Shown piece after piece: positions 1-64,000 of a DNA stretch of 64,000 nucleotides; the first letter of the stretch is position 1, and every line of letters starts with the position of its first letter. Source of the DNA: Desulfobotulus mexicanus (GTDB lineage: Bacteria > Desulfobacterota > Desulfobacteria > Desulfobacterales > ASO4-4); the NCBI RefSeq assembly GCF_006175995.1, contig NZ_VDMB01000003.1, positions 86,232 to 150,231 of the forward strand. Reading direction: 5' to 3'. The notes beneath the pieces were generated by a model that made no database searches, was not told where the DNA came from, and saw only the letters and a list, made by a program, of their open reading frames with translations. Made by a program: the position numbers and the translations under genes.

Positions 1-1540
1 CATTCTGTCCATCGACTGCGGCACCCAGAGCCTGCGGGCCCATCTCTTTGATGCCGAAGGCCGCTTGTTGGCATCTGAAAAACGCTGCTACGCTCCCTAT
101 GAAAGCCCCAAACCAGGGTGGGCAGAACAGGATGCACTGTTGTTCTGGGATAATCTCTGCAAAGCCTGCCTGAGCCTCAAGGAAAAAGCTCCGGAAGCAT
201 TCTCCCGCATAGCAGGCATGGGCATCGCCACCCAGCGGGCCACCATGGTATGCCTGGACAGGATGGGTAACCCCCTGCGCCCGGCCATCACCTGGCTGGA
301 TCAGCGCAAGGCCTCTCCTGTCTTGCAAGCGGGTTTGCTTTCTCCTTTTCTGCACCTTGCCGGAGCATCCCGGCTGGTGCACAAGGCCCAGACCGATGCC
401 AAATGCAACTGGATAGCCCAGAACCAGCCGGGGCTCTGGAAAAAAACCGCCTGCTACATGCAGGTTTCTGGCTTTCTCAACCACAGACTAACGGGAAATT
501 TCAGCGACTCCATAGCCTCACAGATCGGGCACCTCCCCTTTGATTATAAAAAACAGGCCTGGAGCGGTCCACTTTCCCTCAGCCGCCGCCTCTTTCCTGT
601 TCCGGAAAATAAACTGCCGGAGCTTATCCCGCCCGGTGCTGTCCTCGGCAGGGTCACGGCCAGAGCATCCCTGGAAACGGGCATTCAGGAAGGTGTGCCC
701 GTCATCGCCTGCGGATCGGACAAGGGATGTGAAACCTTAGGGGCCGGAGTTTTTCAGCCGGGTATGGCGAGTCTGAGCTTTGGAACCACGGCTACGGTAC
801 AGACCACAACGAAGGATTATTTTGAACCCCTTCGCTTCATGCCCGCCTACCCGGCCCCGGTTCCCGGATACTACAATCCTGAGGTGGAGATCTTCCGGGG
901 ATACTGGATGATAACCTGGTTCAAGAACGAATTCGGCCATCCTGAAACCCAGGAAGCCATGGAGTGCCAGCTTCCCGTGGAAATACTGCTGGACCGTCTT
1001 CTGGCCGAAACCCCTCCCGGAGCCATGGGCCTTGTACTGCAACCCTTCTGGAGTCCAGGTCTGCACCATCCGGACGCCAAGGGAAGCCTCATCGGGTTCG
1101 GAGACGTGCATACCCGGGCCCATGTATACAGGGCCGTTATCGAAGGACTGGCCTATGGTCTGCTGGACGGTCTGCACAGCATTGAAAAACGGGGAAAAAT
1201 TCCCATCCATACCCTTGCAGTTTCCGGAGGTGCTTCCCAAAGCGATGCAGTGTGTCAGATTTCTGCGGATATTTTCAACCGCCCTCTGGTGCGGGGGGAA
1301 ACCTGCGAGACCTCGGGCCTTGGGGCCGCTCTGGTCACGGCCGTAGGACTCGGCCTGCATCCGGATGTAACGACCGCCCTTTCCCGCATGGTACGGGTGC
1401 AGCAGCGTTTTGTCCCGGATGCCGACAATGTGAGACTTTATCATCGCCTTTACACCGAAGTGTACCAGCGCATGTACAAGGCCCTTGCCCCTCTGTACCG
1501 GAAAATCCGGGATATCACGGGGTATCCGGAAAGCCAGTGA
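1..1540 (+). CDS. FGGY-family carbohydrate kinase (5' partial)
   Basis: Sugar or polyol kinase of the FGGY (xylulokinase/glycerol kinase) family, a cytosolic enzyme that phosphorylates its substrate with ATP. The frame is open to the window edge and begins with the family's first phosphate-binding motif (LSIDCGTQSLRAHLFD), so only a few N-terminal residues are missing. Later landmarks are ITWLDQRK, ACGSDKGCETLGAG, SFGTTATVQT and, near the C-terminus, the adenosine-binding segment VSGGASQSDAVCQISAD. About 510 residues are visible, normal for the family. The substrate cannot be read from the sequence. The flavoenzyme downstream lies on the same strand but is separated by a repeat element, so co-transcription is uncertain. 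Confidence 0.9.
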   Translation, partial: ILSIDCGTQSLRAHLFDAEGRLLASEKRCYAPYESPKPGWAEQDALLFWDNLCKACLSLKEKAPEAFSRIAGMGIATQRATMVCLDRMGNPLRPAITWLDQRKASPVLQAGLLSPFLHLAGASRLVHKAQTDAKCNWIAQNQPGLWKKTACYMQVSGFLNHRLTGNFSDSIASQIGHLPFDYKKQAWSGPLSLSRRLFPVPENKLPELIPPGAVLGRVTARASLETGIQEGVPVIACGSDKGCETLGAGVFQPGMASLSFGTTATVQTTTKDYFEPLRFMPAYPAPVPGYYNPEVEIFRGYWMITWFKNEFGHPETQEAMECQLPVEILLDRLLAETPPGAMGLVLQPFWSPGLHHPDAKGSLIGFGDVHTRAHVYRAVIEGLAYGLLDGLHSIEKRGKIPIHTLAVSGGASQSDAVCQISADIFNRPLVRGETCETSGLGAALVTAVGLGLHPDVTTALSRMVRVQQRFVPDADNVRLYHRLYTEVYQRMYKALAPLYRKIRDITGYPESQ

Positions 1541-1809
1541 AAAGCTGCTAAGGTACGCAGGCCGTTTGTGAGTGACATTGCAATCGTTTCGGATCAGAGC
1601 TTCGCCGACCTGTGCGTAAAGAATCGCCAACTGTCCGAAGTCGGCACAAAAGGCAGCGTACTGAGCTTGCTATGATAATAAAAAAGTTCATCCTGCCTTT
1701 GCCGACAAGTTTTGGCGATTCAGCACAGGTCAAGAAGCTCCCGAATAAGATTGCGTCACAAACAAATGGCCTGTGTACCTGTAAGCCTGTTTAATGATTT
1801 AACAGCTAC
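1541..1809 (+). repeat. Interspersed MITE-like hairpin element, copy 1 (divergent ends)
   Basis: First of six related intergenic copies. The core at 1565-1766 opens TTTGTGAGTGACATTGCAATC and closes with the inverted counterpart ending GCGTCACAAACAAA. Inside are long paired arms: 1621-1630 pairs with 1712-1721, 1640-1646 with 1700-1706, and GACCTGTGC with GCACAGGTC. Flanking pairing continues outward (GGTACGCAGGCC against GGCCTGTGTACC). The outer terminal repeats are degenerate: the right end is probably near 1809 (AACAGCTAC) and the left end seems lost next to the stop codon of the kinase gene. No target duplication is visible. This is the most diverged copy and gives the best covariation evidence. 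Confidence 0.8.
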
Positions 1810-1851
1810 CAGATAACTTACTGAACATTTAAGGCCCTGAAAGGAACCCCC

Positions 1852-3525
1852 ATGCCCTCCCACAGCCCATGGATTCACACCCCGCCCCCTGAAAAAAGCT
1901 TCCGCAGCATCTTCCGCTGGGGCGATCCCAACACTTTCAAGCACCCCAACTCCAGACTCCACGCCATGCTGAAAGAGACCTTCGGCCTTGGGGACAGGGA
2001 TTTTCTCACCCCCCGCTTCACGGGCGAGGAAAGGGTCTCTGAAACCCTTCCCTCCACCCTGCCCCAAGCCTTCATTCAGGCCATGGAAAGGGCGGTGGGG
2101 CCGGAGCAGGTGGAAAGGGACGCCTTCAGCCGCATCCGCTACAGCACGGGAAAAACCACAGAAGAAACCCTTGCTCTGCGCCATCAGCGACCAGAAGGCG
2201 TCACGGATCTTGTGGTGCATCCCCGCCACAAACGGGATGTGCAGGCTATTGTGTCCCTCTGCCATGAACACCGTATTCCCCTTTCCGTGTACGGCGGCGG
2301 CTCTTCCGTCACCCTTGGTCACCGCATGGAAAAAGGCGGAGTCACGCTGGTCATGGCCACCCACATGAACCGGGTGCTTTCCTTCAATGAGGAAGACCAC
2401 GCTGTCACCGTGGAGGCGGGCATCAGCGGCCCGGACTACGAGGCTGCCCTGAACGAAGCCCCGAAACGCTTCGGAGCTCTGCGGCCCTATACCTGCGGCC
2501 ACTTTCCCCAGTCCTTTGAGTTCAGTACCGTGGGCGGATGGATTCTCACCCTGGGATCAGGTCAGGCCTCCTCCTATTACGGCGATGCGGCAGACCTCCT
2601 CCTTGCCGTGGAAGTGATTACTCCCAGGGGAGTTATTGTGACACAAAGCGTTCCGGCAACGGCAACGGGGCCTAAGATTCAGGATATTTTCAAGGGAAGT
2701 GAAGGGGCCTTCGGAGTTCTGATCAGTGTAACCCTAAAAATTTTCCGTAAAATGCCGGAAAACACTAAACGCTTTTCCTTCATATTTCCGGACTGGAAAA
2801 AAGCTGTGGCAGCATCAAGGGAGATCACCCAGGCCCAGTGCGGCATGCCTGCGGTGTTCCGCATCTCGGATGCCGAAGAAACGGACGTGGCTCTAAAGCT
2901 CTACGGCGTGGAAGGCGGGCCGCTGGACAGCCTCATGCGCTTTAGCGGATACCGGCCCATGGAGCGCTGCCTCGCCCTGGGTACGGCGGAGGGGGAGGCG
3001 GGTTTCAGCCGGAATGTGGCGAAAAACGTGCGGAATATTGCAAAAAAATTCGGGGCCATGGGCCTCACTTCCTACCCGGTTCACAAGTGGGAGCATGGCC
3101 GCTACCTAGACCCCTACATGAGAGAAGACCTACTGGATTTCGGTATCATTATTGATACCCTGGAAACGGGTGTGACCTGGTCGGCCCTGCACCGGGTACA
3201 TGACAGCGTGCGGGCCTTCATAAAGGCGCGGCCCCAGACCATCTGCATGACCCACGCCTCCCATTTCTATCCCCAGGGCACCAATCTCTACTTTATCTTC
3301 ATCGCCCGCATGGAAGATCTGGACAGTTACAGGGCCTTTCACAGGAAGATCATTGAACGTATTCTCCATGCAGGGGGCACCCTCTCCCACCACCACGGTG
3401 TAGGGAGGATGATGGGACCTTTCATGGTAAAACAACTTGGTGAAGAAAATATGGAACTGCTGCGGGCTGTAAAGAGACACCTTGATCCCCATGGGATTCT
3501 TGGACCGGGGGTGATGGGCCTGTAG
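1852..3525 (+). CDS. FAD-binding oxidase, alkyldihydroxyacetonephosphate synthase-like
   Basis: Flavoprotein of the VAO/PCMH superfamily, closest by recognisable motifs to alkyl-DHAP synthases, which exchange the acyl chain of acyl-DHAP for a fatty alcohol in ether-lipid synthesis. The N-terminus has the family pattern FRWGDP around residue 22. The FAD-binding domain runs about residues 110-290 with the pyrophosphate loop VYGGGSSVTLG and later TVGGWILTLGSGQASSYYGD. The C-terminal substrate cap includes GTLSHHHGVGRMMGPF, whose HHH stretch is characteristic of AGPS-type enzymes. Length 557 is typical. The start ATG follows AAAGGA. Ether-lipid synthesis is inferred from family; D-lactate/glycolate-oxidase-type chemistry is the alternative. 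Confidence 0.82.
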   Translation: MPSHSPWIHTPPPEKSFRSIFRWGDPNTFKHPNSRLHAMLKETFGLGDRDFLTPRFTGEERVSETLPSTLPQAFIQAMERAVGPEQVERDAFSRIRYSTGKTTEETLALRHQRPEGVTDLVVHPRHKRDVQAIVSLCHEHRIPLSVYGGGSSVTLGHRMEKGGVTLVMATHMNRVLSFNEEDHAVTVEAGISGPDYEAALNEAPKRFGALRPYTCGHFPQSFEFSTVGGWILTLGSGQASSYYGDAADLLLAVEVITPRGVIVTQSVPATATGPKIQDIFKGSEGAFGVLISVTLKIFRKMPENTKRFSFIFPDWKKAVAASREITQAQCGMPAVFRISDAEETDVALKLYGVEGGPLDSLMRFSGYRPMERCLALGTAEGEAGFSRNVAKNVRNIAKKFGAMGLTSYPVHKWEHGRYLDPYMREDLLDFGIIIDTLETGVTWSALHRVHDSVRAFIKARPQTICMTHASHFYPQGTNLYFIFIARMEDLDSYRAFHRKIIERILHAGGTLSHHHGVGRMMGPFMVKQLGEENMELLRAVKRHLDPHGILGPGVMGL

Positions 3526-3875
3526 ACTTAATTGATAATTGCCCCACTCCCTATACTTTTCCACACTTTTTTAAACTGATAACCACTCTTTAATTGATTA
3601 GCAGCAGGCTGGAGACTGGAGACTGGAAAACATAAATTCAAGCAAGATAAACCATTACAAAATTTGATTTCTTACAAATTAAAAAAATATCTGAAAAGGA
3701 CAGCAATTGGCCTGCAGATAATTCATCGGTGCGGTTCTGCAGGTTATCAACGTAATGGTACAGAATGAATAATCCTTCCTTCCGACAGGACTAAATGAAA
3801 CAGCATGTACAAACTTTTAACGAGGCAGTCTGACAGGAAACTCTGGGAAACAATGCACTCCTGTTTTTCCGGGAC
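3526..3875. other. AT-rich gene-free spacer with a short tandem repeat and an inverted repeat
   Basis: No convincing gene. Two signals are visible: a tandem GGAGACTGGAGACTGG motif at about 3610-3627, of the kind dispersed in many bacterial genomes, and a perfect 7-bp inverted repeat CCTGCAG/CTGCAGG (3711-3717 with 3737-3743). The remainder is AT-rich. Confidence 0.5.
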
Positions 3876-4472
3876 CTAAGGTATCCTGCACAACCTGTGT
3901 ATGGTCTGGGCATGCCATTTCCCTTTATTGGAGAAAGTTGGTACCCTGTTTTTTTCAAGGTGTTCTGCAATCTGATCATAGGTGTGGCCCAATTTCCGCA
4001 AAGTGCGTATATTTTTGACAATCTCTTTTTTTTCTTCACCGGATAGTTTTTTTAAAACGGGAGCATCCCTTCCCACACCCGACAATCCATTTTTCTTTTC
4101 TCCATTTTCCGGAGAATTCACCGCAGGTGTAGGGGCCTCCACCACCGACTTCAGGGCATCCAGCGTAAGGGGCAACAAGGCTTCGAGAAGGGCAAGTTTT
4201 TTTTCTTCCACATCTGCTCTACGCTCCCGGGCATCTGCAAGGCGTCCCATGGTTTCATTCATCCCCTGCAGAAGCACCTGTATACCCGCAAGGGTCTCTT
4301 CCGCACGCTTGAAAAAATCCTCACTGCCCTGGACCATACTCTTCTTCTGCTGGGATCGACGATCATAGGCTGCCCTCTTCTCTGGATTTCCATAAGAATC
4401 CTGGGAGCTTCTCCCTGACCCATGACTTCGCTCTTTCTGGCTGGACCGAAGGTTCTTTAAAAAATCGTTCAT
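3876..4472 (-). CDS. Hypothetical protein: charged coiled region plus recombinase-like HTH C-terminus
   Basis: Unrecognised protein of 198 residues. I place the start at the ATG at 4472 because AAGGAG lies just upstream; a start 20 codons earlier has no such site. Residues about 1-45 are polar and rich in Ser, Arg and Lys. A long, probably coiled-coil helix follows (FKRAEETLAGIQVLLQGMNE onward), then a Pro/Asn-rich linker. The C-terminal 45 residues (LGHTYDQIAEHLEKNRVPTF ... KWHAQTIHRL) resemble the helix-turn-helix found in serine-recombinase DNA-binding modules. No catalytic domain is present, so it is more likely a DNA-binding accessory or regulatory protein than a recombinase. It appears monocistronic. 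Confidence 0.6.
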   Translation of the reverse strand: MNDFLKNLRSSQKERSHGSGRSSQDSYGNPEKRAAYDRRSQQKKSMVQGSEDFFKRAEETLAGIQVLLQGMNETMGRLADARERRADVEEKKLALLEALLPLTLDALKSVVEAPTPAVNSPENGEKKNGLSGVGRDAPVLKKLSGEEKKEIVKNIRTLRKLGHTYDQIAEHLEKNRVPTFSNKGKWHAQTIHRLCRIP

Positions 4473-4937
4473 GGCATTCTCCTTACCACAAGAAAATCCT
4501 GATAAATTTAAAGGCAAGGGCTTCAGGCCCATGCTGCGACTTGTTGAAGAGAAACAAATTTTGCGAAGTGACCCGACACAGAAACTGCAGACCTTGCCTC
4601 AGTGACAACAAATTTTTCGGAAAAATTGATTTCTCAGGTCATAAACATGCAGACCAGCGATATGAGACCGCTGTTTCTTTCCATCTGCATAAACTTTCTG
4701 TATTCTGATAAAGATGACACCGAATCAATTCATGGTCATTCGAACAGAGTAAGAAAAAAGACATACGATGCTGACACAAAAGCATAATGGATGGAAAAAG
4801 AATACATGATAAAATTAGCAATTGTCAATTCCATATTTTTTCAGTTATAAATAGCGGTTTTGCTGTTCTGTGTCTGTTTTTTAATATTTTTTTATACCTT
4901 CAATACCCGCCCGGGCGGGGAGGCTTTCAGGAATCCC
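4473..4937. promoter_or_regulatory. Divergent intergenic region with palindromes upstream of typA
   Basis: Lies between two divergently read genes and has no supported coding frame. Two palindromes stand out: 8-bp arms AATTTTTC/GAAAAATT around a single base (4611-4627), and a perfect 14-bp GC palindrome CCCGCCCGGGCGGG (4906-4919), 18 nt before the typA start. The GC palindrome sits in an otherwise AT-rich leader, where it could form a hairpin or an operator near the typA ribosome-binding site. A regulatory role is inferred. Confidence 0.45.
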
Positions 4938-6764
4938 ATGTCATTTGAATCATTAAATCTGCGAAACATTGCCATCATTGCCCATGTTGACCATGGTAAA
5001 ACCACCCTTGTGGACACCATGTTCCGTCAAAGTGGAGTTTTTCGTCCTGATCAGGAAGTTGCTGAGCGTATCATGGACAGTATGGATATTGAAAGGGAGA
5101 GGGGCATAACCATTGCCGCCAAAAACTGCTCTGTCCGTTACGGAACAACAAAAATTAATATTCTTGACACACCCGGCCATGCTGATTTTGGTGCTGAAGT
5201 GGAGCGCGCCCTTTCCATGGTGGATGGTGCCATCCTTCTGGTGGATGCCGCCGAAGGCCCCCTTCCCCAGACCCGCTTTGTACTGAAAAAAACCTTTGAA
5301 GCAGAAATTCCCGTGATAGTGGTCATCAATAAAGTGGATCGCCATGATGCCAGACCCCAGGAAGTGCTCAATGAAATATATGATCTCTTCATTGACCTGG
5401 AAGCCACGGAAGCACAAATTGAATTCCCATGCCTCTACGCCATAGGCAGGGATGGTATTGCCGGTCCTGAGCCGGACAATCTCGGTGAAGACCTGACAAT
5501 TCTTTTTGAAACCATCCTTGCCCACATTCCCCCGCCGAAGGTAAACCCCGACGGACCCTTTTCCATGCTGGTTTCCGACATTGGCTACTCCGATTATCTG
5601 GGACGCCTTTCCATCGGAAGAATTCAGAGCGGCAGCCTGAAAAATCGCATGCCCATAGTGCGGGCCTGTGCAGACCAGTCTCTGATTCCTTTCCGCCTTT
5701 CCACCATTCAGGTTTATGAAGGTACTCAACTGATAAAATCCGAGGAAACCTTTGCCGGAGAAATTGTAGTATTGTCCGGTAATGAAGATGTGGAAATCGG
5801 CGATACCCTGACAATTGTGGATAACCCGCTTATTCAGCCCCGAATCCGTGTGGATGAACCCACGGTGGCCATGCGTTTTACCAGCAACAACTCTCCCCTT
5901 GCAGGAAAAGAAGGAAATCTTGTCCAGTCCCGGAAAATCAGGGAAAGACTGCACAGGGAAACCCTGCGGAATGTGGCCATTCAGATAGAAGATACCGATG
6001 ATAAGGAAACCTTCCTTGTCAAAGGACGCGGAGAATTTCAGATGGCCATTCTCATAGAAACCATGAGAAGGGAAGGTTTTGAGCTCTGCGTGGGAAGACC
6101 TGAAGTTATTTTCAGGGAAGAAAACGGCGTACGTACAGAACCCGTGGAAGATGTGTACATAGACTGTGATGAAACCTTTATGGGAATTGTAACGGAAAAA
6201 ATGTCCATCAGAAAAGGTCGTATGGAATCCCTTGTGAACAACGGCTCAGGCAGGGTCAGAATTCACTTTAAAGCCCCTTCCAGGGCACTCATCGGATACA
6301 GGGATGAATTTCTGACGGACACCCGTGGAACCGGGATACTCAATGCCCTTTTTTCAGGCTATGAACCCTACAGGGGAGATTTTCCATCCCGCTTTTCCGG
6401 ATCCCTTGTATCTGACCGCTCCGGCACCGCCATTCCCTATGCCCTCTTTAATCTTGAGCCAAGGGGAGAACTGCTTGTCACACCGGGTACACCGGTTTAC
6501 AAGGGAATGATCATCGGAGCCCATGCCAAAAACAATGACCTTGACGTCAATCCATGCAAGGAAAAAAAGCTCACCAACATGCGGGCATCCGGCAAAGACG
6601 ACAACGTCCTCTTAAAACCCGTAAGACCCATGAGCCTGGAAGCAGCCCTGCAGTTTATCGCAGAAGACGAGCTGGTGGAGGTTACTCCTTTGAGCATCCG
6701 TCTTCGCAAAACCCATCTGGATTTCCATGAAAGACAGAGACATAAAAAGCAGAAAGAAAGCTGA
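4938..6764 (+). CDS. typA: Ribosome-associated translational GTPase TypA/BipA
   Basis: Translational GTPase that binds the 70S ribosome and assists large-subunit assembly and stress or cold adaptation. The N-terminal G domain shows IAHVDHGKTTLVDTMF (G1), RGITI (G2), DTPGHADFG (G3) and NKVDR (G4). It is followed by EF-G-like domains II, III and V and the TypA-specific C-terminal domain with TRGTG and KPVRPMSLEAALQFI. Length 608 matches the family. I choose ATG 4938 (MSFESLNLRN) rather than an upstream in-frame ATG, because the extra residues look like non-coding leader and homologous proteins begin a few residues before the G1 motif. Confidence 0.96.
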   Translation: MSFESLNLRNIAIIAHVDHGKTTLVDTMFRQSGVFRPDQEVAERIMDSMDIERERGITIAAKNCSVRYGTTKINILDTPGHADFGAEVERALSMVDGAILLVDAAEGPLPQTRFVLKKTFEAEIPVIVVINKVDRHDARPQEVLNEIYDLFIDLEATEAQIEFPCLYAIGRDGIAGPEPDNLGEDLTILFETILAHIPPPKVNPDGPFSMLVSDIGYSDYLGRLSIGRIQSGSLKNRMPIVRACADQSLIPFRLSTIQVYEGTQLIKSEETFAGEIVVLSGNEDVEIGDTLTIVDNPLIQPRIRVDEPTVAMRFTSNNSPLAGKEGNLVQSRKIRERLHRETLRNVAIQIEDTDDKETFLVKGRGEFQMAILIETMRREGFELCVGRPEVIFREENGVRTEPVEDVYIDCDETFMGIVTEKMSIRKGRMESLVNNGSGRVRIHFKAPSRALIGYRDEFLTDTRGTGILNALFSGYEPYRGDFPSRFSGSLVSDRSGTAIPYALFNLEPRGELLVTPGTPVYKGMIIGAHAKNNDLDVNPCKEKKLTNMRASGKDDNVLLKPVRPMSLEAALQFIAEDELVEVTPLSIRLRKTHLDFHERQRHKKQKES

Positions 6765-6796
6765 ACAAAAAACTTTCTGAGTACCACCTCTGTTCA

Positions 6797-6834
6797 GCCG
6801 GTCCCTCCCAAGCCAACCAAGGGAAGGGACCGGC
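6797..6834 (+). terminator. Hairpin after typA
   Basis: Perfect 10-bp stem GCCGGTCCCT/AGGGACCGGC with an 18-nt loop, placed between the ends of two convergent genes (typA and the small minus-strand gene). There is no clear T tract, so it may act as a bidirectional transcript end or stabilising hairpin rather than a classic intrinsic terminator. Confidence 0.6.
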
Positions 6835-6842
6835 AGCGGCTC

Positions 6843-7043
6843 TCAGGAATAATTTGCAGGATCATCCACAAAACTTTCAAAATCATTCTTTTCCAGAAAA
6901 AGACTGATCATCTGATTCAGGGTTTCTGCAGGATCTGCCTTCTTCCCCTTTTCACCGGCAAGCCTTTTGGCGTTTTTCACCACAGAGGCAAGGGTCTCAG
7001 GGCTTACATCAATTGTTGCGTGAACCGTCACGGACTGACTCAA
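6843..7043 (-). CDS. Small conserved-type hypothetical protein (66 aa)
   Basis: Short acidic/basic helical protein of unknown function with no membrane segment. The TTG start at 7043 is supported by a strong GAGGAGG Shine-Dalgarno sequence about 6 nt upstream; without accepting TTG no other start has such a site. The sequence (SVTVHATIDVSPETLASVV and later NQMISLFLEKNDFESF) suggests a short beta strand and then helices, as in small dimeric DNA-binding or antitoxin-type proteins, but no family can be assigned. It stands alone, convergent with typA. Confidence 0.6.
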   Translation of the reverse strand: MSQSVTVHATIDVSPETLASVVKNAKRLAGEKGKKADPAETLNQMISLFLEKNDFESFVDDPANYS

Positions 7044-7170
7044 GACATCCTCCTCGTTCCAGGGTTATTTCCTTATCATTTCTGAGCAAGATTGTGGTAT
7101 GGCAAGAACCATAAAACTGTGGCTACATCAAAACAGTAATCAGAAAAAGATTTTCTTTTTGCCTATAGCC

Positions 7171-8274
7171 TTAAGGATTCAAATGCTTCCCATGCACCAA
7201 AGCCTCCAGAGCCTGTATAAAGGGAGAAATGCTCTCTTTCCAGTCAAAACGCTGAATCCAGGAAGTAAGCCTTTTAAATTTTTCAAGTTCCTTTTCCGGG
7301 CAGCTTAAAAGCCATTCCAGCTGCGAGACCAGCTCTTCACTGTTTTTATAGAGGAGTGTGGAATGAAGATCATCAGGCAAAAGCTCAGGATAGGAAAGCC
7401 TTGCCGGAAGCAGCGGAAGACAGCCCGCAGCCATGGCTTCGGCCACAGCCATGCCGAAATTTTCCTGATCCGCCGTGCTTACACAGATATGTGCTTTTGA
7501 AAGCAGACGGGCATAATCTTCTTTTTTTGAAGGATAATCCGAACAAATAATATGATCTTTGAACTTTTCCATGGCTTTAACAAAAACCGCAGGAATTTTT
7601 GAATGCCTTGCCCCCAGCAGCATGAGCTGAAAAGGAATTCTTTTTTCTTTAATTTCAGAAAGTGCATCAAAAAAACCCGAAGGATTTTTATCATGCTCCC
7701 ACCTGTGATTCCATACAATGGATCTGGGGCTTTCTGAAAAACTTTTCCCTTCAAAAGAAAAATCCACCAGATCACAGCCAGGATAGAGCACCACACTTTT
7801 CTCTCGAATTTCATCCAGGGTCCATAAAATACCCGGCTTTGGAAAACGGCGAAAAATATTTTCGGCAGTGCTTAAAAAACGATTTTTGTGGGATTCTGAA
7901 TTAAAGGCAACAAAATCAGCAACCAAAGCAGAGGTCAGGTCAGTCATGGCAGGCTGCAGATCTATATGGCTGTTGGGAGAAGGGGGATAATCAAACTGAT
8001 TTTCATGAAAATAAAGAAAAACAGGGGGACAGAGAGGACCGGCAAGGGCCTTGAAATCCGATACACTCATCATGTTGGTGGTGATGACTGCATCATAAGC
8101 TTCAATCTTTATAATATCTTTTAAAAAAAGAAGGGCGGCAGAACGCATGCGCCACTTCCAGTGCCTTGCCGGAAGTGTTTTAAGTTCTGTGATATGGGGA
8201 AGGTATTGACAAAGACCATCCATAAAAGCCTTGTGGGAACCGCCGTAGTATGCTTCCAGCATTAGAAAACGCAC
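7171..8274 (-). CDS. tRNA-queuosine alpha-mannosyltransferase-like glycosyltransferase (DUF3524)
   Basis: Family 4-type GT-B glycosyltransferase of the QTMAN/GTDC1 group, whose animal member adds mannose to queuosine in tRNA-Asp. The N-terminal DUF3524 signature is clear: MRFLMLEAYYGGSHKAFMDG, then LPARHWKWRMR and FYFHENQFDYP. The C-terminal GT domain contains HRWEHDKNP and the nucleotide-sugar site AEAMAAGCLPLLPARLSYPE. Length 367 is typical. The GTG at 8274 is chosen because family members begin with this R-x-L pattern; ATG 8262 is an alternative. Acting on Q-tRNA is inferred from family. It precedes tRNA-Leu on the same strand order but follows that gene's terminator, so it is a separate transcript. 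Confidence 0.85.
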   Translation of the reverse strand: MRFLMLEAYYGGSHKAFMDGLCQYLPHITELKTLPARHWKWRMRSAALLFLKDIIKIEAYDAVITTNMMSVSDFKALAGPLCPPVFLYFHENQFDYPPSPNSHIDLQPAMTDLTSALVADFVAFNSESHKNRFLSTAENIFRRFPKPGILWTLDEIREKSVVLYPGCDLVDFSFEGKSFSESPRSIVWNHRWEHDKNPSGFFDALSEIKEKRIPFQLMLLGARHSKIPAVFVKAMEKFKDHIICSDYPSKKEDYARLLSKAHICVSTADQENFGMAVAEAMAAGCLPLLPARLSYPELLPDDLHSTLLYKNSEELVSQLEWLLSCPEKELEKFKRLTSWIQRFDWKESISPFIQALEALVHGKHLNP

Positions 8275-8291
8275 TCCGAAACAACCCCCTC

Positions 8292-8324
8292 AAATAAAAA
8301 TGGCCTGCGGCATAAAAGCAGGCC
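8292..8324 (-). terminator. Intrinsic terminator of tRNA-Leu
   Basis: On the minus strand a stem GGCCTGC/GCAGGCC (8302-8324) is followed by ATTTTTATTT. It lies about 15 nt beyond the tRNA 3' end, as expected for a Rho-independent terminator. Confidence 0.85.
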
Positions 8325-8340
8325 TGTTACTTCTTTTTTA

Positions 8341-8425
8341 TGGTACCGAAGGGGAGACTCGAACTCCCACGCCGCAAGGCACCAGATCCTAAGTCTGGCG
8401 TGTCTGCCAATTCCACCACTTCGGC
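8341..8425 (-). tRNA. tRNA-Leu (anticodon UAG)
   Basis: 85-nt class II tRNA with acceptor GCCGAAG pairing CTTCGGT, D arm GTGGAATTGGCAGAC, anticodon loop CTTAGGA (UAG, reading CUN), a variable arm TGCCTTGCGGCG, T arm GGGAGTTCGAGTCTCCC and an encoded CCA. It has its own terminator and no tRNA neighbour. Confidence 0.97.
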
Positions 8426-8505
8426 ATTTCATGGAGTCTTTACGGAATTTTTTGCACAGGGTCAAGGAAGAAAACAGAATTTCCTTCAAACCCTTAAAAA
8501 AACGA

Positions 8506-10668
8506 TCAGCTTTCCAATTCCGTCAGGAAGCCGGATATCAGATCATATATTCTCTGCCCTCCGTCTTCAGCCAGAATATCGTGGAAGTCTGAATCGGTAA
8601 GGTAAAGCTCCTTGTGTGCTGTTTCAAGGCGCTTAAAGATTTCCAAAGCCGCTTCCGGTACTACCAGAGGATCCTTACGGCTCTGCAGCACCATGCAGGG
8701 AACACGGATCAGGGGAATCCCTGTTCTGACCTTTTCCCCAAGCAGGGCCATTTCCCTGAAAACAGGCTCCGAGTGCTCCCTGTATCCCATACCGGATGTC
8801 TCAAGGGCACAAGGAATACGTATTTTTTCCTTTTTCCCGGTCCTGATGCGGGAAAAAATACGATCCCATACAGCCGATCCGGGTTCATCACAAAGTCTGT
8901 ATTCCTGTATTCTGGAAGGTACACCCACCAGACACAGGGCCTTCAGGCCGGGAATGCGTATGGCAAGAAGGCTTGCAAGAAAACCCCCCAGAGAAATCCC
9001 CACAGCAGCTACTTTTCCACATAGTACATGCAGCAGGGCATATCCTTCCAGAACTGCATCTTCCCACTGGACAGCCTTTGATTTTCCCAGATCCTCCGGT
9101 GAAGTGCCATGGCCCGGCAGACGCAGGCCATACACCCAAAATCCTTTTTTCTGAAGACTATTCCCCAAAGCCCGCATTCGGGCAGGTAGAGAAAGGTAGC
9201 CATGGATCAGCAGAACGCCAGCTCTACCAGCCATACCCTCCAGAAAAAAAGGCCGGCCTGAATCCTTATCCATAAATTCATGCTGAAAACCATAGCGACT
9301 GCGGGCTTCTTCAAAACTCCGCACCCCCTTTTCCAGCAAATGGGCCACAAGCCGTCTTTTTATGTGAAAGGACGTTTCCCTTGCAAGGCGGGTTAAATGG
9401 GGCCGCAACAGAGCAAGGGGCTCAATCTCATTTGCCATCACAGCTATGGGATTGGCAACACGGATATCATGGAAATCATAGTCTGCTGTAAGCCTGGCAC
9501 TGTTTCGCCTGAAAAATCCGTTTTCCGCAGGGAGAAGAACGCCCGTGTCCTGGGCATAACGGAAAAAATCCTCACATCTTCCGAAACGGTCATCGGTAAT
9601 CAGATGAATCTGACTGTACTCAAGGCTTCTGTGCAGATAAAGCCGCTGGCTGTCAAGCCTGAGGGTCGCTGCAAGATAGACCCTGCGACACAGATCTTCA
9701 GGATCAATTAGATCTCCGGGCATTTCCCTGAGAATGCTTGCAAACAGATGATCCGGGTTAACCGTGGTCATGGCATAAATGGCAGCCATGTAATCCTGCA
9801 TCAGTTTCTGTGCTGCCTGCCTCAGGGCGTCAAGGGAGGCAATGGGGTCATCGGGACCAAAGGGGCATGGAGAATGGATGTCTGAAACAATGGCGTGATG
9901 CTTAAGATAAGCCCCCGCCTCCAGGGGGCGGCCAAAGCGGATATCCACATCCACCCCATCGAGGAGCATACTGCCTTCGGTCATAAGCTCCTCACTGACC
10001 CTCTGGGGCAGAGCATCCACCAGAAAGGCTGCCAGACGGTTCAGGGCATTCTCCCTGACCCGCAGGGGATAATAGGTGATGTTTACCGGGACAATGTGTA
10101 CAGCCTTCTCCGTTACCTCTTCAGGATTTTCCACCTCAAAGGGCCGACAGACTTCCATGGCAGCTTCCCTGCCCTCCTCCGTCCTGTGATGCAGGATTCT
10201 TCTTCGATAAAACTCCGCACGCAGGGCAAGGTTGGCAGCGCCTGTTCTGGGACGTTTTTTTTCTTCCCCATTGTCCACAATAAAGCCATCATCAGAAACC
10301 ACCTTCTTACTTTTAACCATGCTGCCTTCGGGGAAAATAATCCAGCGGGCTTCATCCAGAATAAGGCTTTTTATGATAAGACTGTCCCTGTCCGGTGCTG
10401 CAGTGGAAACAGCCCCGCCCTTTTCCAGAAATCCAGCCATGGCACCTGTAAACAAGGCATGGTGAGCTAAGGACCAGATGGGGCTGCCCGTAATTTCTTC
10501 CAGATGATAAGGAAGAAACAAAGTCTCGATACGGGTAAAGTGATTTACCGTAAAAATCACCGGCCCGTCCGGTATGTTCTCCTCGCCGCTGATAAGGGTT
10601 CTGGCATTGGAAAGCCGGTAAAGGCGTTTTAAGGCAAAGGTTGTGGAAAGAAAGGCAAAACGATTCAT
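8506..10668 (-). CDS. Acyltransferase-alpha/beta hydrolase fusion protein
   Basis: Two-domain lipid enzyme of 720 residues. The N-terminal third is a PlsC-type glycerolipid acyltransferase with NHFTRIET as the catalytic block (the usual HX4D is HX4E here) and FPEGSMVKSK as the acceptor-binding block. A helical middle segment of about 200 residues follows. The C-terminal 250 residues form an alpha/beta hydrolase with HGYLSLPARM, GHGTSPED, nucleophile elbow GISLGG, acid in SRKDPLVVPE and histidine in DSDFHDIL, so the triad looks intact. The pair may acylate and remodel the same lipid; this is inferred. It is followed closely upstream by an SDR (25 nt gap, same strand), suggesting a lipid-metabolism operon. 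Confidence 0.8.
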   Translation of the reverse strand: MNRFAFLSTTFALKRLYRLSNARTLISGEENIPDGPVIFTVNHFTRIETLFLPYHLEEITGSPIWSLAHHALFTGAMAGFLEKGGAVSTAAPDRDSLIIKSLILDEARWIIFPEGSMVKSKKVVSDDGFIVDNGEEKKRPRTGAANLALRAEFYRRRILHHRTEEGREAAMEVCRPFEVENPEEVTEKAVHIVPVNITYYPLRVRENALNRLAAFLVDALPQRVSEELMTEGSMLLDGVDVDIRFGRPLEAGAYLKHHAIVSDIHSPCPFGPDDPIASLDALRQAAQKLMQDYMAAIYAMTTVNPDHLFASILREMPGDLIDPEDLCRRVYLAATLRLDSQRLYLHRSLEYSQIHLITDDRFGRCEDFFRYAQDTGVLLPAENGFFRRNSARLTADYDFHDIRVANPIAVMANEIEPLALLRPHLTRLARETSFHIKRRLVAHLLEKGVRSFEEARSRYGFQHEFMDKDSGRPFFLEGMAGRAGVLLIHGYLSLPARMRALGNSLQKKGFWVYGLRLPGHGTSPEDLGKSKAVQWEDAVLEGYALLHVLCGKVAAVGISLGGFLASLLAIRIPGLKALCLVGVPSRIQEYRLCDEPGSAVWDRIFSRIRTGKKEKIRIPCALETSGMGYREHSEPVFREMALLGEKVRTGIPLIRVPCMVLQSRKDPLVVPEAALEIFKRLETAHKELYLTDSDFHDILAEDGGQRIYDLISGFLTELES

Positions 10669-10693
10669 GTTTTCCTGGGATCATGGGTTGTGG

Positions 10694-11602
10694 TCATGAA
10701 AAAAGCCCTAGAATAAAAGCGTTCATGTCGGAATATGCTTGAGCTCCCTCCATGGAAAGCACCTCAGGCCACATTTTTTCAAATTCCTCGGGTGCCATGG
10801 CCTTTTTGGGATCAAAGCGGACACCCCGGCCCGTCACCAGCTGTACCCGGTTGAGGCAGCCAAGGCCCATGTTGAAAATACTTCCGCTTTCCCCGCAGGC
10901 AGAGGAACATAGCCAGAGAACCAGAGGAGCTACCGTTGCAGGGTCCATATTTTCAAGAACTTCCGGAGGCAGGAGGTCTTCTGTCATACGGGATGCAGCA
11001 AGGGGGGCAATGGCATTGGTCTGTATATTATTTTTTCTGCCCTCAATGCAGACAGACTGCATCATTCCCACCAGCCCCATTTTTGCAGCCGCATAGTGGG
11101 ACTGACCAAAGTTTCCGTAAAGACCTGCTGCGGATGTGGTAAAAAGAATCCGTCCGTAATTCTGTTTTTTCATGATACGCAATGCCGGTGCCGTGACACA
11201 GAAGGCCCCTTTGAGGTGCACATCAAGAACGGCATTCCAGTCCTGGGGCTGCATTTTTACAAGGCTCACATCCCTGAGATTACCTGCATTGTTCACCAGA
11301 ACATCCAGACGTCCGAATTCTCCCACGGCCGCAGCCACCATGGCCTCTCCGCCATCGGGATCTGCAACGGAATCCATATTTGCAATGGCCTCGCCACCCA
11401 TGGCAAGGATTTCTTCCACAACCAGAGCAGCCGGTCCTTCGGAATTACCTGCCCCGTCTCTGGCAGCTCCTATATCGTTCACCACAAGCTTTGCCCCGCG
11501 CCTTGCAAACTCCAGGGCATAGGCCCGGCCAAGCCCGCCACCGGCTCCGGTTATCAACACAACCTGATTATCAAAACGAATGTTTTTTTTCCCCTGATCC
11601 AC
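10694..11602 (-). CDS. Short-chain dehydrogenase/reductase, 3-hydroxyacyl-CoA dehydrogenase type
   Basis: Cytosolic NAD(P)-dependent oxidoreductase of 302 residues. The Rossmann motif TGAGGGLGRAYALEFA, the NDIGAARDG stretch, NNAGNLRD and the catalytic Ser plus YAAAK (SHYAAAKMG) are all present. The pattern of the N-terminal half (LVVNDIGA followed by a small-residue loop and AVVEEI-type helix) is characteristic of the SDR domain of multifunctional beta-oxidation enzyme type 2, so a 3-hydroxyacyl-CoA substrate is likely. GTG at 11602 is the start, preceded by AGGAGG. It is the first gene of a probable operon with the acyltransferase-hydrolase. Repeat copy 2 occupies its upstream region. Confidence 0.85.
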   Translation of the reverse strand: MDQGKKNIRFDNQVVLITGAGGGLGRAYALEFARRGAKLVVNDIGAARDGAGNSEGPAALVVEEILAMGGEAIANMDSVADPDGGEAMVAAAVGEFGRLDVLVNNAGNLRDVSLVKMQPQDWNAVLDVHLKGAFCVTAPALRIMKKQNYGRILFTTSAAGLYGNFGQSHYAAAKMGLVGMMQSVCIEGRKNNIQTNAIAPLAASRMTEDLLPPEVLENMDPATVAPLVLWLCSSACGESGSIFNMGLGCLNRVQLVTGRGVRFDPKKAMAPEEFEKMWPEVLSMEGAQAYSDMNAFILGLFS

Positions 11603-11640
11603 ACAGGCCTCCTTTTTTCATACATATCGAAAAAAAATCA

Positions 11641-11922
11641 GTGACTGTTCAGCTTCATTTTCCAAGTACCATAACTGCCAGACAGATGCACAGACACCCA
11701 GGCTCTTTGCCTGTGACGCAATCCGGCACTCAAGCTGAAAGGCTTAAGCCCTTTACGGGAGCAAAAGTGCTTAGGGATCTTGAGTGCCGGATTCGGGAGC
11801 TTCTTGCCCTGATCCGAAACGATTGCAATGTCACTTGCAAACAGCCATGGTACCTTGCAACAGTACGAAGCTGTTGCAATTGCAGCATTGGAATTTCAGA
11901 ATAAACTATGCTGAACGATTAC
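11641..11922 (-). repeat. MITE-like element, copy 2 (reverse orientation, main hairpin lost, nested hairpin present)
   Basis: Terminal repeats GTGACTGTTCAGC and GCTGAACGATTAC mark the ends. Read on the minus strand it aligns along its length with the copy at 51.8-52.2 kb, except that the 130-nt main hairpin is absent: GGATCAG joins directly to GGCAAGAAGC, as if deleted between two CAG triplets. The nested hairpin module at 11723-11790 (12-bp arms CCGGCACTCAAG/CTTGAGTGCCGG) sits at the same place as in that copy. It lies in the divergent space between the SDR gene and the ferredoxin gene. No convincing target duplication; both flanks are A-rich. Confidence 0.85.
11723..11790 (-). repeat. Nested hairpin module B inside element copy 2
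   Basis: 68-nt sequence with perfect 12-bp inverted arms CCGGCACTCAAG/CTTGAGTGCCGG. The same module occurs at 52021-52089 at the same internal position of another element copy and is missing from the other four copies. Confidence 0.85.
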
Positions 11923-12084
11923 GAAAAATATTGCTTTTTTAAATTGTAGAGATTAGGTAAACCCGTCATTTTTGTCAAGAAAGAGTCCATCAAAATATGC
12001 AGAAAACAAAGCCTTACTTGACAAGCCACCCACTCCAGAATAACTTTTCCTGCCTGACTTAGTGACCCGAAAAAGGAGACTGCT

Positions 12085-12516
12085 TTGCAATCCAAAATTC
12101 TGATTTTAAGATTTCCTGCAGAAGCCAGCCAGAAACCACTGGTCTGCAATCTTGCCCGTAACTTTGAACTGACCTTCAATATTCTCCATGCCCAGATCCT
12201 TCCCCGCAAAGAAGGTCTCATGGTTCTGGAGCTCTCCGGCAGCAGAGAGAATTTCAGAAAAGGTCTTGCCTATCTGGAAAGTGAAGGCATTGATGTACAG
12301 AATGCCGGACAGGAAATCACAAGGGATGAATCCCGATGTACCCACTGTGGCGCCTGCACCGCCGTATGTCCTACGGCCGCCCTTTATGTTCACAGGCCGG
12401 ACATGGCCGTTGTCTTTGATCAGGAAAAATGCAGTGTCTGTGAACTCTGTGTGCCTACCTGTCCCACCAAAGCCATGTGTGTGACAGCCACCAAAACAGA
12501 AAAATTTTTTGAATGA
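12085..12516 (+). CDS. NIL-domain ferredoxin (2 x 4Fe-4S)
   Basis: 143-residue iron-sulfur protein. The N-terminal 75 residues match the NIL domain (SKILILRFPAEASQKPLVCN ... FNILHAQI), a ligand- or partner-binding fold also found on methionine ABC transporters. The C-terminal half carries two bacterial ferredoxin motifs: CTHCGACTAVCP and CSVCELCVPTCP. TTG 12085 is the start, backed by AAAGGAGA 6-7 nt upstream. Its last codons overlap the first codon of mnmA by 4 nt, so the two are translationally coupled. It may pass electrons or sulfur to the thiouridylase; this is inferred from the coupling. Confidence 0.9.
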   Translation: MQSKILILRFPAEASQKPLVCNLARNFELTFNILHAQILPRKEGLMVLELSGSRENFRKGLAYLESEGIDVQNAGQEITRDESRCTHCGACTAVCPTAALYVHRPDMAVVFDQEKCSVCELCVPTCPTKAMCVTATKTEKFFE

Positions 12517-13550
12517 GCCACATTCTGGTGGCCGTCAGCGGCGGCATAGATTCTCTGGTGACGGCCCGGATTCTTCAGGAAGAAGGACATAAAATCCGTG
12601 CCGTTCACTTTCTCACGGGCTTTCAGAAAAAAAAGCCGGAAAAAGACATGGAGGAACTGGGCAAAAGGCTTGGATGCCGGATTGAGATTGTGGATTTTTC
12701 CAAAGACTTCCAGAACCATGTCATCGATAACTTTGTAGAAGAATACAGGGCTGGACGCACTCCCAACCCCTGCCTTATCTGCAATCCTGCCATCAAATTC
12801 GGCTCCCTCATGAGTGTGGCAGAAAAAATGGATTGCATGGCCGTGGCTACAGGTCATTATGCCCGTATCCTTCCTACAGAAGACGGACTTGCCGGTCTTT
12901 TCAGGGGACGGGACAAGATAAAGGACCAGTCTTATTTTCTTTCACGGGTTCCCCGTTACCGCCTTGACAATATTCTCTTTCCCCTGGGCAGTTTTACCAA
13001 GGAAGAAGTGCGGCAGAAAGCCCATATCTTCAAACTGGAACCTCTGTCTGAAAAGGAAAGCCAAGATATCTGCTTTCTTCCGGATGGAGGATATGCAGAT
13101 TTTCTTGAAACAACAGGGAATATAAAACCGCTCCCCGGACCCATTGTTACCACTGACGGAAAAGTCATTGGACGCCACAGGGGCCTGCACCGCTATACCA
13201 TCGGCCAGCGCCGTGGGCTGGACTGTCCCGGTCCTGCACCTTATCATGTACTGGCACTGGATACGGCCCATAATCATCTTGTAGTTGGTTTTCGGGAAGA
13301 AATGATGGCATCGGGCTGCTGTGTAAATAATATAAACTGGCTCATGCCCCTTCCTTCTGCTGCCCTTCAGATCACCGTCAAAATAAGGTACCGCCATCAG
13401 GATGTACCGGCAACATTGATTCCTGAGGGCAACAGCCGGGCCTCTGTCCATTTTACAGCTCCACAGGCTGCCATCACTCCGGGACAAGGGGCAGTGTTCT
13501 ACCATAAGGACAGGGTACTGGGCGGCGGTTTCATTCAGGAAAAAATATAA
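12513..13550 (+). CDS. mnmA: tRNA-specific 2-thiouridylase MnmA
   Basis: ATP-dependent enzyme that makes 2-thiouridine at position 34 of tRNA-Lys, -Glu and -Gln. The PP-loop AVSGGIDSLVTARI opens the protein. The two catalytic cysteines are in NPCLICNPAIKFG and SQDICFLPDGGYADF, and ATGHYARI and GQRRGL are also present. Length 345 is on the short side of the family. The start codon overlaps the ferredoxin gene, and mtaB follows 29 nt later, giving a tRNA-thiolation operon. The PP-loop has Ile where the well-known enzymes have Val, which is conservative. Confidence 0.93.
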   Translation: MSHILVAVSGGIDSLVTARILQEEGHKIRAVHFLTGFQKKKPEKDMEELGKRLGCRIEIVDFSKDFQNHVIDNFVEEYRAGRTPNPCLICNPAIKFGSLMSVAEKMDCMAVATGHYARILPTEDGLAGLFRGRDKIKDQSYFLSRVPRYRLDNILFPLGSFTKEEVRQKAHIFKLEPLSEKESQDICFLPDGGYADFLETTGNIKPLPGPIVTTDGKVIGRHRGLHRYTIGQRRGLDCPGPAPYHVLALDTAHNHLVVGFREEMMASGCCVNNINWLMPLPSAALQITVKIRYRHQDVPATLIPEGNSRASVHFTAPQAAITPGQGAVFYHKDRVLGGGFIQEKI

Positions 13551-13579
13551 AATCCCTGTTCTGAGAACGAAAGTACATC

Positions 13580-14899
13580 ATGACCCCTTTTTTTATCACG
13601 ACCCTGGGCTGCAAGGTCAATCAGCACGAATCCGATGCCATTGCCGCCTGCCTGGAAGGCAGAGGCTGGCATAAAACCCTTAAAATCCGTGATGCTGAAG
13701 TTGTCATTCTCAACACCTGCACCGTCACAGGGAAGGCAGCCAGCCATTCCAGACAACAGATCCGGCGTCTGGCAGAACATAATCCAAAAGCCCTTCTCAT
13801 TGTGACTGGTTGCTGCGCCCAGGTGGAAGGCAATCTTATTTCAGCCATGGAAGGCGTGGATCATGTCATCCCCCACAAGGATAAACACAGAATCCCGGAA
13901 CTACTGGAAAAACATAAAAACGGAGCTTTTCCTGTCTGGCCTTCTTCCCCGAATGCAGAGCCATGCCAGGAAACTCTTTTCATGGACATCCCGGCACCCG
14001 CACGGGACACGGGCCGTTCCCGTGCCTTTTTAAAAATTCAGGACGGATGCAATTCCTTCTGCACCTACTGCATCGTACCCTATGCAAGGGGGCGCAGCAG
14101 GAGCCTGAATCCTGAAAGCGTACTTGAAAAGGTAAAGACCCTTACCAAAGCCGGCTATAAGGAAATCGTTCTAACAGGAATTCATGTGGGTATGTATGGG
14201 GCTGATCTCAATCCTGCACTCAGATTTGAGGATCTTTTGCATCTGCTGCTGGAGGAACCATCCTGTCCGCGGCTGCGCCTTGGCTCTCTGGAACCCATGG
14301 AGCTTACAGACAACCTGATTTCCCTTCTAGCGGAAAATCCCAAAATTGCTCCCCATCTGCATATTCCCCTGCAAAGCGGCGCTGATGCCATTCTCAAGGC
14401 CATGGGAAGACCCTATGACAGCTCTTTTTTTGCTGAACGCATCCATGCCATACGAAATAAACTGCCCCATGCAGCCATTGGCACGGATATTCTTACGGGA
14501 TTTCCCGGTGAAACAGAGACCCTTTTTAAAAAAAGCCTGAAACTGGTAGAAAGCCTTCCCTTAACCTATCTCCATGTTTTCCCCTTTTCCCCCAGACCGG
14601 GAACACCGGCTGCGGACTTTCCCCATCCTGTTCCAGTGGAAATTTCCAAAGAACGCAGCTCTCTTCTGAGAAAAACCGGAGAAAACAAACGCCTGCTTTT
14701 TGCCCAAAACCTTGTGGGCAGCACCATTGAAGTCATTTTTGAACGACGCAGGGACAGAATCACCGGGTGGCTGAAGGGCCTGACAGGAAATTATCAGACC
14801 CTGCTGATGGAAGGGCCGGACAGTCTTCTGCACCAGATAATTCCCGTTACAGTGACTAAAATCCGGGAAGACGGGCGACTGGAAGGACAAATTAGCTGA
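13580..14899 (+). CDS. mtaB: tRNA (t6A37) methylthiotransferase MtaB
   Basis: Radical-SAM enzyme that converts N6-threonylcarbamoyladenosine at position 37 to its 2-methylthio form. The N-terminal UPF0004 domain has cysteines in TLGCKVNQHES, LNTCTVT and VTGCCAQVEG. The radical-SAM motif is DGCNSFCTYCIVPYARGRSRS, and a TRAM-like C-terminal domain follows. The LGCKVN opening distinguishes MtaB from MiaB and RimO. Length 439 is normal. It sits 29 nt after mnmA in the same operon; its substrate modification is made by the pathway that includes TsaB, also encoded in this window at 26.7 kb. Confidence 0.94.
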   Translation: MTPFFITTLGCKVNQHESDAIAACLEGRGWHKTLKIRDAEVVILNTCTVTGKAASHSRQQIRRLAEHNPKALLIVTGCCAQVEGNLISAMEGVDHVIPHKDKHRIPELLEKHKNGAFPVWPSSPNAEPCQETLFMDIPAPARDTGRSRAFLKIQDGCNSFCTYCIVPYARGRSRSLNPESVLEKVKTLTKAGYKEIVLTGIHVGMYGADLNPALRFEDLLHLLLEEPSCPRLRLGSLEPMELTDNLISLLAENPKIAPHLHIPLQSGADAILKAMGRPYDSSFFAERIHAIRNKLPHAAIGTDILTGFPGETETLFKKSLKLVESLPLTYLHVFPFSPRPGTPAADFPHPVPVEISKERSSLLRKTGENKRLLFAQNLVGSTIEVIFERRRDRITGWLKGLTGNYQTLLMEGPDSLLHQIIPVTVTKIREDGRLEGQIS

Positions 14900-14931
14900 C
14901 AAAAAAATAACTGGAAATCTTTATCTAAAAC

Positions 14932-15257
14932 GTAATTATTCAGCACATTTTTTTATGCAAGATTATCCATTAATTTCAAAGCACTGGTTCCAGCAAAAGA
15001 CAATCGGGCTGTTTGTGAGTGACATTGCAATCGTTTCGGATCAGAGCTTTGCAGGCCTGTGCGAAAGAAGCGGCAAACTGTCTGAGCCGCCAAAAGGCAG
15101 CGTGCTTAAGCCTGCCATGGTAATCAAAAAGCTTATCCTGCCTGTGGCGGGGAGTTTTTGCCGCTTCCGCACAGGACAAGAAGCTTCCGAATAAGATTGC
15201 GTCACGAACAAATGGTCCGCTTGTCTATGCACCTAATTAATTGTGCTGAACAGTTAC
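14932..15257 (+). repeat. MITE-like element, copy 3, with perfect 8-bp target-site duplication
   Basis: Best-defined copy (326 bp). Left end GTAATTATTCAGCACA (14932-14947) and right end TGTGCTGAACAGTTAC (15242-15257) are inverted repeats identical at 14 of 16 positions. The element is flanked by TCTAAAAC on both sides (14924-14931 and 15258-15265), an exact 8-bp duplication. The interior has the shared core (TTTGTGAGTGACATTGCAATC at about 15010 and its inverse near 15214) and the main branched hairpin. GTAA ends with 8-bp duplications are features of IS66-family insertion. No coding capacity. It separates mtaB from the TRAP transporter operon. Confidence 0.93.
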
Positions 15258-15303
15258 TCTAAAACTACAACACTGCAATCAAGTCAGTTTTATTTTAATG
15301 TAA

Positions 15304-15353
15304 TGCACACTGGCCATGCACCTGTTTGACAGGTATGACCATTGCCAGTGCAC
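15304..15353. promoter_or_regulatory. Branched inverted repeat upstream of dctP, partly similar to an element end
   Basis: Outer arms CACTGGC/GCCAGTG enclose a smaller hairpin CCTG-TTTGA-CAGG. The inner stretch (about 15317-15342) resembles the right-end interior of element copy 6 (roughly 20 of 26 bases), so it may be a relic of another copy. It lies about 20 bp before the dctP promoter and could serve as an operator or as the end of the mtaB transcript. Confidence 0.45.
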
Positions 15354-15371
15354 AGAAAAAAAGGGAAACGT

Positions 15372-15400
15372 TTTACTGCTTTTCAATTGTGTGCTATACT
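15372..15400 (+). promoter_or_regulatory. Putative sigma-70 promoter of dctPQM
   Basis: -35 TTTACT (15372-15377), 17-bp spacer, -10 TATACT (15395-15400), about 75 nt before the dctP start. The match to consensus is good for the -10 box and moderate for the -35 box. Confidence 0.55.
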
Positions 15401-15475
15401 TTTTGGTTATGCAAGGATATCTGTCAATAACCTTGTAACGATGATACCGTTACATACAAAATCAGGAGAATCCGC

Positions 15476-16531
15476 ATGACTTTTAAAAAATTAACAGGAC
15501 TGATCCTCATTGCCGCATTATCCCTTACAATTTTCAGTTGTAAAAGCAGCAATGAAGCACCGGAAGCAGAAGAAAAAAAAGGTGCCACATGGCGCTACGC
15601 CCATGAGGAATTTGAAGGAGATGTTCAGGATGTCTATGCCCATAAATTCAAAGAATATATTGAACAGAACTCCAATCATACCCTTCAGATTTTCCGTTTT
15701 GGTGAACTGGGTGAATCCGATGACATCATGGAACAGACCCAGGCGGGTATTCTGAACTTTGTCAATCAGTCTCCGGGATTCACCGGCTCCCTTATTCCCG
15801 AAGCCCAGATTTTTTTCATCCCCTACCTGATGCCCACAGGAGATGAGGATGTCATCCGTTTCTTCCGCACCAGTGTAGCCATCAATGAGATGTTTTCTGA
15901 GCTTTATGCCGAACAGGGCCTGGAGCTGCTTTCCATGTATCCGGAAGGTGAAATGGTGGTCACGGCAGACACCCCCGTACGTTCGCCTGAAGATTTTCGG
16001 GGAAAAAACATCCGCACCATGACCAACCCCCTGCTGGCTGAAACCTACCGGGCCTTTGGTGCCACCCCCACTCCTCTGCCCTGGGGAGAAGTATACGGAG
16101 CACTGCAGACCAACATCATTCAGGGCCAGGAAAATCCCATCTTCTGGATTCAGTCCGGTGGCCTGTACGAGGTATCACCTAACCTGACCTTCACAGGCCA
16201 TGGCTGGTTTACAACGGCACTTATGGCCAACCAGAATTTCTTCAACGGACTGTCCGAAGAAGATCAGCAGCTGATCCGCAATGCAGCAGCCTATGCCTTT
16301 GACTACATCACAGAATATATTCCAGGACTTGGCGATGCCATGCTGGAAAAAATCCTGGAAGCAAAAAAAGATGTCACAGTGACAAGACTGACTGCAGAAG
16401 AGCGGCAGGTTTTCAGGGACAGGGCTGAGCAGGTGGAAAAGCGTTTCATTGAAATGACCGGAGAGCGTGGCGAAAAGCTTCTGGATCAGTTCAAAAAAGA
16501 TCTGGAAAATGTGATGGCTGGAGAGGTTTAA
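15476..16531 (+). CDS. dctP: TRAP transporter substrate-binding lipoprotein DctP
   Basis: Periplasmic solute receptor of a tripartite ATP-independent transporter, which delivers an organic acid to the DctQM permease driven by an ion gradient. A lipoprotein signal peptide ends at the lipobox IFSC (about residue 22), so it is tethered to the membrane. DctP-family motifs include FKEYIEQNSNHTLQIFRFGELG, the conserved arginine region GKNIRTMTNPLLAETYRAFGA and PLPWGEVYGALQTNIIQGQENP. Length 351 is typical. The substrate is not deducible. It heads an operon with dctQ and dctM; a hairpin follows the gene. Confidence 0.93.
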   Translation: MTFKKLTGLILIAALSLTIFSCKSSNEAPEAEEKKGATWRYAHEEFEGDVQDVYAHKFKEYIEQNSNHTLQIFRFGELGESDDIMEQTQAGILNFVNQSPGFTGSLIPEAQIFFIPYLMPTGDEDVIRFFRTSVAINEMFSELYAEQGLELLSMYPEGEMVVTADTPVRSPEDFRGKNIRTMTNPLLAETYRAFGATPTPLPWGEVYGALQTNIIQGQENPIFWIQSGGLYEVSPNLTFTGHGWFTTALMANQNFFNGLSEEDQQLIRNAAAYAFDYITEYIPGLGDAMLEKILEAKKDVTVTRLTAEERQVFRDRAEQVEKRFIEMTGERGEKLLDQFKKDLENVMAGEV

Positions 16532-16557
16532 ACCCAGGTCTTGTGCCTGCAAGCGGC

Positions 16558-16578
16558 GGGCACCCCTTAAGGGTGCCC
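16558..16578 (+). terminator. Hairpin between dctP and dctQ
   Basis: GGGCACCC-CTTAA-GGGTGCCC, an 8-bp perfect stem with no T tract directly after it. Position and strength suggest an mRNA 3'-stabilising or attenuating hairpin that keeps receptor expression above that of the permease. This is inferred. Confidence 0.6.
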
Positions 16579-16688
16579 CTGACAACAGGGATCATGTTTT
16601 TTTTCTTGAACACCACCTTGTTTCACCATGCCGTCTGACACAGGAACGGGGGCTTAATTTTCTCCCATCTCCCACAGGGACATTACAT

Positions 16689-17252
16689 ATGGCTAAAAAA
16701 AAAGAAAAACCGGGTCTTTCGGGAATACCCGGGCAGATTGACCGCTGGATGAACCATATTGAAGCCTTTATTCTGGGTACCAGTGTGCTTCTGATGGTTC
16801 TCAATACCGTATCCAATGTCATTGGCCGTTTTTTCTTCGGAGAAAGCCTTTTCTTCTCCGAAGAAGTTAACCGCATTCTCATTGTTATGATTACCTTTGC
16901 AGGCATCGGTTATGCAGCCCGCCATGGCCGCCATATACGCATGTCCGCATTTTACGATATTCTGCCCGTCAATCTGCGCAGAATACTGATGATTTTCATT
17001 GCTTCATTCACATCTTCCGTCATGTTTTTTCTGGCTTATTTTTCCATTGGCTATATTTCCAGTGTCTACAATACGGGAAGAGTGCTGCCCACCATGGGCT
17101 TTCCCCTCTACTTTATTTATCTGTGGGTACCCTTGGGTTTTACCATCACAGGTATTCAGTATGCACTGACAGCCCTGAAAAATGCCGTTTCGAAAAAAGC
17201 CTATCTGGCTGTGAACGTAGAAGACTGCTACACAGATACTGATTCTCAATAA
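16689..17252 (+). CDS. dctQ: TRAP transporter small permease DctQ
   Basis: Inner-membrane four-helix subunit (187 residues) that partners DctM. Hydrophobic segments lie at about residues 30-52, 60-80, 95-117 and 135-157. The family motif FSEEVNRILIVMITFAGIGYAARHGRHIRM (given here by its key residues EE, R, H-RHIRM) is present between about 56 and 85. The start ATG follows GGGACATTACAT, a weak Shine-Dalgarno. A 110-nt spacer containing T-rich sequence separates it from the dctP hairpin, so some polarity is expected. Confidence 0.9.
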   Translation: MAKKKEKPGLSGIPGQIDRWMNHIEAFILGTSVLLMVLNTVSNVIGRFFFGESLFFSEEVNRILIVMITFAGIGYAARHGRHIRMSAFYDILPVNLRRILMIFIASFTSSVMFFLAYFSIGYISSVYNTGRVLPTMGFPLYFIYLWVPLGFTITGIQYALTALKNAVSKKAYLAVNVEDCYTDTDSQ

Positions 17253-17299
17253 AAACAACAGCACAATTCTTCAGAGCTGAAGCCTGAAAGGAAATATCC

Positions 17300-18586
17300 A
17301 TGACAGCCATTATGCTGACCATCATGGTTGTACTACTGATTCTGGGTTTTCCAATGATGATTCCCCTCATTGTTGGTGCCATTGCAGGCTTTTATATGAC
17401 CTTTGATGGTTTTTCCCAGATGAATATCCTCATACAGCAGCTCATGGGAGGTATCAGACCTACGGCCCTCATTGCCGTACCCATGTTTATTTTTGCTGCG
17501 GAAATCATGACAAGGGGGCAATCATCAGAGCGCCTTGTGAATCTGGTCATGGCCTTTATCGGACATATCAAGGGCGGACTGGCCGTCAGCACAGCAGCCT
17601 CATGCACGCTTTTTGGTGCTGTTTCCGGCTCCACCCAGGCTACCGTTGTGGCCATCGGCTCCCCCCTGCGCCCCAGAATGCTGGAAGCAGGCTACAAAGA
17701 TTCCTTCACACTGGCCCTCATAATCAACTCCAGTGACATTGCTTTTCTCATTCCCCCCAGCATCGGCCTGATTCTTTACGGTATCATATCAGGAACTTCC
17801 ATTGGAGAACTTTTCATTGCCGGCATAGGCCCAGGCCTTCTGATTCTCCTTCTTTTTTCAGTATACTGTATGATTTACGCAATCATCAAAAAAGTCCCCA
17901 CAGAACCCAGATCCACCTGGAAAGAACGGGGACTTGCCGTAAAAGAAGCCCTGTGGCCCTTAGGATTTCCCTTTATTATTGTCGGTGGTATCTACGGCGG
18001 TATTTTCAGCCCTACGGAAGCGGCTGCTGTCTGTGTTCTCTACGCAATCATTCTGGAGTTTCTTATTTTCCGCACACTTTTTCTGCCGGATCTTTTTAAG
18101 ATAGCAAAATCAACGGGACTGATCACAGCTGTAGTATTTATTCTGGTAGCCGTAGGGAACGGTTTCTCATGGATTTTATCCTTTGCCCACATACCCCAAA
18201 CCCTGCTGGCAAATATCGGTGTGAACGAAGCCGGACCCCATATGGTCATGTTTGCCATTGCCCTTGCTTTTTTCATTGCCTGCATGTTTGTGGATCCCAT
18301 TGTGGTGATCCTTATTCTGACACCCATTTTTTCTCCTGCTGTTGCCAATGCAGGGCTTGACCCCGTACTGGTGGGTGTTCTCATTACCCTTATGGTTGCC
18401 ATAGGATCTGCCACACCACCCTTTGGCTGCGATATTTTTACAGCCATAGCCATCTTTAAACGCCCCTACTGGGAAGTCATCCGGGGAACCCCTCCCTTTA
18501 TTTTCATTCTGATTCTTGTGGGTGTTCTCATCGTTGCCTTTCCACAGATTGCCCTTTTCCTAAGGGATATGGCTTTTAATAAATAA
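17300..18586 (+). CDS. dctM: TRAP transporter large permease DctM
   Basis: Main translocating subunit (428 residues), very hydrophobic with about 12 transmembrane segments. DctM signatures are AVPMFIFAAEIMTRGQSSERLVN (key residues P-F-AAE-M), TLFGAVSGSTQATVVAIGS, IPPSIGLILYG, GIYGGIFSPTEAAAV, PTEAAA and a C-terminal GSATPPFGCDIFTA. An AAAGGAAA Shine-Dalgarno precedes the ATG at a normal distance. It ends 19 nt before the oppositely directed pilT-like gene. Confidence 0.94.
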   Translation: MTAIMLTIMVVLLILGFPMMIPLIVGAIAGFYMTFDGFSQMNILIQQLMGGIRPTALIAVPMFIFAAEIMTRGQSSERLVNLVMAFIGHIKGGLAVSTAASCTLFGAVSGSTQATVVAIGSPLRPRMLEAGYKDSFTLALIINSSDIAFLIPPSIGLILYGIISGTSIGELFIAGIGPGLLILLLFSVYCMIYAIIKKVPTEPRSTWKERGLAVKEALWPLGFPFIIVGGIYGGIFSPTEAAAVCVLYAIILEFLIFRTLFLPDLFKIAKSTGLITAVVFILVAVGNGFSWILSFAHIPQTLLANIGVNEAGPHMVMFAIALAFFIACMFVDPIVVILILTPIFSPAVANAGLDPVLVGVLITLMVAIGSATPPFGCDIFTAIAIFKRPYWEVIRGTPPFIFILILVGVLIVAFPQIALFLRDMAFNK

Positions 18587-18605
18587 ACATTTCAACTGTT
18601 TCAAT

Positions 18606-19679
18606 TTAAAGGTCTTCGTCCTCTTCCCTGGATGCAAAGAGCTTTTTATCTATGGCCTTTTCATAGGCAGCTTCCCTTGTAATACGCTTATCCTTGACCA
18701 TCTGGGCCAAATGCTGATCCATGGTCTGCATTCCCCTTGTGCTGCCCGTCTGGATAATGGAACTGATCTGGGCAATTTTACCGTCCCGGATGATGCTGGC
18801 CAAAGCTGGCGAACCCAGAAGTACCTCATTGGCAGCACAGCGGCCCTTCCCGTCTCTGGTTTTCAGAAGCTGCTGGGCCACCACGGCACTTAAGGCATCG
18901 GCCAGCATGGTACGGGTCTGGGCCTGCTGATCCGAGGGAAAGGCATTGATGATCCTGTCAATGGTCTTGGCCGCACTGTTGGTATGCAGGGTCCCGAACA
19001 CAAGAATCCCCAGTTCCACACAGGTCAGTGCCAGAGAAATGGTCTCCAGATCCCGCATCTCCCCCACAAGAATCACATCGGGATTTTCACGGCTTGCCAC
19101 CCGCAGGGCATCGGCAAAGCTTCTGGCATGGGTACCTATCTCACGCTGGGTGAAAAGACATTTTTTATTGGGATGTACAAACTCCAGAGGATCTTCAATG
19201 GTAATAATATGGGCATCACGGGTGTTGTTTATATAATCTATTATTGCAGCCAGTGTTGTGGATTTACCACTTCCCGTAGGCCCCGTGACCAGTACCAGAC
19301 CTTTACGAAACTCTGCAATGCTACGCATTACAGGTGGCAGATTCAGCTGCTCCAGGGTCATGATCTCCGTAGGAATGATACGAAAAACCCCACCGATGCC
19401 CCGATTCTGAAAAAAGAAATTACACCGGAACCTGCCAACATCTTCCAGAGCATAGGCCATGTCACAATCCAGGGTTTCATCCAGATGGGCGAGCTTATCC
19501 GGTGGCATGATTTCCGTAAGAATCCTTCGGTTGGATTCTGGAGTCAAAACAGGCTCATCAAGGGGCAGCAGTTCTCCGCGAAAGCGAATCAGAGGCGGAA
19601 AACCAACGCTCATATGAAGATCGCTGCCACCCCGCTCCTTCATTTTCTTAAAATAGGCATCAATGATCGCCATTGGCAT
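18606..19679 (-). CDS. PilT/PilU-like type IV pilus retraction ATPase (second of tandem pair)
   Basis: Secretion-superfamily hexameric ATPase that depolymerises type IV pili (357 residues). Features in order: N-terminal PAS-like part GGSDLHMSVGFPPLIRFRGEL, Walker A GPTGSGKSTTLAA, Asp box TIEDPLEF, Walker B DVILVGEMRD and His box GILVFGTLHTNSAA. The PilT-specific C-terminal block is modified: LASIIRDGKIAQISSIIQTG in place of the usual AIRNLI type. ATG 19679 or the Met two codons on may be the start. It overlaps the preceding paralogue by 20 nt, so both are made from one transcript. Confidence 0.9.
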   Translation of the reverse strand: MPMAIIDAYFKKMKERGGSDLHMSVGFPPLIRFRGELLPLDEPVLTPESNRRILTEIMPPDKLAHLDETLDCDMAYALEDVGRFRCNFFFQNRGIGGVFRIIPTEIMTLEQLNLPPVMRSIAEFRKGLVLVTGPTGSGKSTTLAAIIDYINNTRDAHIITIEDPLEFVHPNKKCLFTQREIGTHARSFADALRVASRENPDVILVGEMRDLETISLALTCVELGILVFGTLHTNSAAKTIDRIINAFPSDQQAQTRTMLADALSAVVAQQLLKTRDGKGRCAANEVLLGSPALASIIRDGKIAQISSIIQTGSTRGMQTMDQHLAQMVKDKRITREAAYEKAIDKKLFASREEDEDL

Positions 19680-20739
19680 TCTCCCTGTCCGCTAAGGGTT
19701 GAAATCTACCAGGATTAAGGGCATTGGCACAGGCTTCAGCGGCTGTGATTTTTCCGGCATTGAGCAGAGCCATGATGGAATCATCCATAATCATCATTCC
19801 AACGGATCTGCCCGTCTGCATGATGGATGGAATCTGAAAGGTTTTGGCATCTTTGATCAGATTTGTCAGGGGGAGGGTTCCGATAAGAATTTCCAGGGCC
19901 ATCACCATGGATTTCCCATCCTTGGCCGGAATCAGCCGCTGGGTGATAACTGCCTTGAAAGATTCACTTAAGGTGGCCCGAATCTGACTCTGCTCATTGG
20001 GTGGATAGGAATCAATGATCCTGTCAATGGTTTTGGCCGCACTGGAAGTGGAAAGGGTACCTATAACCAGATGGCCTGTTTCCGATGCAGATATAGCAAG
20101 AGAAATGGTCTCCAGATCCCTGAGTTCACCTATCACAATAACGTCCGGGTCCTGACGCAGCGCCCCTTTCAGGGCGTTAGCATAACTTCCCGTATCCCGG
20201 GCCAGCTCACGCTGGTTGACCACACTTTTTTTAATGGGATAAATAAATTCAATGGGATCTTCCACCGTGAGAATGTGATGACTTCGGGTACTGTTGATGT
20301 AATCCACCATGGCAGCCAGTGTGGTGGATTTACCATGACCTGTGGCCCCTGTAACAAGGATAAGCCCCTGATGGTTATCCAGCACCTTTTTTACTATATC
20401 GGGCATACCCAGAGAGTCCAGACTGGGGATTTCAGGCGGAATAACCCGAAACGCTGCAGAAATTCCATTATTATGATACATCGCACTTCCCCGGAAACGG
20501 CCAAGATTTTCCACATCAAGGGCAAAATCCAGCTGCTGCTCTGCCTCAAGCTTCGCCTGCTGTTCTCCGTTCAACACCTCAAAAATAATACTGCTGCTCT
20601 GCTGTGCCGTAAGCGGTGAAGCTTTCAATTTCTGCAATTTGCCCAGCCGCCGGATCATAAAAGGCTCTCCGGGTGCCACATGGATATCCGATGCCTTATA
20701 ATCTACGGCAGCCTTGAACAGCTTATGAAGGGTAGCCAT
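19660..20739 (-). CDS. PilT-like type IV pilus retraction ATPase (first of tandem pair)
   Basis: Paralogue of the following gene, about 359 residues. Shown by KASDIHVAPGEPFMIRRLGK, Walker A GATGHGKSTTLAA, TVEDPIEFIYP, Walker B DVIVIGELRD and GHLVIGTLSTSSAAKTIDRI (the usual His of the His box is Ser in TLSTSS). ATG 20739 is preferred to an upstream in-frame start because GAGGAAAAC precedes it and the family begins here; the extra 33 residues look untranslated. Walker A has His in place of the common Ser before GK. Tandem PilT paralogues suggest PilT/PilU-type cooperation in twitching. Confidence 0.88.
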   Translation of the reverse strand: MATLHKLFKAAVDYKASDIHVAPGEPFMIRRLGKLQKLKASPLTAQQSSSIIFEVLNGEQQAKLEAEQQLDFALDVENLGRFRGSAMYHNNGISAAFRVIPPEIPSLDSLGMPDIVKKVLDNHQGLILVTGATGHGKSTTLAAMVDYINSTRSHHILTVEDPIEFIYPIKKSVVNQRELARDTGSYANALKGALRQDPDVIVIGELRDLETISLAISASETGHLVIGTLSTSSAAKTIDRIIDSYPPNEQSQIRATLSESFKAVITQRLIPAKDGKSMVMALEILIGTLPLTNLIKDAKTFQIPSIMQTGRSVGMMIMDDSIMALLNAGKITAAEACANALNPGRFQPLADRENANGDH

Positions 20740-21129
20740 GTTTTCCTCCCATGCTTGGGTATCATTAAAAAACCGCGTAAAAGGCACAGATGGAAAACAC
20801 CCCTTTCTGCGGCTACAGAATTTTAAAACGTCCTTCATACTTTTTTAAATATACAATATTAAAATAATACTGTTTTTTCTGAATTTGAGTCAAGGATAAA
20901 AACCAGGCAAAGCAATGTACCTGTTATTGTAAAATACAAAAAAAAAACTGATGCGAATTGACTTTTAAACGATGATAATTTACAAATTTAAAAAACCAAT
21001 AATGCATAAAATATTTTTTCCATTGCTTTATCAGTAAAACATTTTCAATTATCAGGTTCTGATACTGAAATACTTGGAAAAAAAGCTTATTTAATTTAAC
21101 ACTATAATCCTAAAATCAAGGAGGTTACC
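20740..21129. promoter_or_regulatory. AT-rich divergent intergenic region
   Basis: Gene-free space between the pilT-like operon and the lipoprotein cluster, strongly AT-rich. A consensus -10 hexamer TATAAT at 21103-21108 precedes the lpoB-like gene, but no good -35 is spaced from it. A strong AAGGAGG lies just before its ATG. No repeat or RNA gene recognised. Confidence 0.5.
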
Positions 21130-21744
21130 ATGTTCCAGAAACACATACTCTTTCTGTGTATTTTTACCGCATGGGTACTAATTTTAACAGGCTGTGCCGG
21201 AACAACCGTCCAAAGACTGGATGCAACGGAAGAAGTTGCCCTTACGGACCGCTGGAACGCAACAGACTCACGCATGGTCTCTGAAGAAATGATCAATGAC
21301 ATGCTCTCCTTTCCCTGGATATCCCGCTGGCAGAGCAGCAATCCAAGAAATCCCCAGCCTACGGTCCTTGTAATGGGAATACGCAACCGTTCCCACGAAC
21401 ATATCGCAGTGGATACCTTTGTAAATGACCTCCGCAGGGCCATGATACGTTCCGGGAGGGTTGACTTTGTGGCAGGTGGAGATACACGCTCAGCTATCCG
21501 GGATGAAAGACTGGATCAGGAATTTCAGGCAACGCCTGAAACCGCAGCAGCCCTTGCCCAGGAAACCGGTGCCAACTTTGCCCTGTCAGGCTCCATTGAT
21601 TCCTTTGTGGACCAGCTGGATGGTCGCCGTGTCACCAGCTACCAGATAGACCTTACCCTTATAGACATGACCACCAACCGTGAGGTCTGGACAGGGCAGA
21701 AAAAAATTCAAAAATTCCAACAGAAAAGCCGCCTTCGTTTTTAA
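21130..21744 (+). CDS. LpoB-like outer-membrane lipoprotein
   Basis: Lipoprotein of 204 residues related to LpoB, the outer-membrane activator of class A penicillin-binding proteins. Signal peptide ends in the lipobox ILTGC (Cys about residue 21). The LpoB/CsgG-like fold is indicated by PTVLVMGIRNRSHEHIAVDTF, LRRAMIRSGRVDFV, LAQETGANFALSGSIDSF and DLTLIDMTTNREVWTGQKKIQK. Start is set by AAGGAGG. It is followed at 60 nt by an LPP20-type lipoprotein and then a TPR-like lipoprotein, a grouping that recurs in many proteobacteria. A role in cell-envelope assembly is inferred; activating a PBP is not shown. Confidence 0.88.
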   Translation: MFQKHILFLCIFTAWVLILTGCAGTTVQRLDATEEVALTDRWNATDSRMVSEEMINDMLSFPWISRWQSSNPRNPQPTVLVMGIRNRSHEHIAVDTFVNDLRRAMIRSGRVDFVAGGDTRSAIRDERLDQEFQATPETAAALAQETGANFALSGSIDSFVDQLDGRRVTSYQIDLTLIDMTTNREVWTGQKKIQKFQQKSRLRF

Positions 21745-21804
21745 TCAATCAAGCCTGCAGCGGATACGGAGCCTCTGGAAAGATCCCAAAAAGGAGATCC
21801 TGAA

Positions 21805-22839
21805 ATGTTCAGACACAAAAATATTTTCTTACTCATTTCTGTAATTTTTCTTTTCAGCGCCTGTATGGGATCCGGCACTGGCGTAAAAACCAGTCAGAGT
21901 TCAGAAAATTCCAGACCGGGATGGACAACGGCCCCCCCCCGTCATGCAGGCTATATCTTTGGTGTTGGCAGTGTCGAAACCTATGGCAATACCCGTACCG
22001 CCATACAGAGGGCCCATGAATCCGCCCGGGTGGATCTTTTATCCCAACTACGTGTAACGGTCAGTGGCGATATGCAGACCAGTGTCCGTGCCGAAGGAGA
22101 TGAAAGCCGCTTTACCAGCATCCAGAAAATTGTACAGCAGCAGACCAGCTCCAGAGTTGAAGAAATAGAAATGACCGGCATGGAAATTACCGAAACATGG
22201 GTCAATCCTTCTGAAACTGAAGTATGGGCTCTGGCACGCATGAACCGGGCAAAAACGGAAAGTGAACTGATTTTTGCCCTGGAAGATATAGAGGATAAAC
22301 TCCTTCAGCGAGGTACAGGCAGCGGCACTACCCTCAGCCGCATCCGCCATATCTTTCCCAGCCTCAAAGAACTGGAAGAACGCCGTCACCTTATACATCA
22401 GCTCAACTTTCTCTCCGCAGGCCAGAAAATAAGTGAGCGGAAAAACAGCAGGCAGGTTGATGCATTGCAGACAGAAATTCAGGATCTCCTTGCCAGCCTC
22501 ACCATACGTCTGGAACCGGAAAACGACGATGCCATACAAATGAAAGGCATTCTGGCGCAAACACTTACCAGCATGGGATTTAACATCCATGATCAGAATC
22601 CTGACCTTCTCATTTCCCTTTCCATTACCATGACTCCTGTACAGCGCAACCAGCTTCACCATGTGGTCAGTCAGGCCAGGGGACAGGTAAAAAATCCCCA
22701 GGGAAGAATTCTCTATGCCCTGCAGGAATCAGGGAGATCCTCTTCCAGTGATGCAGCCATTGCATCAAACAAAGCCGTTGAAGATATGGCCCGTAAACTT
22801 GCCGATATCCTTGCTGCGGGACTTTTTCAAAACATTTAA
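21805..22839 (+). CDS. LPP20-family lipoprotein
   Basis: Outer-membrane lipoprotein of 344 residues, with lipobox FSAC at about residue 20. The LPP20 domain spans about residues 40-150: PGWTTAPPRHAGYIFGVGS, then AIQRAHESARVDLLSQLRVTVSGD and WVNPSETEVWALARMNR. The C-terminal half has a second small-domain region beginning LTIRLEPENDD that resembles an LpoB/CsgG-type beta domain and ends in AVEDMARKLADILAAGLF. Molecular function unknown. It lies in the middle of the three-lipoprotein cluster and is preceded by AAAGGAGA. Confidence 0.82.
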   Translation: MFRHKNIFLLISVIFLFSACMGSGTGVKTSQSSENSRPGWTTAPPRHAGYIFGVGSVETYGNTRTAIQRAHESARVDLLSQLRVTVSGDMQTSVRAEGDESRFTSIQKIVQQQTSSRVEEIEMTGMEITETWVNPSETEVWALARMNRAKTESELIFALEDIEDKLLQRGTGSGTTLSRIRHIFPSLKELEERRHLIHQLNFLSAGQKISERKNSRQVDALQTEIQDLLASLTIRLEPENDDAIQMKGILAQTLTSMGFNIHDQNPDLLISLSITMTPVQRNQLHHVVSQARGQVKNPQGRILYALQESGRSSSSDAAIASNKAVEDMARKLADILAAGLFQNI

Positions 22840-22902
22840 AGCTTCAGGCTTTTGTGGAAAAACAGACACAGCACACGACACACATTTTTTAAGGAAGTCT
22901 CC

Positions 22903-24561
22903 ATGAAAAACATGCAGGCCACAAATTTTCTTTTAAAATTTTTCTTCACCATATGCCTTATCGTCGTTATGGGTGGCTGTGCCAGTTACTCCAAACAAAT
23001 TGATCAGGCAACGGCAGCTTTCCGGGACGGAGATTTCCCCACAGCCGAACAGAAAATGCAGGAAGTTCTGGAGGCTGATCGCAATAATCTTCTGCGCTAT
23101 ATGGAGCTTGGTGTCATCAGGCATGAGCTTGGAGATTACAGTGAAAGTAACCGTCTTCTGGAACAGGCTTATCAGCTATCAGAAGGATTGTTTGGCACTT
23201 CAGTCCGGGAACTGATGACACGTGCCAGCACCAATGCTGGAATGCTGACCTATAAAAGTGAGGTTTTTGAAAAAACCTATATCCACTATTATAAAATGCT
23301 GAATTACATCTTTCTTGCACAGGGAGATCTCAGCAGAGAAGAAAAAAATCAGCTGCTGGATGCTGTCCGCATAGAAGGACGCAGAGCACAGATCCTTCTA
23401 GATGAACGGGTGTTTCAGGCTGGTTCCTATGAAGAAGCAGAAGAGGAAAAGGCAAAGCTTCTCAATCAGATCATGTCAATATATGCTAAGCTCAATGGTG
23501 AGGTTATCAATCCAAGGGAGCTGACCTTCAGAGACAATGCCTTCATGCATTACATAATGGGAGTCATGTACGAAAAGTACGGCGAGCTGGATAATGCACG
23601 TATCAGTTACGAAAGGGCCGCCAGTGTATATGAAAGGGGCTACGTAAAACAATATGGGCTTGATCCAGGGATGGTGGACCAGGCAAAGTTTGACACCGCA
23701 AGAATCCTAAAGTCCCAGAGAGATCCCAGGTGGCAACGTGTTGCGAGCACCATAAGCAACAAAGACCTGAAAAACCAGCTTAACGCTTACCTGCCGGGAC
23801 AACAGGCGAATCTGCTTATCATTCAGGAAGTTGATCTCACCTCACCCAAGGGGGAGCTCAACCTCATAATGAAACTGAACACCCGCCAAAAACAGCTGGA
23901 AATACGGCCTCTTCTCATTGGAACACGGGAAGAACAGGGATACCAGCTTTCATGGTTCTATTACCTCTATGCGCCAAAAGGGATTCTGGATGCAGTACAG
24001 CGCATCCATCAGGAAGGGTACTACAACCCCAATGAAATCAGACCAAAAACCATAGGGGTTGGCCCCTTACTGTCAGTCATGGAACAGGTTCCAGGACTAA
24101 TCAGTGCCCTTGAAACCGGTGTCCGCCTGGCAGTGCCCCTTTTTTATTACGATGATCCACCTTTCACCAGCAGACTCACTGTGGATGGTCATAGCACCGG
24201 TTCCATGATGGATGCGGATAATATTGCAGGCCTTCACATGGCCAACACCCTTGTCAGTGCCCAGAGCGCGCTGACTGAGGCCATGGCTGTGGAATCTCTG
24301 CGCCTTTCCACCTGCCTGCTTACAGGAATGCCGCCCTTTGGCTGTTCACTGGCAGCAGCAGCCACATGCATGGCGGATACCCGCTCCTGGCTCACACTGC
24401 CCCACACCATCCGCATTAAAAGGCTGAACCTTCCCGAAGGACAATACCAAATGAATATTATTAGCGAGAATAAAAATTTTCGTAATGATGAGCGTTTTAA
24501 CGCGGAACTTATTTCAGGAAAAATTCAAATAGTAAGAAAAAGAACAATTTACAAGCCATAA
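22903..24561 (+). CDS. COG3014-like TPR lipoprotein
   Basis: Lipoprotein of about 552 residues with lipobox MGGC (Cys about residue 27). The N-terminal half is helical with TPR-like repeats (YSKQIDQATAAFRDGDFPTA, NLLRYMELGVIRHELGDYSE and YEKYGELDNARISYERAASV). The C-terminal half is beta-rich and ends in a domain with RPKTIGVGPLLSVMEQVPG and LPHTIRIKRLNLPEGQY. ATG 22903 is chosen because AAGGAAG precedes it and the signal peptide begins there. The family is uncharacterised. Gene order suggests action with the two upstream lipoproteins at the outer membrane. Confidence 0.82.
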   Translation: MKNMQATNFLLKFFFTICLIVVMGGCASYSKQIDQATAAFRDGDFPTAEQKMQEVLEADRNNLLRYMELGVIRHELGDYSESNRLLEQAYQLSEGLFGTSVRELMTRASTNAGMLTYKSEVFEKTYIHYYKMLNYIFLAQGDLSREEKNQLLDAVRIEGRRAQILLDERVFQAGSYEEAEEEKAKLLNQIMSIYAKLNGEVINPRELTFRDNAFMHYIMGVMYEKYGELDNARISYERAASVYERGYVKQYGLDPGMVDQAKFDTARILKSQRDPRWQRVASTISNKDLKNQLNAYLPGQQANLLIIQEVDLTSPKGELNLIMKLNTRQKQLEIRPLLIGTREEQGYQLSWFYYLYAPKGILDAVQRIHQEGYYNPNEIRPKTIGVGPLLSVMEQVPGLISALETGVRLAVPLFYYDDPPFTSRLTVDGHSTGSMMDADNIAGLHMANTLVSAQSALTEAMAVESLRLSTCLLTGMPPFGCSLAAAATCMADTRSWLTLPHTIRIKRLNLPEGQYQMNIISENKNFRNDERFNAELISGKIQIVRKRTIYKP

Positions 24562-24610
24562 AGCACTCTGTTTTCCAGATTTATCCATAGTTTTATCAAA
24601 GTAAAACCAC

Positions 24611-24635
24611 AGGGTCAGGCCTTGTGACTGACCCT
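24611..24635 (+). terminator. Hairpin after the lipoprotein cluster
   Basis: AGGGTCAG/CTGACCCT, an 8-bp stem with a 9-nt loop, 50 nt past the last lipoprotein stop and before a convergent gene. No long T tract, so termination efficiency is uncertain. Confidence 0.6.
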
Positions 24636-24689
24636 GACAACTCTCCAGGCTGATCTGAAAAAAACAATGGCCAGGTTAAAACCGAAAAT

Positions 24690-25220
24690 TCAGCCCCCAT
24701 AACGAACCATACGCCATATTTTTTCTCCCCCCCATAGAGCAAGCCCGATACTCATCCCGGCAGGACTAGTGAATTCAGGTTGTTCTCCTTTTAAATTCAA
24801 CCTTCCCTCTGCCATGACCTTCTCTGCAAGAACCACAAGATCATTTTCCCCTGCTTTTTCAGAAGCGATAGTCTCATCTTTTTCCGGCAACAAAATAAAA
24901 GGCATGGCAATGGATAAAGAAGCCAGAATCCTTCTATGCTCTTCCAGCAAAAGACCCTTTTCCGGACGGAAAAGAATTCTGGGCATCACCTGTTTGTACT
25001 TAGGGGGCCTTCCTATCTGACTGAACTGCTTTTTTACCGTTACCAGCCCCTTATCCTGATACAAATCCGTAAAAAGAACACCAGGGCTGTTTCCTGACTC
25101 CCACGCATAAAAAAACAATCGATTCAGCTGATACTTTTTATTTACATTTTTCCTATCCATATGGAGAACCGTAACCCAGGCTCCCTGCATGGATATTTCC
25201 TGAATACCTGCAATAAACAT
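24690..25220 (-). CDS. Hypothetical protein (about 176 aa)
   Basis: Not recognised. Mixed alpha/beta protein without signal peptide or membrane helix. The opening MFIAGIQEISMQGAWVTVLH and a Lys-rich strand region (VTVKKQFSQIGRPPKYK) suggest a small beta domain, with helices afterwards and a glycine-rich end (GLALWGGEKIWRMVRYGG). I choose ATG 25220 because CTGGAG lies 6 nt upstream; ATG 25223 and GTG 25238 are also in frame. Monocistronic, convergent with the lipoprotein cluster and divergent from the FecR gene. Confidence 0.55.
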   Translation of the reverse strand: MFIAGIQEISMQGAWVTVLHMDRKNVNKKYQLNRLFFYAWESGNSPGVLFTDLYQDKGLVTVKKQFSQIGRPPKYKQVMPRILFRPEKGLLLEEHRRILASLSIAMPFILLPEKDETIASEKAGENDLVVLAEKVMAEGRLNLKGEQPEFTSPAGMSIGLALWGGEKIWRMVRYGG

Positions 25221-25419
25221 CATTTTCTCCAGAATCACTTAGTCCGTACCCTCTGATCCATCAGGAAATCAGGGAATTAATAAAACTCTAATACAAAAAA
25301 TATGCTGTCAGGAAAAGAGTGAATAATCCATACCCTTTACAGGGTGACAAAGATAACAAAAATATTTATAGTCAAAAATAAGATGGTTTAAATAATCCAA
25401 TAAACTTAAGGAGACGTCC

Positions 25420-26358
25420 ATGCTTCTTCCCTCAGCCCGTTCCTATGCTTTTCTCCTGTGTATTTTTCTTTCATTTTTTATTTTCAGCTCAGCCTCTGCT
25501 CAGGGTAACACCCCACAGAAACCCTCAGAAACAGAAATAAAACTAAATGCACCCAAAGATGAATCTTTATCCTCTGCCATCTCCGAAGAGGAGAAAATGA
25601 CAGAAGAAGATATGGCTTATGAAAACAGTCAAAAACCTTCAGGGCTGAGTCTTATAATGACCGAAGGGCCGGTACGGATCCTTGAAACAGGATCTCCCTT
25701 TCCAAAATCTCCGGGAGAACTGCCCAGAGTATTGAACACGGGGGATAAGGTACAGACCCAGAGAAACGCCAGAGCCTTCATCCTTTCCGCAGACAGCGAA
25801 GTCATACTGGATGCGGACAGTATTTTTAATGTGCTGGAAGCCGATTCTGCGCAACTTGAATCCGGAGTAGCTCTTTTTGAAATAACGGCAAGGGATGGCC
25901 GGAGGATAACGGCTCAAACCCCTCTGGTGGTCATCGGAGTCAAGGGCACAAATTTTCTGGTTTCATCCAATGAAAAACGCGAAGATGTGGCTCTCTTCAA
26001 AGGACATGTGGGCATAGAAAGGCAGGACAGACAGGCTATGGCCCATTATACGGCAAAAAAACCGGGGGAAATGACCTTTTCTGAATATGCGGCATTCCAG
26101 AAAAAAAGTTTCGGGGATTACAGAAAAATGCTGCTGCAGGATTTTTCCGATTACAAGGCCACAATGGCTGCTGAATTTCAGGCATTTAAAGAAGAAATTG
26201 ACCTGAGACCCGGAAAAAAACTCACCATCGGTGCAGGAGAAAAACCCGAAGCCGTGGAAGCAGAAGTTGATAAAGAAACCCAGGAAAAAGCCAGATCCCT
26301 TCAGCAGTGGAAAAAACGCTCTGAAAGCAGCTTAAAACAAACACAGGAAAAGGAATAA
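25420..26358 (+). CDS. Exported FecR-domain protein
   Basis: Periplasmic protein of 312 residues with a signal peptide cleaved near SASAQ (about residue 27). A FecR domain occupies about residues 70-195: GDKVQTQRNARAFILSADSE, then SGVALFEITARDGRRITAQT and VIGVKGTNFLVSS, the pattern in which a barrel precedes the VKGT/VRGT turn. The last 110 residues are a highly charged helical tail (Glu/Lys-rich), probably coiled-coil. No sigma or anti-sigma partner is adjacent, so it is not a classic iron-uptake regulator. GGAGACG precedes the ATG. Its stop is only 6 nt from repeat copy 4. Confidence 0.78.
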   Translation: MLLPSARSYAFLLCIFLSFFIFSSASAQGNTPQKPSETEIKLNAPKDESLSSAISEEEKMTEEDMAYENSQKPSGLSLIMTEGPVRILETGSPFPKSPGELPRVLNTGDKVQTQRNARAFILSADSEVILDADSIFNVLEADSAQLESGVALFEITARDGRRITAQTPLVVIGVKGTNFLVSSNEKREDVALFKGHVGIERQDRQAMAHYTAKKPGEMTFSEYAAFQKKSFGDYRKMLLQDFSDYKATMAAEFQAFKEEIDLRPGKKLTIGAGEKPEAVEAEVDKETQEKARSLQQWKKRSESSLKQTQEKE

Positions 26359-26364
26359 TGCCTT

Positions 26365-26716
26365 GTAATTATTCAGCACATTTCCTCCTGAAAGATTGTG
26401 CTTTAATTTCAAAACCTTGATTCCAGCGAAAAACAATCGGGCTGTTTGTGAGTGACATTGCAATCGTTTCGGATCAGAGCTTCGCAGGCATGTGCGAAAG
26501 AAGCGGCAAACTGTCTGAGCCGCCACAAAGGCAGCGTGCTTAAGCCTACCATGATAATAAAAAAGCTTATCCTGCCTGTGGCGGGGAGTTTTTGCCGCTT
26601 CCGCACAGGGCAAGAAACTCCCGAATAAGATTGCGTCACAAACAAATGGCTCGGTTGTCTATGCTCCTAATTGTAAGCTTTCGATTTATTAAAGGGAAAT
26701 TGTGTTAAATAGTTAC
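26365..26716 (+). repeat. MITE-like element, copy 4
   Basis: Left end GTAATTATTCAGCACA (26365-26380), right end TGTGTTAAATAGTTAC (26701-26716). The interior is close to copy 3, including the main hairpin at about 26485-26610. Flanking octamers (AATGCCTT and CAAAAAAG) do not match, so the target duplication has decayed or been lost. It fills nearly all of the space between the convergent FecR and tsaB genes: 6 nt and 10 nt remain on either side, so its hairpin could serve as the shared transcription terminator. Confidence 0.88.
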
Positions 26717-26726
26717 CAAAAAAGTT

Positions 26727-27410
26727 TCATTTTTTTCCCCACTGCAGTTCCGCATCGGATTTTCTCAGATAAAGAGGTGTGATCAAATGCGGAGCTACTG
26801 CAGCATCCAGCCCTGCCTCCATGGCAAGGAATGCAGCTTCCCCGGCATCGGGTTCATGGGCCAAAAGTCCGGGCCAGAAAGCCTGCAGGTTTTCTTTTTC
26901 CATGATTTCTTGCCTGTAAAGCAAAGCTCCGCTTCCAGCAAAAAGAAAAGAACCATCCATATGCCCCAAAACATCATGGGGAGATGCAACCACTGCAGGC
27001 CCCATAGCCCTTGGAATATTTCCGGAAACATCAAAATTCTGAGCATACACTTCATTCCGCCGGGCATCCATCATAACACAGACAGGCCATGGAAAAGAAA
27101 GAAAGCGGGCAGCAATAACCTCAAGGGTGGAAAAACCGAACATGGGCAATCCCTTGGCCATGGCAAGACCTTTCAATGTACTAACGCCTATGCGCAAGCC
27201 TGTAAAACTGCCCGGACCAAGGGTGGTTACCAAAGCATCAAGACTGTTTATATCCATCCCTGCATCGTCAATAACCCCTTCAATCATGGGTAACAGATGA
27301 CGGGAATGGGTCTGGCCCGGATTCCTGAAACGCCTTGCCAGTATCCTTGATTCCTCCATGACACAGACACTGGCCGAAGCCGTTGTGGTATCCGCAGCCA
27401 GAATTATCAT
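26727..27410 (-). CDS. tsaB: tRNA threonylcarbamoyladenosine biosynthesis protein TsaB
   Basis: Inactive-type ASKHA protein that scaffolds TsaD in making t6A37 of ANN-decoding tRNAs. Recognised by ILAADTTTASASVCV, PGQTHSRHLLPMIEGVI and LVTTLGPGSFTGLRIGVSTLKG. Length 227 is typical. Its start codon overlaps the lon stop (TAATG), so it is translated from the same transcript after lon. MtaB, which modifies the t6A product, is encoded at 13.6 kb. Confidence 0.94.
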   Translation of the reverse strand: MIILAADTTTASASVCVMEESRILARRFRNPGQTHSRHLLPMIEGVIDDAGMDINSLDALVTTLGPGSFTGLRIGVSTLKGLAMAKGLPMFGFSTLEVIAARFLSFPWPVCVMMDARRNEVYAQNFDVSGNIPRAMGPAVVASPHDVLGHMDGSFLFAGSGALLYRQEIMEKENLQAFWPGLLAHEPDAGEAAFLAMEAGLDAAVAPHLITPLYLRKSDAELQWGKK

Positions 27411-29848
27411 TAAGAAGCCTTCTTTTTTGAGGATTTACCAGATTTAGGAGCTGGCGGATCTGCCGAAAGAATATCTTCAGAGATGGCCTTTTTCAGGACT
27501 TCATCCACATCCTTCACCGCAACAAAACTGATTTTACGTTTCAGAGAAGAAGGTATTTCTTCAAGATCCTTGCGGTTTTTTTCCGGAATAAAGATGGTTG
27601 TCACCCCACCACGCAAGGCTCCCAGTGCCTTTTCCTTCAACCCTCCGATGGGTAAAACCCTGCCCCGTAGTGTTACTTCCCCTGTCATGGCAATATCCTG
27701 ATTCACGGGCTTTTCCGTAATGGCGGAAGCCAATGCCGTAATCATGGCAACGCCTGCAGAGGGTCCATCCTTGGGAATGGCTCCCGCAGGAACATGGATG
27801 TGAATATCCAGATCATCCAGATATGAGGCTTCTTTGCCCATGCGACCCAGATTGGCCTTAACATAGGTCAGGGCTGCACGGGCAGACTCCTGCATAACCT
27901 CACCGATCTGCCCTGTCATAATCAGCTCGCCTTTTCCCGGAAGCAGTGAGGCTTCTATATAAAGCACCTCACCGCCAACGGATGTCCAGGCAAGGCCTGT
28001 GGCAAGACCCACCTGATTTTCATCCTTGTCCATCTCAGGCTGAAACTTTGCTATACCCAGAAACTTTGAAAGATTAGCCCTGTCCACACGTATTTTACCC
28101 TTGTGGCCTTCTGCAGTTTTTCTTGCGGCCTTACGGCAGATGGTACCGATTTCACGCTCAAGGTTACGGACTCCAGCCTCCGCAGTGTATTCTTCAATTA
28201 TCAGCTTTAAAACCGCATCCCCAAGTATCAGAGCATCTTCCTTCAAACCATTTTCCCTGATTTGACGTGGAAGAAGATAGCGCTTTGCAATTTCAAGTTT
28301 TTCCTCCGGTGTATATCCAGGAATCTCTATGATTTCCATACGATCCAGCAGGGCGTAGGGAATGGTATCCGTCATATTGGCCGTGAGAATAAACATTACA
28401 GACGAAAGATCAAAGGCAAGGTTCAGATAATGATCAGAAAATTCCGAATTCTGCTCCGGATCCAGAGCCTCCAGCAGGGCTGAGGAAGGATCTCCCCTGT
28501 AATCGGAACCCACCTTGTCTATCTCATCCATCATGAACACAGGATTTTTTGACTCACACTGCTTCAAACCCTGAAGAATACGGCCGGGCATGGCACCGAT
28601 ATAGGTTCTTCGATGCCCCCTGATTTCCGCCTCATCCCTTATTCCTCCAAGGGAAAGACGATAAAATTTACGCTCCATTGCTGCAGCAATGGCACGGCCA
28701 AGGGAAGTCTTGCCAACGCCTGGAGGCCCGAGAAAACAAAGAATGGGGCCTTTCATGGTCGGATTGAGTTTACGAACGCTCAGATAATCAAGAATCCGTT
28801 CCTTGACCCGTTCCAGACCAAAATGTTCCTTATCAAGCAGTTTTTTAGCCTTTTTTATATCCAGCACGTCCTTTGTGCTTTTACTCCATGGCATATCCAG
28901 AAGCCAGTCCAGATAGGTCCGCACCACAGCGGTTTCCGAGGAATCAGGATGCATCTGCTCCATACGGCGCAACTGCTTTTTTGCCTCTTCCTGGGCAGGC
29001 TTGGGCATTTTAGCCTTCTTGATACGCTTGTTATACTCACTCACTTCCTGGCTTCGCTCATCCGCCTCCCCAAGTTCCCTGTGAATCAGCCGTACCTGTT
29101 CCCTTAGAAAATAATCCCGCTGGGTTTTAGATATTTCATCCCGCACTTCAGATTGAATCTTTGCCTGCATAGCCGAGAGTTCCACCTCCCGGATCAGAAA
29201 ATCACTGACCCTACGCAGACGTGCCACAGGATCTTCTATCTCAAGGAGTTCCTGGGCTTCGGAAAGTTTAAGTCTCAGATTGGATGTAACAAGGTCCGCA
29301 AGGCGGCCCGGCTCTTCAATGCTTTCCAGAATACTGCCCACATCCCCGGAAAATTCTCCACGGAAAGCCATTATTCTTTCGCTCTGATCCCTAACCGTCC
29401 GCATAAGTGCCTCGGTTTCAATGGAAAGCTCCTGCCCTACCTCTTCTTCCTGCATGCGCTCAATGCGAACCATAAGGGCGCTGTCATCGGGTATATATTC
29501 AACAATTCTGACTTTACATATTCCCTGAACCAGGGTTTTCATACGGCCATCGGGGAGCTTGAGCATACGCAATACCCGACATGCCGTACCGACGGTATAA
29601 ATGCCATCCGGACCCGGATCTTCGTCTATTGGTTCCTTCTGGGTGGCCACCATCAGATAACGGTCTGTACTAAGGGATTTGTCCACAGCCTGAATGGAAC
29701 GCTCCCTTGAAATAAACAGGGGCAGTAGCATATCGGTAAAAATCACCACATCCCGAACCGGCATGAGAGGAAGAATTTCAGGAACATCCTCCACATCATA
29801 ACTTTCCTCTATGATGCTGATGAGATCGTCCTTATCGATTTCTGCCAT
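27410..29848 (-). CDS. lon: ATP-dependent protease Lon
   Basis: Cytosolic AAA+ serine protease that degrades misfolded and regulatory proteins. The N-terminal substrate domain begins LPLMPVRDVVIFTDMLLPLF. The ATPase has Walker A GPPGVGKTSLGRA and Walker B VFMMDEIDKVG. The protease domain has the Ser-Lys dyad in PKDGPSAGVAMITAL and the downstream EKALGALRGG lysine. A Lys/Ser-rich tail (SGKSSKKKAS) follows. ATG 29848 (MAEIDKDDL) is chosen because AAGGAG lies 6 nt upstream; an in-frame ATG 5 codons earlier lacks one. Length 812 is normal. Followed directly by tsaB. Confidence 0.95.
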   Translation of the reverse strand: MAEIDKDDLISIIEESYDVEDVPEILPLMPVRDVVIFTDMLLPLFISRERSIQAVDKSLSTDRYLMVATQKEPIDEDPGPDGIYTVGTACRVLRMLKLPDGRMKTLVQGICKVRIVEYIPDDSALMVRIERMQEEEVGQELSIETEALMRTVRDQSERIMAFRGEFSGDVGSILESIEEPGRLADLVTSNLRLKLSEAQELLEIEDPVARLRRVSDFLIREVELSAMQAKIQSEVRDEISKTQRDYFLREQVRLIHRELGEADERSQEVSEYNKRIKKAKMPKPAQEEAKKQLRRMEQMHPDSSETAVVRTYLDWLLDMPWSKSTKDVLDIKKAKKLLDKEHFGLERVKERILDYLSVRKLNPTMKGPILCFLGPPGVGKTSLGRAIAAAMERKFYRLSLGGIRDEAEIRGHRRTYIGAMPGRILQGLKQCESKNPVFMMDEIDKVGSDYRGDPSSALLEALDPEQNSEFSDHYLNLAFDLSSVMFILTANMTDTIPYALLDRMEIIEIPGYTPEEKLEIAKRYLLPRQIRENGLKEDALILGDAVLKLIIEEYTAEAGVRNLEREIGTICRKAARKTAEGHKGKIRVDRANLSKFLGIAKFQPEMDKDENQVGLATGLAWTSVGGEVLYIEASLLPGKGELIMTGQIGEVMQESARAALTYVKANLGRMGKEASYLDDLDIHIHVPAGAIPKDGPSAGVAMITALASAITEKPVNQDIAMTGEVTLRGRVLPIGGLKEKALGALRGGVTTIFIPEKNRKDLEEIPSSLKRKISFVAVKDVDEVLKKAISEDILSADPPAPKSGKSSKKKAS

Positions 29849-30206
29849 TGAATCTCCTTGCACTTATCCTTCACGGGAAGGATCTCACATTTATGTACAA
29901 GCCTTTTTAATTAAACACGAAACAATGTGTCAAAAAAAGACAATGATTAATAAAAACAAAGCTTTTAAAAAAGGCAGTAAAATTACCTCGCCTGCGCTGC
30001 CAACCGCTTTCTTTACCCGGACCATAACCGAATCCAACCCTTAATTATAGTGAAGAATGTTCGCTACGCAAGGGAGATTCCAAAAAAAGCCTTATTCTCC
30101 ATAACAGGGGATTGATTTTTCAAGCTCATTTTTCCATAATGCCCATGAAAAAATACCTGACCTTTAATCACGCCCGAACCTTTTTTACCCATTCAAGGAC
30201 ATTCCA
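29849..30206. promoter_or_regulatory. Divergent lon / prepilin peptidase intergenic region
   Basis: On the minus strand a TGACA-type -35 (29928-29933, TTGACA) lies about 80 nt before lon; a 17-bp spacer leads to the weak -10 TTAAAA. Between it and the lon ribosome-binding site is a small hairpin TCCTTC/GAAGGA (29868-29883), which may affect initiation. No clear CIRCE or sigma-32 box recognised. The rest (29950-30200) shows no supported gene. Confidence 0.45.
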
Positions 30207-30974
30207 GTGACTTTTTTTCTTGTATCTTCTTTTATTTTCGGTGCCATTGTGGGAAGTTTCCTTAATGTCTGTATTTTGAGAATCCCCGAAGGCCTTTCCA
30301 TAGTACATCCTCCCTCCCGATGTCCCGGTTGTGAAAAACCAATAGCATTTTATGACAATATACCCATTCTCTCATGGCTTATGCTGCGGGGGAAATGCAG
30401 AAACTGTCATAAAGGAATTTCTCCCAGGTATCCGCTGGTGGAACTTATCACAGCCTGCCTTTCCGCTGCTCTGGTGTGGCGTTTCGGGCTGCAGCCTGTT
30501 ACGCTTATTCTTTTCTTTTTTACCGCTGCACTGATAGTAATTACCTTTATTGACCTGGACCACCGGATTATCCCCGATGTCATTTCCCTTCCAGGTATTC
30601 CTGTGGGTTTTCTTGCCAGCGGTTTTTTTTACACAGGATTTCTGAATTCAGGTATCGGTATTCTTGTGGGTGGCGGCAGCCTTCTGGCTGTGGCTCTCGG
30701 CTACCGGCTTCTAACGGGCAGAGATGGCATGGGCGGCGGGGATATCAAACTTCTGGCCATGATCGGTGCTTTTATCGGATGGCAGGGTGTTTTTTTCACC
30801 ATATTTGCCTCTTCACTGACCGGCACCCTTATTGGTCTTTTGGCCATGATCCGAAAGAAAGAAGGCATGCGCCTTGCCATTCCCTTCGGCCCTTTCCTTG
30901 CATTTGGTGCCCTGCTCTATATTTTCTGGGGGCCTGAGATCATTCGCCTTTATATGCAAAGCCTTGGCCGCTAA
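30207..30974 (+). CDS. pilD: Prepilin peptidase / N-methyltransferase PilD
   Basis: Inner-membrane aspartic protease that cleaves and N-methylates type IV prepilins and pseudopilins (255 residues, about 7-8 hydrophobic segments). The N-terminal methyltransferase part has GSFLNVCILRIPEG and zinc-type cysteine pairs CPGC and CRNC. The catalytic aspartates lie in DLDHRIIPD and GGGDIKLLAMIGAF. GTG 30207 is the start, with AAGGACATT upstream. It ends 5 nt from the convergent cheX gene. Its substrates probably include pilins moved by the PilT-like ATPases at 18.6-20.7 kb. Confidence 0.93.
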   Translation: MTFFLVSSFIFGAIVGSFLNVCILRIPEGLSIVHPPSRCPGCEKPIAFYDNIPILSWLMLRGKCRNCHKGISPRYPLVELITACLSAALVWRFGLQPVTLILFFFTAALIVITFIDLDHRIIPDVISLPGIPVGFLASGFFYTGFLNSGIGILVGGGSLLAVALGYRLLTGRDGMGGGDIKLLAMIGAFIGWQGVFFTIFASSLTGTLIGLLAMIRKKEGMRLAIPFGPFLAFGALLYIFWGPEIIRLYMQSLGR

Positions 30975-30979
30975 AACTT

Positions 30980-31504
30980 TTATGACTGCTGAAACAGGAC
31001 TTCTATAAAAAAATCTCCGGATTCGGTTTTAATGGGAACCGCCAGCACCGGCCCCTCTTCTCCATGTTCCACAAGGTGATCCGAACCGGAAAGGACCTGT
31101 TCAAAAGCAGCCTTACGGGAAATACCAGACTGACCAAAGGTATTGTTCACCTGTCCGCAGATCATGTTCATCATTTCACCCACAGCATCCTTTATTTCAT
31201 CATTGATTTCCGTAAGCTCTTCTCCGAACATTCGGGAAACAACAGTAAGAATGCAGGACTCAGAAAAACTTAAAGCAATGGACACCTTCGGACTACCGGT
31301 AATACGGATGCAACCCGTCACAGGCCCAAGACACTTATTATTATTTTTTATATAAGGAGCCTGGGTACGGCCGTCCAGCGTGGCCGTGGTTTTCATTACC
31401 TTCAGACCGGCTTCAATAAAAGGGTTGATCAAGGCTGCATCCACTTTATTCTCCTTTATAAAGTATCGTTTCAGGGCAGGCGCAAAGAAACTGATTATCC
31501 CCAC
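30980..31504 (-). CDS. cheX: Chemotaxis phosphatase CheX-like protein
   Basis: CheX/CheC-family phosphatase acting on phosphorylated CheY (174 residues). Shown by INPFIEAGLKVMKTTA near residue 26, the mid-protein VSIALSFSESCILTVVSRMF and the phosphatase motif with Glu and Asn in AVGEMMNMICGQVNNTFG. One active segment is the CheX arrangement; CheC would have two. The GTG at 31504 gives a 24-residue extension before the conserved part, without a strong Shine-Dalgarno, so the exact start is uncertain. No other che gene is adjacent. Confidence 0.83.
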   Translation of the reverse strand: MGIISFFAPALKRYFIKENKVDAALINPFIEAGLKVMKTTATLDGRTQAPYIKNNNKCLGPVTGCIRITGSPKVSIALSFSESCILTVVSRMFGEELTEINDEIKDAVGEMMNMICGQVNNTFGQSGISRKAAFEQVLSGSDHLVEHGEEGPVLAVPIKTESGDFFIEVLFQQS

Positions 31505-31692
31505 CCCTGAACTTTTAAGGGAATTCAGCTTGTAAGAAAGCCCTGTTTCCCCTTATCATCTGGCCGCACAGGTTTGGTACACAGACAGTCCCATAACACT
31601 TTCATCTCAGGCACAGACTTTAAAACTATAAACCCGTAACAATCAATCTGCAACACAATGAACCCGTTCTAATTTTTTCATAAGGAGCATGA

Positions 31693-33681
31693 ATGACACA
31701 GCCCCGCCATCCCATAGTCTCCAACCTGGCCTCCAGTCGGATAAAAAAAGGTAAAATTGTCACGGCAGAAGAAGCCATACGCGTCATCCGAACCGGGGAT
31801 ACCATTGTGGTCAGTGGTTTTGTCACAACAGGTATACCGGAAGAAATCCTTCTGGCCCTGGAAGAAAATTTTCTCAGCTCCGGAACCCCCGGAAATCTTA
31901 CCCTCGTATATACTGCAGGTATAGGCGATAAAAAAGACAAAGGCATGAATCGTTTTGGCCACAAAGGGCTTGTGAAAAGGGTCATAGGCGGTCACTGGGG
32001 ACTTGTGCCAAAACTCCAGAAACTTGCCATGGAAAACCAGATTGAAGCCTACAATCTGCCCCAGGGTGTCATCTCCCATATGTACAGGGATATTGCTGCA
32101 GGTAAACCCCGCACCATAAGTGCTGTAGGCCTTGGCACCTTTGTGGATCCAAGACTGGAAGGCGGCAAGGTGAATGCCTGCACCAAAGAAGATCTTGTGG
32201 AGCTGATCCACTTTGATGGCAATGAATATCTCGCCTATAAAACCTTTCCCATCCATGTGGCCATCCTCAGGGGCACCACCGCAGACCTTGACGGCAATAT
32301 CACCATGGAAAAGGAAGCTCTCACCCTGGAAGCCCAGGCCATGGCCATGGCAGCCCACAACTCCGGCGGCTTTGTCATTGTGCAGGTGGAACGCATTGCC
32401 GAACGCCACAGCCTCTGCCCCCGCTCCGTAAAAATACCCGGCATGCTTGTGGACTGCGTGGTGCAGGCAAAGCCTGAAAATCACTGGCAGACCCTTTCCT
32501 CCTTTTACAATCCAGCCTACAGCGGAGAAATCAGGGTGCCATCCCAGTCCCTTGAGGATATGCCCATGGGCCTTAGAAAGATCATTGCACGCAGGGCTGC
32601 CCTGGAACTGAGGCCCAACAGCGTTGTGAATCTGGGCATTGGCATGCCCGAAGGTGTCGCAACGGTTGCCCACGAAGAAAAGGTACTGGATTATCTTACC
32701 CTTACGGCAGAACCGGGTGTGATTGGCGGTATTCCATCGGGCGGTCTGGATTTCGGCACGGGCAGCAACACGGATGCCATTATTGATCAGCCATCCCAGT
32801 TTGATTTCTATGACGGCGGTGGTCTGGACATTGCTTTTCTGGGACTGGCTCAGGCTGATCGCTTCGGCAACCTCAATGTCAGCCGCTTTGGCACAAGTCT
32901 CACCGGAGCAGGCGGTTTTATAAATATCAGCCAGAATTCCAAGCGGGTGGTTTTTCTGGGCTCCTTCACCGCAGGCGGCCTTGAAGTCACCATAAAAAAC
33001 GATCAGCTGACCATAATCAAGGAAGGTAAAAGCCGCAAATTCGTAGAGGATGTGGAGCAGATCACCTTCAGCGGCAGGGTTGCGGCACAAAAGGGTCAGG
33101 ATGTCATGTATATTACGGAACGCTGCGTTTTCAGGCTAACATCCGACGGACTTCTTCTCACAGAAGTTGCTCCGGGTATGAATCTTGAAAAAGACATCCT
33201 TGCCCACATGGATTTTACACCCAATATCGCAGACAACCTCACCACCATGGACCCGAGAATCTTTACATCAGAACCCATGGGGCTTAAAAAAGATCTGCTG
33301 GAACTGCCCCTTGTCCACCGGCTTCATTATCAGAGTGAAGACAACACCTTTTTTGTCAATTTTGAGGGCTTTTCCATATGGACGGAGGCCGATATACTCG
33401 CCATTGAGGATACGGCCACATCAATACTGGAGCCTCTGGGACACAAGGTTGCAGCCATCATCAATTACGACAACTTCCGTATACATCCGGAACTAATGGA
33501 TAAATACATTGATATGGTTGACCGCCTTGTAAGACGTTTTTATACAGGTGTCACCCGCTACACAACCAGCACCTTCATGCGTATGAAACTGGGGGATGCC
33601 CTGGCAAAACGACAGGCAGCGCCCCATATCTACGAAAGTCCGGAGGAAGCCAGAAAAGCGCTGGAAAAGCTGCAGTCATAG
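31693..33681 (+). CDS. Acyl-CoA:acetate/propionate CoA-transferase with C-terminal extension
   Basis: Class I CoA-transferase that moves CoA between short-chain acids and acyl-CoAs, probably in volatile fatty-acid activation. The alpha part has SGFVTTGIPEEILLALEE and GGHWGLVPKLQKLA. The beta part has NLGIGMPEGVATVA with the catalytic-Glu region LTAEPGVIGGIPSGGLDFG. Core length of about 515 residues matches propionate CoA-transferase (Pct/YdiF). About 140 further residues (from LPLVHRLHYQSEDNTFFVNF) form an added alpha/beta domain of STAS-like appearance. AAGGAGC precedes the ATG. Monocistronic, with a hairpin downstream. Confidence 0.88.
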   Translation: MTQPRHPIVSNLASSRIKKGKIVTAEEAIRVIRTGDTIVVSGFVTTGIPEEILLALEENFLSSGTPGNLTLVYTAGIGDKKDKGMNRFGHKGLVKRVIGGHWGLVPKLQKLAMENQIEAYNLPQGVISHMYRDIAAGKPRTISAVGLGTFVDPRLEGGKVNACTKEDLVELIHFDGNEYLAYKTFPIHVAILRGTTADLDGNITMEKEALTLEAQAMAMAAHNSGGFVIVQVERIAERHSLCPRSVKIPGMLVDCVVQAKPENHWQTLSSFYNPAYSGEIRVPSQSLEDMPMGLRKIIARRAALELRPNSVVNLGIGMPEGVATVAHEEKVLDYLTLTAEPGVIGGIPSGGLDFGTGSNTDAIIDQPSQFDFYDGGGLDIAFLGLAQADRFGNLNVSRFGTSLTGAGGFINISQNSKRVVFLGSFTAGGLEVTIKNDQLTIIKEGKSRKFVEDVEQITFSGRVAAQKGQDVMYITERCVFRLTSDGLLLTEVAPGMNLEKDILAHMDFTPNIADNLTTMDPRIFTSEPMGLKKDLLELPLVHRLHYQSEDNTFFVNFEGFSIWTEADILAIEDTATSILEPLGHKVAAIINYDNFRIHPELMDKYIDMVDRLVRRFYTGVTRYTTSTFMRMKLGDALAKRQAAPHIYESPEEARKALEKLQS

Positions 33682-33720
33682 CGCACCTCTTAATGTCCTT
33701 TTCGCTTGCTTCGGGTCAGG

Positions 33721-33752
33721 TGTCAGGGCGGTCATCCATGGCTGCCCTGACA
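33721..33752 (+). terminator. Hairpin after the CoA-transferase gene
   Basis: Perfect 9-bp stem TGTCAGGGC/GCCCTGACA with a 14-nt loop, 40 nt after the stop codon. No T tract follows. It marks the boundary between the metabolic gene and the mobile/defence region. Confidence 0.6.
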
Positions 33753-33854
33753 CTAGGGGGTTTTGGACGGTGCCTTTACAAATAAGATCATAATACACTC
33801 GGCATTAAGCCAAAATATACTGAGTGTCTTTTGCTCTAAATAAACTGGCAGCTT

Positions 33855-34240
33855 TTATGGTATGCTTTTGCAATGATCTGAAGATAGAAAAGATTTTTTT
33901 CTGAGGTCTTCCGGACCTGAAACAGCCATCTTTCCAATTTTGTGATGTTTCAGGAATGGGATGAACTTGTCGGAATCCATTTTTCCGTCAATTGTCATGA
34001 ATCGGGGTTCCCCCGAGGGAGTGATGGCCGAAACCATGTTTATACCAAAGCTAGCCCCTGTTTTTTCAACGATTGGGGTAACTCATGTGGGAGCCCAGGT
34101 CGTCCCGCTGTGGTAGTCTGATCTTAAGGTTGATTCATCAGCAAAAAAATTTTTGTATTCTCTTTTTCAGCATGAACATTCCGGTCACTTGGCTCACACA
34201 ATTCCAACATACAGCATAGTGTATTTTTGGTTGCTAACAA
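33855..34240 (-). pseudogene. IS630-family transposase remnant
   Basis: Decayed fragment of an IS630/Tc1-like DDE transposase on the minus strand. In one frame it reads IFFADESTLRSDYHSGTTWAPT, then a TGA stop, then VTPIVEKTGASFGINMVSAI and GEPRFMTIDGKMDSDKFIPFLK. The first catalytic Asp (ADES) and the WAPK/WAPT block are recognisable. The N-terminal DNA-binding part and the C-terminal catalytic Glu are missing, so it is dead. It lies between the CoA-transferase and brxL, at the edge of the defence island. Inverted repeats of the original IS are not clear. Confidence 0.75.
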
Positions 34241-34294
34241 AACACCGCATATTATGTTTTTTTACGGTTTGGAGCGGTGTGATCCCAGCTCCAC

Positions 34295-36343
34295 TCACTG
34301 TTCCAGCCGGATAAATGTCACATCAAAGGACTTACAGGCCCTGAACTGCTGAAGCCGGTTGGCAAGGGAGAAGGCATCATTCATTTCATAGACCTGAAAG
34401 ATATCAAGCCCACGGCCCAAAGAAATTTTCCAGCCATGATCTGTCACAATATGCCTGTCATGTATGGTTGCCGTAGTATCAAACTCCCATGAAAAATGTA
34501 TCCCTGCACCCTGTACGGATTCTCTTATTTTTTCAAAAATCTCCCTTTGCATATCCCCTTTAAACTCATCTTCAATGGTTAAAAGGTGAATATGCTTTTC
34601 TTCTTCAATGGATTTGATTTTTGCCACAGCTTCAAGGAGTTCCATAAGATTACGGATCTGATAAAAAATCCGGATATAGGGATCTGTAATACTTATTTTT
34701 GAGGCTCCCTTTAAATACGGCCCAAAAAGACTTTCATAGGAAACACCCTTTTGGTTTTCATGAAATGAAAAATGCCCTTCTTTAAGCTTTTCCCCGATAT
34801 CATCAGGGAGGCTGAGCCCAGGGCCAGTCTCTTTTTTCTGATTGCTTTCTATGGATATTTCTGCATTTTCCTGACTCAGCCCTTCATATCCATACTGTTC
34901 TTCTTCAAGGGTTTTAACGGCTTTTTCCTGACCATTTTCATTATTTACATAGACAAAGCGGACATGGGCGTATGTGCCATCCATACGCATAAGCTGATCC
35001 TTTACCCTTTTACGTCCTTCCATGGAAAAACGCAGAACCTCTTCCACTTCTTCATCCAAGGCCTCCCCATGGGGAAAAAGAATTTTCATCAATCCTGAAA
35101 AGGTTTTATGAATTCCATCCCTGTCCCTTGTGGAAATATCAGAAGAAATTGTGAAAAGCTCTTTGTAGCGGTCAGAATAATCATGGTTGCGGAGACTGCG
35201 CAGTACTTCGGCCAGATAGTCCACCACAAAACCATAGCCCTCTGAAAACATCTCACCACGGATGATATCCACTTCCCATCCGGGAATATAAAAATGCATC
35301 CTGTCGAGGAAGGCCGAATCATAATATTTTTCAGGAAGGTCACAAAAAAGATCCGAATGCTTCAGCATATAGGGAACCGTGTGCCGGGTATTGCCCACAA
35401 AGGCCATGGATGCTTCGGCACCAAGGGTTTCCACGCCACGGGAGAAGGTTTTGTTTGCCATGTAGTTCTTTAAAATATCCACAAGGGCTTTATCCACCCG
35501 CTTCTGCTTTCCTGCAAATTCATCAAAGGCAACACAGTCCCAATAACCCACAAGCCCTATTCTGCCGTTGGTATTGTTCACAAAAAGCTTAGGAACCGTT
35601 ATCTCACCACCGGAAATCAAAATACCATGGGGAGAAAATTCAGAATACACATGGGATTTTCCGGTTCCCTTGGGGCCAAGTTCTATGAGGTTATAGTTTC
35701 GTTCACAAAAGGGAATCAAACGCACAAGCTGGGTCAGTTTACTGCGTCTTCCAAATTTTTCCGGGTTTAAGCCTATGCTCTGCATCAAAAGATCCATCCA
35801 TTCATCGGTGGAAAATCTTTTTCTGGCTTCAAGGAATCCTTCGGAGTCAAAATGGGATAGCTGTATGGGTTTAAGGCTGGATAAAACCCAAGGGATGCTG
35901 TTTTTGTCTTCGGTAAACATATATTCAAGGTCGGCTATACACCAGACGCCACTGACAAGGAGCTTGGGATGGGCCTTGATGGTACTGGAATCCACCAGAA
36001 CCTTTTTAATACCAAGGTTTGAAAACTCCGCCTCATAAGCATCGGATTTGTCATTGAGATCCACACTGATCTTGTCAATGACCTTGTAACGACCCTTTTC
36101 CCTGATATTGGAACGCACAAGGCCTGCTTCGTTTCTGTGGACATAGTGCCTGCCAAGAATTTCCTTAACCGTATCAATCCCGGTTTCTATGCTTGCATCA
36201 TCGCTGGTGGCGCAATACTGGCCCAGCAGATATTCCAGAACATAGGCAGGGACTATGGCATTGCCCTTAACGATCTTTACAAGATCCTTACGGACAACAA
36301 GGCCCGGATAGCAGTCGTTTATTTTCTGGTCCAGAGGAGTCAT
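34295..36343 (-). CDS. brxL: BREX system Lon-like protein BrxL
   Basis: Last gene of the type I BREX phage-defence operon (682 residues, family-typical). AAA+ ATPase with Walker A GPKGTGKSHVYSEF (around residue 225) and Walker B-type CVAFDEFAGKQKRVDK, plus a Lon-protease-like C-terminal region; the family forms DNA-binding barrel complexes and is needed for phage exclusion but not always for methylation. The opening LDQKINDCYPGLVVRKDLV is characteristic. It begins 29 nt after pglZ. The IS630 relic lies downstream, and no terminator is evident between them. Confidence 0.94.
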   Translation of the reverse strand: MTPLDQKINDCYPGLVVRKDLVKIVKGNAIVPAYVLEYLLGQYCATSDDASIETGIDTVKEILGRHYVHRNEAGLVRSNIREKGRYKVIDKISVDLNDKSDAYEAEFSNLGIKKVLVDSSTIKAHPKLLVSGVWCIADLEYMFTEDKNSIPWVLSSLKPIQLSHFDSEGFLEARKRFSTDEWMDLLMQSIGLNPEKFGRRSKLTQLVRLIPFCERNYNLIELGPKGTGKSHVYSEFSPHGILISGGEITVPKLFVNNTNGRIGLVGYWDCVAFDEFAGKQKRVDKALVDILKNYMANKTFSRGVETLGAEASMAFVGNTRHTVPYMLKHSDLFCDLPEKYYDSAFLDRMHFYIPGWEVDIIRGEMFSEGYGFVVDYLAEVLRSLRNHDYSDRYKELFTISSDISTRDRDGIHKTFSGLMKILFPHGEALDEEVEEVLRFSMEGRKRVKDQLMRMDGTYAHVRFVYVNNENGQEKAVKTLEEEQYGYEGLSQENAEISIESNQKKETGPGLSLPDDIGEKLKEGHFSFHENQKGVSYESLFGPYLKGASKISITDPYIRIFYQIRNLMELLEAVAKIKSIEEEKHIHLLTIEDEFKGDMQREIFEKIRESVQGAGIHFSWEFDTTATIHDRHIVTDHGWKISLGRGLDIFQVYEMNDAFSLANRLQQFRACKSFDVTFIRLEQ

Positions 36344-36372
36344 TAAGCTATCCCGTATCTATTGAAAAGAAA

Positions 36373-38952
36373 TCAAAAATCAAAATCGCCTTTAAATGCT
36401 ATTCTTACAAGGTAATGGATGGATTTATACTCTTTGAAATGTGAGGTCTGGCCATGTTTTTCACTGAGCCTCAGATACACATTGCAATTATTAAACTCAC
36501 TGATCCTGTTACTGAGAACAAAACGAAGGCGGACTTCCCTGTCTCTGGGATTTTCTGATACCCTGTCAAAGATCAGATCATGGGTATCAGAAATCAGTTC
36601 TCCATCTTCTGTATAAATGCCCGCCCTCAGGGTTCTGGGAAGAATTTTTCCTTTGACTGCTTCCATTTGATACAGCGTTACACCAAGCTGTGCTGCCGTT
36701 ATCATGGAACCTGCTCCCCGCAGAATTTCCACATCCACCATTGAAACATTGCTTTCACGTTTCTTATTGATTTTTATGAGGGGGATGACAACTTCCTGAA
36801 GGGAAGCCCCACCATGGACAAAACGGCTTCCTGAGCCCCTCACCCTGAGCCTGTTGATGGATTTTGGAATCATGACTTCAAGATTCCCATCCAGTCCAAG
36901 CTGTTCAGGTGTAAACTTTTTAAATGAAGCATGTTCCGGAAGATTCTTTCCAATGACAAAACGGCGGTTTATAAACTGGCCAGCCTCCTTGTCAGGTTCA
37001 TCTGAAGCCTTTATCCCTGACCATGGCTCTGCAATATAGTCACTTTCTTCTATGCTTCGGTTCTGATAGATAAAACCATGGTCTGAGGTTATAAAAAGAT
37101 TGTTCACATTGGCATTTGTCAGTTTTTTTATCAAGAGAATCAAATCGTTCAGGGTTTCTTCCACAGCCTCAAAAACCCTGCCTTCGGACTCAAGCTTATC
37201 CCCTGTCATATCAATTCTGTTATGGTAAAGGTATAAAACCTGATGTTCCTTTATAAGGGCACGGCTATCCTCTTTATTCATGGACATGAATTCTTCGGAT
37301 TTAAGTGCCTTTGCCCTTATTCCACTTGAGGCAAGAATTCTGTTCCGACCGGCTGTTCCCTGTGAGCTTAAGCCATCCACATCCACACTGCCACCTTTGC
37401 TGTCACTTATCACAAGGCTTTTATTCGGCAGAAGGGCTGCCATGCCCAGTTGGGTATAACTTGGCAGCATGGAAAGCATGGGTCTGATTTCAGCATGATA
37501 GCGATCTTCACGAAGAATCCGCCTCAGCATTTCTTCCCCTATTTCATAGCGCATGGCATCGGAAACAATGACGCAGACCTTTTTGTCCTTATCAAGAATA
37601 GGCCGGATATGGATTCTGAAAAATTCATCCTGCCTTGCTATGGAGCCAGAAAGCCATTTTTCTGCCTTGTCCACAGCAGACTGAAACATATTTCCGAGGG
37701 TAAAGAGGTAGCTGTTTACATAGAAATTTTCAATCTGCTCTGAAAGATCCTGCATGAGGCTTGCCTGACGGGACATGTTGCAGTGGAAAATAAACTTACG
37801 ATAAAGCTGATCCAAAAAATACCATGACCGGGCATATTGATTCACCCAGGCTTCAAGGTTCCAGCCCTCCGCTTCATACATAGCTGCAATGCCATGGAAA
37901 TTCATCTCTGCCAGCAGAGCCGTAAACCTTGCCCCATGATCCATTGCTTCATAAAGATGGGAGTATCCGGAATACCAGTGGCTGCTTCTTCTTTGACCGA
38001 CACATTGGCTTACATCCACAGCCAAAACCCTTTGTTCCGCCATGGCTTTGGCAAGTTCACGGATTATTTTTCTGTCAATTTCCTCAAAATAATCCATATC
38101 CAGAAGATCTCTGTAATCCCTTGGAATAAGATCTTTTTCTATGGCAAGAATTTCCGAACAGGCTTTTGAAAGAATTTCAAAGCAATGCCCAAACCTTCTG
38201 CTGTCCTTCCAGCGTTTTAAAAAGATAAGGGCATTTCCTGTCAGAAGGGTTTTTTCAGAAAAATTTGAAAAATAAGCATCTTTAAAAAGCTGAATAATAA
38301 AATCCTGAACTCCGGGATTTTCTGATTCATAGCCATATTCAAGGCCGAGTTTTTCCCACAGAAAAGCATCCAGACCACAGCGTTTAATCAGCCTGTATTT
38401 TTCCCCTGAAAAGCAATGATCGCCAAAACCCTCATTGCCCGCAAGGGCCAGTTCTTCCAGAAGCTCTTCCAAAAGAGCATCCATCTGAAATGTAGTGGCA
38501 GCACAGACAGCCAGCATCTTCATCCGGATATTTGATGCCGTATCATGGGCATGGAGCATTTTTTTCAAAGCGTCCCTGCGCTGGCCCGCCCGAAAAAACT
38601 CAATGTGTTCCTGAACAAGATGGGAAAACTCCGGGCCAAGTTCCAGTTCAGACAGCCACAATCCCACCTGATCCGTTCTGAAATCCCCCTGTGCCAAAAA
38701 CACATCCAGAAGCCAGTTATCCATATCCGCAGGCTGAGGCCCTTCATGGTAGAGAAGAAATTTCTGTTCGGGCTTTTCCCTTAAAATTCGGTATTTAATA
38801 CCAAATTCATTATTGGCTATTTCTATCTTTTCTATGCCTTGCAGAAAAAGGCCTTCAAAGTCATGCCTTAAATCCTTTGCTGCATCATACCAGAATACAA
38901 TACGATGGCGTTCAAAAAGTCTTGTCATGGCCTGAATGATGCGTTCACTCAT
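36373..38952 (-). CDS. pglZ: BREX-1 alkaline-phosphatase-superfamily protein PglZ
   Basis: Core BREX component (859 residues, type A). The phosphatase-like domain is in the centre: KKVCVIVSDAMRYEIGEEML holds the metal-binding Asp, with later FITSDHGFIYQNRSIEES as the second metal site. The N-terminal 430 residues are helical, and the C-terminus is beta-rich (GASLQEVVIPLIKI). It is essential for both modification and restriction in characterised BREX systems. Its start overlaps the HNH gene by 8 nt, which couples its translation to the inserted nuclease pair. Confidence 0.95.
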   Translation of the reverse strand: MSERIIQAMTRLFERHRIVFWYDAAKDLRHDFEGLFLQGIEKIEIANNEFGIKYRILREKPEQKFLLYHEGPQPADMDNWLLDVFLAQGDFRTDQVGLWLSELELGPEFSHLVQEHIEFFRAGQRRDALKKMLHAHDTASNIRMKMLAVCAATTFQMDALLEELLEELALAGNEGFGDHCFSGEKYRLIKRCGLDAFLWEKLGLEYGYESENPGVQDFIIQLFKDAYFSNFSEKTLLTGNALIFLKRWKDSRRFGHCFEILSKACSEILAIEKDLIPRDYRDLLDMDYFEEIDRKIIRELAKAMAEQRVLAVDVSQCVGQRRSSHWYSGYSHLYEAMDHGARFTALLAEMNFHGIAAMYEAEGWNLEAWVNQYARSWYFLDQLYRKFIFHCNMSRQASLMQDLSEQIENFYVNSYLFTLGNMFQSAVDKAEKWLSGSIARQDEFFRIHIRPILDKDKKVCVIVSDAMRYEIGEEMLRRILREDRYHAEIRPMLSMLPSYTQLGMAALLPNKSLVISDSKGGSVDVDGLSSQGTAGRNRILASSGIRAKALKSEEFMSMNKEDSRALIKEHQVLYLYHNRIDMTGDKLESEGRVFEAVEETLNDLILLIKKLTNANVNNLFITSDHGFIYQNRSIEESDYIAEPWSGIKASDEPDKEAGQFINRRFVIGKNLPEHASFKKFTPEQLGLDGNLEVMIPKSINRLRVRGSGSRFVHGGASLQEVVIPLIKINKKRESNVSMVDVEILRGAGSMITAAQLGVTLYQMEAVKGKILPRTLRAGIYTEDGELISDTHDLIFDRVSENPRDREVRLRFVLSNRISEFNNCNVYLRLSEKHGQTSHFKEYKSIHYLVRIAFKGDFDF

Positions 38953-39583
38953 GCTGAAAAAATCCTCCGAAAAGATAGTTTATGCTTGTCCAGAACTCAG
39001 CAAACTGCCCTGATTGATCTTTAAAAAGATAATCGGATATGAACTTTTCAAATTCTTCTGATGGTATTTGATCATCCAGAAAAGGCTCAATGGCCGCAGC
39101 CCTTAATGCATTCAGCTTCCCTATGCTCAGCCCCAGTTTTTCTATGGTTTTAAATGCGGCCATATCTTTATCATCGGCGGGCATGATGGAGCCGTCACCG
39201 GTAAAAACAAAACGGCTTTCACAGTCGGGATCTAAAGGTGAAATAAGAAGATCAGGATCATACCAGTTGTCTTTCAGGTTGCCACAGTGACGGGGTTCCC
39301 CTTCTTTTATTTGAACCTGACAGGAACACAGCAGATTGCCATAATCAAGGGGATCAACAGCAGGATTGCTCTGGGGCATGAAATGTTCGATGTGAGAATC
39401 CTTATCCTTCAGCCTCCGCTCACAGTAACAGCAGATATACCCCTGTTCCGCCATTAAAGCTATTTTTAGCTTTTTCTTAGGCTCTCCACTCAAGTTTTTA
39501 TATGTTGGCTGCCAATTTTCGTTGGCTAAAGCTTTCCAGTCAGAAAACCCGGCGGGTTCTTTTTGTTTCTTGATAAATTTCAT
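38945..39583 (-). CDS. ptuB: Septu/retron-type HNH endonuclease (PtuB-like)
   Basis: 212-residue nuclease of the TIGR02646-type HNH family found in Septu and in some retron defence systems. The nuclease core is residues about 48-105: zinc-type CCYC (51-54), catalytic SHIEHFMPQS (His64, Glu66, His67), Asn83 and a CSC pair (86-88). The opening MKFIKKQKEPAGF is typical of the family. It overlaps the ATPase gene by 4 nt (ATGA) and pglZ by 8 nt, so it is embedded in the BREX operon. In Septu, PtuB cuts DNA under control of the PtuA ATPase; activity here is inferred. Confidence 0.85.
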   Translation of the reverse strand: MKFIKKQKEPAGFSDWKALANENWQPTYKNLSGEPKKKLKIALMAEQGYICCYCERRLKDKDSHIEHFMPQSNPAVDPLDYGNLLCSCQVQIKEGEPRHCGNLKDNWYDPDLLISPLDPDCESRFVFTGDGSIMPADDKDMAAFKTIEKLGLSIGKLNALRAAAIEPFLDDQIPSEEFEKFISDYLFKDQSGQFAEFWTSINYLFGGFFQHE

Positions 39584-40857
39584 TTGCCGATCAACTCCTT
39601 ACGCCTGATCAGCACATTTGCCTTGACCAGTTCAGGATCTGCACCAATCTCCTCTTCCAGCTTTTGAATTAAGTCTTTTGCTTCTGCAAATTCATTTTTA
39701 TCTATTTTGATATAAATTTTTCGCAGGGCTTTTTTTACAAGATCAGGACGGGTGGTTTCCAGCCCCATAAGATCTTCAAGAATTCGCTCTGCGGTCTTGC
39801 CGTATGATTCCGATGGCTGAAGAGTTTCCATTCCGACCTCACCCATGCGAAGAAGGAAAAGATTATCCGGCTGCACATGGGTGATGACATGGGGCGAATG
39901 GGTGGAAATCAGAAACTGGCATCCGGGAAAAACTTCTGTCAATTTCGGAATAACCATCCTTTGCCATCTGGGATGAAGATGCAGTTCAATTTCATCAATC
40001 AGAAAGACACCTTCTCCTTCAAGGGGATTGTCCCGCAAAGGATTTGCAATGGCCATCCTCCGTGCCATGTCCCCCACCATGGCCATCAGACATTTTTCAC
40101 CGTCTGAAAGCTGATTAACACTGAGAATCTCTCCGTTTTTTTCAACTTCCATACGCAGAGGATTTCTGCGGACCGTTAAATTTTTAAAATCCGGCATAAA
40201 GAGCGTAAGGGCCTTACGCACGGCCTCAAGCTGAGGATCTGGAAAGTGATAGCCTTCCGGTTTTATAAGGTCTTCAGCATACCTCCGGTTTTCATTCTCA
40301 AGGTCTTCCCGCTCCCTGAACCATTCAAAAAAAGTTCTGAAATTAGCCCCGCTGGTCAATGATTCATCATAGGCTGACAAAAGATCAAAGCGGTGCTTAT
40401 CCCGGATACGCAGAGGAATATCCAGCACAGCACGGTTCACCGGGTAGTATGCAAAAAGGGGAATATTTGTTTGTCCGCTGGTTTGGGATATTTCAGATTG
40501 AATCTGGCGGGCAACTTCAGAAGCAGAAATTAAACCAGAAACCGGCTCCTTTTTTTTATGGCCTTTTCTGGTTCTGGCGATATTCCACCCAGAATAACTG
40601 CCCTTCAGATTCAGGGTAAGATCCAGATTTGCCGATGGTTTTCCATTCCTGATATCATTTTCAGTGATGGGCCTTCCCGAAGAACCACTATGCCTGATCC
40701 GGTTGACAAGCCATGATAAAAGGATTGCTGAAGCATCCAGAATGGTGGACTTGCCCGCACCATTCATCCCCACAAAGACATTCAGGTGCTTATCCAGAGA
40801 AAGGGACAAATGCTGCGCTCCACGAAAATTTTCAAGAAGAAGCTTTTGAATATGCAT
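39580..40857 (-). CDS. ptuA: AAA ATPase, Septu PtuA-like, within BREX operon
   Basis: 425-residue SMC/OLD-like ABC ATPase. The opening LLLENFRGAQHLSLSLDKHL is the usual entry strand of AAA_15/21 defence ATPases. Walker A GMNGAGKST is at residues 30-38, the signature LSDGEKCLMAMVGDMA, Walker B GVFLIDEIELHLHP and the H-loop STHSPHV are complete. No TOPRIM or DUF4435 domain follows, which argues against OLD and PARIS and for Septu. It starts 1 nt after the pglX stop and overlaps ptuB. The symbol is assigned from the pairing with the HNH gene; RloA-like or retron-associated ATPases are close alternatives. Confidence 0.8.
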   Translation of the reverse strand: MHIQKLLLENFRGAQHLSLSLDKHLNVFVGMNGAGKSTILDASAILLSWLVNRIRHSGSSGRPITENDIRNGKPSANLDLTLNLKGSYSGWNIARTRKGHKKKEPVSGLISASEVARQIQSEISQTSGQTNIPLFAYYPVNRAVLDIPLRIRDKHRFDLLSAYDESLTSGANFRTFFEWFREREDLENENRRYAEDLIKPEGYHFPDPQLEAVRKALTLFMPDFKNLTVRRNPLRMEVEKNGEILSVNQLSDGEKCLMAMVGDMARRMAIANPLRDNPLEGEGVFLIDEIELHLHPRWQRMVIPKLTEVFPGCQFLISTHSPHVITHVQPDNLFLLRMGEVGMETLQPSESYGKTAERILEDLMGLETTRPDLVKKALRKIYIKIDKNEFAEAKDLIQKLEEEIGADPELVKANVLIRRKELIGK

Positions 40858-40858
40858 A

Positions 40859-43800
40859 TCAATCCCCCTTTGTGTCCAGTCCCGGAATTTTTTTCAGGGC
40901 TGCACCGAACCTGGGATAATTGACCTTAACGCCGTCATCCAGATCAATTTTTATCTGCTGGGTTGCCAGAGGATAAAGGATGTCCCGCTCATAGGCTTCA
41001 AGCTCTGAAATCATCTTTGCTGTTTTTGCAATTTCCTTCAAAGCCTTTGTTTTTTCTGCCTGAGGGGTATCTGAACGGATACTGATGGCCTCAAGGTGTT
41101 TTTTTTGAGCATCAAGTTTGGTGCGAAACTCCCTCAGGTACTCATTCAGAACAATGCTGACCGTATCATGGCGATAGCGGTGCATGTAAATCAGGGCATT
41201 GAAGCTCCCTTTGGGGCTGGAAAAGAGCCAGTAGATGGGGCGTTTTTTGTAGCGTTTTACATGGTCGGCGTAGAAATCCCTGAGGAAGTATTTGCGGATG
41301 TCTTTACCAAGGGCCTTTTCCACAAACCTAAGGTTTTCTTCGTAGTGTTCTTCCCCAAAGGCCACCTGTATAAATTTTTTAAATCTGTCCACAATATCAT
41401 CGGTAAACCAGTTTCCGTCCAGCATGGGAATAACATTGTCGTCATCGGCCGGGAAAGAAGGCTGAACCACGAATGAACACAAATCAACACCAATATTCTT
41501 TTTATCTTTTCCTTCGTGTTCATTTGTGTCTATTTGTGGTTCCTGTAGTTTTCTGTAGTAATCCTCGATGGTCTCGCCCTGATTGGCCAGAATCAGCCCC
41601 GGTTTTTCAAGGGCATAGCGACCGAACATGCAGCCGACGGCATAGGAAATCAGCTCTTTCATGGTGTCGGCAAGGAGTTGCTTTTCCAGCTCATGGTCAA
41701 TGGGAAAATCTTTTTTAACCACAGAATACACAGAACACACGGAAGGAAAATCTTTGTTCTGTTCTTTTTCTGTGTGTTCAGTGTTTTCCGTGGTTTGTTT
41801 TCTGTTGTAACGGTAGTAGGGGTTGCAGGTCAGGGTGATTTCATTGAGCGGCACCTCGGGTGTCAGCTCATCCTGAAGACCGTAGGCTTCTATGAAGATG
41901 CGGTTGTTCTCTTCCTCCAGCCGCTGCATTTCAAGGGTCATTTCTTTCCAGTGGGAGCGGAGCTTCTGGTAGCTGGCCTTGATGGTTGACTGGCGGTAGT
42001 CGGGGTGGAAAAGGGGGAGGATGGTGAAGTCCCAGGAGGTTTCGTAAGAGTTCCAGTCGGCTTTTGAAACAGTAACACAATGTCTTACAGTTCTATTAAT
42101 CTCACCTTTTCTACTATTTATGTCATATAATAAAGGTAAACACCGTACTTCTCCAACATTCATATTAAGAGTTGGATTAATGACCTTTAATAACTTTGTC
42201 ACATATTTGGTATTTAAAAAGCCAAGGCATTTTTCAATATTCTTTTCATCATGAAAAAATAGAGAAGGAGCAGCGAGGTTAAAAATTTGATTAGCTTCTA
42301 AAGTCCTAAAAGATGATTCATTACTTGTAATAAGAGTCCACGATATCCCTCTTTTTCCCCACAAATATTCAGGTAATATCCGCGCAACATGATCTTTTTG
42401 ATAGTGTTTTCTGGCAGTCTCTGACCAATCAATTACCCAATCAACATTTCCAAACCATTTCCTGTAAGGACCTCCTTTAGGATGTTGCCACCACTTAGCG
42501 TTTGGCCCAACTGTCGATGATGCAACCTCCCAACTTTGACGAAGATATTTATCATTATCTCCAGTTTTTGTCTGACCATCTGAAATTGTCAAATCGTGAA
42601 TAGTTTCTGAAGCTACTTTAAATGGATTAACAAAAATTTCACTTACCCAATAAGCAATAGGACTGCTTGGTATTACCTTGAATTTTTCAGCAGAAGCACG
42701 GAAAAACCAGCCGCATTCCGGGTTTTGAATTGCCTCCATAGTTTTAGGCCCCTGATTTTCTGAGCCTCTAAAATCCGATAGACGCACATAGCCGCCCTTG
42801 AAATCAGGTTGATGTTCATTTTCTATGGTAAAGGTACAAATCGGCACAGTAGCACCATCAAAACCTGAATACTCAAGCTGCACCAGTGATGTAATGGTTT
42901 TTTGGCTAATCAGAAAATTGCGGAGTTTTTCATAGGATGAAATAAACATCCACACAAAGGGGGTCATAAATCCAAGCTGCCCTTTAGGGAGAGCCAGTTC
43001 TGTATTTCGTACCATGAAAGCAGAAAACAAATCTGATTTTACATCTCCATAATTATCCTTCAGCCATGCACCCAGCCTGCCATTCATCCCCTTGCCCCCC
43101 ATATAGGGCGGGTTGGCAATGACAACATGATATTTCTGGCTGAGATAGTCGGCCTGATTCAGGGCTTTTTTGCATTGATGCACCAGTTCACGGAAGCCGA
43201 AGCCGGGTGCTCTGACCGACTCATTGTAGGCCATCAAGGCATCCACAGCTTTTTGTATCTGGTCCGGGGGAAGCTGAGTCCGCAGCAGGGAACCAAAATT
43301 GTCTGCCTCGGAAAACAGGGTCAGATCGTGGGTCAAGGCTTCCTGATCCACGCCTGCACTGCACATGGCATTTAATATTTGTGTCCATTCGTGTTCATTC
43401 GTGGTTCTTTTTTCCAGAGATAAATCAACATTCTCCAGCACACAGATATTGGGAGAAACGATATTCTTAAAAAAACGGCGGTAATGGCTTCTGGCCTTCA
43501 TGGTCAGTGCAAAGGAGGCAAGGTTTCCTGCCCTCTCGTCTATTTCAATGCCATAAAGGTTATTGCTGAGGATAAGACCCGGTATTCTGGAGGGTTCATA
43601 GCCTTCTTCTTCATAAATGGCGTAAAGAAGATCAAAGGCATAGGTGAGCATATGGCCTGAGCCACAAGCAGGATCACAGATTTTGATTTCCTCTGGTGAT
43701 GAAATTTTTAAAAATGTCCGGGAAGAGCTGTTTTCACTTTCCACTTCCCACTCTCCACTTCCAACTGTTTCTTTTATGTAGTACGCCATCTTCTCAACCA

Positions 43801-44581
43801 GCCTGGAATCCGGCCTGTTCAGCATCCAGAGTCTGCCCAGAGAATTTTCCACCAGATATTTTACAATCCAGTGGGGCGTAAAAAGCTGGGTGGCGGCGGG
43901 GATATTTTCCGGAGTAATTTTTTTATTTTTTTTCAGACCCTCAAAGACCTGATCTTTTTTTTCAGAAATATAAAACTGGTAAAGCCAGCCGATGACTTCC
44001 ACATCCTCACAGATTTCCGGTGTCAGGGCCTCCCGTGTTTGGTGGAGAATGGAATTTTCTGCAAGAAGGGCATCTGGCATGAGAAGTTCGGTATAATCAT
44101 TGATGCGCTGGAACATGAAGGGCATGGATGCGTTCCAGTAGTTACAGACTGCAACCACCATCATGCGGTAGGCTTCGCCCTGGGGGTCAGGGCTGACGGC
44201 TCTGCCATTGAGAAGGTCTGAAATCTGCACTCTGATTTTTTCAGGAATCAGATCTTCATCCATGTGGCCCATCTTGGCTTCAGCGAGAATTTCGGGCTGG
44301 TGCTGTCCGTCTGCGGGAGACACAATGCGGATATGGCTGTAGTGGTTAACATCCATGAAACGCAGGGCGCAGAATCGGTTGAACCAGGTGTAGGCTACCC
44401 GTTCTTCCACCTGTTCCCTGCCCTGCTCTTTGATGGCTTCCTGCAATGTTCTTACGGCTTCGGGGTTTTCCCTTCGGGCGGCACTGCCTTCTGCCAGAAC
44501 CTGATTTATTTTGGATGCAACCTCTCCCATCAGGGTACGCCGGGCAGACTGGGCAAATTTTTTAAGCTTTGAGGTATCCAT
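40859..44581 (-). CDS. pglX: BREX-1 adenine-specific DNA methyltransferase PglX
   Basis: N6-adenine methyltransferase (1240 residues) that marks host DNA for BREX self-recognition. SAM motif I is ICDPACGSGHMLTYAFDLLY and the catalytic motif IV is VIANPPYMGGKG; target recognition lies in about residues 580-830 (AT-rich DNA, see findings). Four stretches are encoded by dispersed repeat DNA kept in frame: GSGEWEVESEN, TTNEHEWTQI, TTENTEHTEKEQNKD with its inverse SVCSVYSVV, and DTNEHEGKDKKNIG with DLCSFVVQ. The ATG overlaps the brxC stop (TAATG). The frame is intact despite the insertions, so the protein is probably functional. Confidence 0.95.
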   Translation of the reverse strand: MDTSKLKKFAQSARRTLMGEVASKINQVLAEGSAARRENPEAVRTLQEAIKEQGREQVEERVAYTWFNRFCALRFMDVNHYSHIRIVSPADGQHQPEILAEAKMGHMDEDLIPEKIRVQISDLLNGRAVSPDPQGEAYRMMVVAVCNYWNASMPFMFQRINDYTELLMPDALLAENSILHQTREALTPEICEDVEVIGWLYQFYISEKKDQVFEGLKKNKKITPENIPAATQLFTPHWIVKYLVENSLGRLWMLNRPDSRLVEKMAYYIKETVGSGEWEVESENSSSRTFLKISSPEEIKICDPACGSGHMLTYAFDLLYAIYEEEGYEPSRIPGLILSNNLYGIEIDERAGNLASFALTMKARSHYRRFFKNIVSPNICVLENVDLSLEKRTTNEHEWTQILNAMCSAGVDQEALTHDLTLFSEADNFGSLLRTQLPPDQIQKAVDALMAYNESVRAPGFGFRELVHQCKKALNQADYLSQKYHVVIANPPYMGGKGMNGRLGAWLKDNYGDVKSDLFSAFMVRNTELALPKGQLGFMTPFVWMFISSYEKLRNFLISQKTITSLVQLEYSGFDGATVPICTFTIENEHQPDFKGGYVRLSDFRGSENQGPKTMEAIQNPECGWFFRASAEKFKVIPSSPIAYWVSEIFVNPFKVASETIHDLTISDGQTKTGDNDKYLRQSWEVASSTVGPNAKWWQHPKGGPYRKWFGNVDWVIDWSETARKHYQKDHVARILPEYLWGKRGISWTLITSNESSFRTLEANQIFNLAAPSLFFHDEKNIEKCLGFLNTKYVTKLLKVINPTLNMNVGEVRCLPLLYDINSRKGEINRTVRHCVTVSKADWNSYETSWDFTILPLFHPDYRQSTIKASYQKLRSHWKEMTLEMQRLEEENNRIFIEAYGLQDELTPEVPLNEITLTCNPYYRYNRKQTTENTEHTEKEQNKDFPSVCSVYSVVKKDFPIDHELEKQLLADTMKELISYAVGCMFGRYALEKPGLILANQGETIEDYYRKLQEPQIDTNEHEGKDKKNIGVDLCSFVVQPSFPADDDNVIPMLDGNWFTDDIVDRFKKFIQVAFGEEHYEENLRFVEKALGKDIRKYFLRDFYADHVKRYKKRPIYWLFSSPKGSFNALIYMHRYRHDTVSIVLNEYLREFRTKLDAQKKHLEAISIRSDTPQAEKTKALKEIAKTAKMISELEAYERDILYPLATQQIKIDLDDGVKVNYPRFGAALKKIPGLDTKGD
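41465..41541. repeat. Dispersed inverted-repeat unit inside pglX (AACCACGAATGAACAC type)
   Basis: AACCACGAATGAACACAAAT at the left and its inverse ending ATTTGTGGTT at the right form an imperfect palindrome of 77 nt. The motif family (ACCACGAATGAACACGAATG) is dispersed in many bacterial genomes. It is read through in frame by pglX. Confidence 0.8.
41717..41795. repeat. Dispersed inverted-repeat unit inside pglX (AACCACAGAATACACAGA type)
   Basis: Left arm AACCACAGAATACACAGAAC, right arm ending TTTTCCGTGGTT; a 79-nt palindrome encoding the peptides NTEHTEKEQ and VCSVYSVV. Same style of dispersed repeat as the unit at 41465. Confidence 0.8.
43377..43406. repeat. Dispersed single-arm repeat inside pglX
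   Basis: ATTTGTGTCCATTCGTGTTC followed by ATTCGTGGTT: one arm of the same repeat class, encoding TTNEHEWTQI in pglX. No inverted partner nearby. Confidence 0.75.
43735..43765. repeat. Short near-tandem repeat inside pglX
   Basis: CACTTTCCACTTCCCACTCT followed by CCACTTCCAAC, a run of about 7-nt units of the GGAAGTGGGAAGT kind, encoding the acidic peptide GSGEWEVESEN in pglX. A different dispersed family from the other three. Confidence 0.7.
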
Positions 44582-47500
44582 TAGATTTGAATCCTTTTTC
44601 CTTTTCGGATCTCTTCCAGCAGTGCATTTTTCATGGAATGGATGTATCGCTCCACATCTTTTTCATCCGCAAGCCATGCCTTATCAAAGGCAACCCTGAC
44701 GTTACGGCTGGGCACATACTCTATGACCGGTTCAGGTTTTTTCTCAAAGGCGGCTTTGGGTCTATCCCCGGACAAAGGATCAGGTTCCGGTTCTAAAGAA
44801 GGCTTTGAAAGAGGTACGGGCTGTGCCCACAGAGTTATCCTTGAAAGCAGCCGCTGATATTTTGTATCTTCAAAATGACGCAGGCTGTCACGGATAACAG
44901 GTATGAGTTTCTGTTTTTCAATGCCTTTGATACTTTCATCAAAGGACTTTATGATCTCATCTTTCTGGTTTTCATTGAGCTTTAAAAATTCTTCCATGGT
45001 GCAGATGCGGGTTTTCAGTTCTTCTATATTTTTCTTTGCGCTTAATATTTCAGCCTCAATCCTCTTTTTGATTTCCCTTTCCAGGGCACCCACATGGGCC
45101 TTTATCTGCTGCATTCCGTTACCCTTGAAGCACCGGGGATCATTCAAGGCTTTTTGAAGAACTTCAGGCGAAATATAAGCATGTCCTGATTCCTTTAACT
45201 CAAAGGCAGAATCACCTTCCCTTTGAATACATGCAAAATTATCTTTCTGCTCAGCCATAAAGTCCATGGCCTGATCAAAAATTTCCCTTTGGGAACCCTC
45301 CATGAACCTGATGACAGGGTCAATAAGATCCTCTTTCAGGTCATAAAGCCTGTCTTCATGGCGGCCAAGCTCTGTGAGATACCAGTCATAGGGTTTTTCT
45401 GAGCATTCCTTAAGAGTTTCAACAGCGGGAGCCAGTGCGTTTAAAAAAGGATAGCGGGAAGATTGGCTCAGGAGTTTTTCCATAAGCTGCTTGAGTTTCT
45501 GCAAGGCCGCATCCGTGTCCCTTGCCAGAGCTTTTGCCTCAGTGGAAGCTGCGGGCTGATTAAAAAATTCTTCATAAAATTCTTTCAGCTTACGCACCTG
45601 AGAAGCAGCAAATTCAACCTGAGGTTCCAGAACAAGTCTGGGGTGGGCCTGGGTATTCCGGAGCATTTTTTCATAGGCCTTTTCCTCAAGCAGGTTGGTA
45701 TCATACCTGATTTCAACCTTGCCCCTTACCATAAGGGAAGCCAGATTTGAAAGTATGGCCGGATAGGGCCAGCCATAGGGCTTTTTTTCAAACCTTTCAA
45801 GAACGCCCTTCACCGTATTTCGTATGGCTGCTTTTTTATTGGATGTGATAAAACTGAGAACTTCCTGCTCCGCCTCAGACATGGGGGCAGCATCCGTGCC
45901 AAACAGCGCATCTTTATTGCGATGAAGATGGCTTGATATATCATCTTCATTATAGGAAAGGCCTTTCAGGATTTTAAGATTGGGATAACTGAGGGCCACA
46001 AGCTCCTGAAAACCTGCCTTTATCCTGGCCTGAGCTTCTCCTGACTTCAGATCCAGCTCCTTACCCGCCACAAGAAGCCTCGCTTTACCCAAGAGCTCCT
46101 GAATACGCGATTCAATTTCCCGCCCTCTTTCCTGATTCTGGGAAATTTTTTGATCCAGTATTCTTTTTACGGAATCCTGCTGGGCCGCAGTGGTATTCTG
46201 TCTTACATACTTTTCCGTTTTCTTAAGCATCATAAGATCCTGCATAAGCCTTGCATCGGCTGGCATCAGAACAAAAAGCTCGTCCATATCATAATTTGAT
46301 TTGATGCGGATCATTTCCAGATTTTCTGCATGTTCATGGAAAGGGCTGATCACATGGATGCTCAGTTCCTGTTCACGGTCATAAAGACGGTCATCGAGTT
46401 TTCTGGAAAAAATAAAATGCTGCCCATTGGAATCCAAAGGAATTTTTCTTAGCCTGACAATCTGATCAAAAATTATTTTTTTAAGCTCTGAGGCAATCTC
46501 GGATGTTTCAATTTCCGTATTCTTGATCTCTTCTTCAATATCCTTTTCTTCATCCGTGAGGTAGGCATAGAGATCACCGTTGCGCTGGATATAGGTCTGC
46601 TGCTCAAGGAGATTCAGGGCTTCTTCTATCTCTTTTTTAAGGCTTGAAAGATCCTGATCAAAGCCTTTAAGCATGAGAACACTTAAGTTTCTGATGGAAG
46701 GCTTGAATTCTTTTACATATTTTACAAGGAAAAGGGCTTTGAGAATGCGAACCCCAAAGGGATGGCCCAGATGGATTTCTGCCTGCTGGACTGGCTGCTG
46801 AATCCGGGCTTTCAGTGCCGTACGGATACCTTCAAACATCAGATCAAAGGTGGCAAGTTCTCCGGGAAGGTGGTTGCCTATGTGAATGGCCACCTGCTGA
46901 AAAACCGCCAGCATGGATCTTTCACCCACAGAGCTGTGCTTTCCTTCAAAGGCATTGTGTATGGAGAGGTTCTGAATTGCAGACTGGAACAGGGCAAACT
47001 GATAGGGCACAAAGGGATAGGTATCAATGAAATGCTCTTCATCAGTAAAATTGCGATAATGCACCGATCCATCTGTAAAATCAAAAAGGGTTTTAAAATT
47101 GTTGGACTGGTTTTTATAAAGATCAGAAAGCAAAGCAACGCCTTCTTCGTTTTTCTTCAGCAGGCGTTTTTGAATAACCTCTGCCACATCGGCACTGGTA
47201 AGTTTCATGCGGTTGGAAAAACGGGCCTGAATTTTTGTAAAATCGTTCCCCTTGTGTCTGTCCATTTCACCGATGACCCGGGACATATCTTCCTGGGCCG
47301 TAACAATCACCCATGATCTGCCCCGGCACCGGGTAGCAAGGCTTTCTGCAATGGTCTGAAGGTTTGTCATGAGCTTTGTGTTGTTGGCGATGTACTGGCC
47401 CACCTCATCCACAAAAAAATTGAGCCTGAAACCCGGAACCTGTCTTTCTATCCAGTCATTCACCTTTTCGGCAAAATCCTCTATGGAGACCCTGTACTGG

Positions 47501-48180
47501 CTGCGGTATTTATCGAGAATGCCTGCGGCTTCGCTTTTATCTCCCCCCGTTGCCGCAGCATAGGCTTCTGCTATGTTTTTTGATTCAAGAAGAGCCTGCT
47601 CCCTTCCCCTCTGCCATGGTTTTCCTGCTGTTTGTGCATAGGCAGACTGGAACGCTTCCAAAAGACCACGGGAATCCAGATCCCGTTCAAACTGAGCAAT
47701 ATGCCCATGTTTTCCGTAGTAGCCGCAGGACTCATCAAAAACCTTTACAAAAACCGCAAGCAGGGCATCCATCTGGGTTTTACTGATAACATCGGCTTTC
47801 TGATCAATGTTAAAAAGAATGCTTTTGGAAGGAATCTGAACGGCCCTTTTTAAATCTCCGCTTAAAATCTTATTGTCTGCACATTTAGGAAGAAAAAAAT
47901 TCAGGGCGGTCTCTCCATCTATTTCCCTGTTTTCAAGTACATAGGCAAGAATCTTTAAAAGATGGGATTTACCGGAACCAAAAAATCCTGAAATCCATAC
48001 ACCATTGGCCCCTTCATAGTTGTTATAGGCAGCAAGGAAGGACTCAATGCGCTTTTCCGCTTCACCCGTAAGGACATACTCATCAAATTCAATACGCAGT
48101 TCTGATTCATCATCGGCCTTGATAACGCCTTCTATGCTGCGATCAACGGGTTTTTTGAATATGGATTTCAGTGTTTTCAA
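44581..48180 (-). CDS. brxC: BREX system P-loop protein BrxC
   Basis: Large AAA/ORC-like ATPase (1199 residues) required for BREX defence and methylation. Walker A WISGFFGSGKSHLLKILAYV is near residue 60; the downstream FFVDEVGQYIANNTKLMTNL and SWVIVTAQEDMSRVIGEMDR contain Walker B and sensor regions. The remainder is long helical and includes coiled-coil stretches (about 520-720 and 980-1090). The opening LKSIFKKPVDRSIEGVIKAD is the family hallmark. It begins 12 nt after brxB and its stop overlaps the pglX start. Confidence 0.95.
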   Translation of the reverse strand: MKTLKSIFKKPVDRSIEGVIKADDESELRIEFDEYVLTGEAEKRIESFLAAYNNYEGANGVWISGFFGSGKSHLLKILAYVLENREIDGETALNFFLPKCADNKILSGDLKRAVQIPSKSILFNIDQKADVISKTQMDALLAVFVKVFDESCGYYGKHGHIAQFERDLDSRGLLEAFQSAYAQTAGKPWQRGREQALLESKNIAEAYAAATGGDKSEAAGILDKYRSQYRVSIEDFAEKVNDWIERQVPGFRLNFFVDEVGQYIANNTKLMTNLQTIAESLATRCRGRSWVIVTAQEDMSRVIGEMDRHKGNDFTKIQARFSNRMKLTSADVAEVIQKRLLKKNEEGVALLSDLYKNQSNNFKTLFDFTDGSVHYRNFTDEEHFIDTYPFVPYQFALFQSAIQNLSIHNAFEGKHSSVGERSMLAVFQQVAIHIGNHLPGELATFDLMFEGIRTALKARIQQPVQQAEIHLGHPFGVRILKALFLVKYVKEFKPSIRNLSVLMLKGFDQDLSSLKKEIEEALNLLEQQTYIQRNGDLYAYLTDEEKDIEEEIKNTEIETSEIASELKKIIFDQIVRLRKIPLDSNGQHFIFSRKLDDRLYDREQELSIHVISPFHEHAENLEMIRIKSNYDMDELFVLMPADARLMQDLMMLKKTEKYVRQNTTAAQQDSVKRILDQKISQNQERGREIESRIQELLGKARLLVAGKELDLKSGEAQARIKAGFQELVALSYPNLKILKGLSYNEDDISSHLHRNKDALFGTDAAPMSEAEQEVLSFITSNKKAAIRNTVKGVLERFEKKPYGWPYPAILSNLASLMVRGKVEIRYDTNLLEEKAYEKMLRNTQAHPRLVLEPQVEFAASQVRKLKEFYEEFFNQPAASTEAKALARDTDAALQKLKQLMEKLLSQSSRYPFLNALAPAVETLKECSEKPYDWYLTELGRHEDRLYDLKEDLIDPVIRFMEGSQREIFDQAMDFMAEQKDNFACIQREGDSAFELKESGHAYISPEVLQKALNDPRCFKGNGMQQIKAHVGALEREIKKRIEAEILSAKKNIEELKTRICTMEEFLKLNENQKDEIIKSFDESIKGIEKQKLIPVIRDSLRHFEDTKYQRLLSRITLWAQPVPLSKPSLEPEPDPLSGDRPKAAFEKKPEPVIEYVPSRNVRVAFDKAWLADEKDVERYIHSMKNALLEEIRKGKRIQI

Positions 48181-48192
48181 GATTTTCCTCGC

Positions 48193-48804
48193 TTATGACT
48201 GGCAATGATAGATATTGAAAGCCCTGTAATAGTTATCATCCCTGAGTTTTCCAAAAAGCTCCAAAGAAGAACCCGACTCAAGGCAATGGCTGTAGGTTCC
48301 CGGAAAAAACATCAGGGTCGGTTTTTCCTTGGCCTTACTCTGAAGGTTATTCAGCAGATGATGGGACCTTATATATGGAAAAACCTCACCAATTCCTGAA
48401 AGAAAGAGAAGATCAAAATCAGCTTCTTCCATGCGGGCTGCAATGGCAGGAACAAAATGATGTTCAGGATCAAGAACTCCCCGAAGAAGCTCCATCAGCT
48501 CTTCCTTTGAAACCTCATTTTCCACCTCCATAATCTGCTGCCATATTTCCCTTTCTTTCAAAAGATCAATGGAAAGGTCATAAAGATTGATATGGAGAAC
48601 CTTAATATCAGACTTTTCAAGCTGCCTGATAAGGTTTTTTATAAGTCTTTCCATATCCGTAGCTTCTTCCGGTCTGAAAGGACAGATAAAAAAAGGGACC
48701 TCATTGCCAATACCCTGCTTTTGCAAAAAACGCTGGCCTGAAATTACAGAGACAAGGAATTCAAACCTGTCTTTTATCGGCATCAAAGATGGATCATTTT
48801 TCAA
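48193..48804 (-). CDS. brxB: BREX protein BrxB (DUF1788)
   Basis: 203-residue BREX core protein. Recognised by PIKDRFEFLVSVISGQRFLQ, PFFICPFRPEEATDMERLIK and the C-terminal MFFPGTYSHCLESGSSLELF with DDNYYRAFNI. Biochemical role undetermined in the family, though required for defence and methylation. Second gene of the operon, 23 nt after brxA and 12 nt before brxC. Confidence 0.93.
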   Translation of the reverse strand: MKNDPSLMPIKDRFEFLVSVISGQRFLQKQGIGNEVPFFICPFRPEEATDMERLIKNLIRQLEKSDIKVLHINLYDLSIDLLKEREIWQQIMEVENEVSKEELMELLRGVLDPEHHFVPAIAARMEEADFDLLFLSGIGEVFPYIRSHHLLNNLQSKAKEKPTLMFFPGTYSHCLESGSSLELFGKLRDDNYYRAFNIYHCQS

Positions 48805-48827
48805 GTTGGCCTTCCTTTCAGATCCCC

Positions 48828-49415
48828 TTAAAAAAGAGGAAAATAAGCAAACTCCCCAGCATTACCCTGTCGGATAATCCGGATAAACTCAGGACTTAGG
48901 AGGGCTGGCTGAATCTTATTGTCTTTTGTAATAAGATCAGCTTCACGGAGTATCCTGAAAAGCACCTGACGAAGCTTCTTTTTTGTTGAAGACCGTATGG
49001 CATCAAGCTCAGGATGCCATTGGGATTTTCTGCTAAAAAACATTTCAAAATCATCAAAGGTGAGATCCGGTTTACCCGTGAAAAAATTTTCCCTTAGAAC
49101 TTCCACAGCAAACTCAGCTATGAAGCTGTACCTTCTGCATATGGCTATCCATAGCATATATGCCTGTTCCTGACGACAGCAGGACAGCATAAATTCAAGC
49201 TCATTTTTTTGAAGCATTTTAAGGCGGGAAATATTGACATTACACAATTTTTTTAATGTGGTCAGGGTTCTTGACTGAAAAAGATTATCCCTTAAAGCTG
49301 TTTTTTGAACAAAAAGCCAGTCATCAGTATCCAGATAAAGACCTGCCAGAGTAAGAGCCTCATTCAAGAAGAGTCCCCCGGTTGTAAAGGAAAGACTATA
49401 ATTACTTGTTTCCAT
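48828..49415 (-). CDS. brxA: BREX protein BrxA (DUF1819)
   Basis: First gene of the BREX operon (195 residues). The DUF1819 pattern shows in YSLSFTTGGLFLNEALTLAG, the helical middle QAYMLWIAICRRYSFIAEFA and NFFTGKPDLTFDDFEMFF. Family members are small helical DNA-binding proteins needed for phage restriction. No BrxR/WYL-type regulator lies upstream; the region up to tRNA-Arg has an inverted repeat that might bind one encoded elsewhere. Confidence 0.92.
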   Translation of the reverse strand: METSNYSLSFTTGGLFLNEALTLAGLYLDTDDWLFVQKTALRDNLFQSRTLTTLKKLCNVNISRLKMLQKNELEFMLSCCRQEQAYMLWIAICRRYSFIAEFAVEVLRENFFTGKPDLTFDDFEMFFSRKSQWHPELDAIRSSTKKKLRQVLFRILREADLITKDNKIQPALLSPEFIRIIRQGNAGEFAYFPLF

Positions 49416-49615
49416 AGATAAAATACCATCATCTGAAGTGGATGGGTCCGTTCATACAAAATGCCTGCATCAATAAGAATGAGGCAGGATAATATTTTTT
49501 CAAACGCCTGCTCTTATGATGTTCTGTTACAGCTTTTATAAAGTGGTGGCAATGGGGAAGGAGTAAAGACGAAGATTGGGATAAAACTGGGATTTTCTGG
49601 TGTTCCATTTTCCAA
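49416..49615 (-). promoter_or_regulatory. Upstream region of the BREX operon
   Basis: About 200 nt without a gene. On the minus strand TTGAAA, a 17-nt spacer and ATTCTT form a weak promoter candidate about 75-105 nt before brxA. Overlapping it is the inverted repeat CCTGC/GCAGG (49464-49488), a possible operator. Direct support is weak. Confidence 0.4.
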
Positions 49616-49650
49616 AAACAAAAAAGGCTTACAGCCTTATGCTGTAAGCC
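49616..49650 (-). terminator. Intrinsic terminator of tRNA-Arg
   Basis: On the minus strand a perfect 10-bp stem GGCTTACAGC/GCTGTAAGCC (loop ATAAG) is followed by TTTTTTGTTTTT. It ends the tRNA transcript before the BREX operon. Confidence 0.92.
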
Positions 49651-49662
49651 CTTGATTTTTTA

Positions 49663-49739
49663 TGGCGCGCCCGGCACGATTCGAACGTGCGACCTACGGA
49701 TTCGTAGTCCGGTACTCTATCCAGCTGAGCTACGGGCGC
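49663..49739 (-). tRNA. tRNA-Arg (anticodon ACG)
   Basis: 77-nt tRNA: acceptor GCGCCCG/CGGGCGC, D arm GCTCAGCTGGATAGAGT, anticodon loop CTACGAA (ACG), T arm GCACGTTCGAATCGTGC and an encoded CCA. A34 needs deamination to inosine to read CGU/CGC/CGA, and the responsible deaminase gene tadA is divergently adjacent. Confidence 0.98.
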
Positions 49740-49776
49740 TCAAAACTGAGACGACTTATAGAGTAAGCTTTGCAGC

Positions 49777-49805
49777 TTGTCAAACATAAAATCTGCGTAT
49801 ACAAT
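49777..49805 (+). promoter_or_regulatory. tadA promoter, apparently leaderless
   Basis: -35 TTGTCA (49777-49782), 17-bp spacer, -10 TACAAT (49800-49805). The expected start of transcription, 7 nt on, is the A of the tadA ATG at 49812. No Shine-Dalgarno is present between the -10 box and the ATG. Confidence 0.65.
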
Positions 49806-49811
49806 TTTTTT

Positions 49812-50294
49812 ATGGAAGATGAATACTACATGCAGCTTGCCCTGGATGCTGCTAAAAAGGCTGGACAAATTGATGAAGTTCCGATAGGTGCAGTGATTGT
49901 TCAAAAAACAGGTACGGTGCTGGCCACCGCCTGGAACAGAACCATCAGCAACTGCGACCCTACAGCCCATGCGGAAATCCTTGTGCTCCGAAAGGCTTCG
50001 GAATGCATGGGAAATTACAGACTGCCGGATACAACTTTATATGTCACCATGGAACCCTGCATCATGTGCATGGGAGCCATAGTCCATGCACGCATAGGAA
50101 GACTTGTCTATGGTGCGGCAGATATAAAATGGGGTGCTGCGGGGTCTCTTTATGATTTTTCAAATGACACCCGGCTGAATCACCGTATGGATGTACAGGG
50201 CGGCATACTGGAACAGCCCTGCAGAGAAATTGTGCAGCTTTTTTTCCGTGAAAAAAGAGCCCTTGCAAAAGAAAGAAAAAAACAGCAGGTGTAA
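49812..50294 (+). CDS. tadA: tRNA-specific adenosine deaminase TadA
   Basis: Zinc deaminase (160 residues) that converts A34 of tRNA-Arg(ACG) to inosine. The zinc site is PTAHAEILVLRKA (His, catalytic Glu) plus PCIMCMGAIVHARI (two Cys). The family opening EDEYYMQLALDAAKKAGQID and VPIGAVIV are clear. I start at ATG 49812; an in-frame ATG at 49770 would place the promoter inside the gene and adds residues atypical of the family. Its substrate tRNA is encoded 70 nt away on the opposite strand. CMP/guanine deaminase is less likely because of the PCIMCMGA motif. Confidence 0.94.
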   Translation: MEDEYYMQLALDAAKKAGQIDEVPIGAVIVQKTGTVLATAWNRTISNCDPTAHAEILVLRKASECMGNYRLPDTTLYVTMEPCIMCMGAIVHARIGRLVYGAADIKWGAAGSLYDFSNDTRLNHRMDVQGGILEQPCREIVQLFFREKRALAKERKKQQV

Positions 50295-50311
50295 TCCTGC
50301 TTTTTCGTTGA

Positions 50312-51694
<1,383 letters not shown>

Positions 51695-51758
51695 TCTGAT
51701 GACTACCGGACTCAGCCACAGCTTGCTGGTCAGATTATTGTCAGATCATGATTACGAG

Positions 51759-52170
51759 GTAATTATTCAGCACAGTTTATTCTGAACGGCACATACTGTA
51801 ATTGCAGCAGCTTTGTACTATTGCAAGGCTCCGTGGCTATTTGCAAGTGACATTGCAATCGTTTCGGATCAGAGCTTTACAGGCCTGTGCGAAAGAAGCG
51901 GCAACTGTCTGACCCGCCACAAAGGCAGCGTACCAAGGCCTGCCATGGTAATCAAAAAGCTTATCCTGCCTGTGGCGGGGAGTTTTTGCCGCTTCCGCAC
52001 AGGGCAAGAAGCTCCCGAATCCGGCACTCAAGATCCATAGGCACTTTTTGCTCCCGTAAAGGGCTTGAGCTTTTCAGCTTGAGTGCCGGATTGCGTCACG
52101 GGCAAATAGCCTGGGGCCTGTGCATCTGTCTTGCAGGTATGGTACTTGGAAAATGGTGCTGAACAGTTAC
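51759..52170 (+). repeat. MITE-like element, copy 5 (both hairpin modules), with near-perfect target duplication
   Basis: The longest copy (412 bp). Left end GTAATTATTCAGCACA (51759-51774), right end GGTGCTGAACAGTTAC (52155-52170). Flanking octamers ATTACGAG (51751-51758) and GTTACGAG (52171-52178) match at 7 of 8, an independent sign of target duplication. The main hairpin module A is about 51873-52002. The nested module B at 52021-52089 has arms CCGGCACTCAAG/CTTGAGTGCCGG. The left third matches copy 2 rather than copies 3 and 4. It separates the convergent purA and ligA genes. Confidence 0.93.
52021..52089 (+). repeat. Nested hairpin module B inside element copy 5
   Basis: 69-nt hairpin with 12-bp perfect arms, about 85% or more identical by eye to the module in copy 2. 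In copies without it the sequence reads CCCGAATAAGATTGCG; here CCCGAAT joins the module, which joins ATTGCG. Confidence 0.85.
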
Positions 52171-52193
52171 GTTACGAGCAGATATTTTAATAC

Positions 52194-52215
52194 GGGCAGG
52201 CCTTCAGGCCTGCCC
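52194..52215 (-). terminator. Hairpin at the ligA end
   Basis: Perfect 9-bp stem GGGCAGGCC-TTCA-GGCCTGCCC, 20 nt beyond the ligA stop. On the minus strand it is followed by an AT-rich but not T-only stretch. Confidence 0.75.
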
Positions 52216-52234
52216 CTGTGAATGCTTCAAGCAA

Positions 52235-54301
<2,067 letters not shown>

Positions 54302-54304
54302 TCA

Positions 54305-54565
54305 TCAATCCATGGGATTGTTATGTTCTTCCAGCCCATCTTTTATGTCATCTATGTTATCATAGATCCACTGCACATCCTCGATGGTCAGCCTGCCCGA
54401 CTTCACGGGTGCCCTGTCGGAACCATCCTTTTTTTTCAGCATCCTCGGTCCGATCTGCAACTTGGCCTCACCGCCGTCATAGCTGTGTATGGCAACCACA
54501 AGACCTGTTTCCTCACTTCTCCATGATTTCAAAACCTTATCCTTTGACGGATCAAAACCAGCCAT
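54305..54565 (-). CDS. Small hypothetical protein (86 aa)
   Basis: Soluble acidic protein with no recognised domain: a beta-rich first half (LKSWRSEETGLVVAIHSYDG, KLQIGPRMLKKKDG) and helical second half (LTIEDVQWIYDNIDDIKDGL). AAGGAGG lies 5 nt before the ATG, indicating good expression. It sits 30 nt after glyS and 3 nt before ligA in the same direction, so it is part of the glyQ-glyS-orf-ligA gene line. Function unknown. Confidence 0.75.
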   Translation of the reverse strand: MAGFDPSKDKVLKSWRSEETGLVVAIHSYDGGEAKLQIGPRMLKKKDGSDRAPVKSGRLTIEDVQWIYDNIDDIKDGLEEHNNPMD

Positions 54566-54595
54566 TCTACCTCCTTAATGTATAGTCAGCCATTG

Positions 54596-56668
54596 CTAAC
54601 CCAATCGTGAAAAATCCGCAATTCTGCCAAAAAGAGCCGCAATGGAAGCCAGAAGCCCCAGTCGGTTATTCTTAATCCTTTCATCCTCTGCCATGACCAT
54701 CACACCGTCAAAAAAAGCATCCACAGGCTTACGCAGGGTGGCAATGCTCGCAAGGGCAGCGTCCAGATCATTGGCATCCATGTGACCGTCAACGGTCTGA
54801 AGGCAGAGTTCCAGAGCTTCATGCAGCCCTTTTTCTGCAGGTTCCGTCAACAGGGATGCATCCACTACCGGCTTCACATCACCGGCTTTTTTCAAAATAT
54901 TGGAAGCCCTTTTAAAGGCACTGGCAAGGGCGAGAAAATCCGGCTGATTCCTGACGCGGTCCAGGGCTTCCACACGGCGCAGAATATCAGAAATATGGTT
55001 ATTTTCTACTGCCAGAACAGCGGCAATACCTTCCCTTGAAAATCCTTTTTCCGCCAGCAGATTGGCAAGGCGGGTCACCATGAAATCACAGACCGCCTGC
55101 ACCGTTTCTTCCCCGTCTTCAGTCTTTTTATCCCCAAGGGTTTTCAGGGCAAGGGTAACCATCTCCCGAAGGGAAAGAGCTAAATTTCTGTCCAGAAGCA
55201 TCTGCAGAATCCCAAGGGTTGCCCGGCGCAGGGCAAAGGGATCAGCCGCTCCTGTGGGCCTCAGTCCCACGGCAAAACAGCCACACAGGGTATCCAGCTT
55301 GTCCGCCATGGACAGGACCACGCCGCAGAGATCCTCCGGCAGCTTTCCTCCACTGCCAAGGGGCCTGTAATGATCCTCAATGGCAAGGGCCACCCGCTCA
55401 TTTTCTCCGTGGAAAAGGGCATAGGCTCTGCCCATGATGCCCTGCACCTCGGGGAATTCATAAACCATCTGGGAAGCAAGATCCGCCTTACAGAGGCTGG
55501 CGGCCCGATCCAGATCAGCCATCATCTCTCCGTCAAGGCTCAAGTCTTTGCCCATGCTGGCACAAAGGCTCCGGATTCTTGCCACCTTCTCTCCCATGGT
55601 GCCAAGCTTTGCCTGAAAGAGCACCTGATCAAGCTTTTCATTCCACTGGTCAAAGGTGGCTTTCTTATCCGTTTCCCAGAAGAATCTGGCATCGGAAAGC
55701 CTTGCCCTCAGTACACGCTGGTGGCCCTGACGTACCAGATCCATATCTTTGGGGGAGGTATTGTTAACGGCAATGAAAAGGGGCAGAAGATTACCTCTTT
55801 CATCTTCAACGGCAAAATATTTCTGATGTTCCCTCATGGATGTGATGAGCACTTCTCTGGGCACTTCCAGAAAAGCAGGATCAAAACTTCCCATGACAGG
55901 ATAGGGCGCTTCCACAAGGTGGGTGACGATTTTTAAAAGCTCTTCATCCGCAAGCACCCTTCCGCCGGAGTTTTTGGCTACTTCCTCCACGGAACGGGCC
56001 ACTGCTGCCTTTCTCTCCTGAACATCGGCAATAACACCGGCAGCCTTCAAAAGCCCTTCATAATGTTCCGGCAAATCAATGGTCACGGGCTGGGGATGAT
56101 GAAAACGATGACCACTGCTCAGGCGGTCAGAAACAATACCCTCCACTTCAAAGGGAATCAGTGCCTCACCGAAAAGGGCAACAAAACGCTGAATGGGCCT
56201 TGCAAAGGCAAGCTCCGTGTCTGCCCAGCGCATGGTTTTGGGAAAGTTCAGGGCACGGACCGCCGCAGGCAGCATATGACAGAGAAGCTCAGCCACAGGC
56301 AGCACCTTTTCTTCCACCTTTGCAAAGAGATAGCGGCCCTTGGGTGTCTCCCGGATTTCAATCTCTTCTAAGGAGATTCCGGCTTTTTCCGCAAATTTCA
56401 CAGCGGGGATGCCCGGCTTGCCTTCCGCATCGAAGGCGGCCTTTTCCGGCGGTCCCATAAGCTCCGTGGTTTCCGGCCGCTGCATGGTGGCCACATCCGC
56501 AATGTGCACACAAAGCCGCCTCGGGGTTGCAAAACTTGTGATCTCTCCAAAGTCAACGCGGGCTGCGGTCAGCTCTTTTTTCAGAAATGCGGCAAGGGCC
56601 GCAATGGCAGGGTCAATGTATCCTGCCGGTATTTCTTCGGTTCCAATTTCAAAAAGAAGACTTGTCAT
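54596..56668 (-). CDS. glyS: Glycyl-tRNA synthetase beta subunit GlyS
   Basis: tRNA-binding and catalytic-supporting subunit of the alpha2-beta2 enzyme that charges tRNA-Gly. Shown by LLFEIGTEEIPAGYI, TPRRLCVHIADV, FPKTMRWADTELAFARPI, REHQKYFAVEDERGNLLPLF, an HD-like region LASQMVYEFPEVQGIMGR and the DALR-type C-terminal helices. ATG 56668 (MTSLLFEIG) is chosen, with AAGGACACC upstream; an earlier in-frame ATG lacks support. Length about 690 is normal. It follows glyQ by 60 nt. Confidence 0.96.
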   Translation of the reverse strand: MTSLLFEIGTEEIPAGYIDPAIAALAAFLKKELTAARVDFGEITSFATPRRLCVHIADVATMQRPETTELMGPPEKAAFDAEGKPGIPAVKFAEKAGISLEEIEIRETPKGRYLFAKVEEKVLPVAELLCHMLPAAVRALNFPKTMRWADTELAFARPIQRFVALFGEALIPFEVEGIVSDRLSSGHRFHHPQPVTIDLPEHYEGLLKAAGVIADVQERKAAVARSVEEVAKNSGGRVLADEELLKIVTHLVEAPYPVMGSFDPAFLEVPREVLITSMREHQKYFAVEDERGNLLPLFIAVNNTSPKDMDLVRQGHQRVLRARLSDARFFWETDKKATFDQWNEKLDQVLFQAKLGTMGEKVARIRSLCASMGKDLSLDGEMMADLDRAASLCKADLASQMVYEFPEVQGIMGRAYALFHGENERVALAIEDHYRPLGSGGKLPEDLCGVVLSMADKLDTLCGCFAVGLRPTGAADPFALRRATLGILQMLLDRNLALSLREMVTLALKTLGDKKTEDGEETVQAVCDFMVTRLANLLAEKGFSREGIAAVLAVENNHISDILRRVEALDRVRNQPDFLALASAFKRASNILKKAGDVKPVVDASLLTEPAEKGLHEALELCLQTVDGHMDANDLDAALASIATLRKPVDAFFDGVMVMAEDERIKNNRLGLLASIAALFGRIADFSRLG

Positions 56669-56728
56669 GATGGTGTCCTTATGGCTACGGGGCATTACCC
56701 CCGAATGTACATGGCTTGGATATCAGGC

Positions 56729-57607
56729 TTATTTTTTCAGAAGGGGAAAGCCCATGGCTTCCCGCTGAACCAGATAGGCTTCGGAACAGGCCCTGGCGAT
56801 GTTCCGGATTCTTGCAATATACCCGGTTCTTTCGGTCACACTGATGGCTCCCCTTGCATCCAGAAGGTTGAAGGTGTGGGAACACTTCAGACCGAACTCA
56901 TAGGCGGGCAGAACCAGATCCTTTTCTATGAGCCTCTTTGCTTCGGACTCATACTTTGCAAAAAGATCAAAAAGCAGGGGAACATTGGCTTCTTCAAAGT
57001 TATAGCGGCTCTGTTCCACTTCCTGCTGGTGAAAGATATCCCCGTAGGTGATTTTATCATTCCACATGAGATCATACACACTATCCACACCCTGCAGATA
57101 CATGGCAATGCGTTCAAGGCCATAGGTCAGCTCCACGCTCACGGGCTTAACCTCTATGGAGCCTGTCATCTGAAAGTAGGTAAACTGGGTAATTTCCATC
57201 CCATCCAGCCAGACTTCCCAGCCCAGCCCCGAAGCACCGAGGGTGGGCGACTCCCAGTCATCTTCCACAAAGCGGATGTCATGGGCCAGGGGGTCCACGC
57301 CAATGGCTTTAAGGCTCTCCAGATACATATCCTGCACATCAGATGGAGATGGTTTCATGATCACCTGAAACTGGTAATAGTGCTGCATGCGGTTGGGGTT
57401 TTCCCCGTACCGGCCGTCCGTGGGTCTGCGGCAGGGCTGGGCATAGGCAACGCTCCAGGGTTCCGGTCCAAGGGCTTTGAGCAGGGTTGTGGGATGAAAG
57501 GTTCCCGCACCGACCTCAAGGTCAAGGGGCTGGGCCTGAACACATCCCCTGTCTGCCCAGAATTTCTGCAGGGTGAAAATAAGATCCTGAAACCGCATAT
57601 CCATCAT
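56729..57607 (-). CDS. glyQ: Glycyl-tRNA synthetase alpha subunit GlyQ
   Basis: Class II catalytic subunit (292 residues). Typical landmarks are [59 protein letters not shown] and [20 protein letters not shown]. Three Met codons lie within the first four residues, so the exact start is uncertain by a few codons. First gene of the glyQ-glyS-orf-ligA line. Repeat copy 6 lies upstream between it and the GHMP kinase gene. Confidence 0.96.
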
Positions 57608-57669
57608 CCTTATCAGCTTAAAGGGTTTTTAAAATATCCTTAAAAGAAGAATTGTCCAAAACATTTTGT

Positions 57670-57986
57670 TTTATAATTACAACAGCCGGATTCCTATACA
57701 AGGCACCATGGCTGTTTGTGAGTGACATTGCAATCGTTTCGGATCAGAGCTTTGAAGGCCTGTGCGAAAGAAGCGGCAAACTGTCTGAGCCGCCACAAAG
57801 GCAGCGTACTTTAGTCTGCTATGGCAATCAAAAAGCTCATCCTGCCTGTGGCGGCGAGTTTTTGCCGCTTCCGCACAGGGCAAGAAGCTCTAAGAATAAG
57901 ATTGCGTCACGAACAAATGGCCTGGGTGCCTGTGCAACTGCCTGACAGATATGAGCATTAGCGAACGATAATAGTACTGAACCTAC
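57670..57986 (+). repeat. MITE-like element, copy 6 (degenerate left end)
   Basis: Core at about 57714-57922 with the main hairpin well preserved: GAAGCGGCAAA pairs with TTTGCCGCTTC and GCCGCCAC with GTGGCGGC. Left flank (TAATTACAACAGC) resembles copy 5 from inside its left end; the true left terminus is not clear. The right end is near 57986 (GTACTGAACCTAC in place of GTGCTGAACAGTTAC). No nested module and no target duplication. It lies between the start of glyQ and the end of the GHMP kinase gene. Confidence 0.85.
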
Positions 57987-58001
57987 ACTCAGTTCCCGTC
58001 C

Positions 58002-59054
58002 TCAGACATCAAACAACACACCATCCTTTTCAGGGGCGGCATCCAGAATCATGGCGCCGGGCATGGTTTCCATCAGACGCCGCCAGTGGCTTCTTAAAAC
58101 GCCTATTTTATCCTCAGGCCCCAGCGCCCAGACACATCCTCCTCCTCCGGCTCCGGCAAAACGTACACCGCAGCCAAGGTTGCCCGCTGCCGAGGCAAGG
58201 CGCATACCCGCAGGATCCAGCACCTCCGGCGTGAGACGCAAACGGATGGCAAGCTCTTCTTCCATGCAAAAAATGGCAGTCTTCAGATCCATTTTTGCCA
58301 GTGCTTCAGCAAAGCGGCGGGTCAAAAGGGCAATATCCTTCCATTCCGCGCGGGTTTTCCCTTCGGCAAATCCCTGCACCCAACGTCCGTTCACATCCAG
58401 AGAATCGTGGGGTTCCCCTCCATAGGCCACCAGCATACAGGAAGAGAGGTTCTCATATTCCTTACCGGTCATCAGGACAGACTGCTTCCAGGGCTGCATC
58501 AGATTGCTTCCATCCCAGTGCCAGAGGTTCATACCACCAAAGGCTGCAGCCAGCTGATCCTGCATACCACAGGGAACACCAGCCACGGCAGATTCAATGT
58601 TTTTTGCCATCAGCACCACATCTTTTACATTCGCCTCAGGATTTTCCCCTTTCATCTTCATGAGCAGGGCAACCAGTGCCACAGCCATGACGGAAGAACC
58701 GCCAAGGGCACTTCTGGGCGGAGATGCGGAATGGATTTCCACACTGAGATCCCTGACACCGAAGGCATCAAGGATAGCAAAAACCAGGCCCAACGGATGC
58801 CTGTATGGTGCCCTGCCACAGGGAAATTCCGCAAAAGCGAATCCCCTTGAAGCAACACGGACCCTCCCTTTTTTATAGGGCTTTATCTTTACAGTGGTCC
58901 TTAGATTGAGGGCAATATTCATTGTGCAGGCCAGATCCGGCCCCAGACCATAATAAAACAGGGGCAGATCCAGAGTGCCCCCAAAGTCAACACGACAGGG
59001 TGCGGAAGCCGAAATTTCATTTTCTGGTATACAGTTTTCCAATTCCACCACCAT
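58002..59054 (-). CDS. GHMP-family sugar kinase
   Basis: Small-molecule kinase of the GHMP superfamily (350 residues). Motif 1 is SAPCRVDFGGTLDLPLFYYG, the ATP loop is SPPRSALGGSSVMAVALVAL and motif 3 is AGGGGCVWALGP near the C-terminus. The FGGTLD opening and NIESAVAGVPCGMQDQLAAA resemble galactokinase and heptose/fucose kinases rather than mevalonate enzymes. A substrate such as a heptose-7-phosphate or fucose is plausible but not shown. It lies 48 nt downstream of recO on the same strand. Confidence 0.85.
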   Translation of the reverse strand: MVVELENCIPENEISASAPCRVDFGGTLDLPLFYYGLGPDLACTMNIALNLRTTVKIKPYKKGRVRVASRGFAFAEFPCGRAPYRHPLGLVFAILDAFGVRDLSVEIHSASPPRSALGGSSVMAVALVALLMKMKGENPEANVKDVVLMAKNIESAVAGVPCGMQDQLAAAFGGMNLWHWDGSNLMQPWKQSVLMTGKEYENLSSCMLVAYGGEPHDSLDVNGRWVQGFAEGKTRAEWKDIALLTRRFAEALAKMDLKTAIFCMEEELAIRLRLTPEVLDPAGMRLASAAGNLGCGVRFAGAGGGGCVWALGPEDKIGVLRSHWRRLMETMPGAMILDAAPEKDGVLFDV

Positions 59055-59102
59055 GATTTATTACTTCCTTACTGTTTCATCAGGATCTTTACCTTGAGCT
59101 GC

Positions 59103-59939
59103 TCAGGCCTTAAGGCGGCATACAGGAAAAGAAATTATTTCCGGTGAAATTCCAGCAGTTCTCCGTACACTTTGCAGATATTTCAGGGAGCGGAAATCCC
59201 TTCCCATATGAAAAGAGATAAAAGATTCCAGAAAAAAAAGTCCCTCCAGGGCGGCTTCCCTTGAAAACTGCATCCTTCCCGCTCCCTGATCTTTTCTTTC
59301 CTGAAGCCAGCAAAGGGTTTTAACCGTTCCCGGAGCCATGGAAAAAATCCTTGCAAGGGGAGAGCAAGTCCCGCAGAGAATACGACTCCTGCCATAATCA
59401 AAACGGATGCGACCGGCCCTTACATCAAACATAGGGGCCTCACACCCTCCACAGACATCAAGACCCGGAGCCAGCCCTGAAAGCGTAAGAAAACGAAGCT
59501 GATACAAAAGACTTAAGACTTCAGGCTTTCCCTTCCCAAGATGCAGCTCCCGGAGCATGCTTTCCAGAAGATCATAAACTTCCGGCTGGGCTGCACCCTC
59601 TTCCAGCCAAAGACATAGAATTTCACACCAGTAGGCCGCATATCCCATACGGATAAAATCCGTACGCAGATTTTCAAAGGGCTCCATAAGTTGAACTTCC
59701 TGAAGTACGGGCATTCCGCCAGATTTCGGCTGGCTACAATCAGGATGTAAAACAGAAAAAAGCTCCAGCCTGCCGGAAAAACGCCGTCTGCTTTTACGGG
59801 CATTCTTGGCTATGGCAGAAAACTTTCCCTTTGAACGGGAAAACAGCGTGAGAATCACATCAAAATCACCATACTCCACACGACGCATCACAATGGCCGA
59901 CTCTTCAGACTTCATAGAAATACACTCCATTGAAATCAC
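59103..59939 (-). CDS. recO: DNA repair protein RecO
   Basis: Recombination mediator that helps RecR load RecA on SSB-coated DNA. The N-terminal OB fold reads IVMRRVEYGDFDVILTLFSR and KFSAIAKNARKSRRRFSGRL; the C-terminal helical domain contains a zinc-type CGGC and a second cysteine site ILCGTCS. Length 278 with the first ATG; Met at codons 4 or 9 are alternatives, the latter (MKSEESA) matching homologues best. Its start overlaps the mgtE stop by 4 nt. Confidence 0.9.
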   Translation of the reverse strand: MISMECISMKSEESAIVMRRVEYGDFDVILTLFSRSKGKFSAIAKNARKSRRRFSGRLELFSVLHPDCSQPKSGGMPVLQEVQLMEPFENLRTDFIRMGYAAYWCEILCLWLEEGAAQPEVYDLLESMLRELHLGKGKPEVLSLLYQLRFLTLSGLAPGLDVCGGCEAPMFDVRAGRIRFDYGRSRILCGTCSPLARIFSMAPGTVKTLCWLQERKDQGAGRMQFSREAALEGLFFLESFISFHMGRDFRSLKYLQSVRRTAGISPEIISFPVCRLKA

Positions 59940-61288
59940 ATATCCAGCAGTTTTGTGGCAATGGTAAAATAAAGAAAAGCCGTAATAACGTCGGTACTGG
60001 TGGTCACAAAGGGCCCCGTTGCCACGGCAGGATCTATTTTCATTCGGGCCAGACCCAGGGGTACAAGGGCACCCATAAATGCTGCTATGGTCATGGAGGA
60101 AACCATGGCAAGGGCCACAACAATGTTCAACATGAAAATACTGTACTGAAGTTCTGCCACAAGGCCTATGAGGGTACCATAAACAATACCCAGAAACAGC
60201 CCCACCAGAAGCTCCTTACCTATAACCCGCCAGAAATCACCCAGAGAAAGCCTGCCCGTGGCAAGTCCCCTGACCACAATAGTAGAAGACTGGGTTCCCA
60301 CGTTGCCGCCCATCCCTGCAATAACGGGCATAAATGCCGCAAGATAGGCATATTTTATAAGGGTTTCCTCGAAGCCTGAAATTACATAAAAAGCCAGAAT
60401 CCCCCCAAGACAGGAGGCAAAAAGCCAGGGCAAGCGAATGCGGATTCCACCCATAATGGTCTGGGTTTCCACAAACATATCCCCCACACCGGCCATTTTC
60501 AGAATATCTTCCGTAGCTTCCATGCGGAAAATGTCAATGACGTCATCCACGGTGACTATCCCTTCCAGCACCCCCGTTTCATCCACAACGGGAACAGCCA
60601 GAATGTCATAGCGGGCAACAATTTTTGCCACTTCCTCCTGATCCATGGAAGTCTGAACGGAAACCAGCTCCGGATTCATGATATCCTTAAGGCGGGTATC
60701 CGGCTTAACCACCACCAGCTGGCGCAGGGATATGACACCCACAAGGCGCTTTAAGTCATCCACCACATAGAGATAAAAGGGCATCTCCACATCCCTGTGC
60801 TCTTTCTGCAGAGATTCAATGGCTTCCTTTGCCGTGGAATCCTGGGAGAGAGCTACAAAATCAGGAGTCATGATACCACCGGCCGTATCATCACTGTAAC
60901 GCAGAAGGCCTTCCACCTCTTCGGAGCCTTCCTTTTCCATTTTTTCAAGGACAGCCGTGGCGGTTTCCGGCGGCATCAGACCGATGAGGTCGGCAACATC
61001 GTCATTGGGCATTTCATCAAGAATGCGGACAATTTCATCCACGGGCATTTCACGGATAAACTCCAGAAAAATGCTTTCTTCCAGCTCCGAGAGCAGAAGT
61101 CCCTGCTGCTCCACATCGTTCATCAGGCCAAAAAGTCGTTTCTGATCGGCAAGGCCGATATGACGAAAAGCATCCGCCAGATCGGCCGCATGGGTTTTCC
61201 GGACAATCTTTTTCAGATGGGGAAGGGCATTACGCCGCAAAAGCCGCTTGATACTCTCCACAAGAATGGTATGACGGTCATGAAACAT
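59936..61288 (-). CDS. mgtE: Magnesium transporter MgtE
   Basis: Inner-membrane Mg2+ channel (450 residues). Order: N-terminal superhelical domain (about 1-130, including MPVDEIVRILDEMPNDDVAD), two CBS domains (about 135-255, with YLYVVDDLKRLVGVISLRQL and LAVPVVDETGVLEGIVTVDD) and five transmembrane helices containing the pore segment MPVIAGMGGNVGTQSSTIVV. GGGAGG precedes the ATG by 5 nt. The stop overlaps recO, an unusual pairing of transport and repair genes that implies shared transcription. Confidence 0.95.
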   Translation of the reverse strand: MFHDRHTILVESIKRLLRRNALPHLKKIVRKTHAADLADAFRHIGLADQKRLFGLMNDVEQQGLLLSELEESIFLEFIREMPVDEIVRILDEMPNDDVADLIGLMPPETATAVLEKMEKEGSEEVEGLLRYSDDTAGGIMTPDFVALSQDSTAKEAIESLQKEHRDVEMPFYLYVVDDLKRLVGVISLRQLVVVKPDTRLKDIMNPELVSVQTSMDQEEVAKIVARYDILAVPVVDETGVLEGIVTVDDVIDIFRMEATEDILKMAGVGDMFVETQTIMGGIRIRLPWLFASCLGGILAFYVISGFEETLIKYAYLAAFMPVIAGMGGNVGTQSSTIVVRGLATGRLSLGDFWRVIGKELLVGLFLGIVYGTLIGLVAELQYSIFMLNIVVALAMVSSMTIAAFMGALVPLGLARMKIDPAVATGPFVTTSTDVITAFLYFTIATKLLDM

Positions 61289-61417
61289 AATCCTCCCGGT
61301 CTCCCGGCCTCTCGCCAGAACGCAAAACGACCCGTTCGATGCCGCAACTGCCCTTGGGGTAGGATACAGCCGGGATATCGGCGGGTCGAAAAAAATCAGC
61401 TTACAGGGCAGGCTTTC
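61289..61417 (-). promoter_or_regulatory. Structured leader of mgtE
   Basis: The 129-nt space before mgtE contains 7-bp arms CGACCCG/CGGGTCG about 50 nt apart (61337-61405), enclosing a smaller CTACCCC-type hairpin (TGCCC/GGGTA). It does not show the recognisable core of the M-box magnesium riboswitch. It could be a terminator of the rodZ-like gene, an attenuator, or an uncharacterised leader RNA. Confidence 0.4.
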
Positions 61418-62134
61418 CTAAGGAAGGTGCAGATTCACCGCCTGCCCGACTGCGCCGGAAAGGGGCATTGCCTTTCCGTTCAGGCGCAGCCTTACCCCTG
61501 TGGCGCTTCCAATCAAAATATTATACGCTTTTTCCGCATCAAATTCAAGTATATCTCCTGGTTCCACAGAAAAAGAACGGGATTCCTGATCATCAATAAT
61601 AATCTTCAACGATGTGGATTCCATGCCCAGAATTTCCAGACGATAACCGCTTATCTCAGCTATTTCAGAGGCATCAAAGTCAGGAGTTGAGGCAACAACG
61701 GACATCAGAACCGCATCCCTCTCCTCCTCTTCTCCGGAAACAAACTCCGCAAACCATATACCAGCCCAACTCATCATAAAAACCAGAAAAACAAAAAAAA
61801 GACCACCACGCAGCCAGCTACGTATACGCTGCCTTCTTAAAATCCTTCTCCTTGCCTCTTCGGCCTCGGCATCCCATTTTTTCCGGGATTCCTTATATAA
61901 AAAAGCAGCATAATCCGGATCCAGCCCCACTTCCATGGCATAATGACGAACAAATCCCCTGACAAAAACAGGTTCCGGAAGACCCCTGTGATCCTCTTCT
62001 TCCAGAAGTTTCAGCACTTCTTTTCCAACACAGAGCACAGCTTCCAAATCATGCAGAAACAGCCCTGACATAATCCGCCCATTCTGAAGATAGGTGCCGA
62101 AACTCTCTTCCCTTGCCAGGGATTTTTCTCCCAT
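61418..62134 (-). CDS. RodZ-like HTH/membrane protein
   Basis: Bitopic membrane protein of 238 residues with the RodZ layout: N-terminal HTH_25 domain (about 12-75, with LHDLEAVLCVGKEVLKLLEE and PVFVRGFVRHYAMEVGLDPD), a basic stretch ARRRILRRQRIRSWLRGG, one transmembrane helix at about 110-130, and a periplasmic DUF4115-like beta domain (LEILGMESTSLKIIIDDQES). RodZ ties MreB to the cell-wall machinery; that role is inferred. It is 22 nt downstream of a SurA-like gene in the same direction. Confidence 0.82.
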   Translation of the reverse strand: MGEKSLAREESFGTYLQNGRIMSGLFLHDLEAVLCVGKEVLKLLEEEDHRGLPEPVFVRGFVRHYAMEVGLDPDYAAFLYKESRKKWDAEAEEARRRILRRQRIRSWLRGGLFFVFLVFMMSWAGIWFAEFVSGEEEERDAVLMSVVASTPDFDASEIAEISGYRLEILGMESTSLKIIIDDQESRSFSVEPGDILEFDAEKAYNILIGSATGVRLRLNGKAMPLSGAVGQAVNLHLP

Positions 62135-62156
62135 GTTTTATTTATCCCTTCAAAGG

Positions 62157-63131
62157 TCAGTCCAGTATCCGGACATGGACTTTTTCCCGCAACTCTGTGA
62201 CCCAGGTCTGAAATCTCTTATTCACCTCCTCGTCATAGAGCTTGTCTGCAATCCCATCGGCCACTTCATCCAGGGGCCTTGGATTCTGCATACCCTTTTC
62301 CAGCAACCTGAAAATCTGGATTCCCTGAGGTGTTCGCACAGGCCTTGAAATCTCATTTTCTTCCAGAACAACAATGGCTTCACGGATCACAGGAGACAGG
62401 GATTCTGCATCAAACCATCCAAGCTCTCCGTCGGAACCGGCAATGCGGGAGCTGCTTTCTTCTGCGGCCAGTTCAGCAAAATTCTTTCCGGAAAGCAGAC
62501 GCTGGACCATGGCTTCCGCCCTTGTCTGAAGCTCTTTTTCCTGATCTATTGTCATGGAAGAAGGAAAGGGCAGAAGAATGTGAGCAAGACGATAACGCTT
62601 TACTGCTCCGAAATCCCGGGCATTTTTCTTGTAGTATGCCTCTATCTGCTCTCGGGTAATAACAATTCTCGAACGCACCTGATAGTTTACAAGGCGGGAA
62701 CGAAGCATCTGATCCCGGACCTGAGTCCGGTACTGATCAAGGGTCATACCTTCGGCGGCAAGGGCCTTTTCAAAGGCCTCTACGGAAAGATCATTGGAAA
62801 GGCGGAACTGCTCAACGGCCTGATCCACTTCCTGCTCCGAGATCTGAATACCCGCCTCTTCCACGGCAATATCCGTAATGGTCTGATCAATCATCTGGTT
62901 CAGCATCTCTGAACGATAGCGTTCAATAAGCGCACGGGTTTCTTCAGGACCGTAGCCTGCAGACTCTATTCTTTCCCGTACAGGGAAAAAGGCCTCTTCA
63001 AAGGCCACCTGGGTAATGATCCGGTCATCCACAAGAACCAGAATTCTGTCCACAATTTTTTGTGCAAAAACAGAAGTGGTAAAGCAGCATAAAAACAAAA
63101 AAATAACGGTTTTAGCAGAACGCTTTATCAT
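62157..63131 (-). CDS. surA: Periplasmic peptidyl-prolyl isomerase, SurA family
   Basis: Chaperone and parvulin isomerase for outer-membrane proteins (324 residues). Signal peptide ends SVFAQ at about residue 23. The SurA N-terminal domain follows (VDDRIITQVAFEEAFFPVRE). One parvulin domain at about 185-285 is marked by RLAHILLPFPSS, KNFAELAAEESSS and GELGWFDAESLSPVI. E. coli SurA has two parvulin domains; here only one. The start lies 2 nt after the stop of the preceding lipoprotein gene. Confidence 0.9.
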   Translation of the reverse strand: MIKRSAKTVIFLFLCCFTTSVFAQKIVDRILVLVDDRIITQVAFEEAFFPVRERIESAGYGPEETRALIERYRSEMLNQMIDQTITDIAVEEAGIQISEQEVDQAVEQFRLSNDLSVEAFEKALAAEGMTLDQYRTQVRDQMLRSRLVNYQVRSRIVITREQIEAYYKKNARDFGAVKRYRLAHILLPFPSSMTIDQEKELQTRAEAMVQRLLSGKNFAELAAEESSSRIAGSDGELGWFDAESLSPVIREAIVVLEENEISRPVRTPQGIQIFRLLEKGMQNPRPLDEVADGIADKLYDEEVNKRFQTWVTELREKVHVRILD

Positions 63132-63133
63132 AA

Positions 63134-63934
63134 TTACAAGCCTGCTTCCTCATGCAGATCCACGTCAGGGGCCGGATCCGGGGGCAAGTGCAAAACATCC
63201 CCCCCTTCCTCACCCAGTTTGGCCAACAGGGGCCGGGCTTCCGGAAAAACCCTGTAAAGAAGCTCCGTATGAACCTTTACGGACATGCCTTCTTTCTTCT
63301 CCTGCAACCATTTCCCATAGACTTTTTCCGATTCCTGCCTGCGGAAACGGGTGATCAGCTCTTCTGTAAGCTCTTGGGTCAGCTCAACTTCCTCTGGTTT
63401 TTTACCAACGGATCTGCAATACGCCAGCAGAGCACCCTTCAGGGCTTCCGAAGTGATAATAATTTCACGCTCCATAATACTTTTTACAAGCTTTTCCGTC
63501 AGAAGCCTGCGACGAAGCCCCTGCATCCATGCCCTTTCAGATATCACATTTTCCGAAAGCATACTTTCAAAAATACCCTCCGGATACATGGAACGGATTT
63601 CTTCTGCAGATTCCTCAAGATATGCTTCTGAAACCTCTATACCCGCTTCCATGGCGGCCACTTCCAGAACAAGGCTTTCTGCAAGATCTTTCAGCACACG
63701 ATAATGCAGGGATCTTCGAATGATCTGCTCCTGAAGCAGATTATGTTCATAGCCAGCCTTGGCCATCTCATAGGCATCTTTATATTCACCAAGGCTGATT
63801 CTTTTTTCACCAAGCTCCAGAACCCAGCTTTCATCTTCTGGCTGTATAAAGCTGCAGCCAATAAACATAGGCGCCAGACTTATCAGAGCAATAAAAAAAT
63901 ACAAAAAGAAAGTGTTTCCGGAAAAGGGCTTCAT
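63134..63934 (-). CDS. SurA-like lipoprotein chaperone (no parvulin domain)
   Basis: 266-residue lipoprotein with lipobox FIGC (about residue 26) and a SurA N-terminal-like helical domain (LGEYKDAYEMAKAGYEHNLL, LSENVISERAWMQGLRRRLL). The PPIase domain is absent, so it is probably a holdase-type partner of the adjacent SurA. ATG 63934 is preferred (GAGAGG upstream, start of the signal peptide) to an in-frame ATG 19 codons earlier. First visible gene of the surA-like/surA/rodZ-like line, and may continue an operon beyond the window. Confidence 0.8.
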   Translation of the reverse strand: MKPFSGNTFFLYFFIALISLAPMFIGCSFIQPEDESWVLELGEKRISLGEYKDAYEMAKAGYEHNLLQEQIIRRSLHYRVLKDLAESLVLEVAAMEAGIEVSEAYLEESAEEIRSMYPEGIFESMLSENVISERAWMQGLRRRLLTEKLVKSIMEREIIITSEALKGALLAYCRSVGKKPEEVELTQELTEELITRFRRQESEKVYGKWLQEKKEGMSVKVHTELLYRVFPEARPLLAKLGEEGGDVLHLPPDPAPDVDLHEEAGL

Positions 63935-64000
63935 GGTCCTCTCTGGCGGGATCAAAGATTTTTCCCATCTGGAAAAAAATACTGTATGCAACCCTTCAGC

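Follow-up and report, generated by a model that had tools for sequence, protein, structure and literature searches.

A hairpin-bearing repeat found six times in a 64-kb window of a Desulfobotulus genome is a MITE, as seen in its terminal inverted repeats, its 8-bp target duplication and its high intergenic copy number. It is likely that this element is non-autonomous, depends for its movement on an IS66-type transposase acting in trans, and contains as its core a folded strand under selection, probably RNA, with a putative protein-binding loop. The earlier note on this DNA concerned compensated base changes between two copies of the hairpin; it did not extend to the transposable element around the hairpin or to the hairpin's occurrence well outside a single genome.

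Copies of the repeat in the window

The window, which is the whole 64-kb stretch analysed (G000:C3:86232-150231), belongs to a 3.83-Mb draft genome, called the home genome (G000) below. The genus is placed in the Desulfobacterales, phylum Thermodesulfobacteriota (NCBI taxonomy). The six copies and their parts are as follows.

1556-1789, + strand: copy 1, an old copy with a subfamily-B hairpin core; model R2 match at 1581-1754; left end not found, right end a remnant only, judged by eye
1621-1721, + strand: stem S1 of copy 1, GAATCGCC (1621-1628) with GGCGATTC (1714-1721)
1631-1711, + strand: internal loop and apical arm of copy 1, CTGTCCGAA (1631-1639) opposite AAGTT (1707-1711)
1640-1646 with 1700-1706, + strand: apical-arm stem of copy 1, GTCGGCA with TGCCGAC
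11641-11922, - strand: copy 2, same family, hairpin core deleted, ends degenerate
14932-15257, + strand: copy 3 (L011), complete, 326 bp; ends GTAATTATTCAGCACA / GTAACTGTTCAGCACA (reverse complement); flanked on each side by the same 8 bp, TCTAAAAC, as an exact target duplication
26365-26716, + strand: copy 4 (L012), 352 bp, both ends present; no duplication left (1/8)
51759-52170, + strand: copy 5 (L013), 412 bp, lengthened by insertion of a further hairpin (about 65 bp) into the right arm; target duplication 7/8, ATTACGAG / GTTACGAG
57710-57939, + strand: copy 6, subfamily-A hairpin core, ends degenerate
57770-57871, + strand: stem S1 of copy 6, GAAGCGGC (57770-57777) with GCCGCTTC (57864-57871)
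57781-57789: loop inside S1 of copy 6, CTGTCTGAG, opposite GAGTT
57789-57795 with 57849-57855: second stem of copy 6, GCCGCCA with TGGCGGC

Copy 1 begins 15 bases past the end of an ORF at 65-1540 (FGGY-kinase-like by eye), and its left end is missing as though removed by deletion (1540-1556). The extra hairpin of about 65 bp (CCGGCACTCAAG ... CTTGAGTGCCGG) is common to the right arms of copies 2 and 5, and copy 2 has retained it with its main hairpin gone; the elements look modular in build.

Ends, target duplications and copy number

The unit around the hairpin is longer than the hairpin itself, and both of its ends read GTAAYTRTTCAGCACA inward. Allowing up to two mismatches, the end GTAAYTATTCAGCACA gave 82 + 82 matches in the home genome, against 1 + 0 for the reversed control, and 185 + 189 and 14 + 13 matches in the other two Desulfobotulus genomes searched. 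The family was thus present in all three, with more than 100 candidates per genome in two of them, and annotators now have a model for such repeats. The home genome held 144 candidates, of which the 40 scored yielded 41 matches, and a 21-base core was found in at least 120 stretches of Desulfobotulus alkaliphilus ASO4-4.

Elements bounded by terminal inverted repeats numbered 111 and measured 107-479 bp, which is too small for a transposase gene. Outside the ends of the 110 with both flanks, an 8-bp direct repeat was exact in 35 and agreed at 7/8 positions in 29 more; exact duplications of 3-7 and 9 bp occurred in two to three elements each, with two apiece at 6, 7 and 9 bp, and those of 2 bp in 16. 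With more loci, the set grew to 216 elements, one of them in the 540-559 bin. The hairpin was present in 166 of the 214 with both flanks (64 with an exact 8-bp duplication, 101 with at least 7/8) and absent from 48 (12 exact, 20 with at least 7/8). Because derivatives lacking the hairpin exist, and some of these keep an exact duplication, the core may be dispensable for movement. The main size class was 326-356 bp; longer elements contain an extra hairpin or other inserts, and shorter ones look like internal deletions. At L096 and L109 in the home genome, neighbouring end repeats adjoin or run into each other, as TTCTGAATAATTACTTATTCAG does in L096, which suggests that elements have inserted within or beside one another.

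A probable partner: an IS66-type transposase

IS66 elements typically have GTAA-type ends and duplicate 8 bp of their target. The exact end pattern GTAAYTRTTCAGCAC was found in 15 of 291 genomes of the order, three of which were Desulfobotulus. Several ends each occurred in five genomes of other genera (G096, G191, G079, G119 and G168); the single end in each of the remaining seven may be due to chance. The transposase domain PF03050 was sought in six end-bearing genomes and matched in four. At L323, in G191 of the same order, a complete IS66 element of 1759 bp has the ends GTAATTATTCAGCAA / GTAACTATTCAGCCA (1 + 2 mismatches), an exact 8-bp duplication, TATAATTT, and a transposase that matched PF03050 with an E-value of 9e-47. 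At L327 in the same genome, an IS66 transposase gene is followed by an exact right end, GTAATTATTCAGCAC, the left side being cut by the end of the contig; at the other IS66 loci of G191 both family ends were not found together.

Neither the home genome nor G002, both drafts, gave a PF03050 match, and the L323 protein used as a query against the home genome found only a 65-codon relic with a stop. So the family ends are IS66-type, and the home genome has either lost the partner or has it in a part that the draft does not cover. The Desulfobotulus element resembles IS66 in its ends and duplications, those of the complete G191 element being near-identical at the ends, and differs from it in having no internal transposase.

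The relic (L333, G000:C2:120719-120913) is what remains of an IS66 transposase gene, with 45% identity across about 65 codons, and lies between two apparently broken genes; no ends were seen beside it by eye. The IS66 transposase of G001 was rejected as a partner: its only GTAA-like end, upstream and found by eye (GTAACTTCTCAATAAG), differs from that of the family, and no family end flanks the gene even with up to three mismatches. In both G096 and G191, several contigs stop about 67-130 bases from an IS66-type end, as is characteristic of assemblies broken by a longer insertion sequence present in many copies.

Compensated changes in the stems

Between copies 1 and 6, the earlier note had reported two stems with four double changes that keep pairing. 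Read directly, S1 is GAATCGCC/GGCGATTC in copy 1 and GAAGCGGC/GCCGCTTC in copy 6, the second stem is GTCGGCA/TGCCGAC and GCCGCCA/TGGCGGC respectively, all exactly at the positions given in the list above, and the four compensated double changes are real. Predicted folds of both copies were far more stable than those of their shuffles, at -115.7 kcal/mol (z -12.3) for copy 1 and -111.2 kcal/mol (z -8.3) for copy 6, and in each case 0/200 shuffles were as good.

The two versions of the stems are not private to these two copies and define subfamilies A (copy 6) and B (copy 1). Version B is also present in L077 of the home genome and L160 of G002, and L155, also of G002, is intermediate between the two (GAATCGGC/GCCGATTC). 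Pair 4 of S1 occurs in three states, G-C in A, T-A in B and A-T in L154. When the consensus sequences of A and B were compared over 75 pairs, 59 were the same, seven were doubly changed and still paired, four were singly changed and paired, three were broken and two were gapped.

The further claim of the note, that these changes imply selection on folding, holds up. A covariance model and a test of covariation against phylogenetic expectation, both of which it had proposed, have been run, and covariation exceeded the tree-based nulls, strongly so once divergent copies were included. Within the genus, 158 distinct cores from three Desulfobotulus genomes were aligned, with four subfamily-B rows brought into register by hand, and the 75 pairs were compared with a null in which the inferred substitutions of each column were redistributed over the tree. 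Compensated double changes were found in 17 of the 75 pairs, against 8.4 +/- 2.3 in the null, and 96.2% of cells were paired, against 88.7 +/- 2.0 (0/200 for both); doubly changed cells numbered 90, which is below the highest null value of 113. The signal also appeared in a subset of G002 plus subfamily B (12 pairs, null 6.0, 1/300) and in the 59 rows of the home genome alone, analysed without the D. alkaliphilus loci L253-L292 (11 pairs, null 5.25, 1/300).

Among the young A copies alone, the compensation signal was weak, with nine pairs against 5.5 +/- 1.75 (14/300 nulls as high) and a percentage of paired cells that was not unusual (35/300). Changes per column counted on the tree were fewer in paired than in unpaired columns, on both terminal (1.92 vs 2.79) and internal branches (0.67 vs 1.22). 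Rare variants in young copies were G.U-rich by 37 to 18 (p 0.014), or 79 to 33 at a looser cut; a strand bias in young copies was not significant when tree-counted events were judged against the unpaired-column control (p 0.12 terminal, 1.0 internal).

The fold beyond the genus

In 37 genomes from other genera, a plain DNA search gave no match. With a covariance model built on the genus cores (R1), G079, from another family, gave 17 matches (best E 5.9e-17) and G094 gave one (best E 3.6e-5); the remaining 91 genomes from outside Desulfobotulus gave none. G079 contains ten elements of 234-238 bp bounded by the family ends, with an exact 8-bp duplication in six, 7/8 in one, none in two and one running off the contig; a hairpin-less element of 124 bp there also has an exact 8-bp duplication. 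The hairpin stems of G079 are rewritten in both arms: CCTGTGC/GCACAGG of Desulfobotulus becomes TTTTTGC/GCAAAAA, and, in most copies, GAAGCGGCAA/TTGCCGCTTC becomes GAACTGGCAA/TTGCCAGTTC (148 of 177 rows were readable in this comparison).

When three genera were aligned with plain MAFFT (A2), with no fitting to the fold, 18 of 43 pairs had double changes, against 3-7 in slid controls and 9.0 +/- 1.6 in shuffled ones (0/500 as high). The subfamily-B rows were one base out of register in S1 and were left so, which works against the claim. In this alignment 90.3% of cells pair, against 36-50% when slid, a percentage that is favoured because folding these very sequences supplied the structure.

Among 389 genomes of the order, 90 contained matches to a model of Desulfobotulus, G079 and G094 (R2); they represent 41 of 150 genera, Desulfobotulus included. 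Model R3 found matches in 44 of 395 genomes sampled from the phylum, in 31 of 246 genera. Outside the order, five genomes (G414, G593, G571, G690 and G542) reached E < 1e-10 with R3, and many other matches lay at just 1e-4 to 1e-9; the E-values of the models are rough. Matches per genome are lower bounds, because only the best 7-40 candidates per genome were scored.

When 49 phylum matches were aligned by fitting to the model (A7), 88.6% of cells paired, against 31-50% when slid, and 524 cells were doubly changed, against 149.6 +/- 10.2 when shuffled and 71-120 when slid. The signal is carried by these cells and percentages; the count of pairs with double changes, 36/36 against 22-28 slid and 30.6 +/- 1.7 shuffled, is uninformative, and the pair counts of A5-A7 lean toward the fold because these alignments were made to models. 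Stem S1 (helix 4 of A7) was paired in 98.3% of cells, and all ten of its pairs had changed on both sides. Against a tree-based null, 48 matches (the 49 of A7 minus one reverse match) had 514 doubly changed paired cells where 73 +/- 12 were expected, 36 pairs where 26.1 +/- 2.4 were expected and 88.4% of cells paired where 53% were expected (0/300 in each case). On the branches of this tree, 180 double changes from the paired state kept pairing and 22 broke it; among single changes, 67 kept it and 72 broke it. Since related hairpins keep the fold and the loop with most paired letters changed, the fold itself seems to matter.

Locus L158 was included in A1 and omitted from A2-A7, and L035, L357 and L344 were omitted from A4. 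Reverse matches of L353 and L373 each entered one count and were dropped from the later loop and tree analyses.

The near-invariant internal loop

S1 is separated from a short apical stem by an asymmetric internal loop, which reads UGUUUGAG on its 5' strand and GAGUU on its 3' strand. Among the phylum matches, every column of the loop was at least 80% identical, against 50-90% for the ten 5'-side columns of S1. The A copies of Desulfobotulus have CTGTCTGAG / GAGTT, and the apical stem there is a longer arm. The loop was found at the match in all 28 newly fetched phylum loci (one per genome, a part of the 44 genomes), a presence that is partly selected because the models also score the loop; a regular expression for the loop, with 2 + 1 mismatches allowed, was found in 467 of 4982 random 180-base windows. 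Next to the apical stem, both strands of the loop have a GA, and the two could form putative tandem G.A pairs.

On the strand as drawn, G.U wobbles outnumber A.C mismatches by 59 cells to 21, or by 21 to 15 of 36 pairs, in cells that are not independent, and the drawn strand is therefore favoured, as RNA or as DNA. Tree-counted events within the genus gave no significant wobble asymmetry.

Two kinds of carrier for one core

In other genomes of the order, the core often lies in a different element of about 190 bp with the ends GATGnnYTCGTAAAAAGTC (GATG..TCGTAAAAAG). Among 33 such copies with both flanks, 19 had an exact 6-bp duplication, two an exact 7-bp one, one an exact 5-bp one and 11 none; 26 further motif matches had no recognisable GATG-type ends. 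The 6-bp duplications (L369-L413) usually begin with A and end with T. GTAAC-type ends with 8-bp duplications, as in Desulfobotulus and G079, accompanied 3 of 59 motif matches there, against 1/230 in the control. With the same core between different ends and duplications of different lengths, two kinds of mobile element thus carry one core, a situation that may have arisen through swapped ends or through capture of the core.

It may be proposed, tentatively, that a mobile non-coding RNA or folded DNA strand with a near-invariant putative protein-binding loop exists through much of the phylum and has been taken up by transposable elements of at least two unrelated kinds, aiding their spread or persistence whichever transposase moves them.

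Genomic context and possible roles of the fold

The hairpin is most likely a folded-strand module with a putative protein-binding loop, with RNA ranked before single-stranded DNA. Inside the cell, one strand of the core would fold; this strand would most likely be RNA or, failing that, DNA left single-stranded during replication. The asymmetric loop beside the short apical stem would then be the binding site for a protein of the host or the element, and the stems would serve only to hold it in place, so that their letters could turn over freely in compensated pairs. As differing ends share the core, the benefit would probably lie in spread or tolerance in hosts and not in the chemistry of one transposase.

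A transposon-borne palindrome might also change in this way with its folding unselected, if the element were a passive MITE with a long imperfect palindrome in which template switching or arm-to-arm correction produced the paired changes. Palindromes are prone to such correction, single copies such as L017 contain a paired transversion (GC to UA), and the weak signal among young copies agrees with it. Correction should, however, also erase mismatches, and the asymmetric loop persists in distant relatives whose arms have been rewritten. For the same reason, neither gene conversion between arms nor inversion, which the earlier note had offered as grounds for rejecting selection on folding, fits the data, because an asymmetric unpaired loop would not be expected to survive the rewriting of the arms. 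The excess of pair-keeping over pair-breaking double changes on the tree, set beside the near-even split of single changes, likewise stands against passive correction, which we consider improbable; ordinary decay of a palindrome is rejected on the tree-based nulls and the conserved loop. Folding as single-stranded DNA has rather more in its favour, if still less than an even chance by some distance: a hairpin on the lagging strand could be recognised by a transposition or recombination protein, as happens with attC sites or IS200/IS605 ends. The carriers are mobile, the combination of variable arms and fixed unpaired bases is reminiscent of attC hairpins, and there is no orientation bias towards genes; the exact 8-bp and 6-bp duplications and the terminal inverted repeats, however, point to double-strand movement of the DDE type.

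A hairpin useful to the host as cis-acting RNA, for example as a terminator or a protector of mRNA ends, would be kept wherever it landed. Gene context from a simple ORF caller agrees with this in part, as 147 of the 155 elements placed lay between called genes (the other eight inside one), at median distances to their neighbours of 32-50 bases for tandem or convergent genes and 90-132 for divergent ones, and MITE transcripts are described as forming stable stem-loops in a 2024 review (PMC10969869). It is opposed by the absence of any excess between convergent genes (25/147, against 134/641 background junctions), by the orientation of the hairpin relative to tandem neighbours (46 same, 49 opposite), which shows no preference and therefore does not support a role within the mRNA of the neighbours, and by the gathering of pair-breaking changes after insertion, single breaks making up 119 of 247 column changes from the paired state on terminal branches. 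Such a cis-acting role is thus unlikely, though slightly less so than passive correction; the folded-strand module, as RNA acting through its loop, is preferred to both. Gene context gave no pattern beyond intergenic placement, and promoter-like sites near copy 6 numbered one, with 0.8 expected.

Relation to known elements

MITEs are usually seen as passive scraps that need their ends alone. Here, the interior of a MITE is a strongly covarying fold, common to elements that differ in ends and duplication lengths, with a loop kept in many genera of an environmentally central host group. The reading of the loop as a binding site makes a testable prediction, namely that some molecule binds it, and could uncover a stage at which DNA transposons act through RNA or folded DNA, or else a host function that transposons disseminate.

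Like the REP elements associated with RAYT, the Desulfobotulus repeats are many intergenic imperfect hairpins with conserved unpaired bases. REPs are not known to have terminal inverted repeats or target duplications, whereas the Desulfobotulus element has both. Integron attC sites are similar in that the arms are free to vary, the unpaired bases are fixed and one strand matters; unlike them, the Desulfobotulus element moves with target duplications. The closest likeness in form is given by Chunjie of Geobacter uraniireducens and QMITE1/2 of Coxiella, which, as described in part of the review, share its size, end repeats and target duplications, and also its intergenic placement, many truncated copies and stem-loop (PMC10969869). 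For these elements, the same part of the text describes no covariation, no loop shared across genera and no core shared across end types, and a word search of the review gave no occurrence of IS66 or 'compensatory' (PMC10969869).

Rfam 15 at the gathering threshold found two tRNAs only in the window and nothing at the hairpin. A relaxed Rfam search of 5 + 14 loci gave 3 + 4 matches, all below the gathering score, those on the hairpin itself being to mir-4679 (E 3 and 3.8), and a known RNA was rejected. Carriage by phages or plasmids was rejected on narrow queries: viral_contigs contained no exact match of the 21-base core or the loop pattern, and blastn of one relative against plasmids and of copy 6 against phages gave no match. 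The literature search, in which subscription papers were thinly covered so that absence is weak evidence, returned nothing that deals with these repeats, with Desulfobotulus MITEs or with MITEs that show covariation. Elsewhere in the window, 34-bp inverted repeats, 88% complementary, occur at 41464-41497 and 43374-43407, within a long ORF at 40859-44581.
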